From: Thermosphaera aggregans DSM 11486
GTDB taxonomy: Archaea > Thermoproteota > Thermoprotei_A > Sulfolobales > Desulfurococcaceae
Assembly: GCF_000092185.1 (NCBI RefSeq)
Contig: NC_014160.1
Location: 310,001-374,000 of the forward strand
DNA: 64,000 nt
Reading direction: 5' to 3'
The first letter of the stretch is position 1. Each line of letters starts with the position of its first letter. The notes below the pieces were generated by a model. The model did no database searches. It worked only from the letters and a program-made list of their open reading frames with translations, and was not told where the DNA came from. Shown here in pieces: positions 1 to 64,000 of this stretch. The translations under genes were made by a program, and so were the position numbers.

Positions 1-459
1 TTCTGACGCGGTTAAAGTTGCGATCAATAGTTCTTTGATAAAATTGAAAAGAGATTGAAGCAGTGTGTCATTCTCTAGGATGCTTCCTTGAGGAATACTA
101 TACGTGATGGAGAGCGGTAAAACTGCTAATTGATCCACACAGGATGCTGGAAAACCGTTAATACTTAGGAGGTTTATCAGCATAAAGGTAGCCGTTTCTG
201 ATTTTGAAAAAGGACCATAAACAAGATCTTTTAAGAAAGAGGAAACAGATTCAGGCTTACTCTCACACAGTGATTTTATAGCATGATAGGAAAGGTAAGA
301 GGCCTCTTCGTACCTCCCTCTAAGTATTATCTCTTTCACATTCTCAAATATTTCTTCATTATTTAAAATGACACCATCTGTATCAAACGATTTTGAATCG
401 TGTTTTTCAATAGTTCGGACACTACTGCCTTCGCCTCTACCGGTTTCCAGCGTGAACAA
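1..459 (-). CDS. Unknown protein, 3' end cut off by the window edge
   Basis: An open frame of 153 codons runs without a stop from a TTG at 459-457 to base 1, so the C-terminus lies outside the window. An in-frame TGA stands eight codons before this TTG. A GGTGG stretch just upstream could be a ribosome site, but later GTG starts (for example the VKEIIL codon) are also possible. The translation has a polar N-terminal part and then helical segments rich in Leu, Ile and Ser, with no motif I recognise. It lies downstream of the acetyl-CoA synthetase beta gene on the same strand, 78 bp away. I do not recognise the family. That it is a gene rests only on the long open frame and plausible amino-acid composition. 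Confidence 0.45.
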   Translation of the reverse strand, partial: MFTLETGRGEGSSVRTIEKHDSKSFDTDGVILNNEEIFENVKEIILRGRYEEASYLSYHAIKSLCESKPESVSSFLKDLVYGPFSKSETATFMLINLLSINGFPASCVDQLAVLPLSITYSIPQGSILENDTLLQSLFNFIKELLIATLTASE

Positions 460-537
460 CCCCCACCCGGGTTTTTCAAGTCAAAAATTATGGAAATTGG
501 AATTTAAATCGAAATAGTTTAATTTGACAAGAACCTC

Positions 538-1257
538 CTAGTGTTTACGAAAGGTGGTTGGTTTTTTCAAAATAATTCTACCATCAATAACGTAAGCTTT
601 ATCAGGGTATGCGAAGACTGGGTTTAAATCCATGGATTCTATCTCAGGATGTTCCTCCAGTATTTTTCCCACGGCAACTATTATCTCCGCTATTGAATAT
701 TTGTTAACCGGTGGTTGCGCCCTATAGCCGTTTAGAATTGCTGAGGTTTTTACTTCATCAATCATTTCTAAAGCCTCCTTGACACTGAGTGGGGCAACCC
801 TGAAGGACACGTCTCTGAAAACTTCGACGAATATCCCTCCCGCTCCGAACATAACAACACTTCCAAACACGGGGTCGTGAAGGCCTCCGATAATGATTTC
901 GACGCCTTTAGGCATCATAGGCTGTAGGAGAAACCCGTTGATCCTGGCTTGAGGATTCCTGGCCCTAACTTTTTCCATAATCTCTTCTGCCGCTTTCAGC
1001 GCCTCGTGTTTCGACCAAATATCGAGCCTTACACCCCCCACATCGGTCTTGTGAATTATGTCGGGCGAGATAACCTTTATAACAAGAGGAAACCCTAGCT
1101 TCTCGGCCATCGATGAAACTTCATCAATACTTCTCGCAACCGCGTATGGAGCTACCGGGATATTATATGCTGTGAGAAGGTCGAACACCTCGTCCTCTAA
1201 AAGTTTCACACGTTCTTCGATATACACTTTGGTGATCAAGCCTGAAGCAGTACTCAT
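538..1257 (-). CDS. acdB: Acetate--CoA ligase (ADP-forming), beta subunit
   Basis: This is a 239-residue ATP-grasp protein, the usual length of the separate archaeal beta subunit. ADP-forming acetyl-CoA synthetase converts acetyl-CoA (or other acyl-CoA), ADP and phosphate to the acid, CoA and ATP in the cytosol, and is the main substrate-level phosphorylation step in fermenting hyperthermophiles. Visible landmarks are the ATP-grasp start (KLGFPLVIKVISPDIIHKTD), where His69 matches the phosphorylated His71 of the Pyrococcus beta subunit, the GGVR loop, and the C-terminal MDLNPVFAYP segment typical of ATP-grasp_5. No alpha subunit is in the window, so the partner must be encoded elsewhere. It would act downstream of the POR encoded at 45-48 kb. 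A TATA-like box lies about 30-40 bp before the ATG. Family assignment is firm; the acyl-CoA preferred is not visible. Confidence 0.93.
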   Translation of the reverse strand: MSTASGLITKVYIEERVKLLEDEVFDLLTAYNIPVAPYAVARSIDEVSSMAEKLGFPLVIKVISPDIIHKTDVGGVRLDIWSKHEALKAAEEIMEKVRARNPQARINGFLLQPMMPKGVEIIIGGLHDPVFGSVVMFGAGGIFVEVFRDVSFRVAPLSVKEALEMIDEVKTSAILNGYRAQPPVNKYSIAEIIVAVGKILEEHPEIESMDLNPVFAYPDKAYVIDGRIILKKPTTFRKH

Positions 1258-1283
1258 ATCCCTGACTGAAGTATGATTTTGAA

Positions 1284-1299
1284 GGTTTTTAAATATTAT
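1284..1299 (-). promoter_or_regulatory. TATA-box promoter of the acdB gene
   Basis: On the minus strand the bases read as an A/T-rich box (aatatttaaaaacc) centred about 34 bp before the ATG at 1257. That is the right place for an archaeal TATA box driving a very short-leader transcript. Confidence 0.5.
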
Positions 1300-1305
1300 T
1301 AAAAA

Positions 1306-1974
1306 CTACTTCTTTCTGCGTAGTACATAGATTAGAACAAGTAGAACTATTAACGCAGCACCTATACCTCCTAGAACCAGGATTTCGCCCTGAAGACCGC
1401 TGGGCTGTGCCGGGGTTGTTGTTTCAGGTGTTAGATAAAGCGTTATAGGGTAATATCCGGGTTGGGTTATTGTTATTAACGTGTTGCCATTGGAATACTT
1501 CGTGTTGATGGGTGGCTCAACATTGTACACCCCAACAAGGTTCACTGTTAAGTTGAGGGATATGTTATTGTATCTTGTTAAGTCAATATACGTCACATAG
1601 CTTCCCACACCAGCCTCTTCGAGGACGTTCTCGACAGTAAAGTATATGGTTATCTCTGAAGTATTAAATGCCAGGAATGATATTGTATTGTTTTCCAATT
1701 GATAATCGCTAACTAGTACGCCGTTACCGCTTGTAATGTTTAAAACAGAGACTTGTCCTTCAAAAGGAATGTATACACTAACTAGCGTGTAGTTAGTTAA
1801 GGTCTCAGCGTATTTTATCTTAATATACCCTGTGAAGGAGTTTTCAATGGGGCTTCCTACAACGTATATTTCAAGATTGGTTAACGTGTTGGAAATGCTG
1901 GTTTGAGCTATCATCAGCGACAGAATTATGAGGGCGAAGAATAGCATACTTTTTCTCTCCAAGCTTACCACCAT
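1306..1974 (-). CDS. Membrane-anchored secreted protein of unknown function
   Basis: This 222-residue protein has an N-terminal hydrophobic signal segment (about residues 9-27, FFALIILSLMIAQTS) and an ectodomain rich in Asn, Thr, Val and Tyr with many N-glycosylation-type sequons. A short Thr/Pro linker (PETTTPAQPS) follows, then one C-terminal transmembrane helix (about 200-219) ending in RRKK. The topology suggests a surface protein held in the cytoplasmic membrane with its bulk outside, as is common for archaeal S-layer-associated proteins. No enzymatic motif is visible. It stands alone between the acdB gene and the zinc protein, on the same strand as both. The gene call is strong; the function is unknown. 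Confidence 0.75.
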   Translation of the reverse strand: MVVSLERKSMLFFALIILSLMIAQTSISNTLTNLEIYVVGSPIENSFTGYIKIKYAETLTNYTLVSVYIPFEGQVSVLNITSGNGVLVSDYQLENNTISFLAFNTSEITIYFTVENVLEEAGVGSYVTYIDLTRYNNISLNLTVNLVGVYNVEPPINTKYSNGNTLITITQPGYYPITLYLTPETTTPAQPSGLQGEILVLGGIGAALIVLLVLIYVLRRKK

Positions 1975-2033
1975 GAACCTATTGTCATGGCTTTGCCTTA
2001 ATAAAAACTTTTCGATACCGCAAGGTTAAGTAT

Positions 2034-2312
2034 TCAGCATGCCGTATATATGTTGAACCGATGCTTACATATTTTGTACACGGGCCTGATCCTCTCGCCT
2101 CTAGAAAGCACTTTGAATTTCAAAGTAAAGGATCCGCCTTCAGCCTGTTCTATGTAACCAATAGATTCCTTCGCTATCTCAATATTGCATTTTCCAGGGT
2201 TATTCTTGCAAAACTCTTCACATTTAGAAGCGGTTTCCTCCGACTCGTAGATCAACCCACATATGGAGCACGCATAGTATTTGAAACCGTCTACTTCTAT
2301 GATGTAAACCAT
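2034..2312 (-). CDS. Small cysteine-rich, probably zinc-binding protein
   Basis: This 92-residue protein carries a CSIC pair at residues 15-18, further cysteines in a CEEFC element around 31-35 and another Cys near 42. The pattern fits a small zinc-binding fold of the kind found in archaeal proteins that touch nucleic acids or proteins. The C-terminal half is basic and has no motif. A run of A/T (about 2325-2340) lies 13-28 bp before the ATG, consistent with a leaderless transcript. It is single-gene and not in an operon. I do not recognise a named family. The metal-binding role is inferred from the cysteines alone. Confidence 0.6.
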   Translation of the reverse strand: MVYIIEVDGFKYYACSICGLIYESEETASKCEEFCKNNPGKCNIEIAKESIGYIEQAEGGSFTLKFKVLSRGERIRPVYKICKHRFNIYTAC

Positions 2313-2415
2313 ATACCATCCCGCTTATTTTATTTATTATTTCCCCGTAAATACTTTAACAATTAGAGTAAATTTTATTACCGAGGAGCTTGCTCTTAAT
2401 AAGCAAATTCTATCG

Positions 2416-3705
2416 GTGAGCTCTTTGAATTCAACATGGGACTTACCCTCTGTCAAAGAAATCATGGAGAAGGCTGTTAAATCGGAGCTCTTGGCTCATC
2501 CTCACGTAAAAAAATTATGGGAGCTTTCAGGAGATAAATCTCTTTTCACCAAATCTCCAGAGGAATTGTCTTCCCTCAGGAGGGATCTGTTGAGAAGTTC
2601 TTTAAAGTTTTTCGCCGAGATGAGCGATTTCTACGAGGAATTATTCAACAGGATAGGTATTGATCCGGGTTCAGCCGAATTAGAAGATCTTGTTAAATTG
2701 GCTGTTCCCTCAGATCTTTTAAGGGGAGAGGGTTATAAACGATTCCTGATCCAGCAGGTTAAAAGCGAACCAAGCACTGTTTTCTCATCTAGCGGAACAA
2801 CTAGTAATACACCGGTAAGGGTTTACAGGACCTACTTGGAGTTAGCAATGATGACTAGAGCAAACACCTTATTGTTCGAGTACGTGTATGGGGGTGAGCT
2901 TGAAAGAGGGAGGGGAATAGCCTTATTCCTCGCCGCTAAGGAGCTTAGAAGCCGGCTTAATTTCGTGGCATTCGTTGACCTTGCTCTCCAAGGCAAAGAG
3001 ATTCCTCTCTTATACGGCATGGTGTTATCCAAGGAAGAGGCCGGAGGTTCTCAATGGAAGAAGCTCGTCCCCAATAAGAAGGCGATTATGGAGTTTTTCA
3101 AAAGCAAGGAGGAGCCAAAGCTTCTATTTACAGCCCCTGCCGGGATATACCTGCTCTCTAAGCAATTCGAAAATATGAACCCGTTTTTGAAAATCCTCAG
3201 CAAAACAGTGTATAGGATCCCACCCGTGGACTTAGGGGAGGGTGGAGTGATTGTAACAGGTGGGGGTAGTAAAGGCTTTCAAATCCCCGATTACGATACT
3301 ATTGTCAAATATTCAAGAAAGTTCTTCAAGGCGAGAAGGAATGGTTTAGAGGTGCCTACACCGTTCATGGACGTATTGGGTATGACTGAGACTTTGACCG
3401 CCTTAATTGATAACTACGATGTTATGGGAAAAATTCCACACCCGCTTCAAGAAGTTTTCCTCATAGATCCTAAGACCTTTAAGCTCGTCCAGGAACCAGA
3501 CAGAGACGGTATTCTGGGGATTTTCGATCCGCTGGCTGTTTCATGGCTCGAGGTCTTCCTGCCAGGGGATATGGTGAGGTTTAAGTATTCAAACAGGTAT
3601 TATGGAAAGGAGTTTCAATATGTGAGGAGATTATCAAAAGATGAGGGATGGGAACTCCAGCGTGCATGCGGAGGTACCCTTGAGGAGATGATGAGTAGTG
3701 GATGA
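2416..3705 (+). CDS. LuxE-like acyl-protein synthetase (acyl-activating enzyme)
   Basis: This 429-residue protein matches the acyl-protein synthetase (LuxE) family. LuxE activates a carboxylic acid with ATP and holds the acyl group on a cysteine for delivery to LuxC. Seen in the sequence are the adenylate-forming motif SSSGTTSNTPVRV (residues 125-137), the LuxE-type TGGGSKGF (281-288), DVLGMTE (319-325) and GDMVRF. A lone Cys418 sits 11 residues from the C-terminus, just where bacterial LuxE carries its acylation-site cysteine (Cys364, nine from the end). The start is GTG. Its last eight bases overlap the luxC-like gene, which fixes these two as one operon with the SDR gene behind. There is no luciferase. 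The substrate is unknown, since archaeal membranes do not use fatty acids. Confidence 0.85.
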   Translation: MSSLNSTWDLPSVKEIMEKAVKSELLAHPHVKKLWELSGDKSLFTKSPEELSSLRRDLLRSSLKFFAEMSDFYEELFNRIGIDPGSAELEDLVKLAVPSDLLRGEGYKRFLIQQVKSEPSTVFSSSGTTSNTPVRVYRTYLELAMMTRANTLLFEYVYGGELERGRGIALFLAAKELRSRLNFVAFVDLALQGKEIPLLYGMVLSKEEAGGSQWKKLVPNKKAIMEFFKSKEEPKLLFTAPAGIYLLSKQFENMNPFLKILSKTVYRIPPVDLGEGGVIVTGGGSKGFQIPDYDTIVKYSRKFFKARRNGLEVPTPFMDVLGMTETLTALIDNYDVMGKIPHPLQEVFLIDPKTFKLVQEPDRDGILGIFDPLAVSWLEVFLPGDMVRFKYSNRYYGKEFQYVRRLSKDEGWELQRACGGTLEEMMSSG

Positions 3706-5167
3706 CGATAATGTTGTAAAACCCATTTACTATGGTAAAATAGAGGTTCAAAATAATGGCACGGGAGTATGGGAGCCTACCGTTGAGTGGTTGAATGAGT
3801 TTTTAAACCGGAGTATGGAACTATCACAGAGTCTTTTACAACTAGGCTTTAGTAGAAGGGTTAGAGTGTTGAGCGAGATGGGGAAGATTTGGAGGGAGAA
3901 GCTTTCGTTAGTCGAGGAGAAACTAGCTCCTAATATTTCTAAGAATACAGGCTACAGCGTGGAGAATGTGAAAATGGACTTAAGACTGGTTGAAGAAGTG
4001 TTTAATGAGACCAATATTGTTGAGCTCTTCGATAAAGGCTTAATCGGGGGATGGCGTAGTCTTGACAAGCCCGTTGAAATCATTGATGGGGAGTTCGTGT
4101 GGAATAGACCGCTAGGCGTATCCCTTATAATATCCTCCGGAAACACCGTCATACCAGCTATTCTCCCAGCAGTGGTTTCTTTAGCATCGGGGAACGTAAC
4201 TATACTAAGGCCGTCTTTCAGCAACTACCAAGCAGTAGTCGAAATTTTTAAAACACTTTTCGATCTAGCAGACAGCTCCGTAGAAGGTGCTAGAGAAATG
4301 GCTTCGGCTCTTCTGGTCGCATACTTTAAACATGAGAGCAAGGTATTTGAACACCTATTAGCATCAGCACCTCTCGGCATCGTCAATTACTGGGGCGGGG
4401 AGCCAGGTAGAAGCGTGATCGCTAGTAGGGTTTTGAAGAATCCGTTTCATCCTAAGTTAATCGTCAATGGACCTCTAACGGGGTTAGCGATAATAGATGA
4501 AGAGTCAGCGTCGGAAAAAGTAGCCTACGGATTAGCGAGGGATGTGGTACTGTATGATCAACAGTTATGTAGCTCTCCCACTTACGCCATATTCATAGGT
4601 TCGAAAGATAGCGCGTTGAAGTTTGCACAGAGACTAGGGGAAGCCCTGAATAATGTGGGGAGAAGGTTCCCCCGTGATTTGAAGGAAGGAGAACTGTACA
4701 ATTTAATACTGCTTAGGAAAAACCTTGAGATCCAAGGTGTGAGAGTTTTCTACTCGGAAAACCCCGGAAATGCTTGGACGATTGCGGTGAAAACACTAGA
4801 GTCAGTCACTAATTTTGCATATAGTTTAAAATATCCACATACAATCCCTAGGAGACGGTTCATTGAAATAATAGTGTTGAAAGACGCCAAAGAACTCAAG
4901 GAGACGATCTTACACCTAATTGAAGACTTGAGGAGAAACGGGGTTGATAAGTTCCAGACAGCATCGATAAAGGTTTCTGAAAGAAACCTTAACCACTTAT
5001 TGAAGGTTCTCTATATTCTTGGGATTTACAGGGTTGTCCCAATAGGGGAATCCTTTTTTAGAACGCCGTTAGAACCGTACGATGGTGAATTCTTACCTAA
5101 ATACTTCACTTACACGATGTATCTTAGATTTATCGAGAAGTCGGATGCGCTAAAACACCCTGAATGA
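3698..5167 (+). CDS. LuxC-like acyl-CoA/acyl-protein reductase
   Basis: This 489-residue protein belongs to the LuxC acyl-CoA reductase family, related to aldehyde dehydrogenases. Bacterial LuxC takes an acyl group from LuxE or CoA onto a cysteine and reduces it with NADPH to the aldehyde. Here Cys291 in YDQQLCSSP is in the family's active-site context, and the NRPLGVSLIISSGNTVIP stretch (136-153) fits the cofactor-binding part. The GTG start at 3698 overlaps the upstream luxE-like gene, with a GGAG-rich ribosome site just before it. The stop at 5165-5167 is followed directly by the start of the SDR gene. Translational coupling implies that the three proteins work together: activation, reduction to an aldehyde, then a further step by the SDR. 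The natural acyl substrate is not known. Confidence 0.87.
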   Translation: MDDDNVVKPIYYGKIEVQNNGTGVWEPTVEWLNEFLNRSMELSQSLLQLGFSRRVRVLSEMGKIWREKLSLVEEKLAPNISKNTGYSVENVKMDLRLVEEVFNETNIVELFDKGLIGGWRSLDKPVEIIDGEFVWNRPLGVSLIISSGNTVIPAILPAVVSLASGNVTILRPSFSNYQAVVEIFKTLFDLADSSVEGAREMASALLVAYFKHESKVFEHLLASAPLGIVNYWGGEPGRSVIASRVLKNPFHPKLIVNGPLTGLAIIDEESASEKVAYGLARDVVLYDQQLCSSPTYAIFIGSKDSALKFAQRLGEALNNVGRRFPRDLKEGELYNLILLRKNLEIQGVRVFYSENPGNAWTIAVKTLESVTNFAYSLKYPHTIPRRRFIEIIVLKDAKELKETILHLIEDLRRNGVDKFQTASIKVSERNLNHLLKVLYILGIYRVVPIGESFFRTPLEPYDGEFLPKYFTYTMYLRFIEKSDALKHPE

Positions 5168-6178
5168 GTGATGGATGTGAGGATCACTGTAACAGGCGCC
5201 ACTGGGTTTCTCGGGTCCTATGTTGTGGATAACCTGATTAATAAAGGCTTCACTCTCAGGGGAACCTATTACAGTCCCGGGAAGAAGCAGACCTTACTCT
5301 CTAAGAATGTTCAACCAGTATACATGGATTTAGGGAGACCTGAGACCTTTCCGAACGTTGTGAAAGATACTGATATTTTAATCCACCTAGCAGCTTACTA
5401 TACTTTCACCGGGAAGAAAACCCTGTATTATAAGCTTAACGTGGATGCAACCAAAATACTTGCAGAGCAGGCATTGAAGCATGGGGTGAAAAGATTTATT
5501 TACTGCAGCTCAACGGAAGCCATAGGCCCAGTGGATAACCCCCCTGGTGATGAGGAAACCCCGCCTAACCCGCAGTTTGACTATGGTCGTTCAAAACTCC
5601 TTGCGGAGCAGAAAATAAAGGAAATAGCGGCCAATGGTCTCTCCTATACGATTATAAGGCCTAGTGGACTGTACGGGCCAGGGAATGTTAACGATGTATC
5701 ATACTGGTTTATAACATCTTTCGCAAAGGGAGGTTTCTTTTCTAAATTTAAAATAGGAAGCGGCGAGACCCTCATACAATTCGCACACGTTGATGATGTT
5801 GCCAAGGGTTTCGCCCTCGTGGTTGAGAGGCTTGAAAAATCTGAAAACCAAGTCTTCATTCTCTCAGAAGATAGGGCATACACATATAACGAGGTGTATA
5901 AGATACTGTCCGAGATCACAGGTAACCCGCCGCCAAAATATAGCTTAAGCCCTAAGATGGCAAAGCTCATCTTGTCGTTCACCCATTTATACGCGCTCGT
6001 AAAAGGGGATAATAATATACTACTTAGAAGAAACATTGTTGATTCGATAGCCAAGCACAGGGCGTATAGTGTTGAGAAAGCAAAGAGGTTGTTGGGTTAC
6101 TCGCCAAGATATAATTTGAAAGAAGGATTAAAAGAGACTATCGAATGGTACAGGTTGAAAGGATATATTAAGAAATAA
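5168..6178 (+). CDS. Extended short-chain dehydrogenase (NAD-dependent epimerase/dehydratase family)
   Basis: The protein has 336 residues and a Rossmann nucleotide-binding motif at the start (TGATGFLGS, residues 9-17). The SDR catalytic set follows: Ser114/115 in YCSST, and Tyr139 and Lys143 in YGRSK. The C-terminal half has the extended SDR substrate domain (RPSGLYGPG, QFAHVDD). Sequence flavour is nearest to dihydroflavonol-4-reductase/3-beta-hydroxysteroid dehydrogenase types, which act on carbonyl/hydroxyl groups of hydrophobic substrates. It begins immediately after the luxC-like stop (GTG 5168 or ATG 5171), so it is the third gene of the operon and may reduce or modify the LuxC product. 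Its 3' end overlaps the convergent HAD gene by 11 bp. Family is sure, substrate is not. Confidence 0.85.
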   Translation: MMDVRITVTGATGFLGSYVVDNLINKGFTLRGTYYSPGKKQTLLSKNVQPVYMDLGRPETFPNVVKDTDILIHLAAYYTFTGKKTLYYKLNVDATKILAEQALKHGVKRFIYCSSTEAIGPVDNPPGDEETPPNPQFDYGRSKLLAEQKIKEIAANGLSYTIIRPSGLYGPGNVNDVSYWFITSFAKGGFFSKFKIGSGETLIQFAHVDDVAKGFALVVERLEKSENQVFILSEDRAYTYNEVYKILSEITGNPPPKYSLSPKMAKLILSFTHLYALVKGDNNILLRRNIVDSIAKHRAYSVEKAKRLLGYSPRYNLKEGLKETIEWYRLKGYIKK

Positions 6179-6809
6179 CGTTTAGAATATCGGTAAGCTC
6201 CTTCAACACTTTCCACGGCTTGCACTTGCTCATAACGCCTGTCCCCCACGGTCTCATAACAAGTATAAATTTAACGCCCGCGCTCACCGAGGCAGCACAG
6301 TCGTAAAGAGTGTCTCCAACGTAAAAAGCGTCGGTATTCGCAACGCTCAATTTATTTAAAACATGGATGATCATATCAGGGTTTGGCTTCGGTCTTAAAT
6401 TATCAACTCTTCCTTGAACTATGTCAAAGTATTTCGATATATTGAAATGGTTTAGCATTATCTCTGCATGCTCCTGCTCCGAGGATGTTACCACGCCAAG
6501 CTTAAAACCCCTCCTCTTTAATTCCGAAAGAACTTTAACTGTATCCGGGTACAATTTTAACTCGTTCTGCCAGTAGTTTGAGAAGCATGAGAAAATGTCT
6601 TTTATAATTTCATTGATGACTAGAGACTCTTTTGATCTGGCAAGTTCAGCCACTACTTGCCATGTGGGTAGACCCATAAGGCTCAATAGCTCATCTTTGT
6701 CAACGTTAATGCCATGACGTGAAAGCCCCTCTCCATAGCATTTAAGTATTAGCGGCACACTATCTACTATTGTCCCGTCTAAATCAAATAATACTGCTTT
6801 ACTACCCAT
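6168..6809 (-). CDS. HAD-superfamily phosphatase (phosphoglycolate phosphatase-like)
   Basis: This 213-residue protein has all four HAD motifs: FDLDGT with nucleophile Asp9 and acid Asp11, VVTSS (motif II), the Lys of RPKPNPD (motif III), and VGDTLYD (motif IV). A helical cap of C1 type lies between motifs I and II (about residues 15-85). Such proteins hydrolyse small phosphate esters in the cytosol; phosphoglycolate or a sugar phosphate would be typical, but the sequence does not decide. It is transcribed alone, convergent with the SDR gene, overlapping its end by 11 bp. Confidence 0.85.
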   Translation of the reverse strand: MGSKAVLFDLDGTIVDSVPLILKCYGEGLSRHGINVDKDELLSLMGLPTWQVVAELARSKESLVINEIIKDIFSCFSNYWQNELKLYPDTVKVLSELKRRGFKLGVVTSSEQEHAEIMLNHFNISKYFDIVQGRVDNLRPKPNPDMIIHVLNKLSVANTDAFYVGDTLYDCAASVSAGVKFILVMRPWGTGVMSKCKPWKVLKELTDILNVIS

Positions 6810-6869
6810 GTCCTAGCACCTTATTAGTAGAATCTTAACACTTGATGATGGATAAAAACTTGAACACCC

Positions 6870-7652
6870 TTACATCCTGTATTCTAAACCGTATCTAGCG
6901 ATTAGCTCGTCGCACTTCTTAGAGAGAACCCAGCCAACGAGGAGGTAGGTAGGTGTGAGAACACTAGTCAATAACATTAGCGGTTTTGAGAGGAAACCTG
7001 AGACCCCGTAAGAAGCTCTCAACAGCTCTGCGGACAAGCTGGCAGGGTTTAGAAATGCGAGGTAAGGCAGAGGATATGCAGAAGCAGGGATCACTGTTCC
7101 AACCGTTACACCTATTTGGAGAATCCCTGTCCACGAACTGCTTAGCCTGGTCTTGGTGTAGAGGTAGCCAGCAAGGCCCCCGTAGAACAATTCTACAACC
7201 ATTAACGTGAACAACCCTAGCGTCATTAATAATGGATCGCCCCGCAACCACCACACGGGGTCGATACCGTAGAAACCGCTTGACACTAGTCCAAGCAATG
7301 CTAGTGAAACCACACCCGATAAGAGGAGGTCAACAGGCAGTGTACACACTATATAGTGGTAAACCCCCATGCCGTTTTCCCTGAACATGTCTGTTAAGCC
7401 ATCATGAACCATCCAACGGAGGAACTCGGTCCCAGTCCACAATCCTGTTGAAGCGAGACTCATCCCAATAATCCCGGGAACTAAGAGCTTTAACGTAATC
7501 ACTGGATTGGGAGAGAGATATGAAGCCGGGATTATCAGTATTATTGACCAGAAAACACCGTTAATAATCCATGCTAAATAACTTGTCAAGTGGAGCCGGG
7601 CAAGAACCCCGCCCACATATAAAAGCCTTAAGTATCTCGTAAACGTCTTCAA
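6870..7652 (-). CDS. ABC-2 type exporter permease
   Basis: This 260-residue membrane protein has about six hydrophobic helices and begins MKTFTRYLRLLYVG, a typical ABC-2 permease amphipathic start. It is the last gene of a three-gene unit (ATPase, permease, permease) and overlaps the preceding permease by 4 bp (start 7652, stop 7649), so the two permeases are translationally coupled and probably form a heterodimer. The family exports drugs, lipids or polysaccharides. The substrate cannot be read from the sequence, though the MATE exporter next door makes efflux of toxic compounds plausible. It is divergent from typical family members and recognised mainly by context and topology. Confidence 0.72.
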   Translation of the reverse strand: MKTFTRYLRLLYVGGVLARLHLTSYLAWIINGVFWSIILIIPASYLSPNPVITLKLLVPGIIGMSLASTGLWTGTEFLRWMVHDGLTDMFRENGMGVYHYIVCTLPVDLLLSGVVSLALLGLVSSGFYGIDPVWWLRGDPLLMTLGLFTLMVVELFYGGLAGYLYTKTRLSSSWTGILQIGVTVGTVIPASAYPLPYLAFLNPASLSAELLRASYGVSGFLSKPLMLLTSVLTPTYLLVGWVLSKKCDELIARYGLEYRM

Positions 7653-8473
7653 CCTTTTCTCACCCTAACGTCAACATTCTTACTTATCCCGAAAGCTGTG
7701 AGATAGTATGCTGTGAAGAGCATTGCAATTATTACGAGAGGAGTGGAAACTTCAAGAGAAAACCCCTTCAATACAATGAGTTGTATTAACTCAACCGTGT
7801 ACGGTACAGGTGTTATTGAAGAAATCGTTTTTAAGATAAGTGGGACTAAGTGTATTGGGATGTAAACCCCTGCGCCTGAAAGCATTATCGGGACGATAGT
7901 GCTGGAAACACTCCAGGGCCGCTTCACGTTTGTGTAAAACACGATTAAAACCCCTGTTATTCCGGATAAAACACCCAGCACGAGGGAAGAGAGCGTTAAA
8001 GCTATGAGGAGCTGGAAGTATAAGTATAAGCCTGCTGGACCTAAAAGTATTGAAAGGGCTGGGATTAGGTAGAGTGTGGAAAGAACCGTCATGATTAATG
8101 GTCTCATGAATGAAGTAGCTAACACATACGCTGACACGCTTACTATTTCCAAGATAATTGTGAATGAACCGTACACCTTGAACTCTGCGTACAATGTCTG
8201 TACAACATCCCCAACGGTGACAGCCACAACCGTGAGAATTGCCGACAAGCTTAAACTAAGCACGAGCGCATCCGTAAGCCCCATAGGGTGGTTGAAGAGA
8301 TTACTGAATCTTTGTAGGACAAAGTCTATATCACTCATTAAGGTTGGCAAGAAGACTATTCCCAGCCCGTATATGGATGGGAGAAGCCAGATCGTAACAT
8401 AATCTCCAATAAATCTTTTCAGCCAAACAACCTCCCTATAAACCAGGGCAGTGAAAACTCCCCTAATACTCAT
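7649..8473 (-). CDS. ABC-2 type exporter permease
   Basis: This 274-residue integral membrane protein has roughly six transmembrane helices and an N-terminal amphipathic stretch (ALVYREVVWLKRF) as seen in ABC-2 permeases of the daunorubicin/NodJ type. Its start overlaps the end of the ATPase gene by 11 bp and its end overlaps the next permease by 4 bp. The two permeases plus one ATPase make up a complete exporter at the cytoplasmic membrane. Substrate unknown. Confidence 0.75.
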   Translation of the reverse strand: MSIRGVFTALVYREVVWLKRFIGDYVTIWLLPSIYGLGIVFLPTLMSDIDFVLQRFSNLFNHPMGLTDALVLSLSLSAILTVVAVTVGDVVQTLYAEFKVYGSFTIILEIVSVSAYVLATSFMRPLIMTVLSTLYLIPALSILLGPAGLYLYFQLLIALTLSSLVLGVLSGITGVLIVFYTNVKRPWSVSSTIVPIMLSGAGVYIPIHLVPLILKTISSITPVPYTVELIQLIVLKGFSLEVSTPLVIIAMLFTAYYLTAFGISKNVDVRVRKG

Positions 8474-9464
8474 CTAGAACACCGAGAATGGCTAGATAGG
8501 CATCCTCGAGAGAGGGCTCCATAAGTTGCAAGTCCAGTATCCTAACACCTTGCTCCTTGGAAGCCTTAAACAAAGCCTCCACAATATCCTCCCTGCTCGA
8601 TGATATTATAGCGTTGATTTCAACCCTTCCATTATTACTCATCTTTGAAGTAATTCGCTTGACGCTCAGGCTGTCTGATATTGTTTTCTTCAATAATGGT
8701 TCCGAATCCAACGTTGTTTGTAGCCTAAGCCTGAAAACCAGTCCAACCCTATTCTTCAACTCACTGGGGGTTCCCGATGCTACTACTTCCCCCTTATTAA
8801 TAATTGTTACAGCGTCCGAAATCATTTCTATTTCATGCATGTTATGTCCGGTTACAAGTATAGTCTTTTCCTCCCCAGCCAGTTTAACAAGCATTTCCCT
8901 GACATGCCTGCTACTCTCAACGTCCAAGCCTAGCGTGGGCTCATCTAGAAGAAGTACTTCAGGGTCATTTAAAAGGGCCTTGGCAATAGCCAGCCTGGCC
9001 CGCATCCCAAGACTGTATGCGAAATAAGGCGTGTCAGAAGCCCTCAGCTCCTCGAGCCCCACTAGTTCAAGGACTTCTCTTGCCCTTCTACGAGAATCTG
9101 ATAGTGAAAGCCCTTTCAACAAGCCATAGAAAATTAAGTTTTCAAAGCCTGAAAGAGACGAGTAGAATCCTTTTGAAACATCTATTGCGAGGCCTATTAT
9201 TTTCCTTACTTTTTCGGCTTCTTTCACCACATCGTACCCGTTTATGCTTACGAACCCGCCGTCAGGTAGAAGCAGAGTTGACAATATTTTAATAGTCGTG
9301 GTCTTTCCAGCCCCGTTTGGACCCAGTAGGGCATGGATTTCCCCCTTGTTCACGCTGAAGCTCACGTCTTTTATTGCGTCGATAAACCTTGTTTTTCTAA
9401 AACCCTCTCTAACCCTGTATCTCTTCCTTAAATGCTCAACAATAATGGTTTTCACGAGCATCAT
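8463..9464 (-). CDS. ABC transporter ATP-binding protein of an ABC-2 exporter
   Basis: The 333-residue ATPase has Walker A GPNGAGKTT, a Q-loop region, a signature of the form AYSLGMRAR, Walker B LLLDEPTLGLD and the switch His in VTGHNMHE. The signature departs from LSGGQ, as is common for ABC-2 exporters where YSKGM-type signatures occur. A C-terminal extension of about 100 residues follows the nucleotide-binding domain, also typical of daunorubicin-resistance-type ATPases. It is the first gene of the unit with the two permeases at 6870-8473, and overlaps the first of them. It powers export across the cytoplasmic membrane; the substrate is unknown. Confidence 0.9.
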   Translation of the reverse strand: MMLVKTIIVEHLRKRYRVREGFRKTRFIDAIKDVSFSVNKGEIHALLGPNGAGKTTTIKILSTLLLPDGGFVSINGYDVVKEAEKVRKIIGLAIDVSKGFYSSLSGFENLIFYGLLKGLSLSDSRRRAREVLELVGLEELRASDTPYFAYSLGMRARLAIAKALLNDPEVLLLDEPTLGLDVESSRHVREMLVKLAGEEKTILVTGHNMHEIEMISDAVTIINKGEVVASGTPSELKNRVGLVFRLRLQTTLDSEPLLKKTISDSLSVKRITSKMSNNGRVEINAIISSSREDIVEALFKASKEQGVRILDLQLMEPSLEDAYLAILGVLDEY

Positions 9465-9494
9465 CCTTTAAGTAAACATTACTGCTCATCTAAA

Positions 9495-10865
9495 CTAATC
9501 CTTGATAACGGGTTTTAACCATTTGCCGTGAACAATCCATGCAAGAGCAATTAAACCTGTTATGACATTGCTAACAGCCATTCCAGCCCACAAGCCCTTA
9601 ACCCCTAGGCTTAGTGGGCCTGGGCCGAAAAGGTATGCTAGAATATTCCTAAGGAACCATAGTCGGAGAATGGATATATACATAACTGGCTTCGTATGTC
9701 CAGACCCTTGTGCCACGCTGAATGCAACCCTTAGCATGGTGAAGAATACTATTGATGGTCCCATGATAAGGATGAAGTCGGAGGCGTACTGTATAACTTC
9801 AGGGTCGGAAGGGATAAATAACCGGGCTACTTCGTATCTTAAAGCAATCATTGTGAAAACACCAATAGACGACATCCCTATGGCTAATGCGAGTGCCTTG
9901 TAAGCCGCTTCTATCGCTTTCCCAAAGTTTTCAGCTCCAAGGTTTTGTCCAATAATCGTGGAGAGAGCGGCTAGAACGCTTCCCACCAGGATATCTATTA
10001 GGCTAAAAGGCCTGTCCCCGACACCCCATGCGGCCAGCGCACCTGCTCCCATCAAGCTAATTATACTCGTTAACACGGTGAATCCTGCAGCATCGCTTAG
10101 AGAGGAGATGGAAATAGGTAAGCCTATTCTGAAAAATTTCTTGATCAGGAAGGGGTCGGGCTTTAAGTCACTCTTTGTAAGTCTTTCGCCTCTAACCCCT
10201 CGTTTCGAGAGTAGGACTAATGAGATGACTCCTGACACTAAGTCGCTGAGCAGTGTTGCTATCGCGGCTCCGGCTATACCGAGAGCTGGAAAACCGAAGA
10301 GGCCGAATATCATTATGGGGTCTAGTACGATGTTTATTGTCACCCCTATCAAACGTATCTTCATGACCGTAAAAGTATCGCCTGCGGCTGAATAAATCGA
10401 GAGGACTGACTCCATTAGCCCAAATATTGCGAAGCCTAGTGCGAAGATCCTCCCATAGATGATAGCGCCCTCCGCAACCTCTTCCGGTATTCTAATGAGC
10501 CTTAGGAATGTCGGGATGACCATGTATGATAATACTTCCAGGGGGATCCCCGTAAATATGGCAATGATTAGTAGCTGTCCCCCAGCATTTAAAGATCTCC
10601 TATAGTCCCCGGCCCCCCAGTATTGAGAAACCAGTGCCAACCCTGCTTGAAAAAGACCGGCTAAACCAGCAATGATCAGGAACAACACGGGCCAAGTAGC
10701 GCTCACAGCGGCTAACGCCTCCCTTCCAAGCCTGCCAAGCCAGTACATGTCTGTTAAATTGTAGACTACTTGTAGAGCCTGCGTAACACCTATCGGGAGT
10801 CCGAGCTTCAGCATTGTCTTGAGAACCGGCTGCTTCACAACCCACTGCTTACCGTCCATTTTCAT
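9495..10865 (-). CDS. MATE-family multidrug/organic cation exporter
   Basis: This 456-residue protein has about twelve transmembrane helices in two similar halves, as in MATE transporters. Typical segments are GLPIGVTQALQVVYNLTDMYWLGRLG near the start (a MATE N-terminal hallmark, broken here by the family's usual variation) and GAGALAAWGVGDRPFS in the middle. MATE proteins export organic cations and drugs using a Na+ or H+ gradient. It lies 30 bp upstream of the ABC-2 exporter operon on the same strand and could be co-transcribed with it. A TATA-like box lies 30-40 bp before the ATG. Confidence 0.9.
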   Translation of the reverse strand: MKMDGKQWVVKQPVLKTMLKLGLPIGVTQALQVVYNLTDMYWLGRLGREALAAVSATWPVLFLIIAGLAGLFQAGLALVSQYWGAGDYRRSLNAGGQLLIIAIFTGIPLEVLSYMVIPTFLRLIRIPEEVAEGAIIYGRIFALGFAIFGLMESVLSIYSAAGDTFTVMKIRLIGVTINIVLDPIMIFGLFGFPALGIAGAAIATLLSDLVSGVISLVLLSKRGVRGERLTKSDLKPDPFLIKKFFRIGLPISISSLSDAAGFTVLTSIISLMGAGALAAWGVGDRPFSLIDILVGSVLAALSTIIGQNLGAENFGKAIEAAYKALALAIGMSSIGVFTMIALRYEVARLFIPSDPEVIQYASDFILIMGPSIVFFTMLRVAFSVAQGSGHTKPVMYISILRLWFLRNILAYLFGPGPLSLGVKGLWAGMAVSNVITGLIALAWIVHGKWLKPVIKD

Positions 10866-11001
10866 ACACGCCTAGTGCTTATCATTACTGTTCACTAATT
10901 TAACAATATATGGGGGAGGAATGGTCAATTTTTTGATTCCCTAATTAAGAAGCAACGGTTAGCATAATTAATTCTTAGAATAGAATAATTGGGGACGGCT
11001 T

Positions 11002-11259
11002 TTGCAATATAAGTGTACAGATTGTGGAGAAATATTTTGGGACATTAAGAGAATTACATGCTTATACCGGAACGGCTTGTTGAATCCTGTCTACGAGTGG
11101 CGTTTCTATATCAGCGGGGGGTTGAAAAGTATATGGAGATTTACCAATATGTTTCCTCGCTTCGAAAACACTATTACATTGGATGAGGGAAACACCCCCT
11201 TACTCGAGCCGACCAGGGTTTTCAAAAATATGAACGTGTACTTCAAAGATGAGGGGTAG
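11002..11259 (+). pseudogene. Truncated threonine synthase remnant (N-terminal part only)
   Basis: The 85 residues correspond to the N-terminus of threonine synthase: a zinc-knuckle-like start (YKCTDCGEIFWD), the GEGNTPLLEP-type loop (here DEGNTPLLEPTR) and VYFKDEG. In intact enzymes this last element runs on into the NPTGSFKDR segment with the PLP lysine. The frame stops at TAG exactly there, so the catalytic lysine and about 80 percent of the enzyme are missing. The second half of the zinc knuckle is also damaged (TCLYRNG where CxxCGG is expected). The start would be TTG at 11002. It looks like the decaying left part of a lost or displaced gene next to the ECF transporter cassette. The following 267 bp show no continuation in any frame. 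Confidence 0.75.
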
Positions 11260-11526
11260 CGTTTTTGGCTTTATACAAGGGTTTTTAGGAGTTGGTTGAT
11301 GCGGATTAGCTGGTAGAATACCAAAGCCTACCGGGTTAGGACACTGTGGAAGCCTCAAATACGCACAGGTTTTGAAGAGAAGGGTGGAGAGGGTCGAGAA
11401 CCGGTTTTAACAGGGCCAGGTTATAGCCAATCCTATATAAGAGAGACAGTGTTAATGGTATTGAAAGCCCATCTTAAAGGTTAAACTTAATATTCCACCA
11501 ACTATTCTGAATTAAATGGGGATTTC
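11260..11526. other. Gap between the thrC remnant and the ECF operon, probably decayed sequence
   Basis: No credible gene is seen. A short open stretch of about 35 codons (ending TAA near 11408) reads KYAQVLKRRVERVENRF at its end. It has no start in a sensible place and may be a remnant of an unknown gene. Two TATA-like boxes occur, tatataag at 11434-11441 and ttaaacttaa at 11481-11490. The second is well placed for the S-component gene starting at 11527. Confidence 0.4.
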
Positions 11527-12273
11527 ATGGTTGCGGGCGTCCAGGAGACAAGGAGAATAATTAATATTGTCGTGTTTACTGTTCTCGTATACTCAGCCAC
11601 AGTTGCCCTTCAGATATATCAACCAATAACAGGAGGGTATTTCAATCTTGGAGAGTCAATGATATATCTCGCAGCCCTGTTAACCGAGCCAATTGTTGCA
11701 GCCTTCGCTGGAGGTGTTGGAGCGGCTTTAGCGGATATTTCTACAGGATATGGATTGTTCGCCCCCGGCACACTAGTGATAAAATTCGCTGAAGGCTATA
11801 TTGCTGGATATCTCGTTAAGAGGTTTGGAAAAATCTACAGGCCCTTCTACTCTATGCTCGCGGGAGGCTTTCTAACAGCTGGCTTACTCTTATTTGGAAT
11901 ATTCTTCTATTCTGGAGAAGTTTATATTGGACCTGGTGAATGGGCTGGAGTACCTCTTGAAACGCCAATCTTAAATATACCCGTATGGGCGTGGATAATA
12001 ATAGCCTTTGTAATAGGAGGGCTTGCTACATACGGGTTATCTAAGAATATTGTTAACTTTTCTGAATCAATAGCCTTACTGATAGGGGGTATAATAATGG
12101 TAATGGGCTATTTTCTCTATGAATATTTCGTGTCGAACCCGCTGACGGGCAGGCCTCCAGTAAACGCCGTATTTGAAATACCTGTGAATGTTGGCCAAGC
12201 ATTAGTGGGGGTTGCGGTCTCAATACCGGTGGCTTCTTGGTTGAGGAGAGCTGGATTTTTTGAAAAAGAATAA
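11527..12273 (+). CDS. ECF transporter substrate-binding (S) component
   Basis: The 248-residue membrane protein has about six helices and the look of ECF S-components. An N-terminal TM helix is followed by a region with FNLGESMIYLAALL and a glycine-rich GGVGAALADISTGYG helix typical of this fold. It is somewhat longer than usual because of an extracytoplasmic loop around residues 135-160. S-components bind a vitamin or other micronutrient and associate with the EcfA/EcfT energizing module, here encoded directly downstream (12328-14315). The dedicated arrangement (group I) means that the module probably serves this one S protein. The substrate cannot be told from the sequence. The ATG is preceded by GGGGAT as a ribosome site. 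Confidence 0.82.
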   Translation: MVAGVQETRRIINIVVFTVLVYSATVALQIYQPITGGYFNLGESMIYLAALLTEPIVAAFAGGVGAALADISTGYGLFAPGTLVIKFAEGYIAGYLVKRFGKIYRPFYSMLAGGFLTAGLLLFGIFFYSGEVYIGPGEWAGVPLETPILNIPVWAWIIIAFVIGGLATYGLSKNIVNFSESIALLIGGIIMVMGYFLYEYFVSNPLTGRPPVNAVFEIPVNVGQALVGVAVSIPVASWLRRAGFFEKE

Positions 12274-12327
12274 AACCATTCTATCACCTATTCAATTCTC
12301 TGTTGAGGGTTTAAACGGTTTCATACC

Positions 12328-13620
12328 ATGCAACCGGTTATTTATGCTGAAATAAGAGAGGCGGGATATCCAAACGGCTTTACTATCAGAAACGTGGAGC
12401 TGGAGCTGTATCCGGGAGAGTTACTAGTGATTGCTGGAGAGTCGGGAAGCGGGAAGACCACTTTAGTGAGGGTTTTAACAGGGACAATAGAGCTTGTAGG
12501 AGGGTATTACAGAGGCAAGGTATTGATAGGGAACACTCCTATTAACGAGATCTCTCCCGACGAGTTCTATTCTAAAGTCGCATATATTCCGCAGGAACCG
12601 TGGTTCGCCCTAATAGGCTATTCCGTGGAAACAGAATACTGCCATTCGTTAGCGGTAGCAGGACACACTTGCGAGTTCTTTGACTTAATGAAGCTCGGAC
12701 TCGGAAGAAAGTTGAAAAATCCGACATATGGATTAAGCGCTGGAGAGACGCAAAGATTGATATGGGCTGAGTCGTTAGCCAGAGATTCTTCGATATTTAT
12801 TTTGGACGAACCCCTTGTCTATATTGATAGATACGCTAGGGAAATGCTACAAAGTGTCGTTAAAACAACCCTTAAAGATGGAAAGGCTGTGGTAGTGGTT
12901 GATCATAATCCATTATTCTGGAAGGACTTGGCATCTAAAATCATTTACCTTCAAAACGGGCAACCTATTTATTCCGGCCAATGGAGGAACGATCTCATAT
13001 CTCACTCCTTAACGTTTAATCGTGGTGTAAGAAGTAGTGATGAGGTGGCTATTAGGGTTGAAAACATATGGTTTAAATACCCCGGGGGAGAGTACTTGTT
13101 CAGGGATTTCTCACTAAGTATTAAGGGGAAAATTATAACAGGACTTACAGGACCCAACGGTTCTGGTAAATCGACTTTATTGAAAATAATGGCCGGAGTG
13201 TTAAAGCCTAAAAGAGGCAAAGTAATTGGAAAGGGGAAACGTATATACATTCCGGAAAACCCGCTTCTCTACTTCACCAAGCCCACGCCTTGGGAGGAAC
13301 TCTACTACGCAAGCAACGGGGATGAATCGAAACTACTTGACATAGCTGAACGCTTCAATCTTAAGAAAGTATTGCATCGCCCGCTTGCAAGGCTCAGCTC
13401 AGGTGAGAGGAGAAGGGTTGCTCTAGCTTCCGCGTTTCTATCAAAATATCAAATCTACCTACTGGATGAGCCTACAGGAGGGCTTGATGATGCTAGCTCC
13501 CGAGAGGTTTTAGAGCATCTTACAGAAATGGCTGATTCAGGTTTAACAATCATTCTCTCAACCCACGATGAGAGGGTTTTCAGAATTCTTGACGAGACAG
13601 TGGAGGTGGGCGGCGAGTGA
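12328..13620 (+). CDS. ECF transporter fused double ATPase (EcfA-EcfA')
   Basis: This 430-residue protein contains two ABC nucleotide-binding domains in one chain. Domain 1 (about 10-225) has Walker A GESGSGKTT, signature GLSAGETQR and Walker B IFILDEP. Domain 2 (about 240-425) has Walker A GPNGSGKST, signature LSSGERRR and Walker B IYLLDEPTGG. Fused A-A' proteins are common in archaeal ECF transporters. It hydrolyses ATP to drive uptake by the S protein encoded upstream. Its stop overlaps the EcfT start (GTG at 13617) by 4 bp. Confidence 0.92.
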   Translation: MQPVIYAEIREAGYPNGFTIRNVELELYPGELLVIAGESGSGKTTLVRVLTGTIELVGGYYRGKVLIGNTPINEISPDEFYSKVAYIPQEPWFALIGYSVETEYCHSLAVAGHTCEFFDLMKLGLGRKLKNPTYGLSAGETQRLIWAESLARDSSIFILDEPLVYIDRYAREMLQSVVKTTLKDGKAVVVVDHNPLFWKDLASKIIYLQNGQPIYSGQWRNDLISHSLTFNRGVRSSDEVAIRVENIWFKYPGGEYLFRDFSLSIKGKIITGLTGPNGSGKSTLLKIMAGVLKPKRGKVIGKGKRIYIPENPLLYFTKPTPWEELYYASNGDESKLLDIAERFNLKKVLHRPLARLSSGERRRVALASAFLSKYQIYLLDEPTGGLDDASSREVLEHLTEMADSGLTIILSTHDERVFRILDETVEVGGE

Positions 13621-14315
13621 GCATAATCGGCGCACTTGTATCCATCGTCTACAACGTCTTCTTCATGCGTGGGGAGGAGGGTTTTAGACGTGTGGAATCC
13701 TTTTCAAAACTAATCTTTATTCTTTGCACCCTAACGTTGATGTTTAGACGTCCAGACAGAGTCATCATTACAGGTTTTATAACACTCCTTTTAGGCCTCT
13801 ATTATCCTGGGATGGAGTGGGCATTATCCACGCTGGTTTTAACAAGTATTTTGGGAGCATATATGGGGCTTTCTACGCTATTAAGCAATTTTTTAGGTTG
13901 GAGTAGCTTAAGCATTTTTCAAGTCTTTATGGTGGTAGTTCGAACCATATCTTTCTCGACCACTATAATTTTCATAGTGGCTATTTTGAGCCCTAGGGCT
14001 CTTTCAAATATTTTGAGAAAAATAGGCTTGAAGAAACTGGTTGTTCATATTCCGATTCTTATATGGAGGCTGATTCCTTATGGAATGAAATGGTTTACAG
14101 AATCCTTAATGATCGGTTATCTGAAAAATGAGAGAGTAACGACTAGGATTCCCGTGGTGGCTGCTGGAGTTATCGAGGTTGGCCAATATTTAGAGGAATA
14201 CTCGTATTACAGGTTGAATTCTGAGATGAAAAAACCCATACTTTTAGTTAAGGAGGAATATACGTCAGATATTATTCTTATAGTGGTTTCATTCCTAATG
14301 TTGTTACTACTTTGA
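13617..14315 (+). CDS. ECF transporter transmembrane (T) component
   Basis: A 232-residue membrane protein with about five helices in the position of EcfT, translationally coupled to the fused ATPase. The stretch ILSPRALSNILRKIGLKKL resembles the EcfT segment before the coupling helices, and YLKNERVTTRIP may be the ATPase-contacting helix, although the usual Ala-Arg-Gly motif is not clearly conserved. EcfT links ATP hydrolysis to tilting of the S-component in the membrane. The protein is identified by context and topology more than by motif. Confidence 0.75.
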   Translation: MSIIGALVSIVYNVFFMRGEEGFRRVESFSKLIFILCTLTLMFRRPDRVIITGFITLLLGLYYPGMEWALSTLVLTSILGAYMGLSTLLSNFLGWSSLSIFQVFMVVVRTISFSTTIIFIVAILSPRALSNILRKIGLKKLVVHIPILIWRLIPYGMKWFTESLMIGYLKNERVTTRIPVVAAGVIEVGQYLEEYSYYRLNSEMKKPILLVKEEYTSDIILIVVSFLMLLLL

Positions 14316-14474
14316 AGGGAACATCTCAGGCAGCCACCGCTTCTTCATCGAGGTTTTCTCCGCAGTGTTCGGGACCTTCAGCACCATGTAAAGGGTTTTC
14401 AACTGAGCCTTAAAAACCTTTTAGTAGCTTCTTGACGTAATGTATTTATTTCTAGAGTAAATATTTAAACAAAG
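14316..14474. other. Intergenic region before tldD
   Basis: No clear gene. A minus-strand open stretch (TTG 14402 to TAG 14307, 31 codons) lies here and may be a gene scrap. A/T-rich boxes at 14443-14450 and 14459-14470 precede the TldD start and could be its promoter. Confidence 0.35.
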
Positions 14475-15875
14475 TTGAGTCTTATGGAGTTGGATTTTGA
14501 CTCAATAGTCAATTATGGAATCAAATTGGGGGCGGAATTTATTGACTTAAGATATCAAGAACACTTGTATGAAAGTATAGTCCTAGATAATGGGGTTGTA
14601 AGGGATGCTGGTGTATCTTTTACCAGAGGATTAGGCGTGCGCGTTATAATTGGGGATAGAGTTGGCTACTCCTTCACAAACATCATGTCCGATGAGAATC
14701 TGAAGCTTACGGTTGAGAAAGCGGTGAAAATAGCGAGATACACAGGATCATACGGTAGCGTTGTCTCGATGGAAGCTCGTAATATGGTTAAAGACAGAAT
14801 TGTAAGCCATTACGGGATAGATCCGTTTGATATTGATTATACTGAGAAAATCGAGATTCTTAACCTAGTGCATAAGAAGTTGAGGGAGTTTAAGGAGATT
14901 TCAAGTATAACGCTTCCCTACGCTTTTGAAAAGGATAGACGTGTCTATGTTTCGAGCAACGGGGACTTTGTCGATTTCACGCGTAGAATGATTGGTTTTG
15001 GGCTAAGATTAGTTGCGCACTCGAACAATACTTACGAATCCCTTTCAGTATCTGAATCTACGGTAGGAGGCTGGGAGTTTTTCAAGGCCTTTGACTTAGA
15101 GGAATATGCTGCCTCAAACGCAAGGCTCTTAATAGAATCACTGACCGCTCCCCACGTTCACCCAGGAAGGTATGATATTGTCCTTGATAATGAGATGGTT
15201 GGTTTAATGCTTCACGAAGCCTTCGGTCATGCCACCGAGGGGGATATAGTAGAAGCTGGCGGGAGTGTTCTAGCCGGAAGGATTGGTGAGCAAGTGGCCA
15301 GTGAGCTGGTAACTATAGTTGATGATGGGCGGGTTCCCGGTGGAGTTTACGTTCCCTATGATGATGAAGGCACGCCGAAACTCAAGGTTTTCTCGGTGGA
15401 AAACGGTGTATTGAAATCATTTCTACATAGCCGCTCAACGGCCAAATCGCTGGGAGGGACTCCCACAGGCAATGCTAGAGTTATGTCATACAATCACTCG
15501 ATCCTTGTAAGGCAGACGAATACTTACATGTTGCCTCGTGATTGGGGGGTTGAGGAGATGATTAGGGATATGAGAAGAGGGATATACGTGAAGGGAAAAG
15601 GAGCTCTTGGAGGTGAGGTTAATCCTTTAACAGGATCATTCACTTTCACCAGTGGTCCTAGCTACATTATTGAAAAGGGGGAGCCGGTTAAACTAGTAAA
15701 AGGAGTTATGCTCTCAGGAATTATCTTAGATACTTTGAAAAGAGTTGACGCGGTTGGAAAAGACTTGGTCGTGAAAACAAGCGTTTTCGGCGGGTGCGGT
15801 AAGAGTGGTCAAATGGTCAGGGTTGGAGACGGGGGGCCTCATGTTAGGGTTAGGGGGTTCGTACTGGGTGGTTAG
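14475..15875 (+). CDS. tldD: TldD family metalloprotease, catalytic subunit
   Basis: The protein has 466 residues and the TldD zinc motif HEAFGHATEGD (His247, Glu248 and His252 by the TTG start numbering). Near the C-terminus is the conserved GCGKSGQ...VGDGGPHVRV region. TldD with TldE forms a heteromeric peptidase that trims unfolded peptides or modified peptide precursors in the cytosol. The partner gene follows 2 bp downstream. The start could be TTG at 14475 or ATG at 14484. The ATG is favoured by spacing from the A/T box at 14459-14470, since the TTG would be too close. Length is typical. Confidence 0.92.
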   Translation: MSLMELDFDSIVNYGIKLGAEFIDLRYQEHLYESIVLDNGVVRDAGVSFTRGLGVRVIIGDRVGYSFTNIMSDENLKLTVEKAVKIARYTGSYGSVVSMEARNMVKDRIVSHYGIDPFDIDYTEKIEILNLVHKKLREFKEISSITLPYAFEKDRRVYVSSNGDFVDFTRRMIGFGLRLVAHSNNTYESLSVSESTVGGWEFFKAFDLEEYAASNARLLIESLTAPHVHPGRYDIVLDNEMVGLMLHEAFGHATEGDIVEAGGSVLAGRIGEQVASELVTIVDDGRVPGGVYVPYDDEGTPKLKVFSVENGVLKSFLHSRSTAKSLGGTPTGNARVMSYNHSILVRQTNTYMLPRDWGVEEMIRDMRRGIYVKGKGALGGEVNPLTGSFTFTSGPSYIIEKGEPVKLVKGVMLSGIILDTLKRVDAVGKDLVVKTSVFGGCGKSGQMVRVGDGGPHVRVRGFVLGG

Positions 15876-15877
15876 GG

Positions 15878-17224
15878 ATGGATGTTGACTTCCTCTTGAA
15901 TAAAGGCAAAACAATAGGGCTCGAGGGTTTAGAAGTATATATGGTTGAAACGGAATTGCTAAACCTTACTATTTCAAGCGACAAGGTTAGAGAAGTTTCG
16001 TCCTCGAAAACTTTTTCAATAGGTGTTAGAGGCTACATAGATAAAAGAGTAGCTGGAGTGACCATTAACGATGAAAATTTAAGAGTTGACGCGGCCTTCG
16101 AGAAACTTTCTTCATTAATTAAAACAAGCGTAGAAGATCCTAACTGGGCGGGTTTTCCACCGCCGCGCAAGGGTTTCATCAACGTCATTTGTCGAGACAA
16201 TAGAATAATTCATACCGACTATGCTGAAACAATGAAAACGATTAAAGATTTAATGGAGATTATGAAGGATGAAGCGATTAGGGAAGGGGCTGAGAGAGCC
16301 ATCGTTGCTGAGGGAATGACCAGGCTCGGGGTTCAAAAAATAACCACTGCGAATTCCGAAGGTGTTCACGTACAAGACGAATGCACTGTATTTTCCACGT
16401 TTATGGTTTTGAAAACTGTAACCGGGAAGGGGGAGTCGGATAAGTCTTTCTGGATAATGAACAGAAGGTTCGATTTAGCCGAGCTAGAATCTCTCGGAAG
16501 AGATACAGCTAGGTTGTCACTCATGTTTGGAGGTGGCAGGAAAATAGAGAATGGTGAATACGATTTAATTCTCATGCCGCAAGCAGCCGTAGGGATCATA
16601 GCATCCACCCTCATACCAGCGTTCTCCGCGTTGAACATTCTGGAAGGCAGGAGCCCGCTTAGGGGTAAACTGGAATCCAAGGTGCTTGCCGAAGAGGTAG
16701 GCGTTTCGGACAATCCGGAACTCCCGTTAGAAATTGGGAGTAGGAGGTTTGATGATGAGGGCATGCCCACTAGCAGTAAGGTTTTGATCAAGGATGGCGT
16801 GTTGAAACAGGTACTGCACAATTACTATACTTCCTCACGAATGAAGCTTGAAAATGTGGGCAATGGTTTCAGACGAAACCCGTCTTCCCCGACAACCCCA
16901 TATCCAACAAACTTCTTCGTCCACCCAGGTGAAGTTAAGTTGGAGGACTTACAGCGCGAGGTGAAGAAGGCCTTAATAGTTTACGAGACGATCGGGCAGT
17001 GGATGAGTAATCCGTTCAATGGTAATGTGAAAGCCACAGCAACCCATGCATTGTTAGTAGAGAACGGGGAAGTTAAAGGCCCTGCTAAGGGCGTACTAGT
17101 AACTGGGAATATCTACGAGTGGCTTGGAAACAAACTAAATGGTCTTGGAAGGGAAACCTTCACATCAGAAGGGATTGTAGCTCCTGGAGTATGGGTTGAA
17201 AAAGTAAAAGTTGCAACCGAATAG
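15878..17224 (+). CDS. tldE: TldE/PmbA family protein, partner of TldD
   Basis: This 448-residue protein is a paralogue of TldD without the HExxxH zinc motif, as expected for TldE/PmbA. It has the family N-terminal pattern (LNLTISSDKVREVSSSKT) and the C-terminal block with PTTPYPTNFFVHPGE and ALLVENGEVKGP. It starts 2 bp after tldD, with the ribosome site GGTTAGGG, so both are made together and form the active complex. The gene ends 3 bp before the convergent biotin ligase gene. Confidence 0.92.
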   Translation: MDVDFLLNKGKTIGLEGLEVYMVETELLNLTISSDKVREVSSSKTFSIGVRGYIDKRVAGVTINDENLRVDAAFEKLSSLIKTSVEDPNWAGFPPPRKGFINVICRDNRIIHTDYAETMKTIKDLMEIMKDEAIREGAERAIVAEGMTRLGVQKITTANSEGVHVQDECTVFSTFMVLKTVTGKGESDKSFWIMNRRFDLAELESLGRDTARLSLMFGGGRKIENGEYDLILMPQAAVGIIASTLIPAFSALNILEGRSPLRGKLESKVLAEEVGVSDNPELPLEIGSRRFDDEGMPTSSKVLIKDGVLKQVLHNYYTSSRMKLENVGNGFRRNPSSPTTPYPTNFFVHPGEVKLEDLQREVKKALIVYETIGQWMSNPFNGNVKATATHALLVENGEVKGPAKGVLVTGNIYEWLGNKLNGLGRETFTSEGIVAPGVWVEKVKVATE

Positions 17225-17226
17225 AT

Positions 17227-18144
17227 TTAATCCAAATGAATAACTTTTAACGCTTCAGAGGATGAGACTTTCACGCTCCCGGATGCCGTCTCCACGATTA
17301 ATTCACCTAATTCCGATATAGATGTCGCATTTCCCACTATCTCACCATCTTTCACCATAATTCTAACTCTTTTACCAAGGGTTGATAGTTTTTCAAGGTA
17401 TTCGAGTCTTAGAAGCTCTGGTTTTTCAACAAGCTTATCTATTCTGGATATCCATCCGGTCAGCTTGCTACATACTCTGTTTCTAGGCACCAACGACCCG
17501 ATGAGTTCTTTAAGGCTCGTGGCAGTCTCCAATGGAGGGTCATTGTTGATGTTAACGCCTAACCCGATATATCCCATCATGTCAGAGCCAGAGGCCTCTG
17601 CTTCCACCAAGATTCCTGCCAACTTCTTATCTTTCACAACTATGTCATTGGGCCATTTAATCAAAGCATTCATCTTAAACTGTTCTCCTAGAATTCGTGT
17701 GAGAAGAACAGGAACAGCTATCGGTAGAAATTGTGCCAAATGAGCTTGAAGCCGTATCTTATAGGTGACCCATAAGCCTCCCAGGCTTCCAATCCACGTT
17801 TTCCCGTGACGACCCTTACCGTAAACCTGGTATTCAGCAATCACAACGCTCCACGGAGGGAACTTCCTAGCCATGTTCATCGTTGATCCCACAATTATTC
17901 TGTAAACGTAGTTCCAGCCCCATGGATGAAGCGCCTTGAGATTGTCACCTCTGTATAAAATCACGGTGTCTTTTTCCTCCCTAAGCATGAAGTATTTCTT
18001 AAGAACCGAAACCAGGGTTTCATATTCCTCTCTTGTTAAACCTAGCTCTCTTTCAGCAATGGTCGGAGTTATTTTTTCACTTTCTGAAAGCAGTTTCAAT
18101 AATTCCAGTAGTAATGAGAATTCTTCACCTTCTCTGCCCATCAT
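17227..18144 (-). CDS. birA: Biotin--[biotin carboxyl-carrier protein] ligase
   Basis: The 305-residue protein has an N-terminal helix-turn-helix-like part (about 10-55, TIAERELGLTREEYETL), then the biotin ligase domain with the biotinyl-AMP loop GKGRHGKTW (109-117), the lysine of VKDKKLAGILVEAE, and GLGVNINNDP. A C-terminal SH3-like domain follows (about 250-300). It attaches biotin to a carboxylase carrier in two ATP-dependent steps. It directly abuts the YkgJ-type gene upstream with no spacer and forms an operon with it and nadM. The HTH could make it a regulator, but no operator is evident. Confidence 0.93.
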   Translation of the reverse strand: MMGREGEEFSLLLELLKLLSESEKITPTIAERELGLTREEYETLVSVLKKYFMLREEKDTVILYRGDNLKALHPWGWNYVYRIIVGSTMNMARKFPPWSVVIAEYQVYGKGRHGKTWIGSLGGLWVTYKIRLQAHLAQFLPIAVPVLLTRILGEQFKMNALIKWPNDIVVKDKKLAGILVEAEASGSDMMGYIGLGVNINNDPPLETATSLKELIGSLVPRNRVCSKLTGWISRIDKLVEKPELLRLEYLEKLSTLGKRVRIMVKDGEIVGNATSISELGELIVETASGSVKVSSSEALKVIHLD

Positions 18145-18795
18145 TTATCCCATTTTATCTCTAAAGGGTTTAACATTTAATAAGTTAGGCATCTCGGGAA
18201 AGTAGGTTCTAAGGAATTGGTACAGGTTTATCACGGGAGCGCCCGGCCTCTCTTCAGCTAGACCCACAAGCCCCTTTTTCCATAGAGTCGACAAAAGCTC
18301 GAAATAAATGTTTCTCGCCCTCTCCATTTCAAGGGATGCTAAAAACTCTTTGGGTGTGTAGAAATATGCGAGCCTATAAGGGTTTTCAACATGATTTAGC
18401 TTCCCCACATCTCTGCTTACAACTGGACATTTCATGCTCAAGCCGTGCTCAACCACGGCGTAAACGTTTCGGTTAATATTATCAACGTAGTATTTAACCT
18501 GCTTTGGAACGAAAGGGTAGCTTCTACATATCAATGGTTTTGAAACGTCATGTATTAAGCATAAATTGTTTTTGAGAAAAGTACACTTACCATCAATAAG
18601 ATCCATGATGTAGCTAAAAGCAAGGTTGTACCCGCTGATTTCATCATACATCTTGTAACCTGGTGAACTTTTATACTTGAGATTATACTTGTTCGCAAGG
18701 AAGCGTAGAGTCATGTCTTCATGAGGGAGTAGGGACACGGGCGAAAGCGTGCAGCACAGTCCACAGGATGTGCAGGTAAATCTTGAACCCCCCAT
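18145..18795 (-). CDS. YkgJ-family cysteine-cluster protein
   Basis: A 216-residue protein with the YkgJ/CxxCxxCC pattern at the start (CTSCGLCC, Cys8, 11, 14, 15), then GKCTFLKNNLCLIHD and CRSYPF. The family is thought to bind zinc or an Fe-S cluster and its role is not established. It sits between nadM (23 bp upstream) and birA (no spacer) on the same strand, so co-expression is likely without indicating a common pathway. The family is clear; the function is unknown. Confidence 0.82.
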   Translation of the reverse strand: MGGSRFTCTSCGLCCTLSPVSLLPHEDMTLRFLANKYNLKYKSSPGYKMYDEISGYNLAFSYIMDLIDGKCTFLKNNLCLIHDVSKPLICRSYPFVPKQVKYYVDNINRNVYAVVEHGLSMKCPVVSRDVGKLNHVENPYRLAYFYTPKEFLASLEMERARNIYFELLSTLWKKGLVGLAEERPGAPVINLYQFLRTYFPEMPNLLNVKPFRDKMG

Positions 18796-18817
18796 TTAAA
18801 TCCTACCACCTTGTTCC

Positions 18818-19360
18818 CTAAGCTGTGGCGTAGTATCCGGGCAGTCTCTCCTTGTGAAGCATAATTATTCTTTCTACGCCTTTTATCTCCTCTATAAACG
18901 AGGCCACTGGTGGCGGGACTAGTTTCTTCCACTCGGAATTTCCATTCACCATCAAGTGTCTTATGTAGGAACCGCTGTACAAATTTCTATCTTCAAGAGG
19001 AGGTATTATAACATCATAGCCCTCTTCCCTGAACAATTGCTGAATAATAGGGTTTAACGTGATAACGTGTGTAAAAGGGGGACTATAAAGTTTCACGTTA
19101 TGCACTGCTGCCCTGTTAACCTCCATTGTTGGCAGAGTTACTGTTACTATTCTCGACAAGTCAAGCCCAGACCATTTAAGTGACTCCCGTATCATAACCA
19201 ATCTTTCCCCACATGTGAAAGGATTTTCAGGCGTGTGGCTTTGACTAGCCATTCCCACGGTCACGATGACCTCATCGAACTTCTCATAGCAGTATTTTAT
19301 TGCTTTTAAATGACCGTAGTGGAATGGTTGGAACCTAGCGATCATCAAGCATCTTTTCAT
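18818..19360 (-). CDS. nadM: Nicotinamide-nucleotide adenylyltransferase (NadM type)
   Basis: The 180-residue protein starts MKRCLMIARFQPFHYGHL, with the nucleotidyltransferase motif PFHYGH (His14, His17), followed by SQSHTPENPFTCGER and the C-terminal SGSYIRHL. It makes NAD+ from NMN and ATP. The frame is open further upstream to 19531, but the ATG at 19360 is chosen. It has a good ribosome site (AGGGGTG), places the family's first strand at the N-terminus and gives the normal archaeal length. The 57-residue extension would cover the promoter of the divergent protease gene. It heads the nadM-ykgJ-birA operon. Confidence 0.93.
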   Translation of the reverse strand: MKRCLMIARFQPFHYGHLKAIKYCYEKFDEVIVTVGMASQSHTPENPFTCGERLVMIRESLKWSGLDLSRIVTVTLPTMEVNRAAVHNVKLYSPPFTHVITLNPIIQQLFREEGYDVIIPPLEDRNLYSGSYIRHLMVNGNSEWKKLVPPPVASFIEEIKGVERIIMLHKERLPGYYATA

Positions 19361-19427
19361 AAGCACCCCTTTAAAAGTTAAGTTTAAGATGGTTATAATA
19401 AATTCTAGCTTTAGCAAGGTGGGCGAG

Positions 19428-20015
19428 ATGGATTTGGACGAGCTTTTATCATTTACCGTTGCCTCGTTATCGATAGGGTTCGTATTCGCATCGAACCAAT
19501 TATACCGTTTGAACGTTACTCCCTTTATCATAATGTTTTTGATAGCTGTTGCATCCGTGATCAGCCATGAGGTTGCTCACAGGCAAGTCGCTAGAGTGTT
19601 GAATTGCTACAGCAGGTTTGTTCTGCATCCAGTAGGGTTGTTAATAACTCTTGCGAGCTCACTTCCATTCGTGCCTATAAAGTTTATAATGCCAGGTGTT
19701 ACAGTTATAATGCCGAGAACATACGATCACCTTGAGCTCAGAAGAATAGAGGGTGTGACCTCGGTGGCGGGACCAGTGGTGAATATTATTCTTGCTACAC
19801 TAGGATTCTTGTTGATTAACCTATACTCAACTGTGTTGGACTCTTACCTAGGCTATGCTTATTATCTAGTGTACGTGAACGCGTGGATAGCGCTTTTCAA
19901 TCTACTCCCGATTCCTCCGCTTGACGGGTCAAAAGTGTTCAAGTGGAATCCCGTAGTTTATCTACTATCCCTGGGCGTCTCAATATGGCTGTTTTTAATG
20001 ATGGCGATTTATTAA
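19428..20015 (+). CDS. Site-2-protease-like M50 membrane metalloprotease
   Basis: The 195-residue membrane protein carries the M50 zinc motif HEVAH (His47, Glu48, His51) in a transmembrane helix. The third-ligand region NLLPIPPLDGSKVF lies near the C-terminus, and the whole has 5-6 hydrophobic helices. Such proteases cut membrane-bound substrates within the bilayer, often regulatory proteins. The ATG at 19428 is preferred over the in-frame ATG at 19389. A purine-rich GGTGGGCGAG is just before it, and an A/T box (ttataataaa, 19395-19404) is 25-33 bp upstream. It has no operon partner and is convergent with the operon at 20012-22649. Confidence 0.87.
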   Translation: MDLDELLSFTVASLSIGFVFASNQLYRLNVTPFIIMFLIAVASVISHEVAHRQVARVLNCYSRFVLHPVGLLITLASSLPFVPIKFIMPGVTVIMPRTYDHLELRRIEGVTSVAGPVVNIILATLGFLLINLYSTVLDSYLGYAYYLVYVNAWIALFNLLPIPPLDGSKVFKWNPVVYLLSLGVSIWLFLMMAIY

Positions 20016-20389
20016 ATCCTTCTTAGTTTCTGATAGTATTTTTCAATCTTCCCAATAATCTCCTTGACTCTTTCATGCTCCATGCTAGTTATACATTGCT
20101 CTACCAACTCGTTACGCATTTTCTTATATTGATCTAGAGGGATTTGCCCTCGCGACAAGAGCTCATCAACTTTTGAAATGCATTCTTGCTCAAATCCTTT
20201 AATTGAAGCTGTTAAAATGTATATGTCCTCATACTTAGGATCAACCTTCTTGATGATCACGAGTCCGGTAAGCTCTGATTTCACGACAAAGTCTTTCACT
20301 GTTGGCAACTCATGTTTCTCGAACACAAAGCAACGGTAGTATTTAAAGGCTTTGAGCACTCTTTCAGTAATCTCTAATGCCTCGCTCAT
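20012..20389 (-). CDS. Unknown protein, last gene of the HD-hydrolase operon
   Basis: A 125-residue, mostly helical, charged protein without recognisable motifs. The C-terminal half (about 75-125) looks like a coiled or bundled helix pair. It overlaps the preceding gene by 4 bp (ATGA-type junction) and its stop overlaps the end of the convergent M50 gene. As part of a four-gene unit with an HD phosphohydrolase, it may act on or with that enzyme, but nothing in the sequence shows how. Confidence 0.65.
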   Translation of the reverse strand: MSEALEITERVLKAFKYYRCFVFEKHELPTVKDFVVKSELTGLVIIKKVDPKYEDIYILTASIKGFEQECISKVDELLSRGQIPLDQYKKMRNELVEQCITSMEHERVKEIIGKIEKYYQKLRRI

Positions 20390-20814
20390 TTTTCATCGCC
20401 CAATCGGGTTTTATAAATATTTAATCTAACAGCTTCAGCAAAGACTCTAACCAGCCATGCATACACAGGGTCTCCTACAATCCTGGTTAATACTCCATTA
20501 CTATACCTGGCCTTGAAGACAAGTACACCCTTGTGGTTGAAGACATCCACGTAGCCTTTAACCCTGTTTAAATAGTTTTTCACAAACCATCCGTAGATTG
20601 CGAAATCGCCATGGTCTAGTTTCACTTTGATAAGCTTCGCACGCCCCTCAGCGTACGTTGGCGAGCCTTCTCTTTCCTCGACAACGATATCGTCTGAGGG
20701 TTTTACGAGGCCTTTACCCTTCTTATAAACTAGAAGGATGCCTGAGGAAACATGCTTACTACTACGACTCCGCGAATTCTCGATTAGAAAATCCCCAATT
20801 ATGTTAACGCTCAA
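20386..20814 (-). CDS. Unknown protein of the HD-hydrolase operon
   Basis: This 142-residue protein is beta-rich in its middle (HGDFAIYGWFVKNYLNRVKG, then VDVFNHKGVLVFKARYSNGV) and has a C-terminal helix. There is no signal peptide and no known motif. Both ends overlap neighbours by 4 bp, which implies translational coupling with the 84-residue and 125-residue proteins on either side. Function unknown. Confidence 0.65.
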   Translation of the reverse strand: MSVNIIGDFLIENSRSRSSKHVSSGILLVYKKGKGLVKPSDDIVVEEREGSPTYAEGRAKLIKVKLDHGDFAIYGWFVKNYLNRVKGYVDVFNHKGVLVFKARYSNGVLTRIVGDPVYAWLVRVFAEAVRLNIYKTRLGDEK

Positions 20815-21065
20815 CCCTGCTTACCTCTCACATAAAGCACTGAGTTTTCAACCAGTGAGACATCTAAACCCTCTGCGGATGCAATCATCACCAAGGGTGT
20901 CTGGGAAAGTTGCCTGTTAACCCTGACCTCGACATCCTTGAAAACGATTTGTTTCACACCTTCATACTCTAGTGTTTTGACATGCCTACCGTCCTCCCCG
21001 TAGAACTCCAGTTTCACACGGTACTCTTCTGGGAGGAACGTGAGGGTTACGAAGACCATTTCCAA
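20811..21065 (-). CDS. Small unknown protein of the HD-hydrolase operon
   Basis: An 84-residue protein of mainly beta-strand character (VKLEFYGEDGRHVKTLEYEG, then VLYVRGKQG). It starts TTG at 21065 or ATG at 21059, 12 bp after the HD gene, and overlaps the next gene by 4 bp. No motif is recognised. Its tight spacing in the operon supports it being a real gene. Confidence 0.6.
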   Translation of the reverse strand: MEMVFVTLTFLPEEYRVKLEFYGEDGRHVKTLEYEGVKQIVFKDVEVRVNRQLSQTPLVMIASAEGLDVSLVENSVLYVRGKQG

Positions 21066-21077
21066 ACTCTCTCACCG

Positions 21078-22649
21078 CTACATAGTCATGCTTTTATGTT
21101 CTACCGAATCTATATGTTGGAACAAGTTCTTTAATGCTTCATCATATTCTCTCCTTGTCAAGCCTAAGACTGACTCCATAGAGGACTCTAGCGCTTTGGA
21201 AACAACAGGTTCCAGCTCTACACTGTATTTATCCCTCGCAATATATGCTCGGAAAATAATCATTAAGGGCAACCCTTCCTCTAACAAGTCAACCTTTCTG
21301 TCTAAAGTAATTTCTCTCCCCGATTTCTTGCCCAGGAAGAGTTTAAGATTGGGTTTTTTGCTCGAGCCGCTAGGTATCAACACGCTCTTGGATACAGGGG
21401 AGATATCTAAGACGTCAATCCATATGTCCTCGTAATCAACTCCTCTTTCTCTTACAGCGGAAACTACTTCTTCATATATGGATTTCTGGACCCGCTCCCT
21501 ATACTGCTGGCTAAACATTATTTTCAACAATTCTTTCAGGTGTGTCAACCCCTTGGAAGCATACAGGATGTACTCACGACCCACGCGCCTAATTGGGGGT
21601 TTCCTGTCAATCATTATTGTCCTGCAAAGCCTCCCTATTTCATCATTGGCGTACAAAGCATGTTCCATCATTAACTTATACATAAACACGTCTGTCAGCT
21701 CGAGGTAGGGATACGGGTTTCCGGTTGAAATCATTAAGACCCTATCGGATAAGTTATATTTCGAGTCCATCCTGGAGATGATCTCGTTTAAAACACGGTC
21801 GAAGGCCCTATTAACGCTGTGGTAGTAAACGTGCTCGTACATGCCGGCTTTAGCAACCATGTATTCTCTAAACTCCCCCCACGCTGTCCGGTCCAATACG
21901 AGGATATAGTTGTCTTTCATTCTGAGAGGATAGGTGTTTAAATATAGTCTCTCGTGATGAATATAACCATACTCGCTCGCCCCGGTATAGTAGCTGTCTC
22001 GTCTGAGAAAATCAATGATGTCAGTTGGATAGAGACTGTCCTTGATTATCCATCGATAAACATTAAGAATTTTTGCACTAGGCTCGTTTTCCCTTAAAAG
22101 CTCGAGCAAGATTTCCGTGAGGTGTGGTAGGTCATGGTTTTTTTCAAGTTTCAATAATTCGTCCTCTAAAAGTTGCTCCACTAGCTTTACCCCGATTTTC
22201 TCATGATTGTTGAGCTCGGGTGGGATTTTCTTGTTTTTCCATACAACCATTTCCTCGAATGCGTGACCAAAAGCGGCATGTCCCACGTCATGAAGCAATC
22301 CAGCAAGCCTCGCGGCCTCCACGAGGCTTCTAGCCGGAAACCCTTCTAGCGCTTCTTCACCGTAGAGAGCTATGATTTTATCTGTATAATCTTGGGCTAC
22401 AACCCCGCTCAGGTGCATAACGCCTAAGCTGTGTTGAAACCTAGAGTGCATTGCACCAGGGTATACTAGATGCGCGGTCTGTAACTGTAGAATGTACCGG
22501 AGCCTTTGAAGCAGGATACTATTAACTATGGGTTCTTCAACCTCTTTGTTGAATGTAACATAGTTATATATCGGGTCGCTGACGATTTTCCAAGTAAACA
22601 TCAATGGAAAATGCTTGCTTGAGTGTGTTATGCTCAAAGATGTCACCAT
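21078..22649 (-). CDS. HD-domain phosphohydrolase (dGTPase-like superfamily)
   Basis: The 523-residue protein has the HD-superfamily metal site in the order expected for dNTP triphosphohydrolase-like proteins: HSRFQHSLGVMHL (about 67-79) and LLHDVGHAAFGHAFE (about 114-128). The N-terminus KIVSDPIYNYVTF matches the usual SDPIHGYI-type start of this family. The true start could therefore be the ATG at 22601 rather than 22649. It probably hydrolyses a nucleotide or other phosphate ester in the cytosol. The C-terminal third (about 350-523) is an accessory region I cannot assign. It is the first gene of an operon with three unknown small proteins. Confidence 0.87.
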   Translation of the reverse strand: MVTSLSITHSSKHFPLMFTWKIVSDPIYNYVTFNKEVEEPIVNSILLQRLRYILQLQTAHLVYPGAMHSRFQHSLGVMHLSGVVAQDYTDKIIALYGEEALEGFPARSLVEAARLAGLLHDVGHAAFGHAFEEMVVWKNKKIPPELNNHEKIGVKLVEQLLEDELLKLEKNHDLPHLTEILLELLRENEPSAKILNVYRWIIKDSLYPTDIIDFLRRDSYYTGASEYGYIHHERLYLNTYPLRMKDNYILVLDRTAWGEFREYMVAKAGMYEHVYYHSVNRAFDRVLNEIISRMDSKYNLSDRVLMISTGNPYPYLELTDVFMYKLMMEHALYANDEIGRLCRTIMIDRKPPIRRVGREYILYASKGLTHLKELLKIMFSQQYRERVQKSIYEEVVSAVRERGVDYEDIWIDVLDISPVSKSVLIPSGSSKKPNLKLFLGKKSGREITLDRKVDLLEEGLPLMIIFRAYIARDKYSVELEPVVSKALESSMESVLGLTRREYDEALKNLFQHIDSVEHKSMTM

Positions 22650-22714
22650 TGCTAAAGTACGAGTTTAGATATTGAGAAGTGGCCTTTAAAAAGATAAGTT
22701 GAATTAGAATAATT

Positions 22715-22903
22715 CTATTTCGCAACCCAGCCCTCAGGCAAACGCGAAGCCTTGTTCTCTTTTCTAAGGTCGCTAAGTCTTGCTCTCACGGTGTTATAGT
22801 TTAGCCCGGTGATTTGCGCGATTTGTTTGGGACTTAATGGTGTTTTAGCATTCTTCAATGCTTCATATACTTTCTCCTTAATGGTTTTAGATTCCGCGAC
22901 CAT
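22715..22903 (-). CDS. Small winged-helix DNA-binding protein
   Basis: A 62-residue protein consisting of one helix-turn-helix/winged-helix domain (KEKVYEALKNAKTPLSPKQ, then GLNYNTVRARLSDLRKEN). The open frame extends upstream to 22999, but that part crosses the end of the ACT-V4R gene and the A/T box at 22940-22952. The ATG at 22903, with GGGGATT as a ribosome site, gives a clean HTH protein. Three GATC sites between the A/T box and the start may be an operator. It may regulate itself or the neighbouring ACT-V4R and pilus genes; the target is not known. Confidence 0.75.
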   Translation of the reverse strand: MVAESKTIKEKVYEALKNAKTPLSPKQIAQITGLNYNTVRARLSDLRKENKASRLPEGWVAK

Positions 22904-22904
22904 T

Positions 22905-22927
22905 GATCCAATCCCCTTGATCAGATC
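22905..22927 (-). promoter_or_regulatory. Possible operator: three GATC repeats before the winged-helix gene
   Basis: The 23 bp contain GATC at 22905-22908, 22919-22922 and 22924-22927. The outer TGATC and GATCA elements are mutually inverted. The stretch lies between the A/T box (22940-22952) and the start codon at 22903, a place where a bound repressor would block initiation. GATC is self-complementary, so this is only suggestive. Confidence 0.25.
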
Positions 22928-22967
22928 ACACATGATAACTTTAAAAATAAAGGGATGAGAGGGAGGG

Positions 22968-23828
22968 TTAATGGGCGTGTTCGTAAACTCTTGCCTCAAA
23001 CAAGTCTTTTTGACTACCTTTTGACAACGTTTCTAGGACATGAATTTCAACTCGTCTCTCCGTCATGCTTGATAAATACCCTTGTAGTATTCCTATTGTT
23101 AATTCAGGTATTGCTCTAGTGGTACCTAGGTTTTTCAAGACCATGGATTCAAAGTTATTTATTATTTCAATGTTGAATACTACGCCGTTCTTATAGGTAA
23201 TCTTTGCATTACCGAATCCCATGGAAGCATATGCTCCTTCGAAGAATTTTAAAGCTATTGGATAGTGTTCCTCTATGCCTTTTTCCATGGCGGTTTCGCC
23301 GAATAACCCTTTGAATAGTGTAGACCCTATTGCAATGCCTATGTTTCTCAATAATGATAGGGTTGAGGCATCTGGATATTTTTCGTAAATACGCCTATAG
23401 ACCTCTTCTATGAAGAATTTTGGAATTATTATTGATTCCACGCCCATAAACTCTATAACAGAGTTAGGGATAAAGAGAAAGTTTTCTCTTGAATCATACA
23501 CGTTGATGTCGATTAAGAGTTTACCTAGCTCCTTCTTCATGTTTTTAGAGAAGGTTTCCCCGCATTTTCTATCACAGTTCTCAATCATCACAAATAAATC
23601 TCCGCAATCTCCTTTCACAATCGTTGGTGTTGTGATATTTGAAATGTTGAGTCCCGACTCCTTAACGATATCTGTGACTTTTGCAATTACCCCGGGTTCG
23701 TTTTTAAGCTTTAAATGTAAGAGGATATTGTTTCCATTAGGGATTCTGAAAGCAGTTGGAACCAAAACTTTAACGTTATCCCCATTCCCCTTCCCAAGTC
23801 TTATCATATTGCTTAGAAATCCCATCAA
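22968..23828 (-). CDS. ACT domain protein with C-terminal V4R-like domain
   Basis: In this 286-residue protein, residues 34-110 look like an ACT domain (LHLKLKNEPGVIAKVTDIV, a small-molecule-binding regulatory fold). Residues about 130-284 resemble the V4R (4-vinyl-reductase-type) sensor domain: GIAIGSTLFKGL, YASMGFGNAK, then ELTIGILQGYLSSMTERRVEI and HVLETLSKG. The V4R cysteines normally found in the ET-C and C-x-F positions are absent (Leu and Asp-Leu there). It is probably a ligand-sensing regulator. It lies downstream of the pilus genes on the same strand and upstream of a small winged-helix gene, which could be its DNA-binding partner. The promoter has a TATA box and a 16-bp palindrome. 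Confidence 0.65.
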   Translation of the reverse strand: MMGFLSNMIRLGKGNGDNVKVLVPTAFRIPNGNNILLHLKLKNEPGVIAKVTDIVKESGLNISNITTPTIVKGDCGDLFVMIENCDRKCGETFSKNMKKELGKLLIDINVYDSRENFLFIPNSVIEFMGVESIIIPKFFIEEVYRRIYEKYPDASTLSLLRNIGIAIGSTLFKGLFGETAMEKGIEEHYPIALKFFEGAYASMGFGNAKITYKNGVVFNIEIINNFESMVLKNLGTTRAIPELTIGILQGYLSSMTERRVEIHVLETLSKGSQKDLFEARVYEHAH

Positions 23829-23854
23829 TCCCCTTGAGACTTATTGATTGGAAA

Positions 23855-23864
23855 AGGTTTTAAA
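23855..23864 (-). promoter_or_regulatory. TATA box of the ACT-V4R gene
   Basis: On the minus strand the bases read ttttaaaacc, 27-36 bp before the ATG at 23828 and directly next to the palindrome at 23866-23881. A ribosome site AAGGGGATT precedes the ATG. Confidence 0.45.
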
Positions 23865-23865
23865 A

Positions 23866-23881
23866 CAAACAGGCCTGTTTG
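23866..23881. promoter_or_regulatory. Perfect 16-bp palindrome: operator or terminator
   Basis: The sequence CAAACAGGCCTGTTTG is fully self-complementary. It lies 10 bp after the stop of the last pilus-locus gene and immediately upstream of the TATA box of the ACT-V4R gene (the BRE position). It may be an operator controlling that gene. Since a short T-run follows on the minus strand, it may also help end pilus transcription. Confidence 0.5.
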
Positions 23882-23891
23882 GGTCGAGTAA

Positions 23892-25160
23892 TTAGCTAAC
23901 ATATTCTGGCGGGAATACTGCTTTCTCATCCCCGTAAATGTTGAATGGTACGCTGTCCAGCCAGTCCCCTGTATCAGGCCGAGTGTTGGCATAATGTTTA
24001 AATACGATTTTAACCCCATTGTACAAGTTTATTCCTTCTATTCGAGTAGAAAGAAGCCCCGCCCAGAGAAATGCGACTGTGACGCGTGTAAGCTTTGAAG
24101 ACGGGTCTGCAATGGTGAGGGGCGGGGCAAAGGTATCATCGTAATCCCTGTGTGAGAGGACAACTTCTCTCCAAACCACTGCTTTTTGATTCCACATATT
24201 CCTATCAGTAGCGTTGATTCTGAAAATTAGGAGCGTGGTTCCGTTTCCATAATAGTAGCTTACAATCGGCTTTAATGTCACGTTTCCACCGGTCGTGTTG
24301 AGGAATGATAAGCGCTTCAACATTATGCTGTAAACGGTTAAGCTGGTTTCATCCGGATTTATAATGTAGTATGCTTTAACACCGTTTAAATCGACATAAG
24401 CGTTAACGTATACAGGGAGGTATATTCCATCATCACTCCATAGGCCGTTGTAAAATCTCGCCGTGTATCCTATTTCCACATACCGAATCATTCTTCTATA
24501 GCCAGCTGTGGCTGAGTAGATGTCGAGGGTGGCGTTTAATCTCATCACGGTGGTGGATTCGGAATAATTCCCGTAGGATGCGATGTTTATCCTGTAAAAC
24601 CCTCCAATAGAGCTGGTGTATATGACATATCCATAGTTCGCCAACATATCTCTCCAATTGTTAAGCATTACTTCGGCAACCATCCTTGCCCTGTAGAAGT
24701 AGGAGTAGGCTGCTTGCTGGAGCGCGAAAGTATAGTTACTCATTGACCAGCTAAACCCTGGTGACGTATAATTTGAGTCGCATTTTCCAATACATCTGAA
24801 ATCATCGTAATTGTAGAGTGTCCAATAGGTTGCAGTACACCGACCACCCTGCCTAGTCCCGGGGCAACCGTCCACAATAGTGCAGGTCCTTGTCCAGCTA
24901 TCGCCTTCTTTCACGCTATCGCTGTAAAGATTCCAGTATGTGGTTTCAAAGCTTTTCGAAGCGTTTGGAGAGGCGGCTGAAAGAGCACTTAATAAAATAC
25001 TATCAAGCTGTTCTGTGATATATGTCCATTCGCCTGCACTCCCTGTTTCAAGTACTGTTAACGAGGTATACGTGATTGTGGATGTAGTGTAAATTATTGT
25101 GGTAACCGTTAGCGATGTAACGAGGATTAGGGCTATTATGATAGGTAGTTGACCTCTCAC
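23892..25160 (-). CDS. Pilin-like exported protein of the type IV filament locus, cysteine-containing
   Basis: The 422-residue protein starts MRGQLPIIIALILVTSLTV. A short basic leader ending in Gly, then Gln and a hydrophobic helix, fits an archaeal class III (prepilin) signal cleaved by a PibD-type peptidase. The rest is an extracellular region rich in Tyr, Asn, Thr and Ser with many glycosylation sequons. A cysteine group around residues 90-125 (TCTIVDGC, GGRC, CIGKC) suggests disulfides. It is the last gene of a tightly packed unit with five other exported proteins. It could be a minor pilin or filament-associated protein. No known ectodomain is recognised. Confidence 0.7.
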   Translation of the reverse strand: MRGQLPIIIALILVTSLTVTTIIYTTSTITYTSLTVLETGSAGEWTYITEQLDSILLSALSAASPNASKSFETTYWNLYSDSVKEGDSWTRTCTIVDGCPGTRQGGRCTATYWTLYNYDDFRCIGKCDSNYTSPGFSWSMSNYTFALQQAAYSYFYRARMVAEVMLNNWRDMLANYGYVIYTSSIGGFYRINIASYGNYSESTTVMRLNATLDIYSATAGYRRMIRYVEIGYTARFYNGLWSDDGIYLPVYVNAYVDLNGVKAYYIINPDETSLTVYSIMLKRLSFLNTTGGNVTLKPIVSYYYGNGTTLLIFRINATDRNMWNQKAVVWREVVLSHRDYDDTFAPPLTIADPSSKLTRVTVAFLWAGLLSTRIEGINLYNGVKIVFKHYANTRPDTGDWLDSVPFNIYGDEKAVFPPEYVS

Positions 25161-25558
25161 TTATAGCCCACCTTTATGTAGTATGTTAAAACCGTCCCCA
25201 TGATCGTTCCCTTTGAGTATACGAACGACCTTATGTAGAGTTGTTCTTCAGGAATGGTTAATGGGGATATCTCGTACTTATCCTCTGAGACTACCTGGTT
25301 GTTAGCTAAATCCATTTCTTTTATCGACACATAGCAGTAGACTGCACCAGTCGTGTTTATGATTGTGTGCGCGAGATCTTTAGCTGTCCAATACGGTCTT
25401 TGCCTGAGAATGGCGGGGATATCATATACGATTTCATATGATCTCGAAACCCCTGTGTGAGAATATATTTGCGTAAACAATACCAGTACAGCAATCGCTA
25501 TTATAGTGAAAGCGATTGATGCTGAGATTACTTGGATCTGCGCTTTCATCTCTTCCAC
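25157..25558 (-). CDS. Small pilin-like protein
   Basis: The 133-residue protein starts MEEMKAQIQVISASIAFTIIAIAVLVL. Lys-Ala followed by Gln and a hydrophobic helix matches the archaeal type IV prepilin processing pattern. The remaining roughly 100 residues form a small globular domain, the size of a true pilin headpiece. It overlaps its neighbours on both sides (4 bp and 13 bp), so it is translated with them. Of the exported proteins here it is the one closest in size to a pilin subunit. Confidence 0.72.
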   Translation of the reverse strand: MEEMKAQIQVISASIAFTIIAIAVLVLFTQIYSHTGVSRSYEIVYDIPAILRQRPYWTAKDLAHTIINTTGAVYCYVSIKEMDLANNQVVSEDKYEISPLTIPEEQLYIRSFVYSKGTIMGTVLTYYIKVGYK

Positions 25559-26667
25559 ACCCTTATCTCAATCAGATAATCAAACATACCGATTCTTATA
25601 GTGGAGTAACGAGTAGTTGCCGAGAGTGGTGGTGCGTCACCGAAGACCCATTCATTAGGATACACCGGTATGAATAGGCTGGTTTTGTTGTCGTAGATGG
25701 AGACTAATATAAGGTTGTAAAGAGGTGATGTCAAACTACTAGAGTATATGTAAGAGCCTCGGATGAAATCGCCCTGTCCTATAACATATTCCCTCTTCAC
25801 GTCGGTTCTGATGTTGAGAAGCTTATACGCTGTGTGAGTCTCATTCCACCCGCGCTTAAAGGCATAGTAAGCTATTGTAGTAATATTGTAAGGCCTTCTT
25901 AAAACAGTGCCTCCCGAACCAAACACGATCCACTCTGCGATCCACTCTGTTATGTTGTAAGTACTACTTGTATACTGGCCGAAGCTTGGAGGGGTGTAAT
26001 AGAAGATAGAAGCATTATATATTGTTTCACTGAAGCCTGGCATGGCTACAGGGGATAAGTTGACAGTTGGGGTAACAACTGTTAATCCATCAATATTTAA
26101 TGGTTGTCCACTTATCATGCCCGGTGCAATCCATGTTGCTATGAATCGGCTATTCCTATGTTCTTGAACCACTATAACGACCCCTGGATCCTTAACCGTG
26201 AGATTGAAAAGCATTAATTTAAATTTGTAGAGACCCTCGGAAGTGATTCCATCATATACAGGGTTTGCCACTAAGGCATTCCTACCATTCTTGTCAACTA
26301 GGAGAGCTATAGTTGTAAGGTTATATATTGAAAAAATGCTCACGCTCGAGTAGGGTGTTACGTTGATATATTGGATAGGAGTATAAACCCTTGCGTAAAC
26401 CCCGTATCCAGCTTGCATAAACGGGGACAAATAGCTTGTCAAGGTTGAGTTTAACGCGCTACTTACCTCTGTTATTCCTTGAGTATAGTTTCCCACGCTA
26501 AACCCATATAGTAGTACATATTTCAATGCTTCCTCGAACGAGTAGGAGATGGATTCTGCCCCCATCCCTATTCTTGGAACATAATAGGTGGTTGACAACA
26601 TGTTATATAAGGGAATAAATGAGAGAATTATTAGTATTGCGAGAAGATATTCCACGATCTCCTTCAA
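25546..26667 (-). CDS. Exported, membrane-anchored protein of the type IV filament locus
   Basis: The 373-residue protein has an N-terminal hydrophobic helix (about residues 6-24, VEYLLAILIILSFIPLYNM) and a large outside domain rich in Tyr, Thr, Ser and Asn. The negatively charged Glu near the start of the helix (MKEIVEY) recalls the conserved Glu5 of pilins. It overlaps both neighbours (13 bp and 4 bp). No catalytic motif is seen. A minor pilin or assembly protein is inferred from context. Confidence 0.68.
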   Translation of the reverse strand: MKEIVEYLLAILIILSFIPLYNMLSTTYYVPRIGMGAESISYSFEEALKYVLLYGFSVGNYTQGITEVSSALNSTLTSYLSPFMQAGYGVYARVYTPIQYINVTPYSSVSIFSIYNLTTIALLVDKNGRNALVANPVYDGITSEGLYKFKLMLFNLTVKDPGVVIVVQEHRNSRFIATWIAPGMISGQPLNIDGLTVVTPTVNLSPVAMPGFSETIYNASIFYYTPPSFGQYTSSTYNITEWIAEWIVFGSGGTVLRRPYNITTIAYYAFKRGWNETHTAYKLLNIRTDVKREYVIGQGDFIRGSYIYSSSLTSPLYNLILVSIYDNKTSLFIPVYPNEWVFGDAPPLSATTRYSTIRIGMFDYLIEIRVWKR

Positions 26668-29279
26668 GCCCTCTTCCCCCTGAAAACAATCGTTAGGACG
26701 TAATGGGAGTCAGGTCTAACAATAAGGAATAAATCCACGAGGAGCTCGCTGGAAAACACTATCTTGTCAATATATTCAACAACTCTAAGCTGGGGAGGGT
26801 TAGGGATGTTTAGCGCCTCGGTTAAGTAGCTGGGCTGTGCAACAGGCTCTGGGTCAACGAAGGGCCTTACCCGTACCCAATTGTAGATTCCTGTAAGATT
26901 GACTGTGCCCGCCCTGTTCGAACCGTAAACCATTAACCCTATGAAAAATGTGAAGTTACCAGCTAACCTATATGTGAAGCTGTAAGGATTGTAAGTTGGT
27001 GTGGTCGAGTTATAGTATTCCGGGTTTAAAATAAAATAGTATAGTTTACTGTTGAAGTATCCTATGCCCGTAATGTTATAACCTGCCCTCAGATTAGTGT
27101 TATTAACAACCTCCTGCACTTTAATATGATAACCCAATACTTTATCATAATATGTGAATATTAAGCCACCGTCAATCTTTACAGGGTGTTTAAGATACGG
27201 TCGGAATAAAAGTACCATTCCTCCTGATACCAACCCAGGGTATTCGATCCTGTCCACGAGGTCTCCGTTATAGTAGAATAGGAACTCCACCGGGTATTTC
27301 TCACCCAGTATAGGGTACGTCGTGAGATCGAATGATGCAGTGCCTGAGTCGTCTACCGTGGCGTTTTGAGCATAGACTGCTTGCTTCTCAATCCTGGTTG
27401 TATTGGTTTCATTATCGTAGACCAGCACATCCTTGTAGTCGACAATAGTTATCTCCCACCCAGGCGATAGTCCGAGCACATAAAGCCTCCTGGCATCAAA
27501 CGGTGTATTGGTGTCGTATCTAGAAGACAATAGGTCGTCGAACCATGGTTCACTAAGGCCGGGTGGTTCTCCGGGTGAGTATGCGAAGGGGCCAACGTAT
27601 TCTGGTTGATAGACAGTTAACGTACCCCTTCCAGAAGAACTTAAAATAGTTGATCCATCTACAGGGTTGATCACTTGGAGAGAGTATTCAGGGTTCGCGG
27701 TTCCAGGGGACTTCACCGATACGTAAAGGATGACCCAGCTTGGCAGACTTATATTGACGAGCTGGGTCGAGTTCAATACTTGAAAGTCACTGAGACCAGG
27801 CAGGGTCACACTACTGTAGAGGAGTTTTAAACTATTATCGCCGGGTGTGTATTGCAGCGCAATGTAGAAGGCTCTCGCCCTGTTTAAGTCCTCCGTGATT
27901 ACAACACCTCTAACAATGCTGGTGTTGTCGATTCTAATCTTGTAGAGTATTTGATAGTATTCTTGCCCTGCAGGATACCTGGTTATCGGTGGGTTGCTCC
28001 TAACAGCTAGAGCATAATAGTCTTCACCTGCTACGTAGTCAAAGCGTGTCGCGTTCAGGAAAGAGTCATCACCCAGGTTGCCGATGCCCCAGTTCCCATA
28101 TATAATTGTGTAGTTTTCAAGGGACAATGACGGGTCTACTATAACTGGTCTAAGAGTCTCGTTAAAAACCTGTGTTCCATCGCCAACGTTAACGAGCCCC
28201 AGCAGGTACTCGGCACCATCCGTACTATTTCCATATGGTTTCCCGAGCGCCTCAACTAAAACCCCCTGGTACTGGTCGACCGTTAAGATCCTATTGTAAT
28301 ACAGAATGAGGAAGCCCTCTGTTTTGATATCGAGCACTCCTGTGAGCCATCCACCGGGGAGCAGGTCGTAGGAATATGTGTTAAAAGGTCTTATACTCCA
28401 TAGTGGCGACCTCGTCAGCAAGTCCCTTAAGGAGCTGTAGCGTGTGAGATCATCGTAGAACAGGAATATGGCAGGGTCGCTTCTCTCAGCCGCGTAAGGG
28501 TTTCCCCAGTACATGTAGATGGTTTTATTCTCTAATGGTTGTATAACAGGGATTTGAACCCATACCCTGGCATAATTAGCCTTCCACTCGTCTATCCAAT
28601 ACTTAAGTGTTGAAACCCCATCGGAGTCAGCGAACCGTACGTCGTTCCTAGCTGGAGTGTAAGCTTTTCCCTGGTAAGTGCAGTTGAGTTTTGAAGGATT
28701 AAATTCTATCTTTACCAAGTAGTTTGAAAGGCTGGTGTTCCCTTTCTCAATAATGTATACAGGGGAGCGGCAGAGCCATAGCATGCCGTTCTCCATGTAG
28801 CCTTCAGCTGGGTCGAAGCCCTCCATAATCCTTTCAACGGTGAACTCGCCTTTAGCGAGTTCTAAGGGGGCGACCAGGTCTGTTGGTTGAAATAGGAGTG
28901 ATATTCCGTAGACTTTTTTATCTGGTGTGGAGGCTATTACGTAGAATGCTTGCGAATTATAATCCTCCCTCTCCTTTAGCCTCGGGAACTCCAAAGCTAA
29001 TACCTCTCCCCGACCAATGTAGACGTTGTAGCCTTTCTCACTGGATACCTCCACAGGTATATTTAGGCTAATGCTGGATTGGTTGGAGTTGGCTAAGTAT
29101 GTTGATGAGTAGAGTGCTCTAATGCTGGTAGCTATCTTGTCCGATATGTATTGAAGCAGAGCTGTGTAGTTATTAATCATCGTTATTTCAGACATAAACA
29201 ACCCGTACATGAAGAGGCCTACTAGCAAGGCTATTATGAAACCGGTTCCAATAGCGTGTAGTAATGGAGGAGTCGGCAT
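26664..29279 (-). CDS. Large exported protein with DUF2341 domain, putative filament adhesin
   Basis: In this 871-residue protein an N-terminal transmembrane/signal helix (about 10-29) is followed by about 140 residues of unknown fold. A DUF2341 domain comes next (about 170-275; hallmark RNDVRFADSDG, LKYWIDEW and TIYMYWGNPYA). Several hundred residues of beta-rich sequence follow, with lectin/jelly-roll-like features. DUF2341 occurs in surface and adhesin-like proteins of archaea and bacteria, so binding to surfaces or carbohydrate is a reasonable guess. It overlaps the next gene by 4 bp and abuts the previous one with no spacer. In size and position it resembles a tip adhesin of a type IV-like filament. 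That role is inferred. Confidence 0.75.
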   Translation of the reverse strand: MPTPPLLHAIGTGFIIALLVGLFMYGLFMSEITMINNYTALLQYISDKIATSIRALYSSTYLANSNQSSISLNIPVEVSSEKGYNVYIGRGEVLALEFPRLKEREDYNSQAFYVIASTPDKKVYGISLLFQPTDLVAPLELAKGEFTVERIMEGFDPAEGYMENGMLWLCRSPVYIIEKGNTSLSNYLVKIEFNPSKLNCTYQGKAYTPARNDVRFADSDGVSTLKYWIDEWKANYARVWVQIPVIQPLENKTIYMYWGNPYAAERSDPAIFLFYDDLTRYSSLRDLLTRSPLWSIRPFNTYSYDLLPGGWLTGVLDIKTEGFLILYYNRILTVDQYQGVLVEALGKPYGNSTDGAEYLLGLVNVGDGTQVFNETLRPVIVDPSLSLENYTIIYGNWGIGNLGDDSFLNATRFDYVAGEDYYALAVRSNPPITRYPAGQEYYQILYKIRIDNTSIVRGVVITEDLNRARAFYIALQYTPGDNSLKLLYSSVTLPGLSDFQVLNSTQLVNISLPSWVILYVSVKSPGTANPEYSLQVINPVDGSTILSSSGRGTLTVYQPEYVGPFAYSPGEPPGLSEPWFDDLLSSRYDTNTPFDARRLYVLGLSPGWEITIVDYKDVLVYDNETNTTRIEKQAVYAQNATVDDSGTASFDLTTYPILGEKYPVEFLFYYNGDLVDRIEYPGLVSGGMVLLFRPYLKHPVKIDGGLIFTYYDKVLGYHIKVQEVVNNTNLRAGYNITGIGYFNSKLYYFILNPEYYNSTTPTYNPYSFTYRLAGNFTFFIGLMVYGSNRAGTVNLTGIYNWVRVRPFVDPEPVAQPSYLTEALNIPNPPQLRVVEYIDKIVFSSELLVDLFLIVRPDSHYVLTIVFRGKRA

Positions 29280-30032
29280 TCAGTTCACCTCTATTTCAAC
29301 GTTGTACACGGTTATCATGTAGACTAGAGGTATTCCCGGTTGAATGCTTGAAAGGTTCCTAGGAGTGGCTGTAAGTGTTTTTCCAATTATGGAGTCCGTA
29401 AAAATTATTGACATGTTTATTGCATACCCTGAGAAAATGGTGGGACTACCGCTCATCGAGACTTTCACAATGCCTCTTGGCCTGTCCCTGTACTCTAGCT
29501 TAACCGATAAATTGTAGTATGATATCCTGTAGAAAAACGTCACCCCTGTTAACCCTCTAGTAACCTCGCTGTCCACGAGAAGCCTGCAGGTATCTAAGTA
29601 CAGCTTGGTCTCGCCTTGTCCGTAAGTCTCCAGCACTCTTGGCACGAGACGTGGATCGTTTACTATGTACTCGTTTCCTCCGTAAACGGTTGCGTTAGGC
29701 CTTGAGAGCCCTCTGACCCCGGAGATGAGCCCAGTACACTCAAAATAGTATTCTGGACTACTGGTATTGTTGAAGAAGATGCTGATAGACCCTATCTTAC
29801 TATACCCTATCGATTGCTGGTGCATGGGAATGGAGATCTCGTAGGAACCTCCCATTAATGGAATCACTAAGGAGTTTCCGATTGAAAGGAAAGCTTGCCT
29901 ATAGTATGCGTATTCAGTTGTGGTGTTGAATCCTGCCATGCTCACGAATGTGTAAAAACTTAAAACTCCCAGCAAAGCCAGTAAAACAGACGTGATCAAC
30001 ACTGTTGAGAATGTCTCAGAGACAGCCTTCAT
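29280..30032 (-). CDS. Pilin-like exported protein
   Basis: The 250-residue protein starts MKAVSETFSTVLITSVLLAL. Lys-Ala followed by Val-Ser-Glu and a hydrophobic helix is the pattern of archaeal pilins/flagellin-like proteins, with the Glu matching conserved Glu5. The ectodomain is about 210 residues. The gene ends one base before the start of the DUF2341 gene. The start has no overlap with the upstream gene (46 bp gap), so a separate ribosome site or short promoter may serve here. Confidence 0.74.
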   Translation of the reverse strand: MKAVSETFSTVLITSVLLALLGVLSFYTFVSMAGFNTTTEYAYYRQAFLSIGNSLVIPLMGGSYEISIPMHQQSIGYSKIGSISIFFNNTSSPEYYFECTGLISGVRGLSRPNATVYGGNEYIVNDPRLVPRVLETYGQGETKLYLDTCRLLVDSEVTRGLTGVTFFYRISYYNLSVKLEYRDRPRGIVKVSMSGSPTIFSGYAINMSIIFTDSIIGKTLTATPRNLSSIQPGIPLVYMITVYNVEIEVN

Positions 30033-30078
30033 TCCAATACCTGTTTAAATAGTTAGTACATTTCCAGCTTAAATATTT

Positions 30079-30867
30079 TTAAGATATGAGCACCGCTATT
30101 TTCTTGTAAACGATCCTAACCGTCAGGGATCCTGACACAGGATCTATTGAGTGATTTGATGGTAAAATGTCTTTGAGAGTGATTATTGATTGGTTAAAAA
30201 TTATTGTAAGATTTCGAACTGGTGAAAACTCTTTAATGTCGGCATAATAGGATTCGTAACGCAACCTAATTGAACCGGTTCCAATCACGGTTGGAGGATC
30301 ATTAATATTGTAATACCCTCCGAAATCGGCTATGATTATTTCCAAGTAGTAATTTGAATCCCCGACCTTGTAAATAGAGCAGTAAACTCTTGCAGTGTCA
30401 AGCTCAATTATAGTCCATCCATTATAGTAGTATTCGCGCACGAGAGCAAGTCTTTCAATCTCGCTCACAACACTCTGGTTTACCCCGTATACAATAGATC
30501 CTCTCACATCCTCAAGAACGTTCCTGCGGATCCCACCGGTCAACGCGTAGAACTCAGTCTTATTGAAAGCAGTGACCAATGTGTTGTTACCCAGCTCTAA
30601 TTGAATAGTAAGATTCAGAGGGATTTTCTTAAAGCCTAAGCTCACAAGGGAGCTCGGATGCCTCGTGTAAATGGTTTGACCGTTAAGGATTTCCGGAATG
30701 CTGAAGGCTATTTCCCGGAAAAGAGATTTTACATATCCATACTCAACGGAAGCAGTGGTGGCATCCACGCTGAAAGTTGAGAAGAAGAATATCGATAGTG
30801 AAATCAGAACAACGGTCATGAAAAGGATCATTATTACAAGGGGCTCGCTAACGCTTTTCAATCTCAA
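30079..30867 (-). CDS. Pilin-like exported protein
   Basis: The 262-residue protein starts MRLKSVSEPLVIMILFMTVVLISLSI, again a short basic leader, a Ser-Val-Ser-Glu segment and a long hydrophobic helix. It resembles the neighbour at 29280-30032 in length, N-terminus and overall composition, and the two may be paralogues. It begins 6 bp after the platform-protein gene and so belongs to the same transcript. Confidence 0.74.
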   Translation of the reverse strand: MRLKSVSEPLVIMILFMTVVLISLSIFFFSTFSVDATTASVEYGYVKSLFREIAFSIPEILNGQTIYTRHPSSLVSLGFKKIPLNLTIQLELGNNTLVTAFNKTEFYALTGGIRRNVLEDVRGSIVYGVNQSVVSEIERLALVREYYYNGWTIIELDTARVYCSIYKVGDSNYYLEIIIADFGGYYNINDPPTVIGTGSIRLRYESYYADIKEFSPVRNLTIIFNQSIITLKDILPSNHSIDPVSGSLTVRIVYKKIAVLIS

Positions 30868-30873
30868 GACCCC

Positions 30874-32625
30874 TCACAGGAATCCCGTGAATAATTTCGC
30901 GAACATAAAGAACAGCATTGTAACCAAAGTGAGGATCAGAGCGTGTTTAAACCCCGCTGCCACGGTTCCTGAGCCGACCTTACCGGCTACAAGACCCATT
31001 AGATAAGTATTCAACACAATGCTTGGGAGAACCGTGGAGGCTGCAGCCCTGAATTGTCCTGAGGCTAGTGGTATCCTTCCCATGTAAACAGCCATAAACA
31101 CTATGGTGAAGGCAGTTAATACGGCCCCTAAGTATGGAACTATCATGAGCGTTCTCATGGAACGTTTCTTTTCGGCTTCGATGGCCTCGATGCTTTCGGC
31201 AAACCATGCAAGGTTTTCCAAGACGTCAACAGTACCCCCACCCACCTCGATCGAGTCGGTAAGGATGAACAAGAGGACCTTGGCCCTCCATGGTTTAATC
31301 TTCTTGAATAATTCTTCAATAATTTTTCTTAGAGAAACTCCCAGGGTCAGCTCCAGCGATATCTTCTTCAAGTACTTGGAGAATACTCCATAATCCCTGG
31401 TTGACAATTCAATTATACTTTTTTCTGGGGGGAGACCCGTTTTCCGAACCTCAACGAGATCCCTGATGAACCTTGTGATCCCGTTAATAATTGTGTATTC
31501 TCTAGCAATGTATTCAGCATATATCAATGAAGGTATTATGCTGACAATGAGCGCCATTGACAGAGCTATTGAGGATTCAACGAATGTGAGATTTGGAGGG
31601 ATATCGGCTAATTTCATAGGGAGTGTGAGGAATTCGTGGACGGCAGTTACAAGAGGGTTAGTCTTAAACGCCGGGTTCCCGTAGAGAACAATTCCAAGTA
31701 GCGACAAGAATGCGGCTAAGGGGAGGGTGACTCCGAAGAATGCGTAGTAGGGCCTCCAATCCATCCACGCCTCCTTATATTGCATTACATCCCCTAGGTA
31801 AATTATTGCTATGCTTATGAAAGGCATTAGGATGTAAAGGAGCAGGGACATGGTTCCAGTGTCTATGCCAAAGGATATCACACCGCTGTAGCTGGCTGTG
31901 ACAAAGTATAGAACCGTGAAGCTAATCATAGTTAACAAAACTATGGCTAGGTATGATTCTAGCAATCCCCCCAGCCTGTCTGCAATTATTTTCATACTGA
32001 CGAGCAAATCGTTGAATAACGCTCTAGCCCTCTTATTTAGATAATCTATCACATCTCCCCCCGCCTTCACCGTTGAAATATAACCTGACAACGTCTCCCT
32101 AACTCTAGAGCTAGGGTTTCTATCAGAGAGCATTGCGAAAGCTGTCAGCGGATCCTTCCCCAGAATCTTGTTTAGCAGTACAAATCTTTGAGCCAGCTCG
32201 CCGGTCTTCTGAAAGATAATGCTACCTTTCAGTATTCTTTCAAAAGCAATATATGGTGATAACCCGCTCATCACCATTATGCTAAGGTAGCTAATAGTGT
32301 AGGGAAATTCTCCATCGATCGCCGAGGCCCTTGAACCAGCAACCATTGAAGGTATTATAATCATTATAAGGTACACAACTACAGGAAGAGCAATGAAGAA
32401 AGGAATGAATACATGGTAGCCTAGGAAGAATACTAAAACGCCCACGCCCGCGGCGATTCCAGCCGAGAGTGTGAGGAGAAATAAGATGAGCGACGCGTAA
32501 ACTTCTGCATGGAGATGTATGTTGGACCTTCTCAACTGTTTTGCTACACCCGGAGAAGCCCGTAGGACTTGATCGGCGTAATCCCCGAAATATCTATAAA
32601 TGAAATCCCAGAACTTCATTAACAC
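30874..32625 (-). CDS. Type IV pilus/archaellum-type assembly platform protein (TadC/FlaJ family)
   Basis: The 583-residue polytopic membrane protein has two T2SF-type cytoplasmic helical domains separated by clusters of transmembrane helices, as in archaeal FlaJ/UpsF/AapF platform proteins. One domain lies around residues 115-215 (SYLSIMVMSGLSPYIAFERI), the second around 400-500 (VEVGGGTVDVLENLAWFAES). The platform anchors the filament base and is driven by the ATPase encoded divergently at 32704. It is the first gene of the long unit of exported proteins. A 78-bp divergent promoter region lies upstream. Confidence 0.9.
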   Translation of the reverse strand: MLMKFWDFIYRYFGDYADQVLRASPGVAKQLRRSNIHLHAEVYASLILFLLTLSAGIAAGVGVLVFFLGYHVFIPFFIALPVVVYLIMIIIPSMVAGSRASAIDGEFPYTISYLSIMVMSGLSPYIAFERILKGSIIFQKTGELAQRFVLLNKILGKDPLTAFAMLSDRNPSSRVRETLSGYISTVKAGGDVIDYLNKRARALFNDLLVSMKIIADRLGGLLESYLAIVLLTMISFTVLYFVTASYSGVISFGIDTGTMSLLLYILMPFISIAIIYLGDVMQYKEAWMDWRPYYAFFGVTLPLAAFLSLLGIVLYGNPAFKTNPLVTAVHEFLTLPMKLADIPPNLTFVESSIALSMALIVSIIPSLIYAEYIAREYTIINGITRFIRDLVEVRKTGLPPEKSIIELSTRDYGVFSKYLKKISLELTLGVSLRKIIEELFKKIKPWRAKVLLFILTDSIEVGGGTVDVLENLAWFAESIEAIEAEKKRSMRTLMIVPYLGAVLTAFTIVFMAVYMGRIPLASGQFRAAASTVLPSIVLNTYLMGLVAGKVGSGTVAAGFKHALILTLVTMLFFMFAKLFTGFL

Positions 32626-32703
32626 ACCAATAGAAATAATTAACCCGTTGTGTTAATAAATTTTTATATTTAACATTACCATATAGTTAAAAAGGTTACA
32701 GTT
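32626..32703. promoter_or_regulatory. Divergent promoter region of the filament locus
   Basis: This A/T-rich gap separates the platform gene (minus strand) from the secretion ATPase gene (plus strand). The minus strand has a taaatataaaaattta box about 30-45 bp before its ATG. The plus strand has a tatagttaaaaagg box 12-24 bp before its ATG. Both halves of the apparatus can thus be controlled from one site. Confidence 0.5.
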
Positions 32704-34383
32704 ATGAGTGAGGTAGGAGAAGCGAAGAAGAAATTTTCTCTCACATCAATTTTGACAATAAGGAAAAAGCCCAAGGAAATTGTTGAAAAAGAGGAGAAAA
32801 AGTTAACCATTGAAAGGGTAATGCCTGTAGAAGAACCATTGAGAATCGTTGAAAGAGATCCTAGCTGGAGGGTTTTAGAATCATACTACGTGTATAAGCC
32901 ATTCGTGAAAATAACTATTGCCGAAACCCCCACAGGCCCCATGTACTTTGTAGAAGAACAAGGACTGACTCCTGATGATAAGTCCATATTATCGAAGCTG
33001 GCCGAGATATTAATGGATGAAATACACCCCCCATCTAAACCGGAGGATGTGAGGGATTTAAGGGCTTACGTGTTCAAGGAAGTTGAGAGAATTGCGGAGA
33101 AGTATAGAGATAAGCTTGGGCTAGTGGGGGCGAGAAGAATTAAAGTATTCTACTATGTTGAGAGAAACCTTCTGGGATATGGCGCGATTGACCCATTCCT
33201 GAGGGATCCCAACATCGAGGATCTATCGTGTAACGGGGTAAACGTGCCGATTTTCGTATGGCATAGGAGATATGAGAGCATTCCAACTAATGTCTCGTTC
33301 ATGGATGAGGAATACCTCAACGAGCTCATTATGAAACTTGCCCACATGGCCGGCAAGCACATTAGCATAGCCTACCCTGTTTTAGACGCTATGTTGCCTG
33401 AGAAACACCGTGTCGCAGCTACCTATGGGCACGAGGTGTCTGTTAAAGGCCCATCATTCACTATTCGTAAATTCAGGGAGAAGCCTTTCAGCGTTATTGA
33501 GCTAATTGAACAGGGGAATATTGACAGCCTAACCTCTGCATACATATGGCTCTTGCTAGAGCATGGGAAAACCTTCATGGTGGCTGGCGGCACCGGTACC
33601 GGTAAAACAACCTTGTTAAACGCTCTCTCAATGTTCATTAAGCCTGGGATGAAAATAGTTACGATAGAGGACACTCCTGAACTCAACCTTCCACACGTTA
33701 ACTGGGTTCAGCTCACTAGTAGAGAAGTATATATTGCTGGTGCACAGTCGCTTGGAACTAGCGTAAAGCTCTACGACTTAGTCAAGCTAAGCCTGAGGTA
33801 CAGGCCTGACTACATCATCGTGGGCGAGGTCCGCGGTGACGAGGCTTTCGTCCTGTTCCAAGCAATGGCTACGGGCCACAGTGGTGCATCAACCATACAC
33901 GCCGAGACACTAGATTACGCCGTGAAACGTTTAACAAGCCCTCCCATGAATATTCCTCCCACCTACATGAGGCTAATGAATGTTTTCATGCATGTTCAAA
34001 GAGTTATCACAAGGGTTGAAAAGGGAGTAGTAAAGGTTAGGCGCAGAATAACGGTTGTGCAAGAAGTGGAGGATTTCGAAAAATACATCAAAATTTCAAC
34101 CTGGGATCCGAGAACGGATTCGCATGTAGTGAATCTTGAAAGGAGTATTCATCTACAGGACATAGCATTGAAGAGAGGTTTTGACGTGAGCGATTTGATA
34201 GAGGAGATAAAGCGTAGAAGCACGGTTTTGGAATGGATGCTTGTTAAGGGAATAAAAGATGCGTGGGACGTGTCAAGAATAATCTTCGACTACTACTATG
34301 AACCTAAAGCCGTCTACGAGAAAGCCAGGTCCGAGCTGGGGGAGCTCCTGAAGAAGGAAAGCGTTGAATCTCCTGCTGAGTAA
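32704..34383 (+). CDS. Type II/IV secretion ATPase of the filament locus (TadA/FlaI/PilB-like)
   Basis: The 559-residue ATPase has Walker A GGTGTGKTT, the Asp box (TIEDTPEL), Walker B (YIIVGEVRGDE) and the His box (TGHSGASTIHAE), all typical of archaeal secretion ATPases. An N-terminal domain of about 270 residues includes a charged lead (KKKFSL, KKPKE). It drives assembly of a filament at the cytoplasmic face of the membrane with the platform protein encoded divergently. The ATG is preceded by AAGGT. Its stop meets the stop of the convergent gene at 34384 with no spacer. Confidence 0.93.
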   Translation: MSEVGEAKKKFSLTSILTIRKKPKEIVEKEEKKLTIERVMPVEEPLRIVERDPSWRVLESYYVYKPFVKITIAETPTGPMYFVEEQGLTPDDKSILSKLAEILMDEIHPPSKPEDVRDLRAYVFKEVERIAEKYRDKLGLVGARRIKVFYYVERNLLGYGAIDPFLRDPNIEDLSCNGVNVPIFVWHRRYESIPTNVSFMDEEYLNELIMKLAHMAGKHISIAYPVLDAMLPEKHRVAATYGHEVSVKGPSFTIRKFREKPFSVIELIEQGNIDSLTSAYIWLLLEHGKTFMVAGGTGTGKTTLLNALSMFIKPGMKIVTIEDTPELNLPHVNWVQLTSREVYIAGAQSLGTSVKLYDLVKLSLRYRPDYIIVGEVRGDEAFVLFQAMATGHSGASTIHAETLDYAVKRLTSPPMNIPPTYMRLMNVFMHVQRVITRVEKGVVKVRRRITVVQEVEDFEKYIKISTWDPRTDSHVVNLERSIHLQDIALKRGFDVSDLIEEIKRRSTVLEWMLVKGIKDAWDVSRIIFDYYYEPKAVYEKARSELGELLKKESVESPAE

Positions 34384-35127
34384 TTATTCTTCCAAGCTGG
34401 TTTTCAGAATAATATTTAATTTTAAGTCGTAGTTTTCTCTTAGTAATGGAAGATCGTTTTTGATGGTTTCAGCGAATTCCTCTTCTAGACACCTCCCAAA
34501 TATGCCTTTCTTCTTCAAAGCTATGAGAATCGTTAAGTCATCTCCAACAATCTCGTAAACGAGGTCCACAATCCTGCAACCATAGGCTTCGGCAGTCTCG
34601 TTGGCTATTTGACGAAATTCCCGCTTGAACCGCTGAAGCTTCTCAGGATCCAGCTCGATGGTCTTCGAAGGAAAAGTCGTAGCCTGAGGTTTTTCCGCAG
34701 ATTTCACAGATGGGGCAGGTTGCTCAGTCTTCTCTTTTTGAACCTCCACAGCTTCCTTCTCTTCTCTCACTTCAAAGACTCTGAGTGTCGTGTTAGGCTG
34801 GGAGAGAATATTCATCAATATATCTAGTGATTTCTCCCCCACAATCCGCTCTCCTGTATAAGATTCTACGAAAAGAATAGACGAAACTTTACCGTTTTCT
34901 ACCAGTACAGATATGCGACCGTTCTCAACGTTCCCCGTCAAAAGATAGGTGCCTTTGTTGTGCTTGATTAAAAACTCCTTAAAACTTTGTAAATTTCCTG
35001 GTAAAGACTCGACGTACTTGGCTTTCAACAATAATTGAGCCTCGAAAATCACGTCACCAAGCATGTGAAGTCTGTCCTTTTCAACCGGAATATCCCCGGT
35101 AGCCAACTGACACTCCTCTAAAACCAA
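34384..35127 (-). CDS. Unknown archaeal protein convergent with the secretion ATPase
   Basis: The protein has 247 residues from TTG at 35127. The TTG at 35106, six bases after a strong GAGGAG site, is the better start and gives 240 residues. Three parts are visible. An N-terminal domain (about 25-125) has pattern GTYLLTGNVENGRISVLVENGKV, which resembles archaeal DUF2226-type domains. A Glu/Lys/Pro-rich linker follows (125-165). A C-terminal alpha/beta domain (165-247) contains a conserved-looking GCRIVDLVYEIVGDD. I cannot name a function. It sits beside the pilus ATPase and could be a regulator of it, but the strand is opposite. Confidence 0.65.
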   Translation of the reverse strand: MVLEECQLATGDIPVEKDRLHMLGDVIFEAQLLLKAKYVESLPGNLQSFKEFLIKHNKGTYLLTGNVENGRISVLVENGKVSSILFVESYTGERIVGEKSLDILMNILSQPNTTLRVFEVREEKEAVEVQKEKTEQPAPSVKSAEKPQATTFPSKTIELDPEKLQRFKREFRQIANETAEAYGCRIVDLVYEIVGDDLTILIALKKKGIFGRCLEEEFAETIKNDLPLLRENYDLKLNIILKTSLEE

Positions 35128-35194
35128 CCTAAATAGTTTAAACCATATATAAAATACTCTGGGAAATTATTAAATACTCTATGGCTGAATTGCC

Positions 35195-36166
35195 ATGAAA
35201 AATTTGCTAATAACGCATACAGATATGGATGGCGTAGCGGCAGCCGGCTTGTACTTGTACGCTACAGGTATTTCAGAGTACAAAGTAATCTACACAGAAC
35301 CCTATTTAATGAACGAGGTGCTTAGAAGAGTTGTTGTAAATCCGCCGGAGAGAATAGCGGTGTTTGACATTGGGGTCAACCCGGGTGTTTTCAGCCAGGT
35401 TTTAGAGGCCATATCAAGCTTAAGCGCTAAAAAAGTAGAGATTGAATGGTTTGACCATCACGTGTGGGATAGAGAATGGGTAGAAAGTATGAGACGGTAT
35501 GAAGTTAAACTGCATGTAGATAGGGAAACTTGCGGCGTCGGTGTTGTTGCTAAGCATGCTTTTATCAAGAGGTCCAATGTCCCGCCAGATTTCCTGGAAA
35601 ACCTTGTTAATGGTGTTTGCGGGGGAGACTTGTGGAGATTCGACCACTGGCTTTCACCATTCTACATAAGGCTTGTGAGGAGGAAGGATCCTGTTTCCTG
35701 GAAAAATGTTGTGGTTAAAACTATTTCAAGCGGTGTTTACTGGGACAGGGCGTTTGAGGAAAAAGTTCTAGAAGAGTTTGAGAAAGAATTGGAAGAGTTG
35801 AGCGAGTTATCGAAAAACATGGATTTCGAAGTGTTCGAGGCCAACGGGTTTAAGATTGGGGTTGTTCACGTTAGGGAAGATGTTGAAAACAGCTTTCTCG
35901 CCTCCCTGGTTTTGTCAAGGGTTGGGCTGGATGTGGCTGTAATAGTGTCTCGTGACGGCAAGTTAAGCTTGAGGAGCAGGAATGTAAACGTTAGAGATCT
36001 CGCGGTCGCACTCAATGGCGGCGGCCATTTGAAAGCCTCGGGGGCAAAGATTCAAATACCATTAACCGTTAAAGTGTTGACGGCTTTTTCCCGAAAGTTT
36101 CTCATAGAATACGTTGCAGACTTGATAAAGGAAAACGCATCCTATCTGAAACGACTTAGAGATTAA
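35195..36166 (+). CDS. DHH/DHHA1 family phosphoesterase
   Basis: This 323-residue protein has the DHH motifs in order: THTDMDGVAAAGL (Asp10, Asp12), VFDIGV, and WFDHHVWDREW. A C-terminal DHHA1 domain with GGGHLKASGA follows. Family members are nanoRNases, cyclic-dinucleotide phosphodiesterases or RecJ-like exonucleases that use Mn2+. The short length and absence of extra domains fit a nucleotide/short-oligonucleotide phosphodiesterase more than a full RecJ. An A/T box lies about 25-30 bp before the ATG. It is transcribed alone and is convergent with the DUF429 gene 2 bp away. Confidence 0.87.
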   Translation: MKNLLITHTDMDGVAAAGLYLYATGISEYKVIYTEPYLMNEVLRRVVVNPPERIAVFDIGVNPGVFSQVLEAISSLSAKKVEIEWFDHHVWDREWVESMRRYEVKLHVDRETCGVGVVAKHAFIKRSNVPPDFLENLVNGVCGGDLWRFDHWLSPFYIRLVRRKDPVSWKNVVVKTISSGVYWDRAFEEKVLEEFEKELEELSELSKNMDFEVFEANGFKIGVVHVREDVENSFLASLVLSRVGLDVAVIVSRDGKLSLRSRNVNVRDLAVALNGGGHLKASGAKIQIPLTVKVLTAFSRKFLIEYVADLIKENASYLKRLRD

Positions 36167-36167
36167 C

Positions 36168-36713
36168 CTAACACACCGTTGGGAGCAAGTGTACTTCTCC
36201 GTCAGCTTCTTTAAAAATCACTGATGTTCCGTGATAATAATGATAAGAAACTATTGATGAGATTAAAGCATCAATGAGATGTTTATTCCTAAGGGTTGGG
36301 GTTACCTGTTTAAAACCGAAGGACTGGAATAGATTAATGTGAGAACTACACCTACTTGATTTTAAAGCACTAGTAGGATGTGTTTCAATCACTGCGACAT
36401 TTCTGCTTTCTAAAATCTTCTTAAGCACTTGCGCTCTCTCAGCTAGCTCACGCATATATGTGAGAGTTGTAGGGAGGATTCTGAAACCCGCCTTCAGCAA
36501 TGACCTGTCAACTTGCCTGAACGGCTTTCCGGTGGAAGTTAAGGGTGCATCAATAGCTACTATAATCGGCTTGTAGAGGATAATTCTAGAAGCTATTTCA
36601 TCATCGCTAAACACTAGTGTCAAGTCTACTATTTCTTTAAATGAATTTATCACTGCTAAACCGGAGGGATTGGATTCTTTGGCTGAGAGATCGAGCCCTG
36701 CAAAATTCACCAT
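36168..36713 (-). CDS. DUF429 family protein
   Basis: A 181-residue protein with the DUF429 features FAGLDLSAKE near the start and IVAIDAPL in the middle, an RNase H-like nucleotide-fold pattern with acidic residues that could bind metal. Family members have no proven function. Its first codons overlap the end of the geranylgeranyl-reductase-like gene by 7 bp, so the two are co-transcribed. Confidence 0.8.
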   Translation of the reverse strand: MVNFAGLDLSAKESNPSGLAVINSFKEIVDLTLVFSDDEIASRIILYKPIIVAIDAPLTSTGKPFRQVDRSLLKAGFRILPTTLTYMRELAERAQVLKKILESRNVAVIETHPTSALKSSRCSSHINLFQSFGFKQVTPTLRNKHLIDALISSIVSYHYYHGTSVIFKEADGEVHLLPTVC

Positions 36714-38077
36714 TTAACTTTTTGCCCTCTATCAAAACCTATTGTTCTCGCGTATTCTTCCACAATGTTTTCAACAAGACTCATCCACTTGGGCAATTCT
36801 TCGGGTGATTTAGGATACTCTGTTGAATGAAGACTTATCAATCGATTCATATAGCTTCTCATTATTCTCAACTGGTTTAGGAGACTTGGTTTTCCCAGCA
36901 ACTTTATCATTGCGCTAACAGTGTGAAGTATTTTCTCCCCGAGCTCTCCTTTGACGCCTAAATCGTAAACGGAGGAACCGTCAACAATCTTATTCTTCAG
37001 TATCCATTCAAAATCATCGTTGCTCAATTTTTGAAGATACATTCTTAAAATATCGAGCCCAGCCTGCTTAGCACCATAAGCCTGCATGTATTTAATGTTC
37101 GCCTCCCAGACCTTCTTCTCATCAACCCCACCGGCTTCTAGACCGTTGCCAATATATGTGGAGACGATGTACGCGGCTTCGAGGCTGGATCCGATCCCGC
37201 CCCCATGTACAGGGTTGACAGTGTAGGCGGCATCCCCTACGACGCCAACGTTCCTCCATACGAGTGTTGGAAGAGGTCTTCTCGTCGGCACAATTCCTCC
37301 TCCAGCATGGATTAAATCGCCTCTGAAACGGGGTTTCAGGTATTTTTCGTAGTTATGTCTTGGATTGTAAACCCCGTTCCAAACAACACCCAGCCCAATG
37401 TTTAAAACAACCCGATCATCAGACTTGGGGAACAACCACCAATATCCTCCAGGAGCGACCTCCGCGTTCAAATAAATTAGTGCATACTTAGAGTCCTCTT
37501 CTGGCATAGGGTTAACACTCCTAATAACTTCTCTGTACGCAATGTTGAAGTCCGTTGTGAATGGTTTATCAGAAATCGGCCATGTATCGGGGAGTTTTGA
37601 CCTTAGGGCAGGGCGGGCGCCACTCGCATCTATGAAAGCATTAGCCTTGAGCTCGACCACTGGGCCGTTGACCTTTTTAACTCTTACCTCTTCGACCATA
37701 TCGTTTTTGATGATAACGTCTGTGAGAACATAGGAATCGTAAAGTTCTACCCTCTTCTTCAGTGCTTCCTCTAGAAGCCATTGTCCGAACCTAACCCTGT
37801 TCACGCTGACTCCTTCCCCGGGAACGATCAAGCCGTGTTTTTCGCTAGGGCTGTAAATCTTCACTCCCCGGTATTTGTAATCAATTACCTTACTAGGGAT
37901 TTCCAAGCTTATCTTCTCAAAGTGGTGAATGCCTATCGCGTCTCCACAGGTTTTATCACCTATTTTTTCAGCAGGCTTGCTCTCCACAACAGCAACCTTA
38001 AAACCCTTCGAGGCTAGGACAATCGCGGACTCTAATCCGGCTACTCCCGCTCCCACAATTACAACGTCGTATTTCAA
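36707..38077 (-). CDS. Geranylgeranyl reductase family FAD-dependent oxidoreductase
   Basis: The 456-residue flavoprotein has the FAD-binding start VIVGAGVAGLESA, the KTCGDAIG segment characteristic of geranylgeranyl reductases and a second FAD motif GVVGDAAYTVNPVHGGG. In archaea this family saturates the isoprenoid chains of membrane lipids at the inner membrane face. Length matches archaeal GGR. It is the first gene of a pair with DUF429. A second, shorter family member lies at 43380-44489. Confidence 0.9.
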   Translation of the reverse strand: MKYDVVIVGAGVAGLESAIVLASKGFKVAVVESKPAEKIGDKTCGDAIGIHHFEKISLEIPSKVIDYKYRGVKIYSPSEKHGLIVPGEGVSVNRVRFGQWLLEEALKKRVELYDSYVLTDVIIKNDMVEEVRVKKVNGPVVELKANAFIDASGARPALRSKLPDTWPISDKPFTTDFNIAYREVIRSVNPMPEEDSKYALIYLNAEVAPGGYWWLFPKSDDRVVLNIGLGVVWNGVYNPRHNYEKYLKPRFRGDLIHAGGGIVPTRRPLPTLVWRNVGVVGDAAYTVNPVHGGGIGSSLEAAYIVSTYIGNGLEAGGVDEKKVWEANIKYMQAYGAKQAGLDILRMYLQKLSNDDFEWILKNKIVDGSSVYDLGVKGELGEKILHTVSAMIKLLGKPSLLNQLRIMRSYMNRLISLHSTEYPKSPEELPKWMSLVENIVEEYARTIGFDRGQKVKW

Positions 38078-38133
38078 GACAAATCCCTATTACTCACTAA
38101 TCATGTGTTTCGATTAAAAACCTGCTTTATCGT

Positions 38134-39672
38134 TTATGGGAGAGTTTTCAACAACATTCCTTCAACGATTATGGGCTGGGTTTGCGAGAGCAGGTTGACA
38201 GCAGTCTCAAGCCTTGAGGCGCTGTTACTGTAGAGAGTTATCAACGGATCTCCCTTATTCACCCTGTAACCGACCTTTGCGTGAAGATAAACCCCGGCTC
38301 CTTTATCATATGGAGCTCCGCAAGCCCTTGCAAGAGTTGTTATCGCAGCATTATCTAGGTGGGTTACAGCTCCTTCAAGAGGAGATTTTAGAGTGTAAGA
38401 GTGTTTCCCTATGGGGATTTCCTCCGGTTTAACATTAGGGTCTCCGCCTTGAGCCTCTATAATTTCCTTAAACTTCTCATAGGCTTTCCCTGAAAGGAAA
38501 ATCTCTCTGGCAACCTCTTCACCGCTTCCGGCTGGAACCCTCCCGCTTAACTCTAAGACGAGCCCTGCTAGTAGTAAAGCTTTGTCCACTAAACTACGAC
38601 TTCCCTTACCCGTGATTAACGCGGATAAGGCTTCTCTAGCCTCCAAGGCTGGACCGGTTGTTAAACCTATTGGTTGACCACCGTAAGTTATTGCTACTTT
38701 AAGAGCAATGTTCATTTTACTCGCCTGCCTTATGAATATGCCAGCCATCTCGTCAGCTTTAGACACCTCCTGTACTTTTGCACCCCTCCCAGCGGGGATA
38801 TCTATAACTAGTCTCTCGATGCCCATTGCAAGCTTTTTAGAGAGTATGCTAGCTACCATTTGATAAATAGGATCAATTGCTAGGCGTCTCTCAATGTTTA
38901 CGAAAATATCGTCAGCAGGTGCTAGGTTAAGCTTTCCGCCCCACGCTAAAACCCCTTTCGTCTTTTTAACAATATCCTTTATCTCGTCAATCGTCAAGTC
39001 AACTCTTGCTAATACTTCAACAGTGTCCGCTGTTCCTGCAGGACTCGTTATCGCCCTGCTACTTGTCTTCGGGATCAATAGTCCTGATGCCGCAACGATG
39101 GGAACAGTTATAAGGGCTACTTTACTATTACCTGGTACGCCACCAACGCTGTGAACATCATTAGCGGGCTCTTCGAAAACAATTCTGCTCCCTGTTTCCA
39201 CCATTGCCTTAATCAAGTAAGTTAATTCCTCCTCTGTTGGTTCATAGAACAATTGGCTTACAAGAAACGCTGCGATCTCGGCTTCCCCGTAAACCCCCTC
39301 CACCACATCTTTAACAATTTCTCTGTAATGAGATTCCTCAAGTCTCTCACCTTTCAATCTTTTCTTGAGCGCTGGAAAACTAGGAGGTATGCTTAACGGT
39401 TTAATGCCTACAGCCCCACCTTCTTTCAAGCCTAAGGCGTTTGCCAGCTCATTTGTCACCATTAGTGAACCCTTGTTAACCATGGTCTTGGTTGTCATTA
39501 CTACTCCGGTTTTCTGCTTATCCCCGTGAATGATTAATAGAATGTTGCCTGGAGTTACACCAAGCTCCCGGGCATCGGCCTCGTTTAATACAACTATCGG
39601 TTTTCCAAAATTAAGATCTAAAACGCTAACACTGTATTCCTTTACACGTTGTTCCAAGCTTCCCACCGTCAT
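38134..39672 (-). CDS. deoA: AMP phosphorylase
   Basis: The 512-residue enzyme has an N-terminal domain of about 85 residues followed by the thymidine-phosphorylase fold (GGVPGNSKVAL, KTSSRAITSPAGTADTVEVL, GRGAKV). The extra N-terminal domain is the mark of archaeal AMP phosphorylase rather than bacterial thymidine phosphorylase. It splits AMP and other NMPs with phosphate to base and ribose 1,5-bisphosphate, the entry of the archaeal NMP pathway leading to type III RubisCO. Neither of the later enzymes is in this window. It has its own TATA box at 39688-39700 and no operon partner. Confidence 0.94.
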   Translation of the reverse strand: MTVGSLEQRVKEYSVSVLDLNFGKPIVVLNEADARELGVTPGNILLIIHGDKQKTGVVMTTKTMVNKGSLMVTNELANALGLKEGGAVGIKPLSIPPSFPALKKRLKGERLEESHYREIVKDVVEGVYGEAEIAAFLVSQLFYEPTEEELTYLIKAMVETGSRIVFEEPANDVHSVGGVPGNSKVALITVPIVAASGLLIPKTSSRAITSPAGTADTVEVLARVDLTIDEIKDIVKKTKGVLAWGGKLNLAPADDIFVNIERRLAIDPIYQMVASILSKKLAMGIERLVIDIPAGRGAKVQEVSKADEMAGIFIRQASKMNIALKVAITYGGQPIGLTTGPALEAREALSALITGKGSRSLVDKALLLAGLVLELSGRVPAGSGEEVAREIFLSGKAYEKFKEIIEAQGGDPNVKPEEIPIGKHSYTLKSPLEGAVTHLDNAAITTLARACGAPYDKGAGVYLHAKVGYRVNKGDPLITLYSNSASRLETAVNLLSQTQPIIVEGMLLKTLP

Positions 39673-39752
39673 GGGCGGAAAGAGTGCTTTTTAAATATAA
39701 TCAACCCGGTTTAAAAACTTCTCTGCACATAATTGCTTCTTAGGATATCAGC
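39673..39752. promoter_or_regulatory. Divergent promoters of AMP phosphorylase and the amidohydrolase
   Basis: On the minus strand a ttatatttaaaaa box (39688-39700) lies 16-28 bp before the AMP phosphorylase ATG. On the plus strand a ggtttaaaaactt box (39709-39721) lies 32-44 bp before the amidohydrolase ATG. Both spacings fit archaeal core promoters with short leaders. Confidence 0.5.
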
Positions 39753-41261
39753 ATGAAGTTAATTGCTTCTGAGCAGGGCATTTACTTATTGTTCAAACCC
39801 TTAGTGAAAACTGAAGCCATTATTGTCCATCAAGATCAAGTAGTTGCTGCAGGAAGTTATGAGAAGCTATCCACTATGCCTGGTATAAACGAGGAAACAG
39901 TTTTTAAGAAACCGCTAGGACCGGGTTTCGTAGACTCGCATTTACATTTAGACTCCCTAGGTTTCGAGGCGCTCACAAAAGAGTTGCATGGTGGAAACAT
40001 CCCATCCATACTTGAGGAGTTAAAACATTACTGTAGGAAAATCGGTGAATGGAAGGTCTCAGGAAGGTTAAACCCCATTTACCTTGAAGAGGGGAGGATG
40101 CCAGTTAGGATCGAGATCGATAAATATTTAGGGAATGACCCGGTCCTCATAGTTCATCAATCGGGACATGTAGGAGTGTTGAACACGTTAGGGGTTGAAA
40201 GAGCCCTAACCATTCTGGGAAATTCAGAAGGGCTTGACGTGGAAACCGGATACATATATGAGTCTAGCCTTTGGAAACTATTGGCACATATTCGATCCCA
40301 GGCTGGTGAAGGAGAATTAGCTGAGGCGTTTTCAAAAGGTTTTGAAATCCTGCAGAATAATGGAGTATCGGCCATCGGATTGGCTGGGATAAGATTAAAA
40401 GAGCTTGAAGCCTTATTAGAGTTCTACAAGCGTGAAAAAGTAGCGGTAAGAACTTACGCGTACGTGCTGGTTGACGAGTTAATCAATAAACGGGAAGAAT
40501 TGCGAAAGGTTTTAAATCAAGAATATCCGCGGAGGCTTAGTGTTAGGGGGATAAAGATCCTAATAGATGGGGCACTGGGGCCGCGGACAGCATTGCTGGG
40601 GAGTGATTACTCTGATGCTCCAGGAGCGAGAGGCGTGTGCAACGTGTCTATGGTCACTATTAAAGAAGCCTTAAAATTCTCCGAGGAGAACGGTCTTCAA
40701 TTAGCAATGCACGCGATAGGCGACGCTGCCTTGGATATAGCGCTTGATGCTTTGAAATCCTCAGCTAATCCGAGAATACACAGGATTGAGCACGCCAGCC
40801 TTGTAAGGGATGATCAGTTGGAACCGATAAAGGCTTTGGAACCAATAATTGTCGTGCAACCAAGGTTCATATTGAGCGATAAGTGGATATTGTCAAGAGT
40901 AGGGCCGGGAAGGATTAGATGGGTTTATAGGTTTAAAACTTTGAGCAGAATAACGACACTAGTTCTATCTACGGACTCTCCCGTAGAACCTGTCGCTCCA
41001 TTTGAAACAATATATGCAGCTATTACAAGAGGCTTGAAGGATGGCATTGAATACGGTTACGACCACTCCAGTGAAGCACTTTCGATACTGGAAGCTTTGG
41101 ATTCGTATACTCGAGGAGGGGCTTACGCTCTAAGAGACGAAAGACTTGGCTGTCTCCTTCCCGGTTGTTACGGGGATATTGTCGAATACTCGGAAGACCC
41201 ATTGAAGGTTAAAAATATTGGGGAGATTAGAAACATAAATGCTAGGCTTGTTTCTTCTTAA
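39753..41261 (+). CDS. Amidohydrolase 3 family metal-dependent hydrolase (YtcJ-like)
   Basis: The 502-residue protein shows the amidohydrolase metal site: GFVDSHLHLDSLG (HxH), AMHAIGDAALD, RIEHAS and a late Asp in STDSPVEP. The segment GIKILIDGALGPRTALL is typical of the YtcJ subgroup. Such enzymes cleave amides, formamides or related C-N bonds with zinc in the cytosol; the exact substrate is not visible. It stands alone on its strand; its last 20 bp overlap the end of a small minus-strand gene (41242-41400). Confidence 0.88.
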   Translation: MKLIASEQGIYLLFKPLVKTEAIIVHQDQVVAAGSYEKLSTMPGINEETVFKKPLGPGFVDSHLHLDSLGFEALTKELHGGNIPSILEELKHYCRKIGEWKVSGRLNPIYLEEGRMPVRIEIDKYLGNDPVLIVHQSGHVGVLNTLGVERALTILGNSEGLDVETGYIYESSLWKLLAHIRSQAGEGELAEAFSKGFEILQNNGVSAIGLAGIRLKELEALLEFYKREKVAVRTYAYVLVDELINKREELRKVLNQEYPRRLSVRGIKILIDGALGPRTALLGSDYSDAPGARGVCNVSMVTIKEALKFSEENGLQLAMHAIGDAALDIALDALKSSANPRIHRIEHASLVRDDQLEPIKALEPIIVVQPRFILSDKWILSRVGPGRIRWVYRFKTLSRITTLVLSTDSPVEPVAPFETIYAAITRGLKDGIEYGYDHSSEALSILEALDSYTRGGAYALRDERLGCLLPGCYGDIVEYSEDPLKVKNIGEIRNINARLVSS

Positions 41262-41400
41262 TCTTACTAGTGGGACTCTTCTCACTTACATCTTTAATGT
41301 TTTCCATTAAATTTTCAACATGTTCTCTAATGCTGGGTTCTAGGTCTTTTAAACCAGTTTCTATGATTTTCTTCTTCCTAGGTTCTCTAGCTATGGACAT
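41242..41400 (-). CDS. Small basic protein of 52 residues
   Basis: An intact 53-codon frame runs from ATG 41400 to TAG 41242, encoding a charged, Lys-rich protein (starts MSIAREPRKKKIIE, ends KIKKKQA). A good archaeal TATA box (TGATTTATAGG on the minus strand) lies 30-40 bp upstream, which suits a leaderless transcript. The overlap with the amidohydrolase is only 20 bp, and the opposite frame in this gap is a shadow. There is no known family. Lysine-rich small proteins may bind nucleic acid, but nothing proves it. The phosphohexomutase gene ends 45 bp upstream on the same strand, so it may also be read through. Confidence 0.6.
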   Translation of the reverse strand: MSIAREPRKKKIIETGLKDLEPSIREHVENLMENIKDVSEKSPTSKIKKKQA

Positions 41401-41429
41401 TGTTGGTCAGAAATATGTACGGCTATCCC

Positions 41430-41438
41430 CCTATAAAT
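41430..41438 (-). promoter_or_regulatory. TATA box of the 52-residue protein gene
   Basis: The minus strand reads gatttatag here, 30-38 bp before the ATG at 41400 and just before the end of the phosphohexomutase gene (stop at 41446). It matches the archaeal TATA consensus well and is the main support for the small gene. Confidence 0.5.
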
Positions 41439-41445
41439 CAGTTTC

Positions 41446-42849
41446 TCATCCATAAGTTATTTCAACCACTCTACCACCCATTTTATTAACAATCTCAGCG
41501 AGTTTTTTCTCAATCTTCATGAGCATTTCTTCAAGCCTCTTCTTGTTTAAAGCTTCAGCGTAAACCCTGATTTTCGGCTCTGTCCCGCTTTTTCTTATAA
41601 GTACCCATGACCCATCCGCATACTCCAGCCTAGTCCCATCAATTGTTATAATGTTTTCTGGATCGCCTAGGAGACTCTTCATTTCTTCTATTAGTGAATT
41701 ATAAATGTTTTCCCGAATGTCGGGCGGGGATATTATGTAGCTCCTCCTCTCCCAAGGATAATCAGGAATATTCTCTATTTCAAGTAGCTTCGAAATTCTT
41801 GTAACTTTCTCCCTTATCAAGGCATTTGTGAGAATAGCCACTTGGAGTATGCCGTCAACCCATGGCCCCCATGAAGTATAGATGAGTTTCCAGGGTTCTC
41901 CAGCCATGACAACTTGCGATGTGCCAACCTCCTTCATTCTTTCATGGGTCTTACCTAACACATACCTTTCAACAACTCCCCCCTCTCTTTCAACTACCTC
42001 GTCTAGCGCCCTACCGGTGTCTATAGACACAACGACTCTGCCCTTCTTATCCTCTAAAGCTTTTTTCGCGAAAAACGCCAGAATTCTATCCTGTTTCACA
42101 AACCCGTCAACAGGGTCTATCACGGCCAGCCTGTCAGCATCGCCGTCGTGGGCAAAGATCGCGGATGGACTTACTCCTCGAAACATAGTAGCATATTCTT
42201 CCAGGACATCTTTCCTCGGTTCCGGCGTTCTAAACGGGAAAAACCCGTCCGGATTACAATTAATAGTGAGAGGTCTTCCACCGAGGTTTCTGATAATTCT
42301 AGGTGATACATCGTGTGAAGCGCCATTAGCGCAGTCTATTATGAACGTCTTAACGTCCCTGCTTGGACTTGAACCTACGAAGCTGATCAAGTCCTCCACG
42401 TATTCTTCTACTACGGCTTTCCAATGGTCGGCTTTTCCTACTAAATGCCAATCAACGGGTTTCAGCTCACTCCATATATTGCTTTCTATTTCAGACTCCT
42501 CCTTCCTTGTGAACTCATATCCTTCCTTATCGTAAAACTTAAACCCGTTGTATTCGGGGGGATTATGACTCGCAGTCACGCTAACGCCTACTCCTTTGTA
42601 TTTCCTGGCTGAGTAGGCTGCTAAAGGGGTTGGTGCCACGCCTATTATTCGCGTGTTTCCCCCGGAAGCCATAACTCCTGCTGTGAACGCATATGTTAGT
42701 AATTGACTTGTGGTTCTCGTATCATGCACTATGAAGAAATCCTTCCCATATCCTAGTGAACCCACGGTCAACCCTAACTTGTAGGCGAGTATACCGTCAA
42801 GTTCCATCGGGTATTGTAATCTTATTCCTGCAGTGCCAAACAGTTTCAT
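41446..42849 (-). CDS. Phosphohexomutase (phosphomannomutase/phosphoglucomutase family)
   Basis: The 467-residue enzyme has the phosphoserine loop VTASHNPPEYNG with Ser94, the metal loop DGDADRLAV and the C-terminal phosphate-binding loop (RKSGTEPKIRV). The family interconverts hexose 1- and 6-phosphates; in archaea one protein often serves mannose, glucose and glucosamine phosphates. It is transcribed alone from the gap shared with the AdoMetDC-family gene. Confidence 0.93.
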   Translation of the reverse strand: MKLFGTAGIRLQYPMELDGILAYKLGLTVGSLGYGKDFFIVHDTRTTSQLLTYAFTAGVMASGGNTRIIGVAPTPLAAYSARKYKGVGVSVTASHNPPEYNGFKFYDKEGYEFTRKEESEIESNIWSELKPVDWHLVGKADHWKAVVEEYVEDLISFVGSSPSRDVKTFIIDCANGASHDVSPRIIRNLGGRPLTINCNPDGFFPFRTPEPRKDVLEEYATMFRGVSPSAIFAHDGDADRLAVIDPVDGFVKQDRILAFFAKKALEDKKGRVVVSIDTGRALDEVVEREGGVVERYVLGKTHERMKEVGTSQVVMAGEPWKLIYTSWGPWVDGILQVAILTNALIREKVTRISKLLEIENIPDYPWERRSYIISPPDIRENIYNSLIEEMKSLLGDPENIITIDGTRLEYADGSWVLIRKSGTEPKIRVYAEALNKKRLEEMLMKIEKKLAEIVNKMGGRVVEITYG

Positions 42850-42966
42850 ATTTGTTTCACAAAACTAAAATACTGTTCATGGGGGATAAAACTATGAACT
42901 TTCTAGAAACACGTGGTAATCCCCCGGGGTGAAATATGATCATTCCTCTCACGAGGGGGAGGGGTA

Positions 42967-42979
42967 ATATTTATAAAGA
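42967..42979 (+). promoter_or_regulatory. TATA box of the AdoMetDC-family gene
   Basis: The bases atatttataaaga lie about 42-54 bp before the ATG at 43021 and predict a start near 43000. This leaves a leader of about 20 nt that holds the strong ribosome site AGGGGGGAA. Confidence 0.5.
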
Positions 42980-43020
42980 ATCAAGGGTTAATTTTTCATA
43001 GAAAGAGAAGGGGGGAATTT

Positions 43021-43383
43021 ATGCTTACTTTGAAGAAAGTTATAGGTAAGCATGTTTACGGCGAGGCCTATCAGTGCGACCCAGCAATACTCAGCGATGA
43101 GAAGGCTTTAGAGAAGATTGTAAGGAACGCGGCTGTTGAAGGCAATCTAACACTCCTAGACGTAAAAGCATGGAAAATAAATCCTGGGGTTAGCATTGTG
43201 GGAATAATATTGGAAAGCCATATATCAATACACACGTGGCCTGAGTACGAATTTGCCACCATAGACGTGTACACTTGTGGTTCAACATCAGATCCTATTA
43301 AGGCTTTTAAATATATTATTAAAGAATTGAAAGCTAAAAAGTATTCAATGAAGGTATCCTCCAGGGATTATGAGGAAATGTGA
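43021..43383 (+). CDS. speH: S-adenosylmethionine decarboxylase family proenzyme (AdoMetDC or arginine decarboxylase)
   Basis: The 120-residue prokaryotic-type proenzyme has the self-cleavage site Glu65-Ser66 in [12 protein letters not shown], which gives a pyruvoyl group on Ser66, with catalytic His71 and Cys86. Such enzymes make decarboxylated AdoMet, the aminopropyl donor for spermidine. In crenarchaea a close paralogue has become an arginine decarboxylase that makes agmatine; the motifs seen do not separate the two. A spermidine synthase gene lies at 60446-61300. The ATG has the strong ribosome site AGGGGGGAA and a TATA box. The stop overlaps the next gene by 4 bp. Confidence 0.9.
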
Positions 43384-44489
43384 TGAGAAAGGATCTCTGC
43401 ATAGTGGGTGCTGGTCCGGCTGGACTTTTAACAGCGCTACATGTTAAGGAAAGAGACATCACCCTGATAGAGGAACATCAAAAAATAGGAATCCCCAAGC
43501 ACTGTGCCGGGCTTGTCGGGTTAGAGACGAAGAAGATTATTGAAAAAGAACTATCTCCTAGGCTGATTGATCACGAATATAATGAGATCGAATTCAACAT
43601 TCTCGGAGTCGGAAAACATGCTTTCCACTTTAAAGAGCCCGTAGTCTTCCATGTCAAAAGACCCTTGTTGGAATGGAAACTTTTTGATAAGGTGTCTTCT
43701 CAAATAGAGTTTTTATCCAAAGTAAAGGCGAAACCAGGGGAAACCCCCACAGAAATACACTCTAAGAATTATGAAATAAAATGCCAGGACGTAGTTGCCA
43801 GTGACGGTGTGTTAAGCCTCTTCAGGGAGAGGTATTTTAAAGCAAAACCTTGTTACTTAATTGGTTTCCAGGGATTGTTTGAGACTAACTATATCATTGA
43901 TAAAAGAATTATAGTAACCTATATTAACCATAATGATTTGTTATTTCATTGGATAATACCATTTGATGAAAATTTGGTTCTGTCTGGATATATGTCTAGG
44001 AAAACATTGCCAAAAAGCATTAATGAGAAATTGTTAGCTTTAAATGGCTTAAAACCCAAGGGTGTTGCCGAGTTTTTCGGCGGCCTTATCCCGTGTAGTC
44101 ATCCTTTAAAAATCCCTGTGTTCGCAAATCATTTATTCTTTTTCGGCGACTCAATACCCCTAGTAAAACCCTATACCGGAGGAGGGTTATACTATATTTT
44201 CAAGCTGGCCCCCGAGCTAGCCAGGACACTGGATAAAAATGATCCCCGTGGTTATGTGGAAGCATACTTATCTCAGAGCTATTTTAAACTGAAAGCTGAG
44301 CACTTTATGACGAAATTCTTTAGTAGAACCAGGTACTGGTTACCGGTTCCCATTCTCGAGTTTATAGAGAAAATAGGGTTATTCAGAAGGGATGACTATG
44401 ATAAACATTACAAACTACTCTTTAAGACCCTGCCGTTTATGCCATTTCTTCCTTCATATCTTTTTTGGTTGAGAAAAAGGCTTGCTTAA
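43380..44489 (+). CDS. FAD-dependent oxidoreductase, short geranylgeranyl-reductase-like
   Basis: The 369-residue flavoprotein begins with an FAD-binding motif ([14 protein letters not shown]) and has PKHCAGLVG, the equivalent of the cysteine segment of geranylgeranyl reductases. A degraded second FAD motif lies around [17 protein letters not shown]. It is about 90 residues shorter than the GGR at 36707 and lacks the usual C-terminal extension. It starts GTG 43380 or ATG 43383 within the stop of the AdoMetDC-family gene, so it is translationally coupled to it. An isoprenoid or other hydrophobic substrate is likely, but coupling to polyamine synthesis is unexplained. Its last 53 bp overlap the opposite-strand protease gene. 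Confidence 0.8.
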
Positions 44490-44973
44490 AGACATTGATA
44501 AAGTATTCGAGTAATCGCATCATATCACTTGTCAAGTCTAAACCATAGTCCAGGGAGAAAGGAGTCGCACCTATTATCATTATTCTTTCCACGCCATATT
44601 CTTTTCTTAGGATTTCAAGTAACGTTTTCAGGGGAATATTATGGGTTGTCACCAATATCTCCCCACTAGCTATCGCCGATTCATCGGCCAGTATGATAGA
44701 CCCAGGAGGTGATCCACGAGCGAGAACAGCGTCAATAATCAACAGGGCTTTAGGCCTTTTATCGTTTATGTCTGTTAGACATGACTCTATACCGTATTCA
44801 CACTTGACACATTCAATTCCCATGGAGTTTAAAAAATCGCAGGCCACGAGCCCGAAGGAATCGTCGGTTCTTAACGGTGTCCCCACTCCAAGGATCAATG
44901 GGTCGTGTTTTAAAAAAGACATTAAGGTGGTGAGCAGTTCCTCCTTAATAGCTATCAACCTATTTAGGAGCAT
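44437..44973 (-). CDS. Hydrogenase-maturation-type endopeptidase (HycI/HyaD family)
   Basis: The protein has the family start LILGVGTPLRTDDSFG, where the Asp binds the nickel-site precursor, then GIESC, LLIIDAV and TTHNIPL. These enzymes cut the C-terminal tail of hydrogenase large subunits after nickel insertion. The ATG at 44973 gives 178 residues and overlaps the end of porB by 14 bp. The frame is open to 45012, and a later ATG at 44922 is also possible. It is the last gene of the POR operon, yet no hydrogenase genes are in the window. Its 3' end overlaps the opposite-strand flavoprotein gene by 53 bp. Confidence 0.78.
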   Translation of the reverse strand: MLLNRLIAIKEELLTTLMSFLKHDPLILGVGTPLRTDDSFGLVACDFLNSMGIECVKCEYGIESCLTDINDKRPKALLIIDAVLARGSPPGSIILADESAIASGEILVTTHNIPLKTLLEILRKEYGVERIMIIGATPFSLDYGLDLTSDMMRLLEYFINVFKQAFFSTKKDMKEEMA

Positions 44974-46018
44974 TGCTTGCTCGTTTAAGCAGGTCTTCCC
45001 AGACCTTATCAACGTATTCTTGAAGCTCCTTCAGCTTCTCCTTGTTCTCAGGCTTCATTAAATGCCTAAACCTTCCCTGAACCTCCACGAACCGCTCAAT
45101 AGGCTGTTTCAGAGACGGGTTTCTCGCGATCACTAGGCTCCTGTCAGTCAGCATGTAACCGGTTTCCGGCGTCCACTCCCACAGCGGGAAGTAGCACGTG
45201 TCAACAGCTCTCCTTAATACTTCAATACTTATTGCATTATCGTGTCTCCAACCCCTGTCACAGCTACTCAACGAGTGTATGAATCCTGGGCCGTTGACTT
45301 CCAGTCCTTTCCTAACCTTTTTCATAAAGTCCATCCAGTGAGCAGGTGTAGCTGTTGCAACGTAAGGTATTCTGTGAGCAACCATGATGTCTGCAATAGG
45401 CTTCTTACTCTCCGGTTTACCCGGTATCACCTCGCCGGCTGGTGAAGTAGTTGTCGCAGCATACTTTGGAGTACCGCCACTTCTCTGTATTCCGGTATTC
45501 ATATATGCCTCATTGTCGTACAATATGTACAGAACGTCATGGCCTCTCTCAGCCATCCCGCTTAAGGCTTGGAACCCGATGTCGAATGTTCCACCATCGC
45601 CTGCGAAAACAACTACGTCAACATGCTCATAAGGTAGCCTCCCAGTTTTCTTCAAGGCTTTTATCGCAGACTCCACTCCAGCTGCAGTGGAAGCAGCGTT
45701 TTCGAACGCGTTATGGATCCATGGAACCGCCCAAGAAGTATAGGGGAATATTGTACTGGCGACTTCGAGACAACCTGTGGCGTTAACCACGATTGTGGGG
45801 CCTCTGAAAGCGAAGCTTGCTAGTTTAACAACTATAGGAGCGGCGCACCCTGCACATAATCTGTGGCCTGGTAATAGCGCACTCCTCTTCTGCTCTGCTA
45901 CTTGTCTAAGGTTGAAATTCAATGGGATTTCTCCTTTCCAGCCGGGTTCGAATATCCATATTTTATAGGCTGGTTCTCCCTTCTTTACTGGGAATTCGGG
46001 AAGAGTTTTCACTACCAT
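44960..46018 (-). CDS. porB: Pyruvate:ferredoxin oxidoreductase, beta subunit
   Basis: The 352-residue protein has the thiamine-pyrophosphate motif FAGDGGTFDIG and NEAYMNTGIQRSG. Cysteines in GHRLCAGC, ATGC and SSCDRGW provide the proximal [4Fe-4S] cluster. With the alpha, gamma and delta subunits it oxidises pyruvate to acetyl-CoA and CO2 and reduces ferredoxin. The length is longer than the KOR beta (276) encoded at 49607, as usual for POR/VOR beta subunits. It starts 1 bp after porA and is followed by the hydrogenase-type protease. Confidence 0.92.
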   Translation of the reverse strand: MVVKTLPEFPVKKGEPAYKIWIFEPGWKGEIPLNFNLRQVAEQKRSALLPGHRLCAGCAAPIVVKLASFAFRGPTIVVNATGCLEVASTIFPYTSWAVPWIHNAFENAASTAAGVESAIKALKKTGRLPYEHVDVVVFAGDGGTFDIGFQALSGMAERGHDVLYILYDNEAYMNTGIQRSGGTPKYAATTTSPAGEVIPGKPESKKPIADIMVAHRIPYVATATPAHWMDFMKKVRKGLEVNGPGFIHSLSSCDRGWRHDNAISIEVLRRAVDTCYFPLWEWTPETGYMLTDRSLVIARNPSLKQPIERFVEVQGRFRHLMKPENKEKLKELQEYVDKVWEDLLKRASNAPK

Positions 46019-46019
46019 T

Positions 46020-47273
46020 TTACCCCCTCACCCCCAGGTATCTTATCTTTTCTTTAACCTGACCCGTTTTCACGTCTTCTTTCACCTGCTCAATCATTTT
46101 TGCAACGAGCTCTGGGGTGAGATCCCTACCTCCTAGCCCGTACACGTAGTCCACGATTAATGGGTGAGAGCCAAGATCGTATAGGCTACTCACTACATCC
46201 TGGTATAAGGCTCCAAAGCTCCCTGGGCCGATTCCTTTATCCATTACTGCCACCGCTTTTGCATCCTTAAGAAGACCTTTAACCTCCTCGTATGGGAAGG
46301 GTCTGAACATTCTGATCCTCAATAATCCCAGCTTCTCCCCTTTCTCTCTGTACTTCTTTACAACGTTCCTTACAGTTCCTGCACCACTGCCCATGGCTAC
46401 TATGACTATTTCAGCATCCTCAACGCCGTAAGCATCTATTACTCCATCTCCGTACTTCCTCCCTGTTAACGCGAACCATTTCTCGTTAACCTCCCTCACC
46501 ACTGCTGGAACATTTTTCATCGCTTCTATTTGTTGAACCTTGTGCTCGAAGTAGTAATCATAGAGATCCAGGGACCCGAAGGTTAGCGGGCGTGCCGGGT
46601 TCAACATGTGAGGCACTTGCTCATCATAGTAGTCAACCCTAAGTTTTGCCACCTTCCTGTATCCGCCGAGGAACTCGGCCACAGCGTCATCTGGGAGCAC
46701 TCTAATGTTTTCGAGGGTGTGGCTGAGGAAGAATCCGTCAAGGTTTACTGCCACGGGCAGTAATACTCTTTCATCCTCAGCTATTTTGAAGGCCTGTATG
46801 GTCGTGTCATATGTTTCCTGAACATTTTCGGTAAAGAGTTGAACCCAGCCTGCGTCCCTCATCAGGTATGCGTCACTGTGGTCGTTGTGAATGTTGATTG
46901 GGGCCGATAAAGCCCTATTAGCCACAGCCATTACGATGGGAAGTCTTAACGCTGATGCAATATATACTATCTCAACCATTAACGCAAGGCCCTGGGAAGA
47001 CGTAGCAGTGAAGGTTCTGGCTCCTGCCGCAGCCGCGCCCACACAGGCGCTCATGGCAGAGTGCTCGGATTCAACTGGCACGAACTCTGTGTGAACCAAT
47101 CCGTCGGCAACGAACTCTGAGAATTTCTCCACAATGATTGTTTGGGGGGTGATAGGATATGCTGAGACAACGTCTACAAGGCTTTGCTTAACAGCATAGG
47201 CTACAGCCTCGTTACCGTTTACGTTAAGAATCTCCTGCATGTGAGATGGGTATTTAACTTCTAGCTTACTCAC
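46020..47273 (-). CDS. porA: Pyruvate:ferredoxin oxidoreductase, alpha subunit
   Basis: The 417-residue subunit has the POR alpha start (GNEAVAYAVKQSLVDVVSAYPITPQT), a transketolase-like pyrimidine-binding domain, ATSSQGLALM, and a C-terminal transketolase-like domain II (VIVAMGSGAGT, GSFGALYQD). The order gamma, delta, alpha, beta is the common archaeal POR order. A closely related VOR would look similar, so the substrate (pyruvate against branched-chain oxoacids) is assigned by likelihood and length. Confidence 0.9.
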   Translation of the reverse strand: MSKLEVKYPSHMQEILNVNGNEAVAYAVKQSLVDVVSAYPITPQTIIVEKFSEFVADGLVHTEFVPVESEHSAMSACVGAAAAGARTFTATSSQGLALMVEIVYIASALRLPIVMAVANRALSAPINIHNDHSDAYLMRDAGWVQLFTENVQETYDTTIQAFKIAEDERVLLPVAVNLDGFFLSHTLENIRVLPDDAVAEFLGGYRKVAKLRVDYYDEQVPHMLNPARPLTFGSLDLYDYYFEHKVQQIEAMKNVPAVVREVNEKWFALTGRKYGDGVIDAYGVEDAEIVIVAMGSGAGTVRNVVKKYREKGEKLGLLRIRMFRPFPYEEVKGLLKDAKAVAVMDKGIGPGSFGALYQDVVSSLYDLGSHPLIVDYVYGLGGRDLTPELVAKMIEQVKEDVKTGQVKEKIRYLGVRG

Positions 47274-47277
47274 GCGT

Positions 47278-47559
47278 TCACACCTCCTCGAACTCAGGTA
47301 TCATGGATATTGCTTTCACAGGACATTCGTGAGCACATATTCCACATCCCTTGCAGTAGTCATAGTTGACCTGTATCTTCTCTCCGTCCCACACGATAGC
47401 CATGTCTGGGCAGAAGAGCCAACAAAGCATGCATTTCGTGCACTTGTTGTGGTCTACGACTGGCTTAAGGGCTCTCCAATCACCTGTCTTAACATCAGTT
47501 GACAACCTGTAAGCGATCCCGCCTAATGGGAGTTCTTTCCAGCCTCTTTGACTACTCAT
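47278..47559 (-). CDS. porD: Pyruvate:ferredoxin oxidoreductase, delta (ferredoxin-like) subunit
   Basis: The 93-residue subunit has two [4Fe-4S] motifs: CTKCMLCWLFCP and CKGCGICAHECP. It passes electrons from the TPP site and its proximal cluster to external ferredoxin. It lies between porG and porA with gaps of 4 bp. Typical length. Confidence 0.94.
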   Translation of the reverse strand: MSSQRGWKELPLGGIAYRLSTDVKTGDWRALKPVVDHNKCTKCMLCWLFCPDMAIVWDGEKIQVNYDYCKGCGICAHECPVKAISMIPEFEEV

Positions 47560-47563
47560 AACA

Positions 47564-48121
47564 CTACACCTCGACCACGGACTCGTAAGCCTTCTTTATC
47601 AGTTCAAGATTCTTATCTGCTACTGGTCCTTTGAACCTTTCTCTAATCGCTTTTTCAACACTACTCCATGATATGATGTTTCCTAGTTTCAGCAAGCCAC
47701 CTATCATAGCCGTGTTCGTTATGTTTACCTTTAATATTTCGAGGGCGAGTTTAGAAGCAGGTGTTATGATCGCCCGGTAGTCTCCCTTCTTTATCTGTAG
47801 TTTCTCCAGAAATGACTCTGGGGTTCCCACATAATTTGATATAATGACCCCATTCTTCTTCAACCCCTGTACTATGTTCGGAGATAGTAGTGTGTAGTCG
47901 AGAACTATTACTATATCGGGGTTGTACACCATGCTGTGTATCTCTATTGGTTCATCGCTTATTCTAGTGAACGATAACATTGGGGCTCCTGACCGTTCCG
48001 GTCCGAACGCGGGGAAGCTTTGAACATACTTGCCTTCGTATGAAGCAGCCATTGCCACGATATTGCTAGCCGTCCAAGCTCCTTGTCCACCCCTACCATG
48101 CCATCTTATTTCAACCATCAT
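47564..48121 (-). CDS. porG: Pyruvate:ferredoxin oxidoreductase, gamma subunit
   Basis: The 185-residue subunit has the gamma hallmarks IRWHGRGGQGAWTASNI at the N-terminus and FPAFGPERSGAPML. It is the first gene of the POR operon. The start ATG at 48121 is preceded by GAGGTG as a ribosome site. The A/T box cattatttac (minus strand, about 48161-48170) gives a leader of about 17 nt. Confidence 0.93.
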   Translation of the reverse strand: MMVEIRWHGRGGQGAWTASNIVAMAASYEGKYVQSFPAFGPERSGAPMLSFTRISDEPIEIHSMVYNPDIVIVLDYTLLSPNIVQGLKKNGVIISNYVGTPESFLEKLQIKKGDYRAIITPASKLALEILKVNITNTAMIGGLLKLGNIISWSSVEKAIRERFKGPVADKNLELIKKAYESVVEV

Positions 48122-48240
48122 TCACGAATACACCTCTGGTTATCAAGAATGTTTCTTAAGGTAAATAATGTTAACTGATCCATATTTTTCAAAAATTTTT
48201 ATACCGCTATATACATTCCTTATTCCCCGATACAAGCTAG
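48122..48240. promoter_or_regulatory. Divergent promoters of the POR and KOR operons
   Basis: The gap separates the first genes of two four-subunit 2-oxoacid:ferredoxin oxidoreductases. For the KOR side, tatata at 48210-48215 lies 26-31 bp before the GTG, so the transcript is leaderless. For the POR side, an A/T box lies near 48161-48170. A single regulator bound between them could balance both enzymes; no operator is evident. Confidence 0.5.
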
Positions 48241-48501
48241 GTGAACGTATTGGCGCATGCTTTATCTCTCATTTCAAAAGAAAACAAGAAGTACAGGGTT
48301 AACGTTATAATAGATAGGTGCAAAGAGTGTGGCCTTTGCATTAATATTTGCCCGGTAAAGGTCCTGTCAAAATCCGGCATCCTCAACAAGAACGGTTATC
48401 GCCCACCGGACCCGGTTAATATTGAAAAATGCATTGGATGCCGGCTCTGCGAGTACAGTTGTCCCGATTTCGCAATATTCGTAGAGGGGGTGGGAAAGTG
48501 A
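48241..48501 (+). CDS. korD: 2-oxoacid (2-oxoglutarate-type) ferredoxin oxidoreductase, delta subunit
   Basis: The 86-residue ferredoxin-like protein has CKECGLCINICP and CIGCRLCEYSCP, two [4Fe-4S] sites. The start is GTG at 48241. Its stop TGA overlaps the alpha-subunit GTG by 4 bp. It is the first gene of the operon korD-korA-korB-korC. Confidence 0.9.
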   Translation: MNVLAHALSLISKENKKYRVNVIIDRCKECGLCINICPVKVLSKSGILNKNGYRPPDPVNIEKCIGCRLCEYSCPDFAIFVEGVGK

Positions 48502-49616
48502 GAAAGGTATTCGCCTCGGGGAACATAGCTGTCGCAGAGGCCGCCATGACTGCAGGGTTAAAGTTCTACGCAGGCTATCCCATAACACCTAGTTCTGATT
48601 TAATGGAGTATCTTGCCGAGGAGCTGCCTCGACGAGGAGGGGTTGTTATCCAGATGGAGGATGAGATAGCTTCAATAAACGCCATAATAGGGGCCTCTAA
48701 CGCTGGTGTAAAATCCATGACGGCAACCTCTGGTCCTGGCTTATCATTGATGGCTGAAGGAATAGGGCTTGCAGTGATAACCGAAACCCCGATCGTCATA
48801 GCCCACGTTATGAGAGCGGGGCCAAGTACGGGCGTTCCAACTAAGACAACACAGTCAGATATTTTCATGGTAAGGTGGCTAACGCACGGCGACTACATCA
48901 TACCCTCATTCGCACCTTGGAGCGTTCAGGAAGCATTTGACCTTACCATAAAAGCTTTCAACACATCTGAAAAGCTTAGAACACCTGTTTTCATACTCTC
49001 AGATGCAATACTCGCTCACGTATGGGAGCCACTGGTAGTCAAAGAACCTGGAGAGGTTGAAATAATCGAGAGGAAAACACCGAGGAGTAAGGAGGGCTAC
49101 ATGCCCTACCTCCCCGACGAGGATTTGGTTCCCCCTATGGCGCCTTTCGGCAAAGGGTATAAGGTCCTTGTCGAATCCCTGGTTCACGATGAAAAAGGAT
49201 ACTATGCTCCTAACAACGAAAAATATAAACAGCTTGTTACTAGGTTGAACGCGAAGATTACTAGAAATATCGACTGGCTGTTCGAGTATGAGGGATTCTT
49301 CCTCGACGATGCTGACATAGTTTTGGTGGCATACGGGTCTGTTGCGAGAACTGTTTTCGCTCTCGCTAAACAGTTAAGGAGTAGCGGGCTGAGAACAGGG
49401 CTATTCCGACCCAAAACCCTGTGGCCGCTTCATGAAAAAGTTATTAGGGATAGGATTAAGGGGAGGAAGATCATAGTGGTTGAGAACAATATTGGGAAAC
49501 TAGCCCTGGATGTTGAGAGAATACTGTGTGATAGAGAGGTCTATAAAGCCCCTGTGCTTAACCTCGAATCTCCAACTCTAAAAGAGGTAAAGGAGGCGGT
49601 CACGCAATGGCTTTAA
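48498..49616 (+). CDS. korA: 2-oxoacid (2-oxoglutarate-type) ferredoxin oxidoreductase, alpha subunit
   Basis: The 372-residue subunit has the N-terminal pattern SGNIAVAEAAMTAGLKFYAGYPITPSSDL and TSGPGLSLM. The frame is open from 48429, but the earlier part overlaps korD and gives unrelated residues. GTG 48498, with GGGGGTGGG before it, is the correct start and yields the family N-terminus. Together with a beta subunit of 276 residues and a separate gamma, this fits the KOR type that converts 2-oxoglutarate to succinyl-CoA. A broader 2-oxoacid range, as in crenarchaeal enzymes, is possible. Confidence 0.88.
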   Translation: MRKVFASGNIAVAEAAMTAGLKFYAGYPITPSSDLMEYLAEELPRRGGVVIQMEDEIASINAIIGASNAGVKSMTATSGPGLSLMAEGIGLAVITETPIVIAHVMRAGPSTGVPTKTTQSDIFMVRWLTHGDYIIPSFAPWSVQEAFDLTIKAFNTSEKLRTPVFILSDAILAHVWEPLVVKEPGEVEIIERKTPRSKEGYMPYLPDEDLVPPMAPFGKGYKVLVESLVHDEKGYYAPNNEKYKQLVTRLNAKITRNIDWLFEYEGFFLDDADIVLVAYGSVARTVFALAKQLRSSGLRTGLFRPKTLWPLHEKVIRDRIKGRKIIVVENNIGKLALDVERILCDREVYKAPVLNLESPTLKEVKEAVTQWL

Positions 49617-50437
49617 CAATTAAGACGCATCCGTTAGATAGGCATTTAAGAACAGACAGAATTCCAACACTATACTGCCCCGGATGCGGCCTAGGGATAG
49701 GTTTAGGGGCTATGTTACGCGGGCTTCAAAAAAGGATTGATGAGGGATCGATTTCTCCAGATAGCGTTGTCTGGGTTGGGGGTATTGGCTGCTCAGCCCG
49801 TCTATCATTCTACGTCAATTACGATTCTGCCCACGTTCTTCATGGAAGAGCAATCCCCTTCGCGGTTGGGGTAAAGCTTGCTAATCCTGAGCTAACAGTC
49901 ATAGTGGTAGGCGGAGACGGGGACATCGCCGGGATAGGCGGGAATCATTTATTGCATGCAGCACGGAGGAACATAGACATTATCACGGTTATGTTCACAA
50001 ACTTCGTCTATGCAATGACAGGGGGGCAAGTTGCACCTACAACTCCTCTCGGTGTTAGAACAACCACAACGCCGCACGGCAACCCGGAGCCTCCGTTAGA
50101 TGTTGTCAAAGTTGTATCTTCTCTCAACGCTAACTACGTCGCGAGGGCTAGTATTACAACCCCTCACTACATCGAGCAATACTTCTACAAGGCGCTAGGG
50201 ATGAGAGGGTTCAGGTTTATCGAGGTAGTGAGCACTTGTCCAGAGGTTTACGGGAGGCACATAGGTCTGAGAGACCCTGTCGAAATGTATAATGAGTTGA
50301 AAAAGAGGGTCATATATAAGCCTAGGCCAACCCTTGAAGAAGCCGCTATCAACTGGGAGAAAGGGATCGTAATAGGAGAGTACATTGTTAGGGACAATCC
50401 AGGATTCATTGATTTCCTACGGGGTGGTAATAAGTGA
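49607..50437 (+). CDS. korB: 2-oxoacid (2-oxoglutarate-type) ferredoxin oxidoreductase, beta subunit
   Basis: The 276-residue TPP-binding subunit has the cluster cysteines in YCPGCGLG, the TPP motif VGGDGDIAGIGG and FVYAMTGGQ, the last typical of KOR beta subunits. It overlaps korA by 10 bp and the gamma gene by 4 bp. It lacks the C-terminal extension seen in the POR beta subunit. Confidence 0.88.
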   Translation: MALTIKTHPLDRHLRTDRIPTLYCPGCGLGIGLGAMLRGLQKRIDEGSISPDSVVWVGGIGCSARLSFYVNYDSAHVLHGRAIPFAVGVKLANPELTVIVVGGDGDIAGIGGNHLLHAARRNIDIITVMFTNFVYAMTGGQVAPTTPLGVRTTTTPHGNPEPPLDVVKVVSSLNANYVARASITTPHYIEQYFYKALGMRGFRFIEVVSTCPEVYGRHIGLRDPVEMYNELKKRVIYKPRPTLEEAAINWEKGIVIGEYIVRDNPGFIDFLRGGNK

Positions 50438-50967
50438 AGAAGGAAATCCTGGTTGTGGGTAGGGGTGGACAGGGAGTATTGTTAATGGGGAGGATAATCG
50501 GTTTAGCCGCAAGCAAGTATGCCAACCTCTACGCGGTTTCAACGGAGTCGTACGCCAGCGAGACGAGAGGTGGGGAGAGCCGGGCTGAAGTGATAGTGGC
50601 GAGTGATATTGGCGAGATAGACTACTTGAAGGTGCAGAAGCCTGACATTGCGGTTTTCATGTATCCATTCAGGCTTGACTATTATTTGAAAATACTACGC
50701 CCAGAAACCTTGGTCTTCATCGATAATCTAGTCGTTCCAGAGGAGAAATTCTCCAATTATAATTTGAAATCCCAGCCTTACAGTAGCATAGCAGAATCTA
50801 TCGGTTCGCAAAGGGTTACAAACATGGTTATATTGGGACATATGTTGAAGGTTACAGGTCTAATGGAGATCAAGCATGTCCAAGAAGCTTTAAAGGAGAT
50901 TGTCCCGGAGAAATGGTTAGAGTTAAATATAAAAGCTCTTGAGAAAGGCTACTCTCTCCCGCCTTAA
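50434..50967 (+). CDS. korC: 2-oxoacid (2-oxoglutarate-type) ferredoxin oxidoreductase, gamma subunit
   Basis: The 177-residue subunit starts with VVGRGGQGVLLMGRI and contains TESYASETRGGES, the counterpart of the gamma-subunit core. It is the last gene of the KOR operon, and a 82-bp gap to the tRNA gene follows. Confidence 0.88.
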   Translation: MKKEILVVGRGGQGVLLMGRIIGLAASKYANLYAVSTESYASETRGGESRAEVIVASDIGEIDYLKVQKPDIAVFMYPFRLDYYLKILRPETLVFIDNLVVPEEKFSNYNLKSQPYSSIAESIGSQRVTNMVILGHMLKVTGLMEIKHVQEALKEIVPEKWLELNIKALEKGYSLPP

Positions 50968-51016
50968 AGTTTTCACACAACATCATGTCGAGATTTTTCA
51001 AAACCAATGTTAAAGC

Positions 51017-51026
51017 TTATTAGTAT
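51017..51026 (+). promoter_or_regulatory. Possible TATA box of the tRNA-Ala gene
   Basis: The A/T-rich ttattagtat lies 24-33 bp before the 5' end of the tRNA, the correct distance for an archaeal promoter. Confidence 0.35.
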
Positions 51027-51049
51027 TTAGCAACAATCGTTAAATTTTA

Positions 51050-51122
51050 GGGCCGGTAGCTCAGCTGGAAGAGCGCTGCCCTCGCACGGCAGAGGTCCCG
51101 GGTTCGAATCCCGGCCGGTCCA
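51050..51122 (+). tRNA. tRNA-Ala (anticodon CGC)
   Basis: The 73 bases fold as a full cloverleaf: acceptor GGGCCGG with CCGGTCC (one G-U pair), D-arm GCTC/GAGC, anticodon stem CTGCC/GGCAG, anticodon loop CTCGCAC with CGC at positions 34-36, and T-arm CCGGG/CCCGG with loop TTCGAAT. The discriminator base is A and no CCA is encoded. No intron is seen. The Tfx gene ends one base downstream on the opposite strand. Confidence 0.97.
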
Positions 51123-51123
51123 T

Positions 51124-51534
51124 CTAATCTAACACATCTATAGAGCCATCCCTCATTATGAGGATTTTGACCCTTCTATCAGTTATCTTACCTTTTTGTC
51201 CTGCCTTGTACCTTAACATATCGTAAATAAGCGTGAAATTCGCCCTAAGTTTAACATTAACTTCATCGGCCTTTCTTAAGATAATTCCAGGGATGTCGAC
51301 GAGATGGGTTCCCGGTTCAACAGTGACTACAGCGGCTGAGTTCAGCTCTTGATATAGTTTTAAGGTTTCCTTAGCGAGCCTTATTTTTTCTAAGGCAGCC
51401 TTCTCGAGCATTGATACATTGCTCCTTGAAGTGCTCAGGATTTTCGCTATTTGCGCCTGAGTATAGCCTTTAGACCGCAACTCTAGGATCCGATACTGTT
51501 TTTCGGTCAAGAGGCCGTATTTTTTCCCAGTCAA
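51124..51534 (-). CDS. Tfx family DNA-binding regulator
   Basis: The 136-residue protein has an N-terminal helix-turn-helix (EKQYRILELRSKGYTQAQIA, then TSRSNVSMLE) of the Tfx type and a C-terminal domain of about 80 residues (VEPGTHLVDIPGIILRKADE) characteristic of archaeal Tfx proteins. Tfx was first described near molybdenum formylmethanofuran dehydrogenase genes in a methanogen. Here there is no such operon, so its target is open. It is upstream of no gene on its strand; it ends one base from tRNA-Ala. Confidence 0.85.
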   Translation of the reverse strand: MTGKKYGLLTEKQYRILELRSKGYTQAQIAKILSTSRSNVSMLEKAALEKIRLAKETLKLYQELNSAAVVTVEPGTHLVDIPGIILRKADEVNVKLRANFTLIYDMLRYKAGQKGKITDRRVKILIMRDGSIDVLD

Positions 51535-51554
51535 GCAACCCCCCTTTCACAATA

Positions 51555-51968
51555 CTAAGTACTCATGAGAACGATGCCGAGCACTGCCATTAATATCCCA
51601 ATGATCTGTGTTAGGGTAAGTTTCTCACTTAAGATTAGAATTGATAATGCTAAAGTAATTATAGGGTAGACAGCAGTTACTGTGATAACAATACTGGCCT
51701 TACCCTGTTCCAGTGCTTTAACCATGAACCAGTATCCAAGCGTTCCAAAGAATCCTGCTACAAGTGGATATTGCATGTGCTTAAGGGGGTTGGCGTTGAA
51801 ATCGTTCTTCATGATCAGGGTTAAAACCGTCGCTGTCGCAAAAGACCCGATCGTGCTGAGATAGTAAGTTGTTACTGTATTGTAGAAATTATTCGAGTAT
51901 TTTAAAATCACTCCCCACATCCCCCATAAAATAAGAGAAATAACCGAGTAGAGGAGCCAGGCCTGCAT
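51555..51968 (-). CDS. Single-domain EamA/DMT family membrane protein
   Basis: From the ATG at 51968 (preceded by GGAGGGA) the protein has 137 residues and about five transmembrane helices, one EamA unit. Segments KASIVITVTAVYPIITL and LSILILSEKLTLTQIIG fit the second part of an EamA domain. Full DMT transporters have two such units in one chain, so this probably works as a homodimer. The frame is open to 51992, but that part lacks a ribosome site. The next gene upstream (DUF2299-like) ends 16 bp away. Confidence 0.8.
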   Translation of the reverse strand: MQAWLLYSVISLILWGMWGVILKYSNNFYNTVTTYYLSTIGSFATATVLTLIMKNDFNANPLKHMQYPLVAGFFGTLGYWFMVKALEQGKASIVITVTAVYPIITLALSILILSEKLTLTQIIGILMAVLGIVLMST

Positions 51969-51984
51969 TAAAATTCCCTCCTTT

Positions 51985-52500
51985 CTAAGCATAGGGCTGG
52001 ATTTTCTTTCTAGAATCCTCTGGGATTACTGGAAACCACTCATTAAACCCGGAGATTATTGCGAAATAAGTGTTAAGAGTTCTTGCTACAAGTCTCATGA
52101 AATAAGGTTTGCCATACAGGGCTATTTCCTCGTTGAAAAGGGCGAGTAGTATGCTCAACGCTTGAGGATCAATCATATTGGGTTGAACAGTTATCTGACA
52201 ATCTATGCACACGCTCAATGCTTTTCCTAAAATGTTAGAGATAACTTTCAACTTCTCAGTCTGTTTCAGCTTATCGAGCTCTCTCCTGTGATCCGGAGAT
52301 ATCCCTATCCCTAGCACGATCAAAACCCGGTCTGGCTTATCAGCAGGGTTGATTATTTTGAAGTTAACACTTGGTTGACCAGGCGTGAAAACGTCCAGCC
52401 CCCACAATATCTTAGCTTCCGGAGGGGCTTCAAGCCTTCTAATAGTGAATGATTCCTCAACAAGCCACTTGCTAATCAATTCGTAGGCGTTATTAGACAA
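51985..52500 (-). CDS. DUF2299-like archaeal protein of unknown function
   Basis: The 171-residue soluble protein has the pattern ISKWLVEESFTIRRLEAPPEAKILWGLDV, broken by usual variation, then FTPGQPSVNFKI, which resembles the DUF2299 family. No catalytic motif is evident. It is co-directional with and 16 bp before the EamA gene. Confidence 0.7.
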   Translation of the reverse strand: MSNNAYELISKWLVEESFTIRRLEAPPEAKILWGLDVFTPGQPSVNFKIINPADKPDRVLIVLGIGISPDHRRELDKLKQTEKLKVISNILGKALSVCIDCQITVQPNMIDPQALSILLALFNEEIALYGKPYFMRLVARTLNTYFAIISGFNEWFPVIPEDSRKKIQPYA

Positions 52501-52558
52501 TTTTACTCACCATTTAGGATTTATTTACACCGATCTTATTAAAAATCAAAAATATCAA

Positions 52559-53773
52559 TTACTCGTATCTCAAGGCTACAGCCGGCGGTATTTTCATAGC
52601 CCTATAAGCAGGGAACGCTGCACCGGCGATTCCGACGAGAATCGTTAAAATAGTCGTCCTTATGAAAAGAATAGGTGATAGGTCAGGCGAGGCTTCAATC
52701 CTCACGGCAAAGCCTCCTCCCGTTATTGTTAACCCATATTTTGAGAGTAAATGGGCGCCTACAACTCCGAAAGCACTCCCCACGGCCACCCCTATCAGGC
52801 TCATTAGAATTCCTTCCATGATTATTAAAAGAAGGACTTGCCGATCCTTGAAGCCCAAAGCCTTCATCACGCCTATCTCCCTTGTTCTCTCGATCACGCT
52901 TGTAATCATTGTTGAAGCGGTTCCTGCTATTGCGACAGCGAAGGCTGACAGCGTGGCGGCAAAAGTTATGAAATCAACCGTATTTATAATACTCATCGCT
53001 ATTCGAGCTATGGCGAGAAACGAAATCACGTCTACGTTTCCACCGTAGATTTCACGTATTTTTGCGGTTACCTGGTCGACTTGGGACGGATTCTCAGCTA
53101 AAATCAAAATACCCGTCCAATCCTTGATTCCCAGCATTCTCTGAATGGTTTCTATTGGGGTGAATATGGTCTGATCAGGGTTGAGGAAAGCGGCGCCCCC
53201 GTATTTCTCCAATACTGCTGTAACAGCCACGTTTAATCTTTTGACTTTTATTCTCCCTCCTTCGTCGATCTGATACACTGTTACAGAAATAACGTCACCG
53301 ATACCGTACTGCCTTGCCCCCGAGTTATCAAAAGCGATCGAGTAACCTATCATTGCTTTTCCAATATCCGTTTCCAGTGGAGGAGTTCCTTCTTTTACCT
53401 GAAGACTTATTATTGCTTGCAAAAGAAAGTTAGAATCCACGCCGTATATGAAAACAGTCTTTCTCTCTCCTCCTATTGTTATTTCACCTTGGGTGGAGTA
53501 GAATGGTGTTGCATCCACAACTCCTTCAATAGACTTAAGCAATTCCAAATCATCCTGCGTGAGCTTGTAATTCTGTCCAGGCATAACAACGATCATGTTT
53601 TGACCGAGACCAAGTATGCTTTGAACAATGTAGTTCCCATATCCGCTGGTAACGCTAGAAATTGTTATAAGGGCCAGCGGTCCTATCGCTATTCCTATAA
53701 TGGTTAAAACCGCTCTCACCTTTCTTTCGGAAAGGTTTTTCGTGCTCAGCTTTATCATGTCGACTAAGCGCAT
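52559..53773 (-). CDS. ABC transporter permease (MacB/FtsX family)
   Basis: The 404-residue protein has an N-terminal transmembrane helix, a periplasmic-type (outside) MacB-PCD domain of about 190 residues (VDATPFYSTQGEITIGG) and three C-terminal transmembrane helices (FtsX domain, TREIGVMKALGFKDRQV). It does not transport substrates across the bilayer in the classical sense; the family uses ATP to drive movement of the outside domains. Its start overlaps the stop of the giant exported protein by 1 bp, and the ATPase is encoded upstream of that. Confidence 0.9.
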   Translation of the reverse strand: MRLVDMIKLSTKNLSERKVRAVLTIIGIAIGPLALITISSVTSGYGNYIVQSILGLGQNMIVVMPGQNYKLTQDDLELLKSIEGVVDATPFYSTQGEITIGGERKTVFIYGVDSNFLLQAIISLQVKEGTPPLETDIGKAMIGYSIAFDNSGARQYGIGDVISVTVYQIDEGGRIKVKRLNVAVTAVLEKYGGAAFLNPDQTIFTPIETIQRMLGIKDWTGILILAENPSQVDQVTAKIREIYGGNVDVISFLAIARIAMSIINTVDFITFAATLSAFAVAIAGTASTMITSVIERTREIGVMKALGFKDRQVLLLIIMEGILMSLIGVAVGSAFGVVGAHLLSKYGLTITGGGFAVRIEASPDLSPILFIRTTILTILVGIAGAAFPAYRAMKIPPAVALRYE

Positions 53774-56700
53774 TATCGCCCGACCATGGTGATTTTGTAT
53801 TTGCTAATGAGACGGTATATTAACAGGAAGACCCCTATTAAGAACAAGCTTACGATTGCGATTATCGCGATGTAGGAAATCTCTGTTGTAGGCTGGGTCG
53901 TTGTGAGCGGTGGAGATTGCTGTAAAATTGAAACCGGTATTTCCTTGGAAATAGAGTATTCGATGTTGAAGCTATCTCTATATGATACAATGATCATGCA
54001 TTTTTCGCTTGTGAAGTCAATACTCTTAAGCTCAAGCCTGAATGGTGATTGCGTGCCAGGGTCTAGATCGCCCATTAGAGTCTTAGACTCTTTATCTCCA
54101 TATTTTAAAGTCACTACTACGCTTCGAGCCTGAGACACTCCAGTATTGTATAATAATCCGTTAACCGTTAGCACTCCACTTGAATACTTGGCATTTGTTT
54201 CCTCAGCTATCTGTAACTCTATGAAGGGCTTTATGACCGCTGCCACAGTATTGTTGATCATTCTTACGTAGCCGGAGGAATCCTTGTAGATTAAAGTGGC
54301 TGTGAATGCTGTTGAAAGAGAGGTTGCTGAGACACCAGCTCCTATGCTGATTGAGACAGGGTTGTACACAACTTCATACCTAACAACCTGCTTAGAGTTC
54401 CCCGGTAGAACTGGGACATACTTTACATTTCCTTGCGGTATTGCATTTCCAGTTAAGGGCGCGAGGACAACGTATAGCTCGTATGCATTAAATACCGAGG
54501 GGTTATTAATTTCAAGCTCAAATAAACCGGTTCCGTTGTTGAAAACTATCAAGGGGCTTGTAACGTTGACCTCCAACACTATAGGGCTTCCCCTTACAAC
54601 GAGCGGAAGGCTCACTGGTTGGTGAAATATTGAGCCCCAGTGGTCCACGAAGTCGATGGTACCATTAATCTCTATCTTATCGGGCATTGCTGACTCAATG
54701 TTTAGGTTGAGAAGGAACACGATGATATCTCCTTTAGTATAGGAAGAGGGAGATGCCGGCAAGCTCGAGCCTTGCGGAATGTTTCCATACAGGTATTGAA
54801 TCAGTTGCGCTAGCTGAGGAGTGGCTGAAACTCCCCCAGGCAACGTGCTCGAGGGAGCGTTTGTAAAGGCTTCCCCTGTTGAAGCGTCGGTAACTCCTGG
54901 CGGTAGTATTAATTTCAGCACAGGGTTTGTCATTGAGGGAATGTTATTATTTCTGAACACAAGGAAATACTTGACTCCTTTAGAGGGCGGTGAAGGCTCA
55001 CCCGACAGCCATCCATAGCTAAGGAGGGTGAAGGCTGAAGAGGGATCTTGCACGACTATTTCAACAGGATATGCTACGGTTTTTCTAACCCCTCCCCCCG
55101 CGGTTTGCAAATAATAGTGCACTTTCAAAAGCCCACTGTAGACTCCAGGTGTTAGATTCGATGATATGTCAAGTGGAATGCTGTAAGAGAGTGTCTGGAG
55201 GCTTTGAACAGGGCCTGGCACGTAAATTCTCTGCGAGTATCCCTGCGAAATCTCGAAGCCCTCAGGTAGTTGTATCTCCAGCCATAGCGAGTATACAGGA
55301 TACGCTTCAAGGTTTACTATTGAGAAGTAGTACAGTGCTTTCTCAGATCCGGGGTATGCTGGATAATTATTCGACCACCTATATTCTGCAAGCACAACCC
55401 CCTCTCCAGCTGGATAATTATATAGTGTTAAGGATATGGTTTTGGAGAATTCAAAGAACACTGCAGTGTTAAAAGCATTCACGTAGTAACTTGTATTCAC
55501 TACAAATTTTTTCTCACCAGGCAACGAACTAGACAGGTTAACGTAGAATACTGCATTGCAAATGCCTCCAGGGCTTATAGCGGGACTGCAGAATGACTTA
55601 GTATTCAGGACATATACATCTCTATCCACGGCTTCAAGCGATACTATAACGTTGCTGACACTGAATGGGCCAGGGTTTTGAAGCGTAATAGTTATTGGTG
55701 CTCGCGAGTTACCGGGGTAAACATAGATAGGTGTTCCATCGCCCCAGTAATAATCTAGGATACGCAACTCTGGAGCGTATTGGGTTAGATCGTTTGGATC
55801 GTTCACAGTTAATTCCAAGGTGTATTTAAATGATAAGAGACCAGTAGAGCCGTCCCTATTGACTACAACTCCTTGCAAAGTAAGCTCTGCGGAATACTCA
55901 CCTGGCTGAGCCAGCGAAGATATCGTGATCCCGGAGAAAGCTATTTCCGAGACAGAGTAGGCGTTGATTACGGCGTTGTAAACTGTTACTTGCTGTGGAT
56001 AGAATACGTTTGGAAGGGTTAATGTCGCAATAGTATCCCTTAAAGTGAAAGAGTTTAGATTGAGGATTGACACTATGAGGGTATTGCCTGTGGATGAGGG
56101 GTAGGCGTTTGAAGAAGACCATTCCACGTTCAATACGTGGACTGAAAGCTCCTTCACCGTTACAGGTATGTAAATCGTGAAGTTAATAGATGCTGGATAC
56201 GAAGCGCCCTCTCTTGAGACTTGAACGTTTAGACTAAGAAGCAATATAATACCGTCAGCCCCCTCATCAATGGAGACCCCGTCTATAACCAACGAATAAG
56301 TATCTAAATAGTTTAAAACAGAATTCAATTTGCCAAGCTTTACCCTGCTCCCGTTCAGGAAGAACCCGTTCAATATTTCAGCCCGGTAATAAATCAGATT
56401 TATGATTCCAGGCTCGATGGATTGTAAAGTCACGTATGCGTTCGTATTGTTTAACCCGCTTAAAACCACCTCAGCAGTTAACCCGTAATCCAGTATTTGC
56501 ATGTTCACACTTGGTTGGCTGAAAATTGCCACGCTTGCTCGTACATAGGTGTTGGAAGCGTATCTGACGCCATCGCTTGTAACCAGTGTAGCGTTCAGTT
56601 CTATGTAAATAGTATGTTCTCCTGGTTGAGCGGAAGGACTTATCGTTAAGCCTTGTATATAGATGGTTGCAGAATCACCGAGCTGTATCCCCCCTAAGGT

Positions 56701-57330
56701 GATATTAGCGGTGGAGGGGGTTATCACCTCTGGCAGGTGGACTGTTGCATCTAGTGTTAATATGGCTGTATTTCCAATGTTTCTGATTTTCACAACTAAA
56801 CCGATATTGTTAGCCCCTGGATATGCGTAGGGAGTTAAATACGCATTCTCCACTGCTATCTCTAAAGGAGGGGGTTCAGCGATTTCAACGTTCAAAGGTA
56901 GCAGGGAGTATTGAACGCCTCCTTCAACAGTGAAGTAAGTGATGTTTAACATCATAGAGTAGAAACCAGGCAGGGCGTTTCTGTCAACGTCGACGTTAAA
57001 TGCAAACCTCACTAATTCCCCAGGGCTCACCCGAGTGAGGGGTTTATTCTCGCCATCGAAGCCCGTTGAACACTTGTTTGGAATTGTAAACGAGTCCGGT
57101 ATTCCGATTAGACAGCCAAGGGGGGATGTGGCATTGGATACCCCACTATATCTCGCTTCCACTAAGAGCTTGGCACCCCTGCTACCCGGATAAACTGGTG
57201 TGTTGGCTGAAGATGTGAAAGAAACGTTTTCAATAACCCATTCTTGCGTGTCACTAACAAAGATAAGTGTGTTGAAAATTGAGAATAAAATCAGAGCGTT
57301 TAGTAAAGTCGCAACCAAGCTTTTCCTCAC
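53773..57330 (-). CDS. Giant secreted, membrane-anchored protein with repeated beta-domains
   Basis: The 1185-residue protein starts with a signal peptide (about residues 1-26). Eight or so repeats of about 100-130 residues follow, marked by similar openings with a tyrosine-rich YPG sequence (VYPGSRG, AYPGANN, YVYPGNS, AYPGSEK) and by NPGxF/NxxxxPVxSLxLEIxLPEG-like cores, as in archaeal COG1361-type surface proteins. A Thr/Pro stretch and one transmembrane helix (about 1152-1174) end it. It lies between the ATPase and the FtsX-type permease and probably works with them at the surface. The exact role is unknown. Confidence 0.82.
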   Translation of the reverse strand: MRKSLVATLLNALILFSIFNTLIFVSDTQEWVIENVSFTSSANTPVYPGSRGAKLLVEARYSGVSNATSPLGCLIGIPDSFTIPNKCSTGFDGENKPLTRVSPGELVRFAFNVDVDRNALPGFYSMMLNITYFTVEGGVQYSLLPLNVEIAEPPPLEIAVENAYLTPYAYPGANNIGLVVKIRNIGNTAILTLDATVHLPEVITPSTANITLGGIQLGDSATIYIQGLTISPSAQPGEHTIYIELNATLVTSDGVRYASNTYVRASVAIFSQPSVNMQILDYGLTAEVVLSGLNNTNAYVTLQSIEPGIINLIYYRAEILNGFFLNGSRVKLGKLNSVLNYLDTYSLVIDGVSIDEGADGIILLLSLNVQVSREGASYPASINFTIYIPVTVKELSVHVLNVEWSSSNAYPSSTGNTLIVSILNLNSFTLRDTIATLTLPNVFYPQQVTVYNAVINAYSVSEIAFSGITISSLAQPGEYSAELTLQGVVVNRDGSTGLLSFKYTLELTVNDPNDLTQYAPELRILDYYWGDGTPIYVYPGNSRAPITITLQNPGPFSVSNVIVSLEAVDRDVYVLNTKSFCSPAISPGGICNAVFYVNLSSSLPGEKKFVVNTSYYVNAFNTAVFFEFSKTISLTLYNYPAGEGVVLAEYRWSNNYPAYPGSEKALYYFSIVNLEAYPVYSLWLEIQLPEGFEISQGYSQRIYVPGPVQSLQTLSYSIPLDISSNLTPGVYSGLLKVHYYLQTAGGGVRKTVAYPVEIVVQDPSSAFTLLSYGWLSGEPSPPSKGVKYFLVFRNNNIPSMTNPVLKLILPPGVTDASTGEAFTNAPSSTLPGGVSATPQLAQLIQYLYGNIPQGSSLPASPSSYTKGDIIVFLLNLNIESAMPDKIEINGTIDFVDHWGSIFHQPVSLPLVVRGSPIVLEVNVTSPLIVFNNGTGLFELEINNPSVFNAYELYVVLAPLTGNAIPQGNVKYVPVLPGNSKQVVRYEVVYNPVSISIGAGVSATSLSTAFTATLIYKDSSGYVRMINNTVAAVIKPFIELQIAEETNAKYSSGVLTVNGLLYNTGVSQARSVVVTLKYGDKESKTLMGDLDPGTQSPFRLELKSIDFTSEKCMIIVSYRDSFNIEYSISKEIPVSILQQSPPLTTTQPTTEISYIAIIAIVSLFLIGVFLLIYRLISKYKITMVGR

Positions 57331-57336
57331 GAGTTT

Positions 57337-58059
57337 TCACCCCTGAACAGTGTGTAAAATACACTTATCTTTATCAGGCTCCTCCACAGACATGATTGAC
57401 CCATCTCTTATGATAAAAACCTTACGCGTACAATTAGCAATCTCAGGATCATGCGTCACCACGCACACAGCGATCCCCGATTCGTTAAGCTTCAGAAAGG
57501 TTTCAACTACAAGCCTAGCGCTTTTCCTGTCAAGGTTTCCTGTCGGCTCATCAGCCAGGATTAGCTCCGGGCTTCCCACAAGTGCTCGCGCGATAGCAAC
57601 CCTTTGCTGCTGACCACCGCTGAGCTGGCTGGGTCTTTTGCGGAGCCATGACTCATCGCCTCCAGCAAGCCTCAGGGCCTCAACAGCCTTCTTCACCCTA
57701 ATATTTCTTGGCACCCCCCTGGCTATCAAAGGTAGTTCAATATTTTCCAGGACTGTAAGCCTGTTTATCAGATTAAACTGTTGGAAAACAAAACCTATTT
57801 TTCTATTTCTTATATCAGCTATTTGGTCGCTTGTGAGTCTTGTAACATCAACTCCTTCAACTAAAATGTTGCCTTCAGTAGGCTTGTCTAGAAGGCCGAT
57901 CATATTCAGTAGAGTTGTCTTACCTGATCCGCTTGGACCCATTATTGAGAGCAGATCGCCCTTGCTGATGCTCATGCTTACTCCTTTAAGAGCCACCGTT
58001 TCAACACTTCCAACTCTGTAGACTTTCTTAACGTTAATGAGCTTAATTATTTCGCTCAT
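57337..58059 (-). CDS. ABC transporter ATPase of the MacB/LolD type
   Basis: The 240-residue ATPase has Walker A GPSGSGKTT, signature LSGGQQQR, Walker B LILADEPTGNLD and the switch His in VVTHDPE, all typical of LolD/MacB-type ATPases. It is the first gene of a three-gene unit with the giant exported protein and the FtsX-type permease. The ribosome site GGGGGT precedes the ATG. The promoter lies in the gap shared with the PadR gene. Confidence 0.93.
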   Translation of the reverse strand: MSEIIKLINVKKVYRVGSVETVALKGVSMSISKGDLLSIMGPSGSGKTTLLNMIGLLDKPTEGNILVEGVDVTRLTSDQIADIRNRKIGFVFQQFNLINRLTVLENIELPLIARGVPRNIRVKKAVEALRLAGGDESWLRKRPSQLSGGQQQRVAIARALVGSPELILADEPTGNLDRKSARLVVETFLKLNESGIAVCVVTHDPEIANCTRKVFIIRDGSIMSVEEPDKDKCILHTVQG

Positions 58060-58140
58060 TCCAAACCCCCAATTTATCGAAATATATTTTAAGATAGGTT
58101 TTTAAACACATTTCACAATATAAATTTCCGGTCGGGAAAC
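58060..58140. promoter_or_regulatory. Divergent promoter region of the MacB-like operon and the PadR operon
   Basis: For the plus strand an A/T box caatataaat (58115-58124) lies 17-26 bp before the GTG of the PadR gene, and between them is an inverted repeat TTTCC-N5-GGAAA (58125-58139). For the minus strand a gtttaaaaacc box (about 58098-58108) precedes the ATPase gene. The repeat may be a PadR operator. Confidence 0.4.
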
Positions 58141-58599
58141 GTGATAAAAACCCCTCTCAAGAAGTATTTAAGGCTTAAAATCTTGGAGGAATTATCGATT
58201 GGAGATAAGCATGGGTACGCGTTGGCGAAGGAGATTTTCAGCACTATTGGGTTGAAGCCGAATACAAGCCTACTCTACCCGTTATTGAAAATGCTTGAGA
58301 GGGAGGGACTTATTTCTTCGAGAAAGGAGGTTCACGGTTCCCGTTTGAAGAAAGTCTACACTATTACTGAAAAAGGCTTAGAATACTTGAAAACAAACAA
58401 CTCTGTAATGGACGAGCTCAGACTGTTTGAAAAAAGGATGAGGGAGATGAAGGAGCTTGGGATTCCCGAATTACTAATGGGTTTGAAAAATATTTATGAA
58501 AACCTTGACAAGCTCGGAGAGAAGGAGAAGCATATTCTAAAAGACATTATTCGTTCATTTCACATTCAATTAAAAAACGTTTTAGGTGAGGTTTATTGA
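58141..58599 (+). CDS. PadR family transcriptional regulator
   Basis: The 152-residue protein has a PadR winged-helix (LEELSIGDKHGYALAKEI, then TSLLYPLLKMLEREGLIS and VYTITEKGLEYL), followed by a helical dimerisation part (about 100-150). PadR proteins usually repress an adjacent transporter gene and release it on binding an inducer. The next gene, an ABC-2 exporter ATPase, starts within its stop codon, supporting that it controls this exporter. The start is GTG. Confidence 0.9.
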   Translation: MIKTPLKKYLRLKILEELSIGDKHGYALAKEIFSTIGLKPNTSLLYPLLKMLEREGLISSRKEVHGSRLKKVYTITEKGLEYLKTNNSVMDELRLFEKRMREMKELGIPELLMGLKNIYENLDKLGEKEKHILKDIIRSFHIQLKNVLGEVY

Positions 58600-59576
58600 G
58601 AGAAATGATTGTTGTTGAAAACCTTGTGAAAAAATTCAAGGACGTGACGGCCGTAAACGATGTTTCCTTTACCGTGAAGAAAGGGGAAATATTCGGATTG
58701 CTGGGTCCAAACGGGGCGGGTAAAACCACCACTATTCACATAATAGCAACACTTTTGAAGCCGACATCTGGAAAGGTACTTGTTAGTGGTATAGACGTTT
58801 CAGAAAAACCACAACTCGTAAGGGAAAAGATTGGAATAGTGTTTCAAGACCCAAGTCTTGACAACCAGCTCACGGCTTACGATAACATGTATGTACACGG
58901 TAAGTTATACGGTATAGATAAGAGTGTGTTGGGGAGAAAGATAAACGATCTCCTCGAGCTAGTGGAGTTGAGAGATTTCAAGGATAAGCAGGTAAGATTC
59001 TTCAGCGGCGGAATGAGGAGGAGGCTTGAAATCGCAAGAAGTTTGCTTCATGAGCCGGAAGTACTCATATTGGATGAACCTACGATCGGATTGGACCCTC
59101 AGTCGAGGAATAAGGTATGGGAGTATCTCAGGAAAATAGGAAAAGAATACGATATGACAATCTTACTCACCACTCACTACATGGATGAGGCCGAGGAATT
59201 AGCCAACAGGATTGCTATAATGGATCATGGTAAAATCGTAGCAATGGGTTCCTCTGAAGAATTAAAGTCAATGCTAGGACGGGATGTAATCTTGTTAAGG
59301 CTCACAGGAGATCCGCAAGGCTTCTGCAGGAAGCTGAGTTTCGTTAAAGATTGCAAGCTAACCAATGATGGTAGAATGGAACTTCTAGTGGACAACGCGT
59401 CGAGATGCATACCAGAGATCTTCGAGGTGGCAAACCATAACGGCGTTAAAATACTAGAGATAAACTATAGGAGACCAACCCTCAATGACGTTTTCTTACA
59501 TTTGACAGGAAGAGAGTTAAGGGATCAATTGGAGGAAACAGTGCCTCTTCCCCCGAGGAGAGGCTTTAGATGGTGA
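58596..59576 (+). CDS. ABC transporter ATPase of an ABC-2 exporter (daunorubicin-resistance type)
   Basis: The 326-residue ATPase has Walker A GPNGAGKTT, signature FFSGGMRRR, Walker B LILDEPTIGLD and switch His in TTHYMDE. A C-terminal extension of about 100 residues follows. The start may be TTG 58596, overlapping the PadR stop, or ATG 58605. It is the energy unit for the permease encoded 7 bp downstream. Substrate unknown, perhaps a toxic compound or lipid. Confidence 0.9.
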   Translation: MREMIVVENLVKKFKDVTAVNDVSFTVKKGEIFGLLGPNGAGKTTTIHIIATLLKPTSGKVLVSGIDVSEKPQLVREKIGIVFQDPSLDNQLTAYDNMYVHGKLYGIDKSVLGRKINDLLELVELRDFKDKQVRFFSGGMRRRLEIARSLLHEPEVLILDEPTIGLDPQSRNKVWEYLRKIGKEYDMTILLTTHYMDEAEELANRIAIMDHGKIVAMGSSEELKSMLGRDVILLRLTGDPQGFCRKLSFVKDCKLTNDGRMELLVDNASRCIPEIFEVANHNGVKILEINYRRPTLNDVFLHLTGRELRDQLEETVPLPPRRGFRW

Positions 59577-59583
59577 GGATGGA

Positions 59584-60435
59584 ATGAACAGAGAGTTTAA
59601 CGCATTCACAGGAATGGTTTACAGGCAACTTAAAAGATGGGTTAGTTCTAGGTCCCGAGTTGTTTCCGTGATACTACAGCCGTTTCTCTGGCTCTTCTTC
59701 ATAGGACTCGGCTTCGGCAGTATTTTCAGCGGAAACATAAACATCCCCTTTGATAATTTACCAATACCAGTAAACACTACACTAATCATCCAATCATACT
59801 TCAACAAATTATTTGGCGGAGTCGACTACATAACCTTCATAGTTAGCGGCCTTGTGGTGATAACGGCTTTTATTGGAAGCTTCATATCGGGAATAAGTGT
59901 TATATGGGATAAGCAAGTAGGGTTTCTTAAGGAAAGCCTTGTCGCCCCTGCGTCGAGAAAGATCGTAATCCTCGGAAGGATAGTTGGAGACTCTATTGTT
60001 AGCACTATACAAGCATTAGTTGTGATCGCTGTATCACTACCATTTGCAAGCGGGTTAAAACTCGTTAACGTTCCCATCGGGCTACTCTATATCTTCACTA
60101 CAGCCTTCGGTTTCACGAGTCTAGGGGTAGCGGTCTCATTGAAATTCAGCAGTATGGAGGGTTTCCAAGTGATCGTAAACTTGCTAACCATGCCTTTAAT
60201 GTTTCTCAGCGGAGTTTTCTATCCCTTGACACAACTGCCCGAGTGGATGCAGGCCGTCTCTAAGCTGAACCCGTTAACATACTCCGTGCATGGAGTGAGA
60301 TACTGGCTCGCAGGGGCCAATGTCGGCTTCGATTACATGAATTGGTATATTGACCTGTTAACAGCCGGGGTGTTCTCCATAGCATTAACAGCTTTAGCAG
60401 CCGAGTTGTTCGAGAAGACAACTATTGAGGATTGA
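59584..60435 (+). CDS. ABC-2 type exporter permease
   Basis: The 283-residue permease has the ABC-2 amphipathic start (YRQLKRWVSSRSRVV) and six helices, with the family segment LNPLTYSVHGVRY near the C-terminus. The ATG is preceded by GAGGATGG. It is the last gene of the PadR-exporter operon; the stop lies 10 bp from the convergent spermidine synthase gene. Confidence 0.9.
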   Translation: MNREFNAFTGMVYRQLKRWVSSRSRVVSVILQPFLWLFFIGLGFGSIFSGNINIPFDNLPIPVNTTLIIQSYFNKLFGGVDYITFIVSGLVVITAFIGSFISGISVIWDKQVGFLKESLVAPASRKIVILGRIVGDSIVSTIQALVVIAVSLPFASGLKLVNVPIGLLYIFTTAFGFTSLGVAVSLKFSSMEGFQVIVNLLTMPLMFLSGVFYPLTQLPEWMQAVSKLNPLTYSVHGVRYWLAGANVGFDYMNWYIDLLTAGVFSIALTALAAELFEKTTIED

Positions 60436-60445
60436 AATTGAAAAA

Positions 60446-61300
60446 TCAATAAGGATAAATAACTCCGACTAAGAGTAAACCTAAGAATCTTTTACCAGTA
60501 ACATATTTGACTTGAACACCTCTCTCTTGGAGCCTCTTATCAAACTCTATCGGATCAATATTCCACGGATTAATAGTGTCAGATGCTATGATGAAGTTTA
60601 CATTTAATCCGAAGCTGGGGATCCAGGTCCAGTATTCGCCTATCAAACCAAAGTTTCTACTTAGACTCGTTAACACGTATTTGTACTCGTCAGGGTAGAA
60701 GTAGCTACTCCCGGCTTGAGTGACTAGTACGCTGTTATCTGCCATTATTTTTTTCACTTGTGAATAGAACTCGCTACTGTAGAGTGCTTTAGCTGTTTCC
60801 CTCGCATATGGATCCGTTAAATCCATTATCACCACGTCGAAATACTTCTGCGGAGCTTTCCTCACATACTCGAATCCATCCATTATTATGACTTTGCTCC
60901 TGGGGTCGTCGAAGCTTCCCCTGTGCATATGTTCTAAATACTTCTTTGAAAACTCTACGACTTTTTCATCAATATCAACCATAACAGCCTCTTCCACGGT
61001 CTTGTGTTTTAAAACCTCTCTAAGAGTAGCACCTTCCCCTCCACCGATAATTAGAACTCTCTTCGGGTTTGGATGTAAGGTCATCGCGGGTTGCACAAGT
61101 AATTCATGATAGAAGTGCTCATCTGTTTCGGTGCTTTGCACATAGTTGTCTATGATTAATGACTTTCCAAATCCTTCCAGATCAGCAAAAGCTATCTCCT
61201 GGTATGGCGTTTTCTCTAAGGCTAAGACCCGCTTAATCTTGAATAAACACTTAAGGCTTTTCCCAGCAGGCTCTATTAAGTAAAACCCTTCCACACTCAT
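60446..61300 (-). CDS. speE: Spermidine synthase (polyamine aminopropyltransferase)
   Basis: The 284-residue enzyme has the AdoMet-binding motif IIGGGEGATLREVLKH, DIDEKV and the catalytic VIMDLTDPY region. It transfers the aminopropyl group of decarboxylated AdoMet to putrescine or a related amine (agmatine in some thermophiles). The donor could come from the AdoMetDC-family enzyme encoded at 43021. The start overlaps the stop of deoC by one base, so the two genes are one operon. Confidence 0.93.
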   Translation of the reverse strand: MSVEGFYLIEPAGKSLKCLFKIKRVLALEKTPYQEIAFADLEGFGKSLIIDNYVQSTETDEHFYHELLVQPAMTLHPNPKRVLIIGGGEGATLREVLKHKTVEEAVMVDIDEKVVEFSKKYLEHMHRGSFDDPRSKVIIMDGFEYVRKAPQKYFDVVIMDLTDPYARETAKALYSSEFYSQVKKIMADNSVLVTQAGSSYFYPDEYKYVLTSLSRNFGLIGEYWTWIPSFGLNVNFIIASDTINPWNIDPIEFDKRLQERGVQVKYVTGKRFLGLLLVGVIYPY

Positions 61301-62013
61301 TAAGCCTCACCCGTGAGCTCCAAAAACTCTTTCATGAGTTTGTCACCACTGCTTGTCCCAATCCTACTAGCACCTGCTTCAATAAGTGCGAGAGCATCCA
61401 ATGCATGTCTAATTCCTCCTGAAGCCTTCACCTTAATCCTGCCTTGCGAGGCCCTGTATAGAAGTGCTACATCGTGAACAGTTGCACCACCTCCTAGGAA
61501 ACCGGTGTTTGTTTTAACAAAGTCAGCGCCCGCTGACGAGACAAGCTCAACAGCTTTTATTTTCTCGGAATCGTCTAAAAGCGTGGTTTCTAATATCACC
61601 TTAACCGATTCAACTCCTTTCTTCTTCGCCTCCGCAACCACAGTGGATATGTCCTCCAACACCCTCGCGTATTCCCTGCTTTTGAATAGAGAAATGTTCA
61701 TTACCATATCTACTTCAGAAGCCCCTGAAGAGGCCGCTTCAACAGCTTCGAAAACTTTCACCTTTGTAGAAGTGTTGCCGAGTGGAAACCCTACTACGAC
61801 ACCATATTTTATCGTCCTACCGGCTATCTCTAAGGCTTTGTCGAGAAGAGAAAGAGGTAGCATTAACAGCTTAAACCCGTGCTCTCTGACGTCGTTGATA
61901 TATTTTTCAAGGATCTTGTAGTCTGCATCAGGCTTTAGCAACGTGTGATCAATCATTGAGGCAAATTCTGTGGGAGTTATAGACTCAATTCTCCCGCTAT
62001 AGAATCCTTTCAT
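61300..62013 (-). CDS. deoC: Deoxyribose-phosphate aldolase
   Basis: The TIM-barrel aldolase of 237 residues from the ATG at 62013 has the family segments MIDHTLLKPDA, VVGFPLG, VDMVMN and the Schiff-base lysine in KVKASGGIR. It cleaves 2-deoxyribose 5-phosphate to glyceraldehyde 3-phosphate and acetaldehyde. The frame is open to 62058, but the first 15 residues there (cysteine-rich) cover a promoter-like A/T box. A GGGATG site before 62013 supports the shorter start. The gene is followed by speE with a 1-bp overlap, an unusual pairing. Confidence 0.9.
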   Translation of the reverse strand: MKGFYSGRIESITPTEFASMIDHTLLKPDADYKILEKYINDVREHGFKLLMLPLSLLDKALEIAGRTIKYGVVVGFPLGNTSTKVKVFEAVEAASSGASEVDMVMNISLFKSREYARVLEDISTVVAEAKKKGVESVKVILETTLLDDSEKIKAVELVSSAGADFVKTNTGFLGGGATVHDVALLYRASQGRIKVKASGGIRHALDALALIEAGASRIGTSSGDKLMKEFLELTGEA

Positions 62014-62102
62014 TCCACATCCCTGTATATTTAAACAACATGAGTTTTTAACCATCACTAGTTGGTTAAAACCTATAAATGACTATGAGTGATTTAAAAA
62101 AA

Positions 62103-62531
62103 CTAATGATGAGAAGTCTTCACCTTCTCCGCGTATTTCTCAGGAGTTAGCAACGAATTATACTCTCCAGGATTCTCAACTCTAATTTTGAAAACCCAAC
62201 CCTCCCCGTAGGGGTCTTTATTAACGAGTTCAGGATTACCTGTTAATTTTTCATTGACTTCAACGACTTCCCCGGTGAGAGGAGAGTAATAAGAGCTTGA
62301 TGCTTTGATCGAATCTACAACCCCCAATTCCTCTCCTTTCCTCACTTTTCGACCAACTTCTGGGAGCTCTATTGAAACAATGTCTTTGAGCTCTTTCTGA
62401 GCGTAATCTGTTAGCCCGACAATAGCCATGCTTCCCTCAAGCTTTGCCCATTCATCCGTTTCCGTGTATCTTCGATCCTTCTTCACAATATACTTCTTAG
62501 ACTTCAACTCAACAACAATATCCTCGCTCAA
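62103..62531 (-). CDS. gcvH: Glycine cleavage system H protein
   Basis: This 142-residue protein carries the lipoyl-lysine region DSIKASSSYYSPLTGEVVEVN with Lys76, which receives lipoate. H proteins carry the aminomethyl group between glycine decarboxylase (P) and T proteins. Neither P, T nor L protein is in the window. It lies 36 bp after serine hydroxymethyltransferase on the same strand, which fits one-carbon metabolism from glycine and serine. Confidence 0.92.
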   Translation of the reverse strand: MSEDIVVELKSKKYIVKKDRRYTETDEWAKLEGSMAIVGLTDYAQKELKDIVSIELPEVGRKVRKGEELGVVDSIKASSSYYSPLTGEVVEVNEKLTGNPELVNKDPYGEGWVFKIRVENPGEYNSLLTPEKYAEKVKTSHH

Positions 62532-62567
62532 AGCCCATCCCTTCTATATTTTTAATGCCCATGTATG

Positions 62568-63917
62568 TTAAAAAGCCTCTGCATGTAGCATGATTTTCAA
62601 CAACCGTACTTCGTCCTCACGGGTAATCTTGAAGCCGTATTGGACCTCCATGAAGTTCTTCCTAAACTCTGAAACCATCTTGGCAACTTCCTTTGGGTCT
62701 TTTTTATCTATGACAACCATTCTCATGAATTTTGCAATCTCCTTCATCTCATCCTTCTTCATACCCCACCTAGTGATCTCCTGCGTCCCTATCCTCAAAC
62801 CACTCGGATCCTTTACATCCTCTGGCCTGTCATACGGGAGCATGTTTTTGTTAACTATAATGTTCGCTTCTTCAAGCATCTTCGCTATCTTAGTCCCTCT
62901 CCCAAGCTCGGCTACATCAACTATCACCTGGTGGCTTGAAGTGTAGCCTTTGCTCTCCATTACTACTTTAAATCCTTCAGCAGCTAACTGTGCCGCTAAT
63001 TCCTTAGCGTTAGCGACTATTTGCCTGGCGTAGTCCTCACCCCAAAGCTTCATCTCAATCCCGGTTACCGCCATGGCGGCTAACCTGTGGAGATGGTGGT
63101 TGGAGACAAACATTGGGAATACAACCTTCCCCATTTCTTTATAATCCTCTTCCAACCTAGTCGCGAATAATCCGCCTTGAGGTCCTGGGAAGGTTTTATG
63201 TGTGGAAGAAGTGATTACGTCAGCGCCCAGCTTCAGCGGGTTCTCCCATACTTTCCCTACTACTAGACCCAGGACGTGGGCAACGTCGTGGATTACTTTG
63301 GCTCCGACGGCGTGAGCGGCCTCGGCAATCTCCTTGGTTGGATGTGGGAATATGTAAAGTGAGCCTCCGAGGGTAACTATCTTCGGCTTAACCTCTTCGA
63401 TCATTTTCACAGCCTTGTCAACATCAATATTCCACTCCTCAAGGCTGAAGGGAAGCTCAATCTGCTCAATACCCAACGCCCCAAGGGTTCCAAACCTTGT
63501 ATGGCTTACATGGGCACCGGCTTGAACAGGGGCCACACAAGCCTTGTCTCCAGGTTTCGTGAAAGTCCTGAATGCGGTAGCGTTCGCGGTTGTTCCGCTT
63601 ATAGGTCTCAGGTCAACGTATTTTGTTTCAAGAAGCTCGCCCATTATTTCCATAGCCTTGACTTCGAGCGCATCCACGTATTGAAGACCCTGGTAGAACC
63701 TCTTATAGGGCTTGCCTTCTGCGTACCGGTGCATCATGTCATTCATGTAGGCTAGCATTGCTAGAGGGGACATCACGTTCTCACTCGCGATCATGTTTAA
63801 GCAATGTCTCTTTCTCCACACGGTATGGTTAACTGTTAGATCAATCACTTCCTTCAGCGATGGGTAATGTTGGAGTAGAGTGTCCAACCCTATTTCCTCT
63901 CCAAACTCGTAAGTCAT
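62568..63917 (-). CDS. glyA: Serine hydroxymethyltransferase
   Basis: The 449-residue PLP enzyme has the Schiff-base lysine in [24 protein letters not shown] in the cofactor region and IASENVMSP at the N-terminus, as in archaeal SHMT. It converts serine and tetrahydropterin to glycine and methylene-tetrahydropterin. The ATG has GGTGAG as a ribosome site. Directly behind it lies gcvH. Confidence 0.95.
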
Positions 63918-63948
63918 GAGCTACTCACCAAGAAAAATTAATGGTTTG

Positions 63949-63962
63949 GATATTAATAAAAC
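63949..63962 (-). promoter_or_regulatory. TATA box of glyA
   Basis: The minus strand reads gttttattaatatc around here, 32-45 bp before the ATG at 63917. The spacing suits a short leader that holds the ribosome site. Confidence 0.4.
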
Positions 63963-64000
63963 ATTATAATATGGGTTCTTCTACTTTTTAATAAAGGGAA

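Follow-up and report, generated by a model that had tools for sequence, protein, structure and literature searches.

Glowing bacteria are known to reduce free acids, in their case fatty acids, through an acyl-protein relay. The acid reacts with ATP to an acyl-AMP, the acyl group is carried as acyl-S-LuxE and then as acyl-S-LuxC, and the product is the aldehyde. The adenylating enzyme EhpF is paired with an aldehyde dehydrogenase for carboxylate reduction. Here we describe what appears to be an undescribed archaeal form of this lux-type reductase. It was found in a stretch of 64,000 nucleotides (positions 310001–374000, hereafter the window) of the Thermosphaera aggregans genome, a single contig of 1,316,595 bp, and lies at window positions 2416–6178. 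The operon consists of three open reading frames on the + strand, encoding a LuxE-like protein, LuxC and an extended SDR (Table 1).

Table 1. Features of the three-gene operon in the T. aggregans window (window coordinates).
Feature	Position	Strand	Remarks
Candidate archaeal TATA-like element AAATTTTATTA	2370..2380	+	Spotted by eye; ~36 nt upstream of the LuxE start
LuxE-like acyl-adenylating/acyl-transfer protein (putative)	2416..3705	+	429 aa; ORF, ANL/PaaK fold, hhalign to bacterial LuxE, invariance
Codon of Cys418, predicted acyl-carrying Cys of the LuxE-like protein	3667..3669	+	
LuxC-like acyl reductase (putative)	3698..5167	+	489 aa; PF05893 match, 7xc6_A sequence and fold match
Cys291 codon (motif YDQQLCSSP); predicted catalytic Cys of LuxC	4568..4570	+	
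Extended SDR (DFR/HpnA-like)	5168..6178	+	336 aa; abuts LuxC; family matches, invariance

Neighbouring genes of the operon overlap or abut, and the LuxC start overlaps the end of the LuxE-like gene by 8 bases. The GC content (43.6% versus 43.8% for the window) gives no sign of transfer. On the opposite strand, adjoining the operon (538–2312), are genes for an ATP-grasp_5 protein, a small protein that is probably secreted or membrane-bound, and a DUF7128 protein; three Thermosphaera genomes retain the first two of these genes, and two retain the DUF7128 gene. Seven window proteins, from the operon and its surroundings, were scanned and none matched a luciferase family; neither LuxD nor luciferase was found adjoining the archaeal cassette.

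The LuxE-like window protein had no Pfam or NCBIfam match at E ≤ 0.001, and the label LuxE therefore rests on remote evidence. No solved structure was matched by sequence, profile search included. While the protein itself does not reach the cut-off of PF04443 (LuxE), 3 of 20 relatives match this family (best E 9e-6), and the general AMP-binding family matches one of the same 20 (at 0.018); fewer of these members match other ANL families than match Pfam LuxE. Using hhalign, the archaeal LuxE-like profile could be aligned over nearly its full length with a profile of five bacterial LuxE proteins from plasmids (prob 98, E 1.7e-13), compared with E 0.26 and 0.59 for unrelated negative-control profiles. 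The alignment puts Cys418, 11 residues before the C-terminus, on the catalytic cysteine of bacterial LuxE (KGC), and the chain ends at the helix bearing this invariant residue. Its ANL motifs are SSGTT (125–129) and GMTE (322–325), and PGD is at 383–385. An AlphaFold2 model (10-sequence alignment, pLDDT 82) matches PaaK and related adenylating enzymes, and the features predicted for the protein are an ANL fold with a P-loop, an acidic motif and a C-terminal acyl cysteine. Judged from its sequence, the first protein is a distinct archaeal LuxE-like subfamily outside PF04443 as defined, and its assignment is a remote one.

LuxC matches PF05893 at E 5e-36 (124.9 bits, cut-off 21). The best PDB match by sequence is 7xc6_A, from a LuxC-LuxE complex, and the same chain of the Photobacterium complex is the best fold match of the LuxC model (pLDDT 86) among 350,542 PDB chains (E 8e-21). 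Cys291 is aligned with the active-site cysteine of known LuxC. The bioluminescence equivalog NF052251 (NCBIfam) gave 54.5 bits, below its cut-off of 750. By homology, the archaeal protein is a LuxC homologue and not a bioluminescence enzyme. The SDR matches the Epimerase/3beta-HSD families, and its NCBIfam scores for HpnA (144.3, cut-off 367.65) and OleD (99.3, cut-off 580) reach neither cut-off. It has a catalytic pair Tyr139-x3-Lys143 and, in most orthologues, an Arg at the end of beta-2, which (45 of 48 cassettes) suggests NADPH as the cofactor.

All 48 intact cassettes have Cys418 of LuxE, Cys291 of LuxC and the Tyr and Lys of the SDR unchanged. The SSGT motif, the D, G, M, and E residues of DVLGMTE and the GD of PGD in LuxE are invariant in the same 48. 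When one common reference genome was compared with 13 others for all four proteins, the mean identity was 64% for EF-1A, 61% for LuxE, 54% for the SDR and 40% for LuxC. For a protein of an accessory cassette, constraint close to the EF-1A level points to a single fixed substrate or partner of LuxE; LuxC varies more freely.

A preliminary description of this DNA had proposed three overlapping or abutting genes with intact LuxE- and LuxC-type catalytic apparatus. The open reading frames were confirmed on the + strand, and the two cysteines lie where they had been placed, 11 residues from the LuxE C-terminus and in YDQQLCSSP of LuxC. Since Cys418 and Cys291, like the other key residues of the three proteins, never vary among the intact cassettes, the idea of intact enzymes holds up, as does the LuxC assignment (PF05893, and 7xc6 as the best match in both fold and sequence). 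The LuxE assignment stands with respect to profile homology, ANL fold and aligned cysteine, but has to be narrowed to a distinct archaeal subfamily below the Pfam LuxE threshold.

The genomes of 84,980 species were scanned for the cassette, giving 54 loci, all labelled archaeal; the scan patterns were derived from the archaeal cassette proteins, and very distant bacterial relatives would escape them. About 48 copies, from archaea only, are intact and have the order LuxE-LuxC-SDR, which is also seen in nearly all loci with sufficient contig. As this order recurs across archaeal phyla, the arrangement is not due to chance. The carriers are Thermosphaera, the Zestosphaera family, Thermofilaceae, Methanomethylicota, Brockarchaeota, Odinarchaeia and Methanomassiliicoccales, and the loci also include Methanofastidiosia. 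Within the class, 10 of 229 genomes have the pair or trio: three belong to Thermosphaera, the other seven to a single family that includes Zestosphaera. Full-length LuxE is present in about 25 of 398 genomes phylum-wide. In one Zestosphaera-family genome LuxE is found ~26 kb from LuxC-SDR on a common contig. Thermofilaceae have the cassette in 5 of 17 genomes (2 of 7 within the genus Thermofilum), and the order Methanomassiliicoccales, which was entered via a Methanomassiliicoccus genome, in about 22 of 101. The distribution is patchy even inside genera, and the cassette is accessory and apparently transferred, not a general archaeal pathway. The LuxE-LuxC(-SDR) operons seen in bacteria are analogous to it, but distant. 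No relative was found in viral contigs, and a virus-borne origin was rejected.

The earlier proposal of an unknown archaeal pathway in a host with isoprenoid lipids is supported in part. The host part was right, T. aggregans being an organism with tetraether lipids (PMC3035292). In the literature searched on LuxE/LuxC in archaea we found nothing describing this three-gene operon, in keeping with the proposal; as an accessory and apparently transferred cassette, it is not a general pathway.

The patristic distances of the LuxE, LuxC and SDR trees correlate at 0.85–0.90, to which shared species history contributes. In all three trees Thermosphaera is sister to one donor-like genome, SKYB66 (L031), and nested within the Zestosphaera family (support 0.93, 0.985 and 0.996). 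No other sampled genus of Thermosphaera's own family has the cassette, and the EF-1A of SKYB66 is slightly more like that of a member of its own family (77) than like that of Thermosphaera (74). The simplest reading suggested by these trees is a single transfer of the whole three-gene unit; cassette loss in all sister genera could also account for the pattern.

Two Methanomethylicota genomes (93–95% complete) retain LuxE without LuxC. These LuxE copies break 12 (L084) and 24 (L085) of the 135 positions that are invariant in intact copies, compared with 0–5 of 135 for intact LuxE in leave-one-out controls, and the L085 protein has lost the acyl Cys (it reads RASG). In L084 the gap after LuxE still contains the ends of a relic SDR (73% identity over 127 bases, E 2e-13). 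These lie between the decaying LuxE and a glutaredoxin gene (L084:10660-11150), as in a cassette dying through internal deletion. Degenerate fragments were also seen in two other genomes, one with a LuxE containing stops (G116) and one with pieces of LuxC and SDR (G165). LuxE decays where LuxC and SDR have been lost, and is therefore not kept without its partners, as a relay model predicts.

The flanking genes vary by lineage and the cassette has no fixed neighbours. In about ten Methanomassiliicoccaceae a MenA-like UbiA gene follows the SDR on the same strand, mostly 46–80 bases away (L119:3872-4840); a radical SAM gene is often found on the other strand at these loci. No UbiA counterpart at threshold was found in Thermosphaera, the Zestosphaera family, Brockarchaeota or one of the two cassette-bearing Thermofilum, and UbiA was therefore rejected as a general clue to the substrate. 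In Methanomethylicota, genes for glutaredoxin and the ferredoxin-thioredoxin reductase beta chain (rubredoxin-like domain) are located closely downstream of the cassette (L083:14105-15030), and might perhaps keep the acyl cysteines reduced.

The sequences show which genes form the set, which fold families they belong to and which catalytic residues are invariant, and that the genes are inherited and decay together. The acyl relay itself and the direction in which it runs are inferred. In the reading we consider probable, the three genes travel horizontally as a self-contained unit, whose task is to reduce one particular free carboxylic acid without CoA. In this reading, the LuxE-like protein would adenylate the free acid with ATP and load the acyl group onto Cys418. 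The acyl group would then move to Cys291 of LuxC and be reduced there by NAD(P)H, giving the aldehyde, which (or a carbonyl of which) the SDR would most likely turn into an alcohol using NADPH; the SDR step could also come before the acid reduction. Such a relay needs neither CoA nor an acyl carrier protein and therefore suits archaea. More tentatively, and with somewhat less than even confidence, the cassette may represent an undescribed archaeal pathway of hyperthermophiles and methylotrophic methanogens, in which one conserved acid is converted to an alcohol or aldehyde via an acyl-cysteine relay without CoA or carrier protein.

As to the substrate, we can only guess at a lipophilic acid (isoprenoid or branched) or an aromatic one, giving an accessory product; the patchy distribution argues against core lipid synthesis, and the presence of the cassette in methanogens against fermentation acids. 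Thermofilum requires lipids or filtrates from other archaea (PMC4673724), but a link to this need was dropped, as so few genomes of the genus have the cassette. A link to the butanetriol/pentanetriol tetraethers of Methanomassiliicoccus was also dropped, since a passage of PMC10673518 cites a paper reporting that the backbone methylation concerned is enzymatic, and since the cassette is much more widespread.

Among other explanations, the one that fares best, though still unlikely, leaves LuxE and LuxC with the aldehyde as their real product and gives the SDR another job, such as preparing the acid, epimerising, or reducing a ketone elsewhere in the molecule. Its best scores are with HpnA ('hopanoid-associated sugar epimerase') and with 3-oxoalkanoate or sterol-type SDRs, rather than with an enzyme dedicated to aldehyde reduction; however, it does not reach these family cut-offs, and the NADPH-type Arg motif and the fixed third place after LuxC fit a sequential reductase. 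It seems quite improbable that the cassette is a redox or acid-handling side route, which would dump reducing power by converting fermentation acids (isovalerate, aryl acetates) to alcohols. T. aggregans does ferment peptides to acetate and isovalerate (PMC3035292), and the nearby ATP-grasp protein (538–1257) may, to judge by its family, belong to an ADP-forming acyl-CoA synthetase as its beta subunit, but this gene adjoins the cassette only in Thermosphaera. Moreover, methylotrophic methanogens also carry the cassette, the annotation of T. aggregans includes alcohol dehydrogenases and three aldehyde ferredoxin oxidoreductases for this purpose, and a cost of one ATP per acid is poor for fermentation. 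Least probable is an ordinary PaaK-type acyl-CoA ligase acting with a plain acyl-CoA reductase and no protein-bound relay, for although PaaK and other acyl-CoA ligases are the best fold matches of the LuxE-like model, the C-terminal Cys at the bacterial acyl-Cys position is invariant and Pfam LuxE matches more family members than other ANL families do.

A conserved mobile relay of this kind in archaea with isoprenoid ether lipids points to an undescribed archaeal product. With its predicted function, the cassette would be a compact three-protein carboxylate reductase, in some versions hyperthermophilic, with possible use as a biocatalyst.

Several described or sequenced systems resemble the archaeal cassette in part. 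Phenazine biosynthesis uses truncated, EhpF-like adenylating enzymes (PDB 3l2k, 3hgv) with a PaaK-like fold, which are among the close structural matches of the LuxE-like model, but the EhpF substrate is an aromatic phenazine. A haloarchaeal plasmid (L174:3430-7245) encodes two tandem LuxE/EhpF-like adenylating proteins, seemingly without the C-terminal Cys, followed by LuxC, and would seem to be a different archaeal arrangement of LuxE/LuxC chemistry. On a Streptomyces plasmid (L175:4421-6999) YcaO-like, DUF692 and MBL proteins adjoin LuxE and LuxC, an arrangement that suggests a ribosomal peptide pathway in which LuxE/LuxC carry out a reduction. The flagellin glycosylation islands of Aeromonas, like the archaeal set, combine LuxE and LuxC with an SDR (of ketoreductase type) in a single region without light production, but amid glycan genes with an acyl carrier protein (PMC7874193), whereas the archaeal cassette lacks glycan genes as fixed neighbours. 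Adjacent LuxE and LuxC (acyl-protein synthetase and acyl-CoA reductase) are also found on a Priestia plasmid (L171), and on a Lactiplantibacillus plasmid (L172) an SDR directly follows the pair, as in the archaeal order. This SDR is of a shorter type than the archaeal extended SDR, both plasmid LuxE proteins are of the bacterial Pfam family, unlike the archaeal one, and their LuxC proteins are 24–27% identical to archaeal LuxC. With LuxC-LuxE of luminous bacteria (luxCDABE; PDB 7xc6) the archaeal cassette shares the LuxE and LuxC pair itself, the LuxC fold and active-site Cys motif, and the LuxE fold class with its C-terminal Cys. It differs in its low identity (~20%), in the extended SDR as third gene, in its archaeal hosts and in a LuxE below the Pfam threshold.
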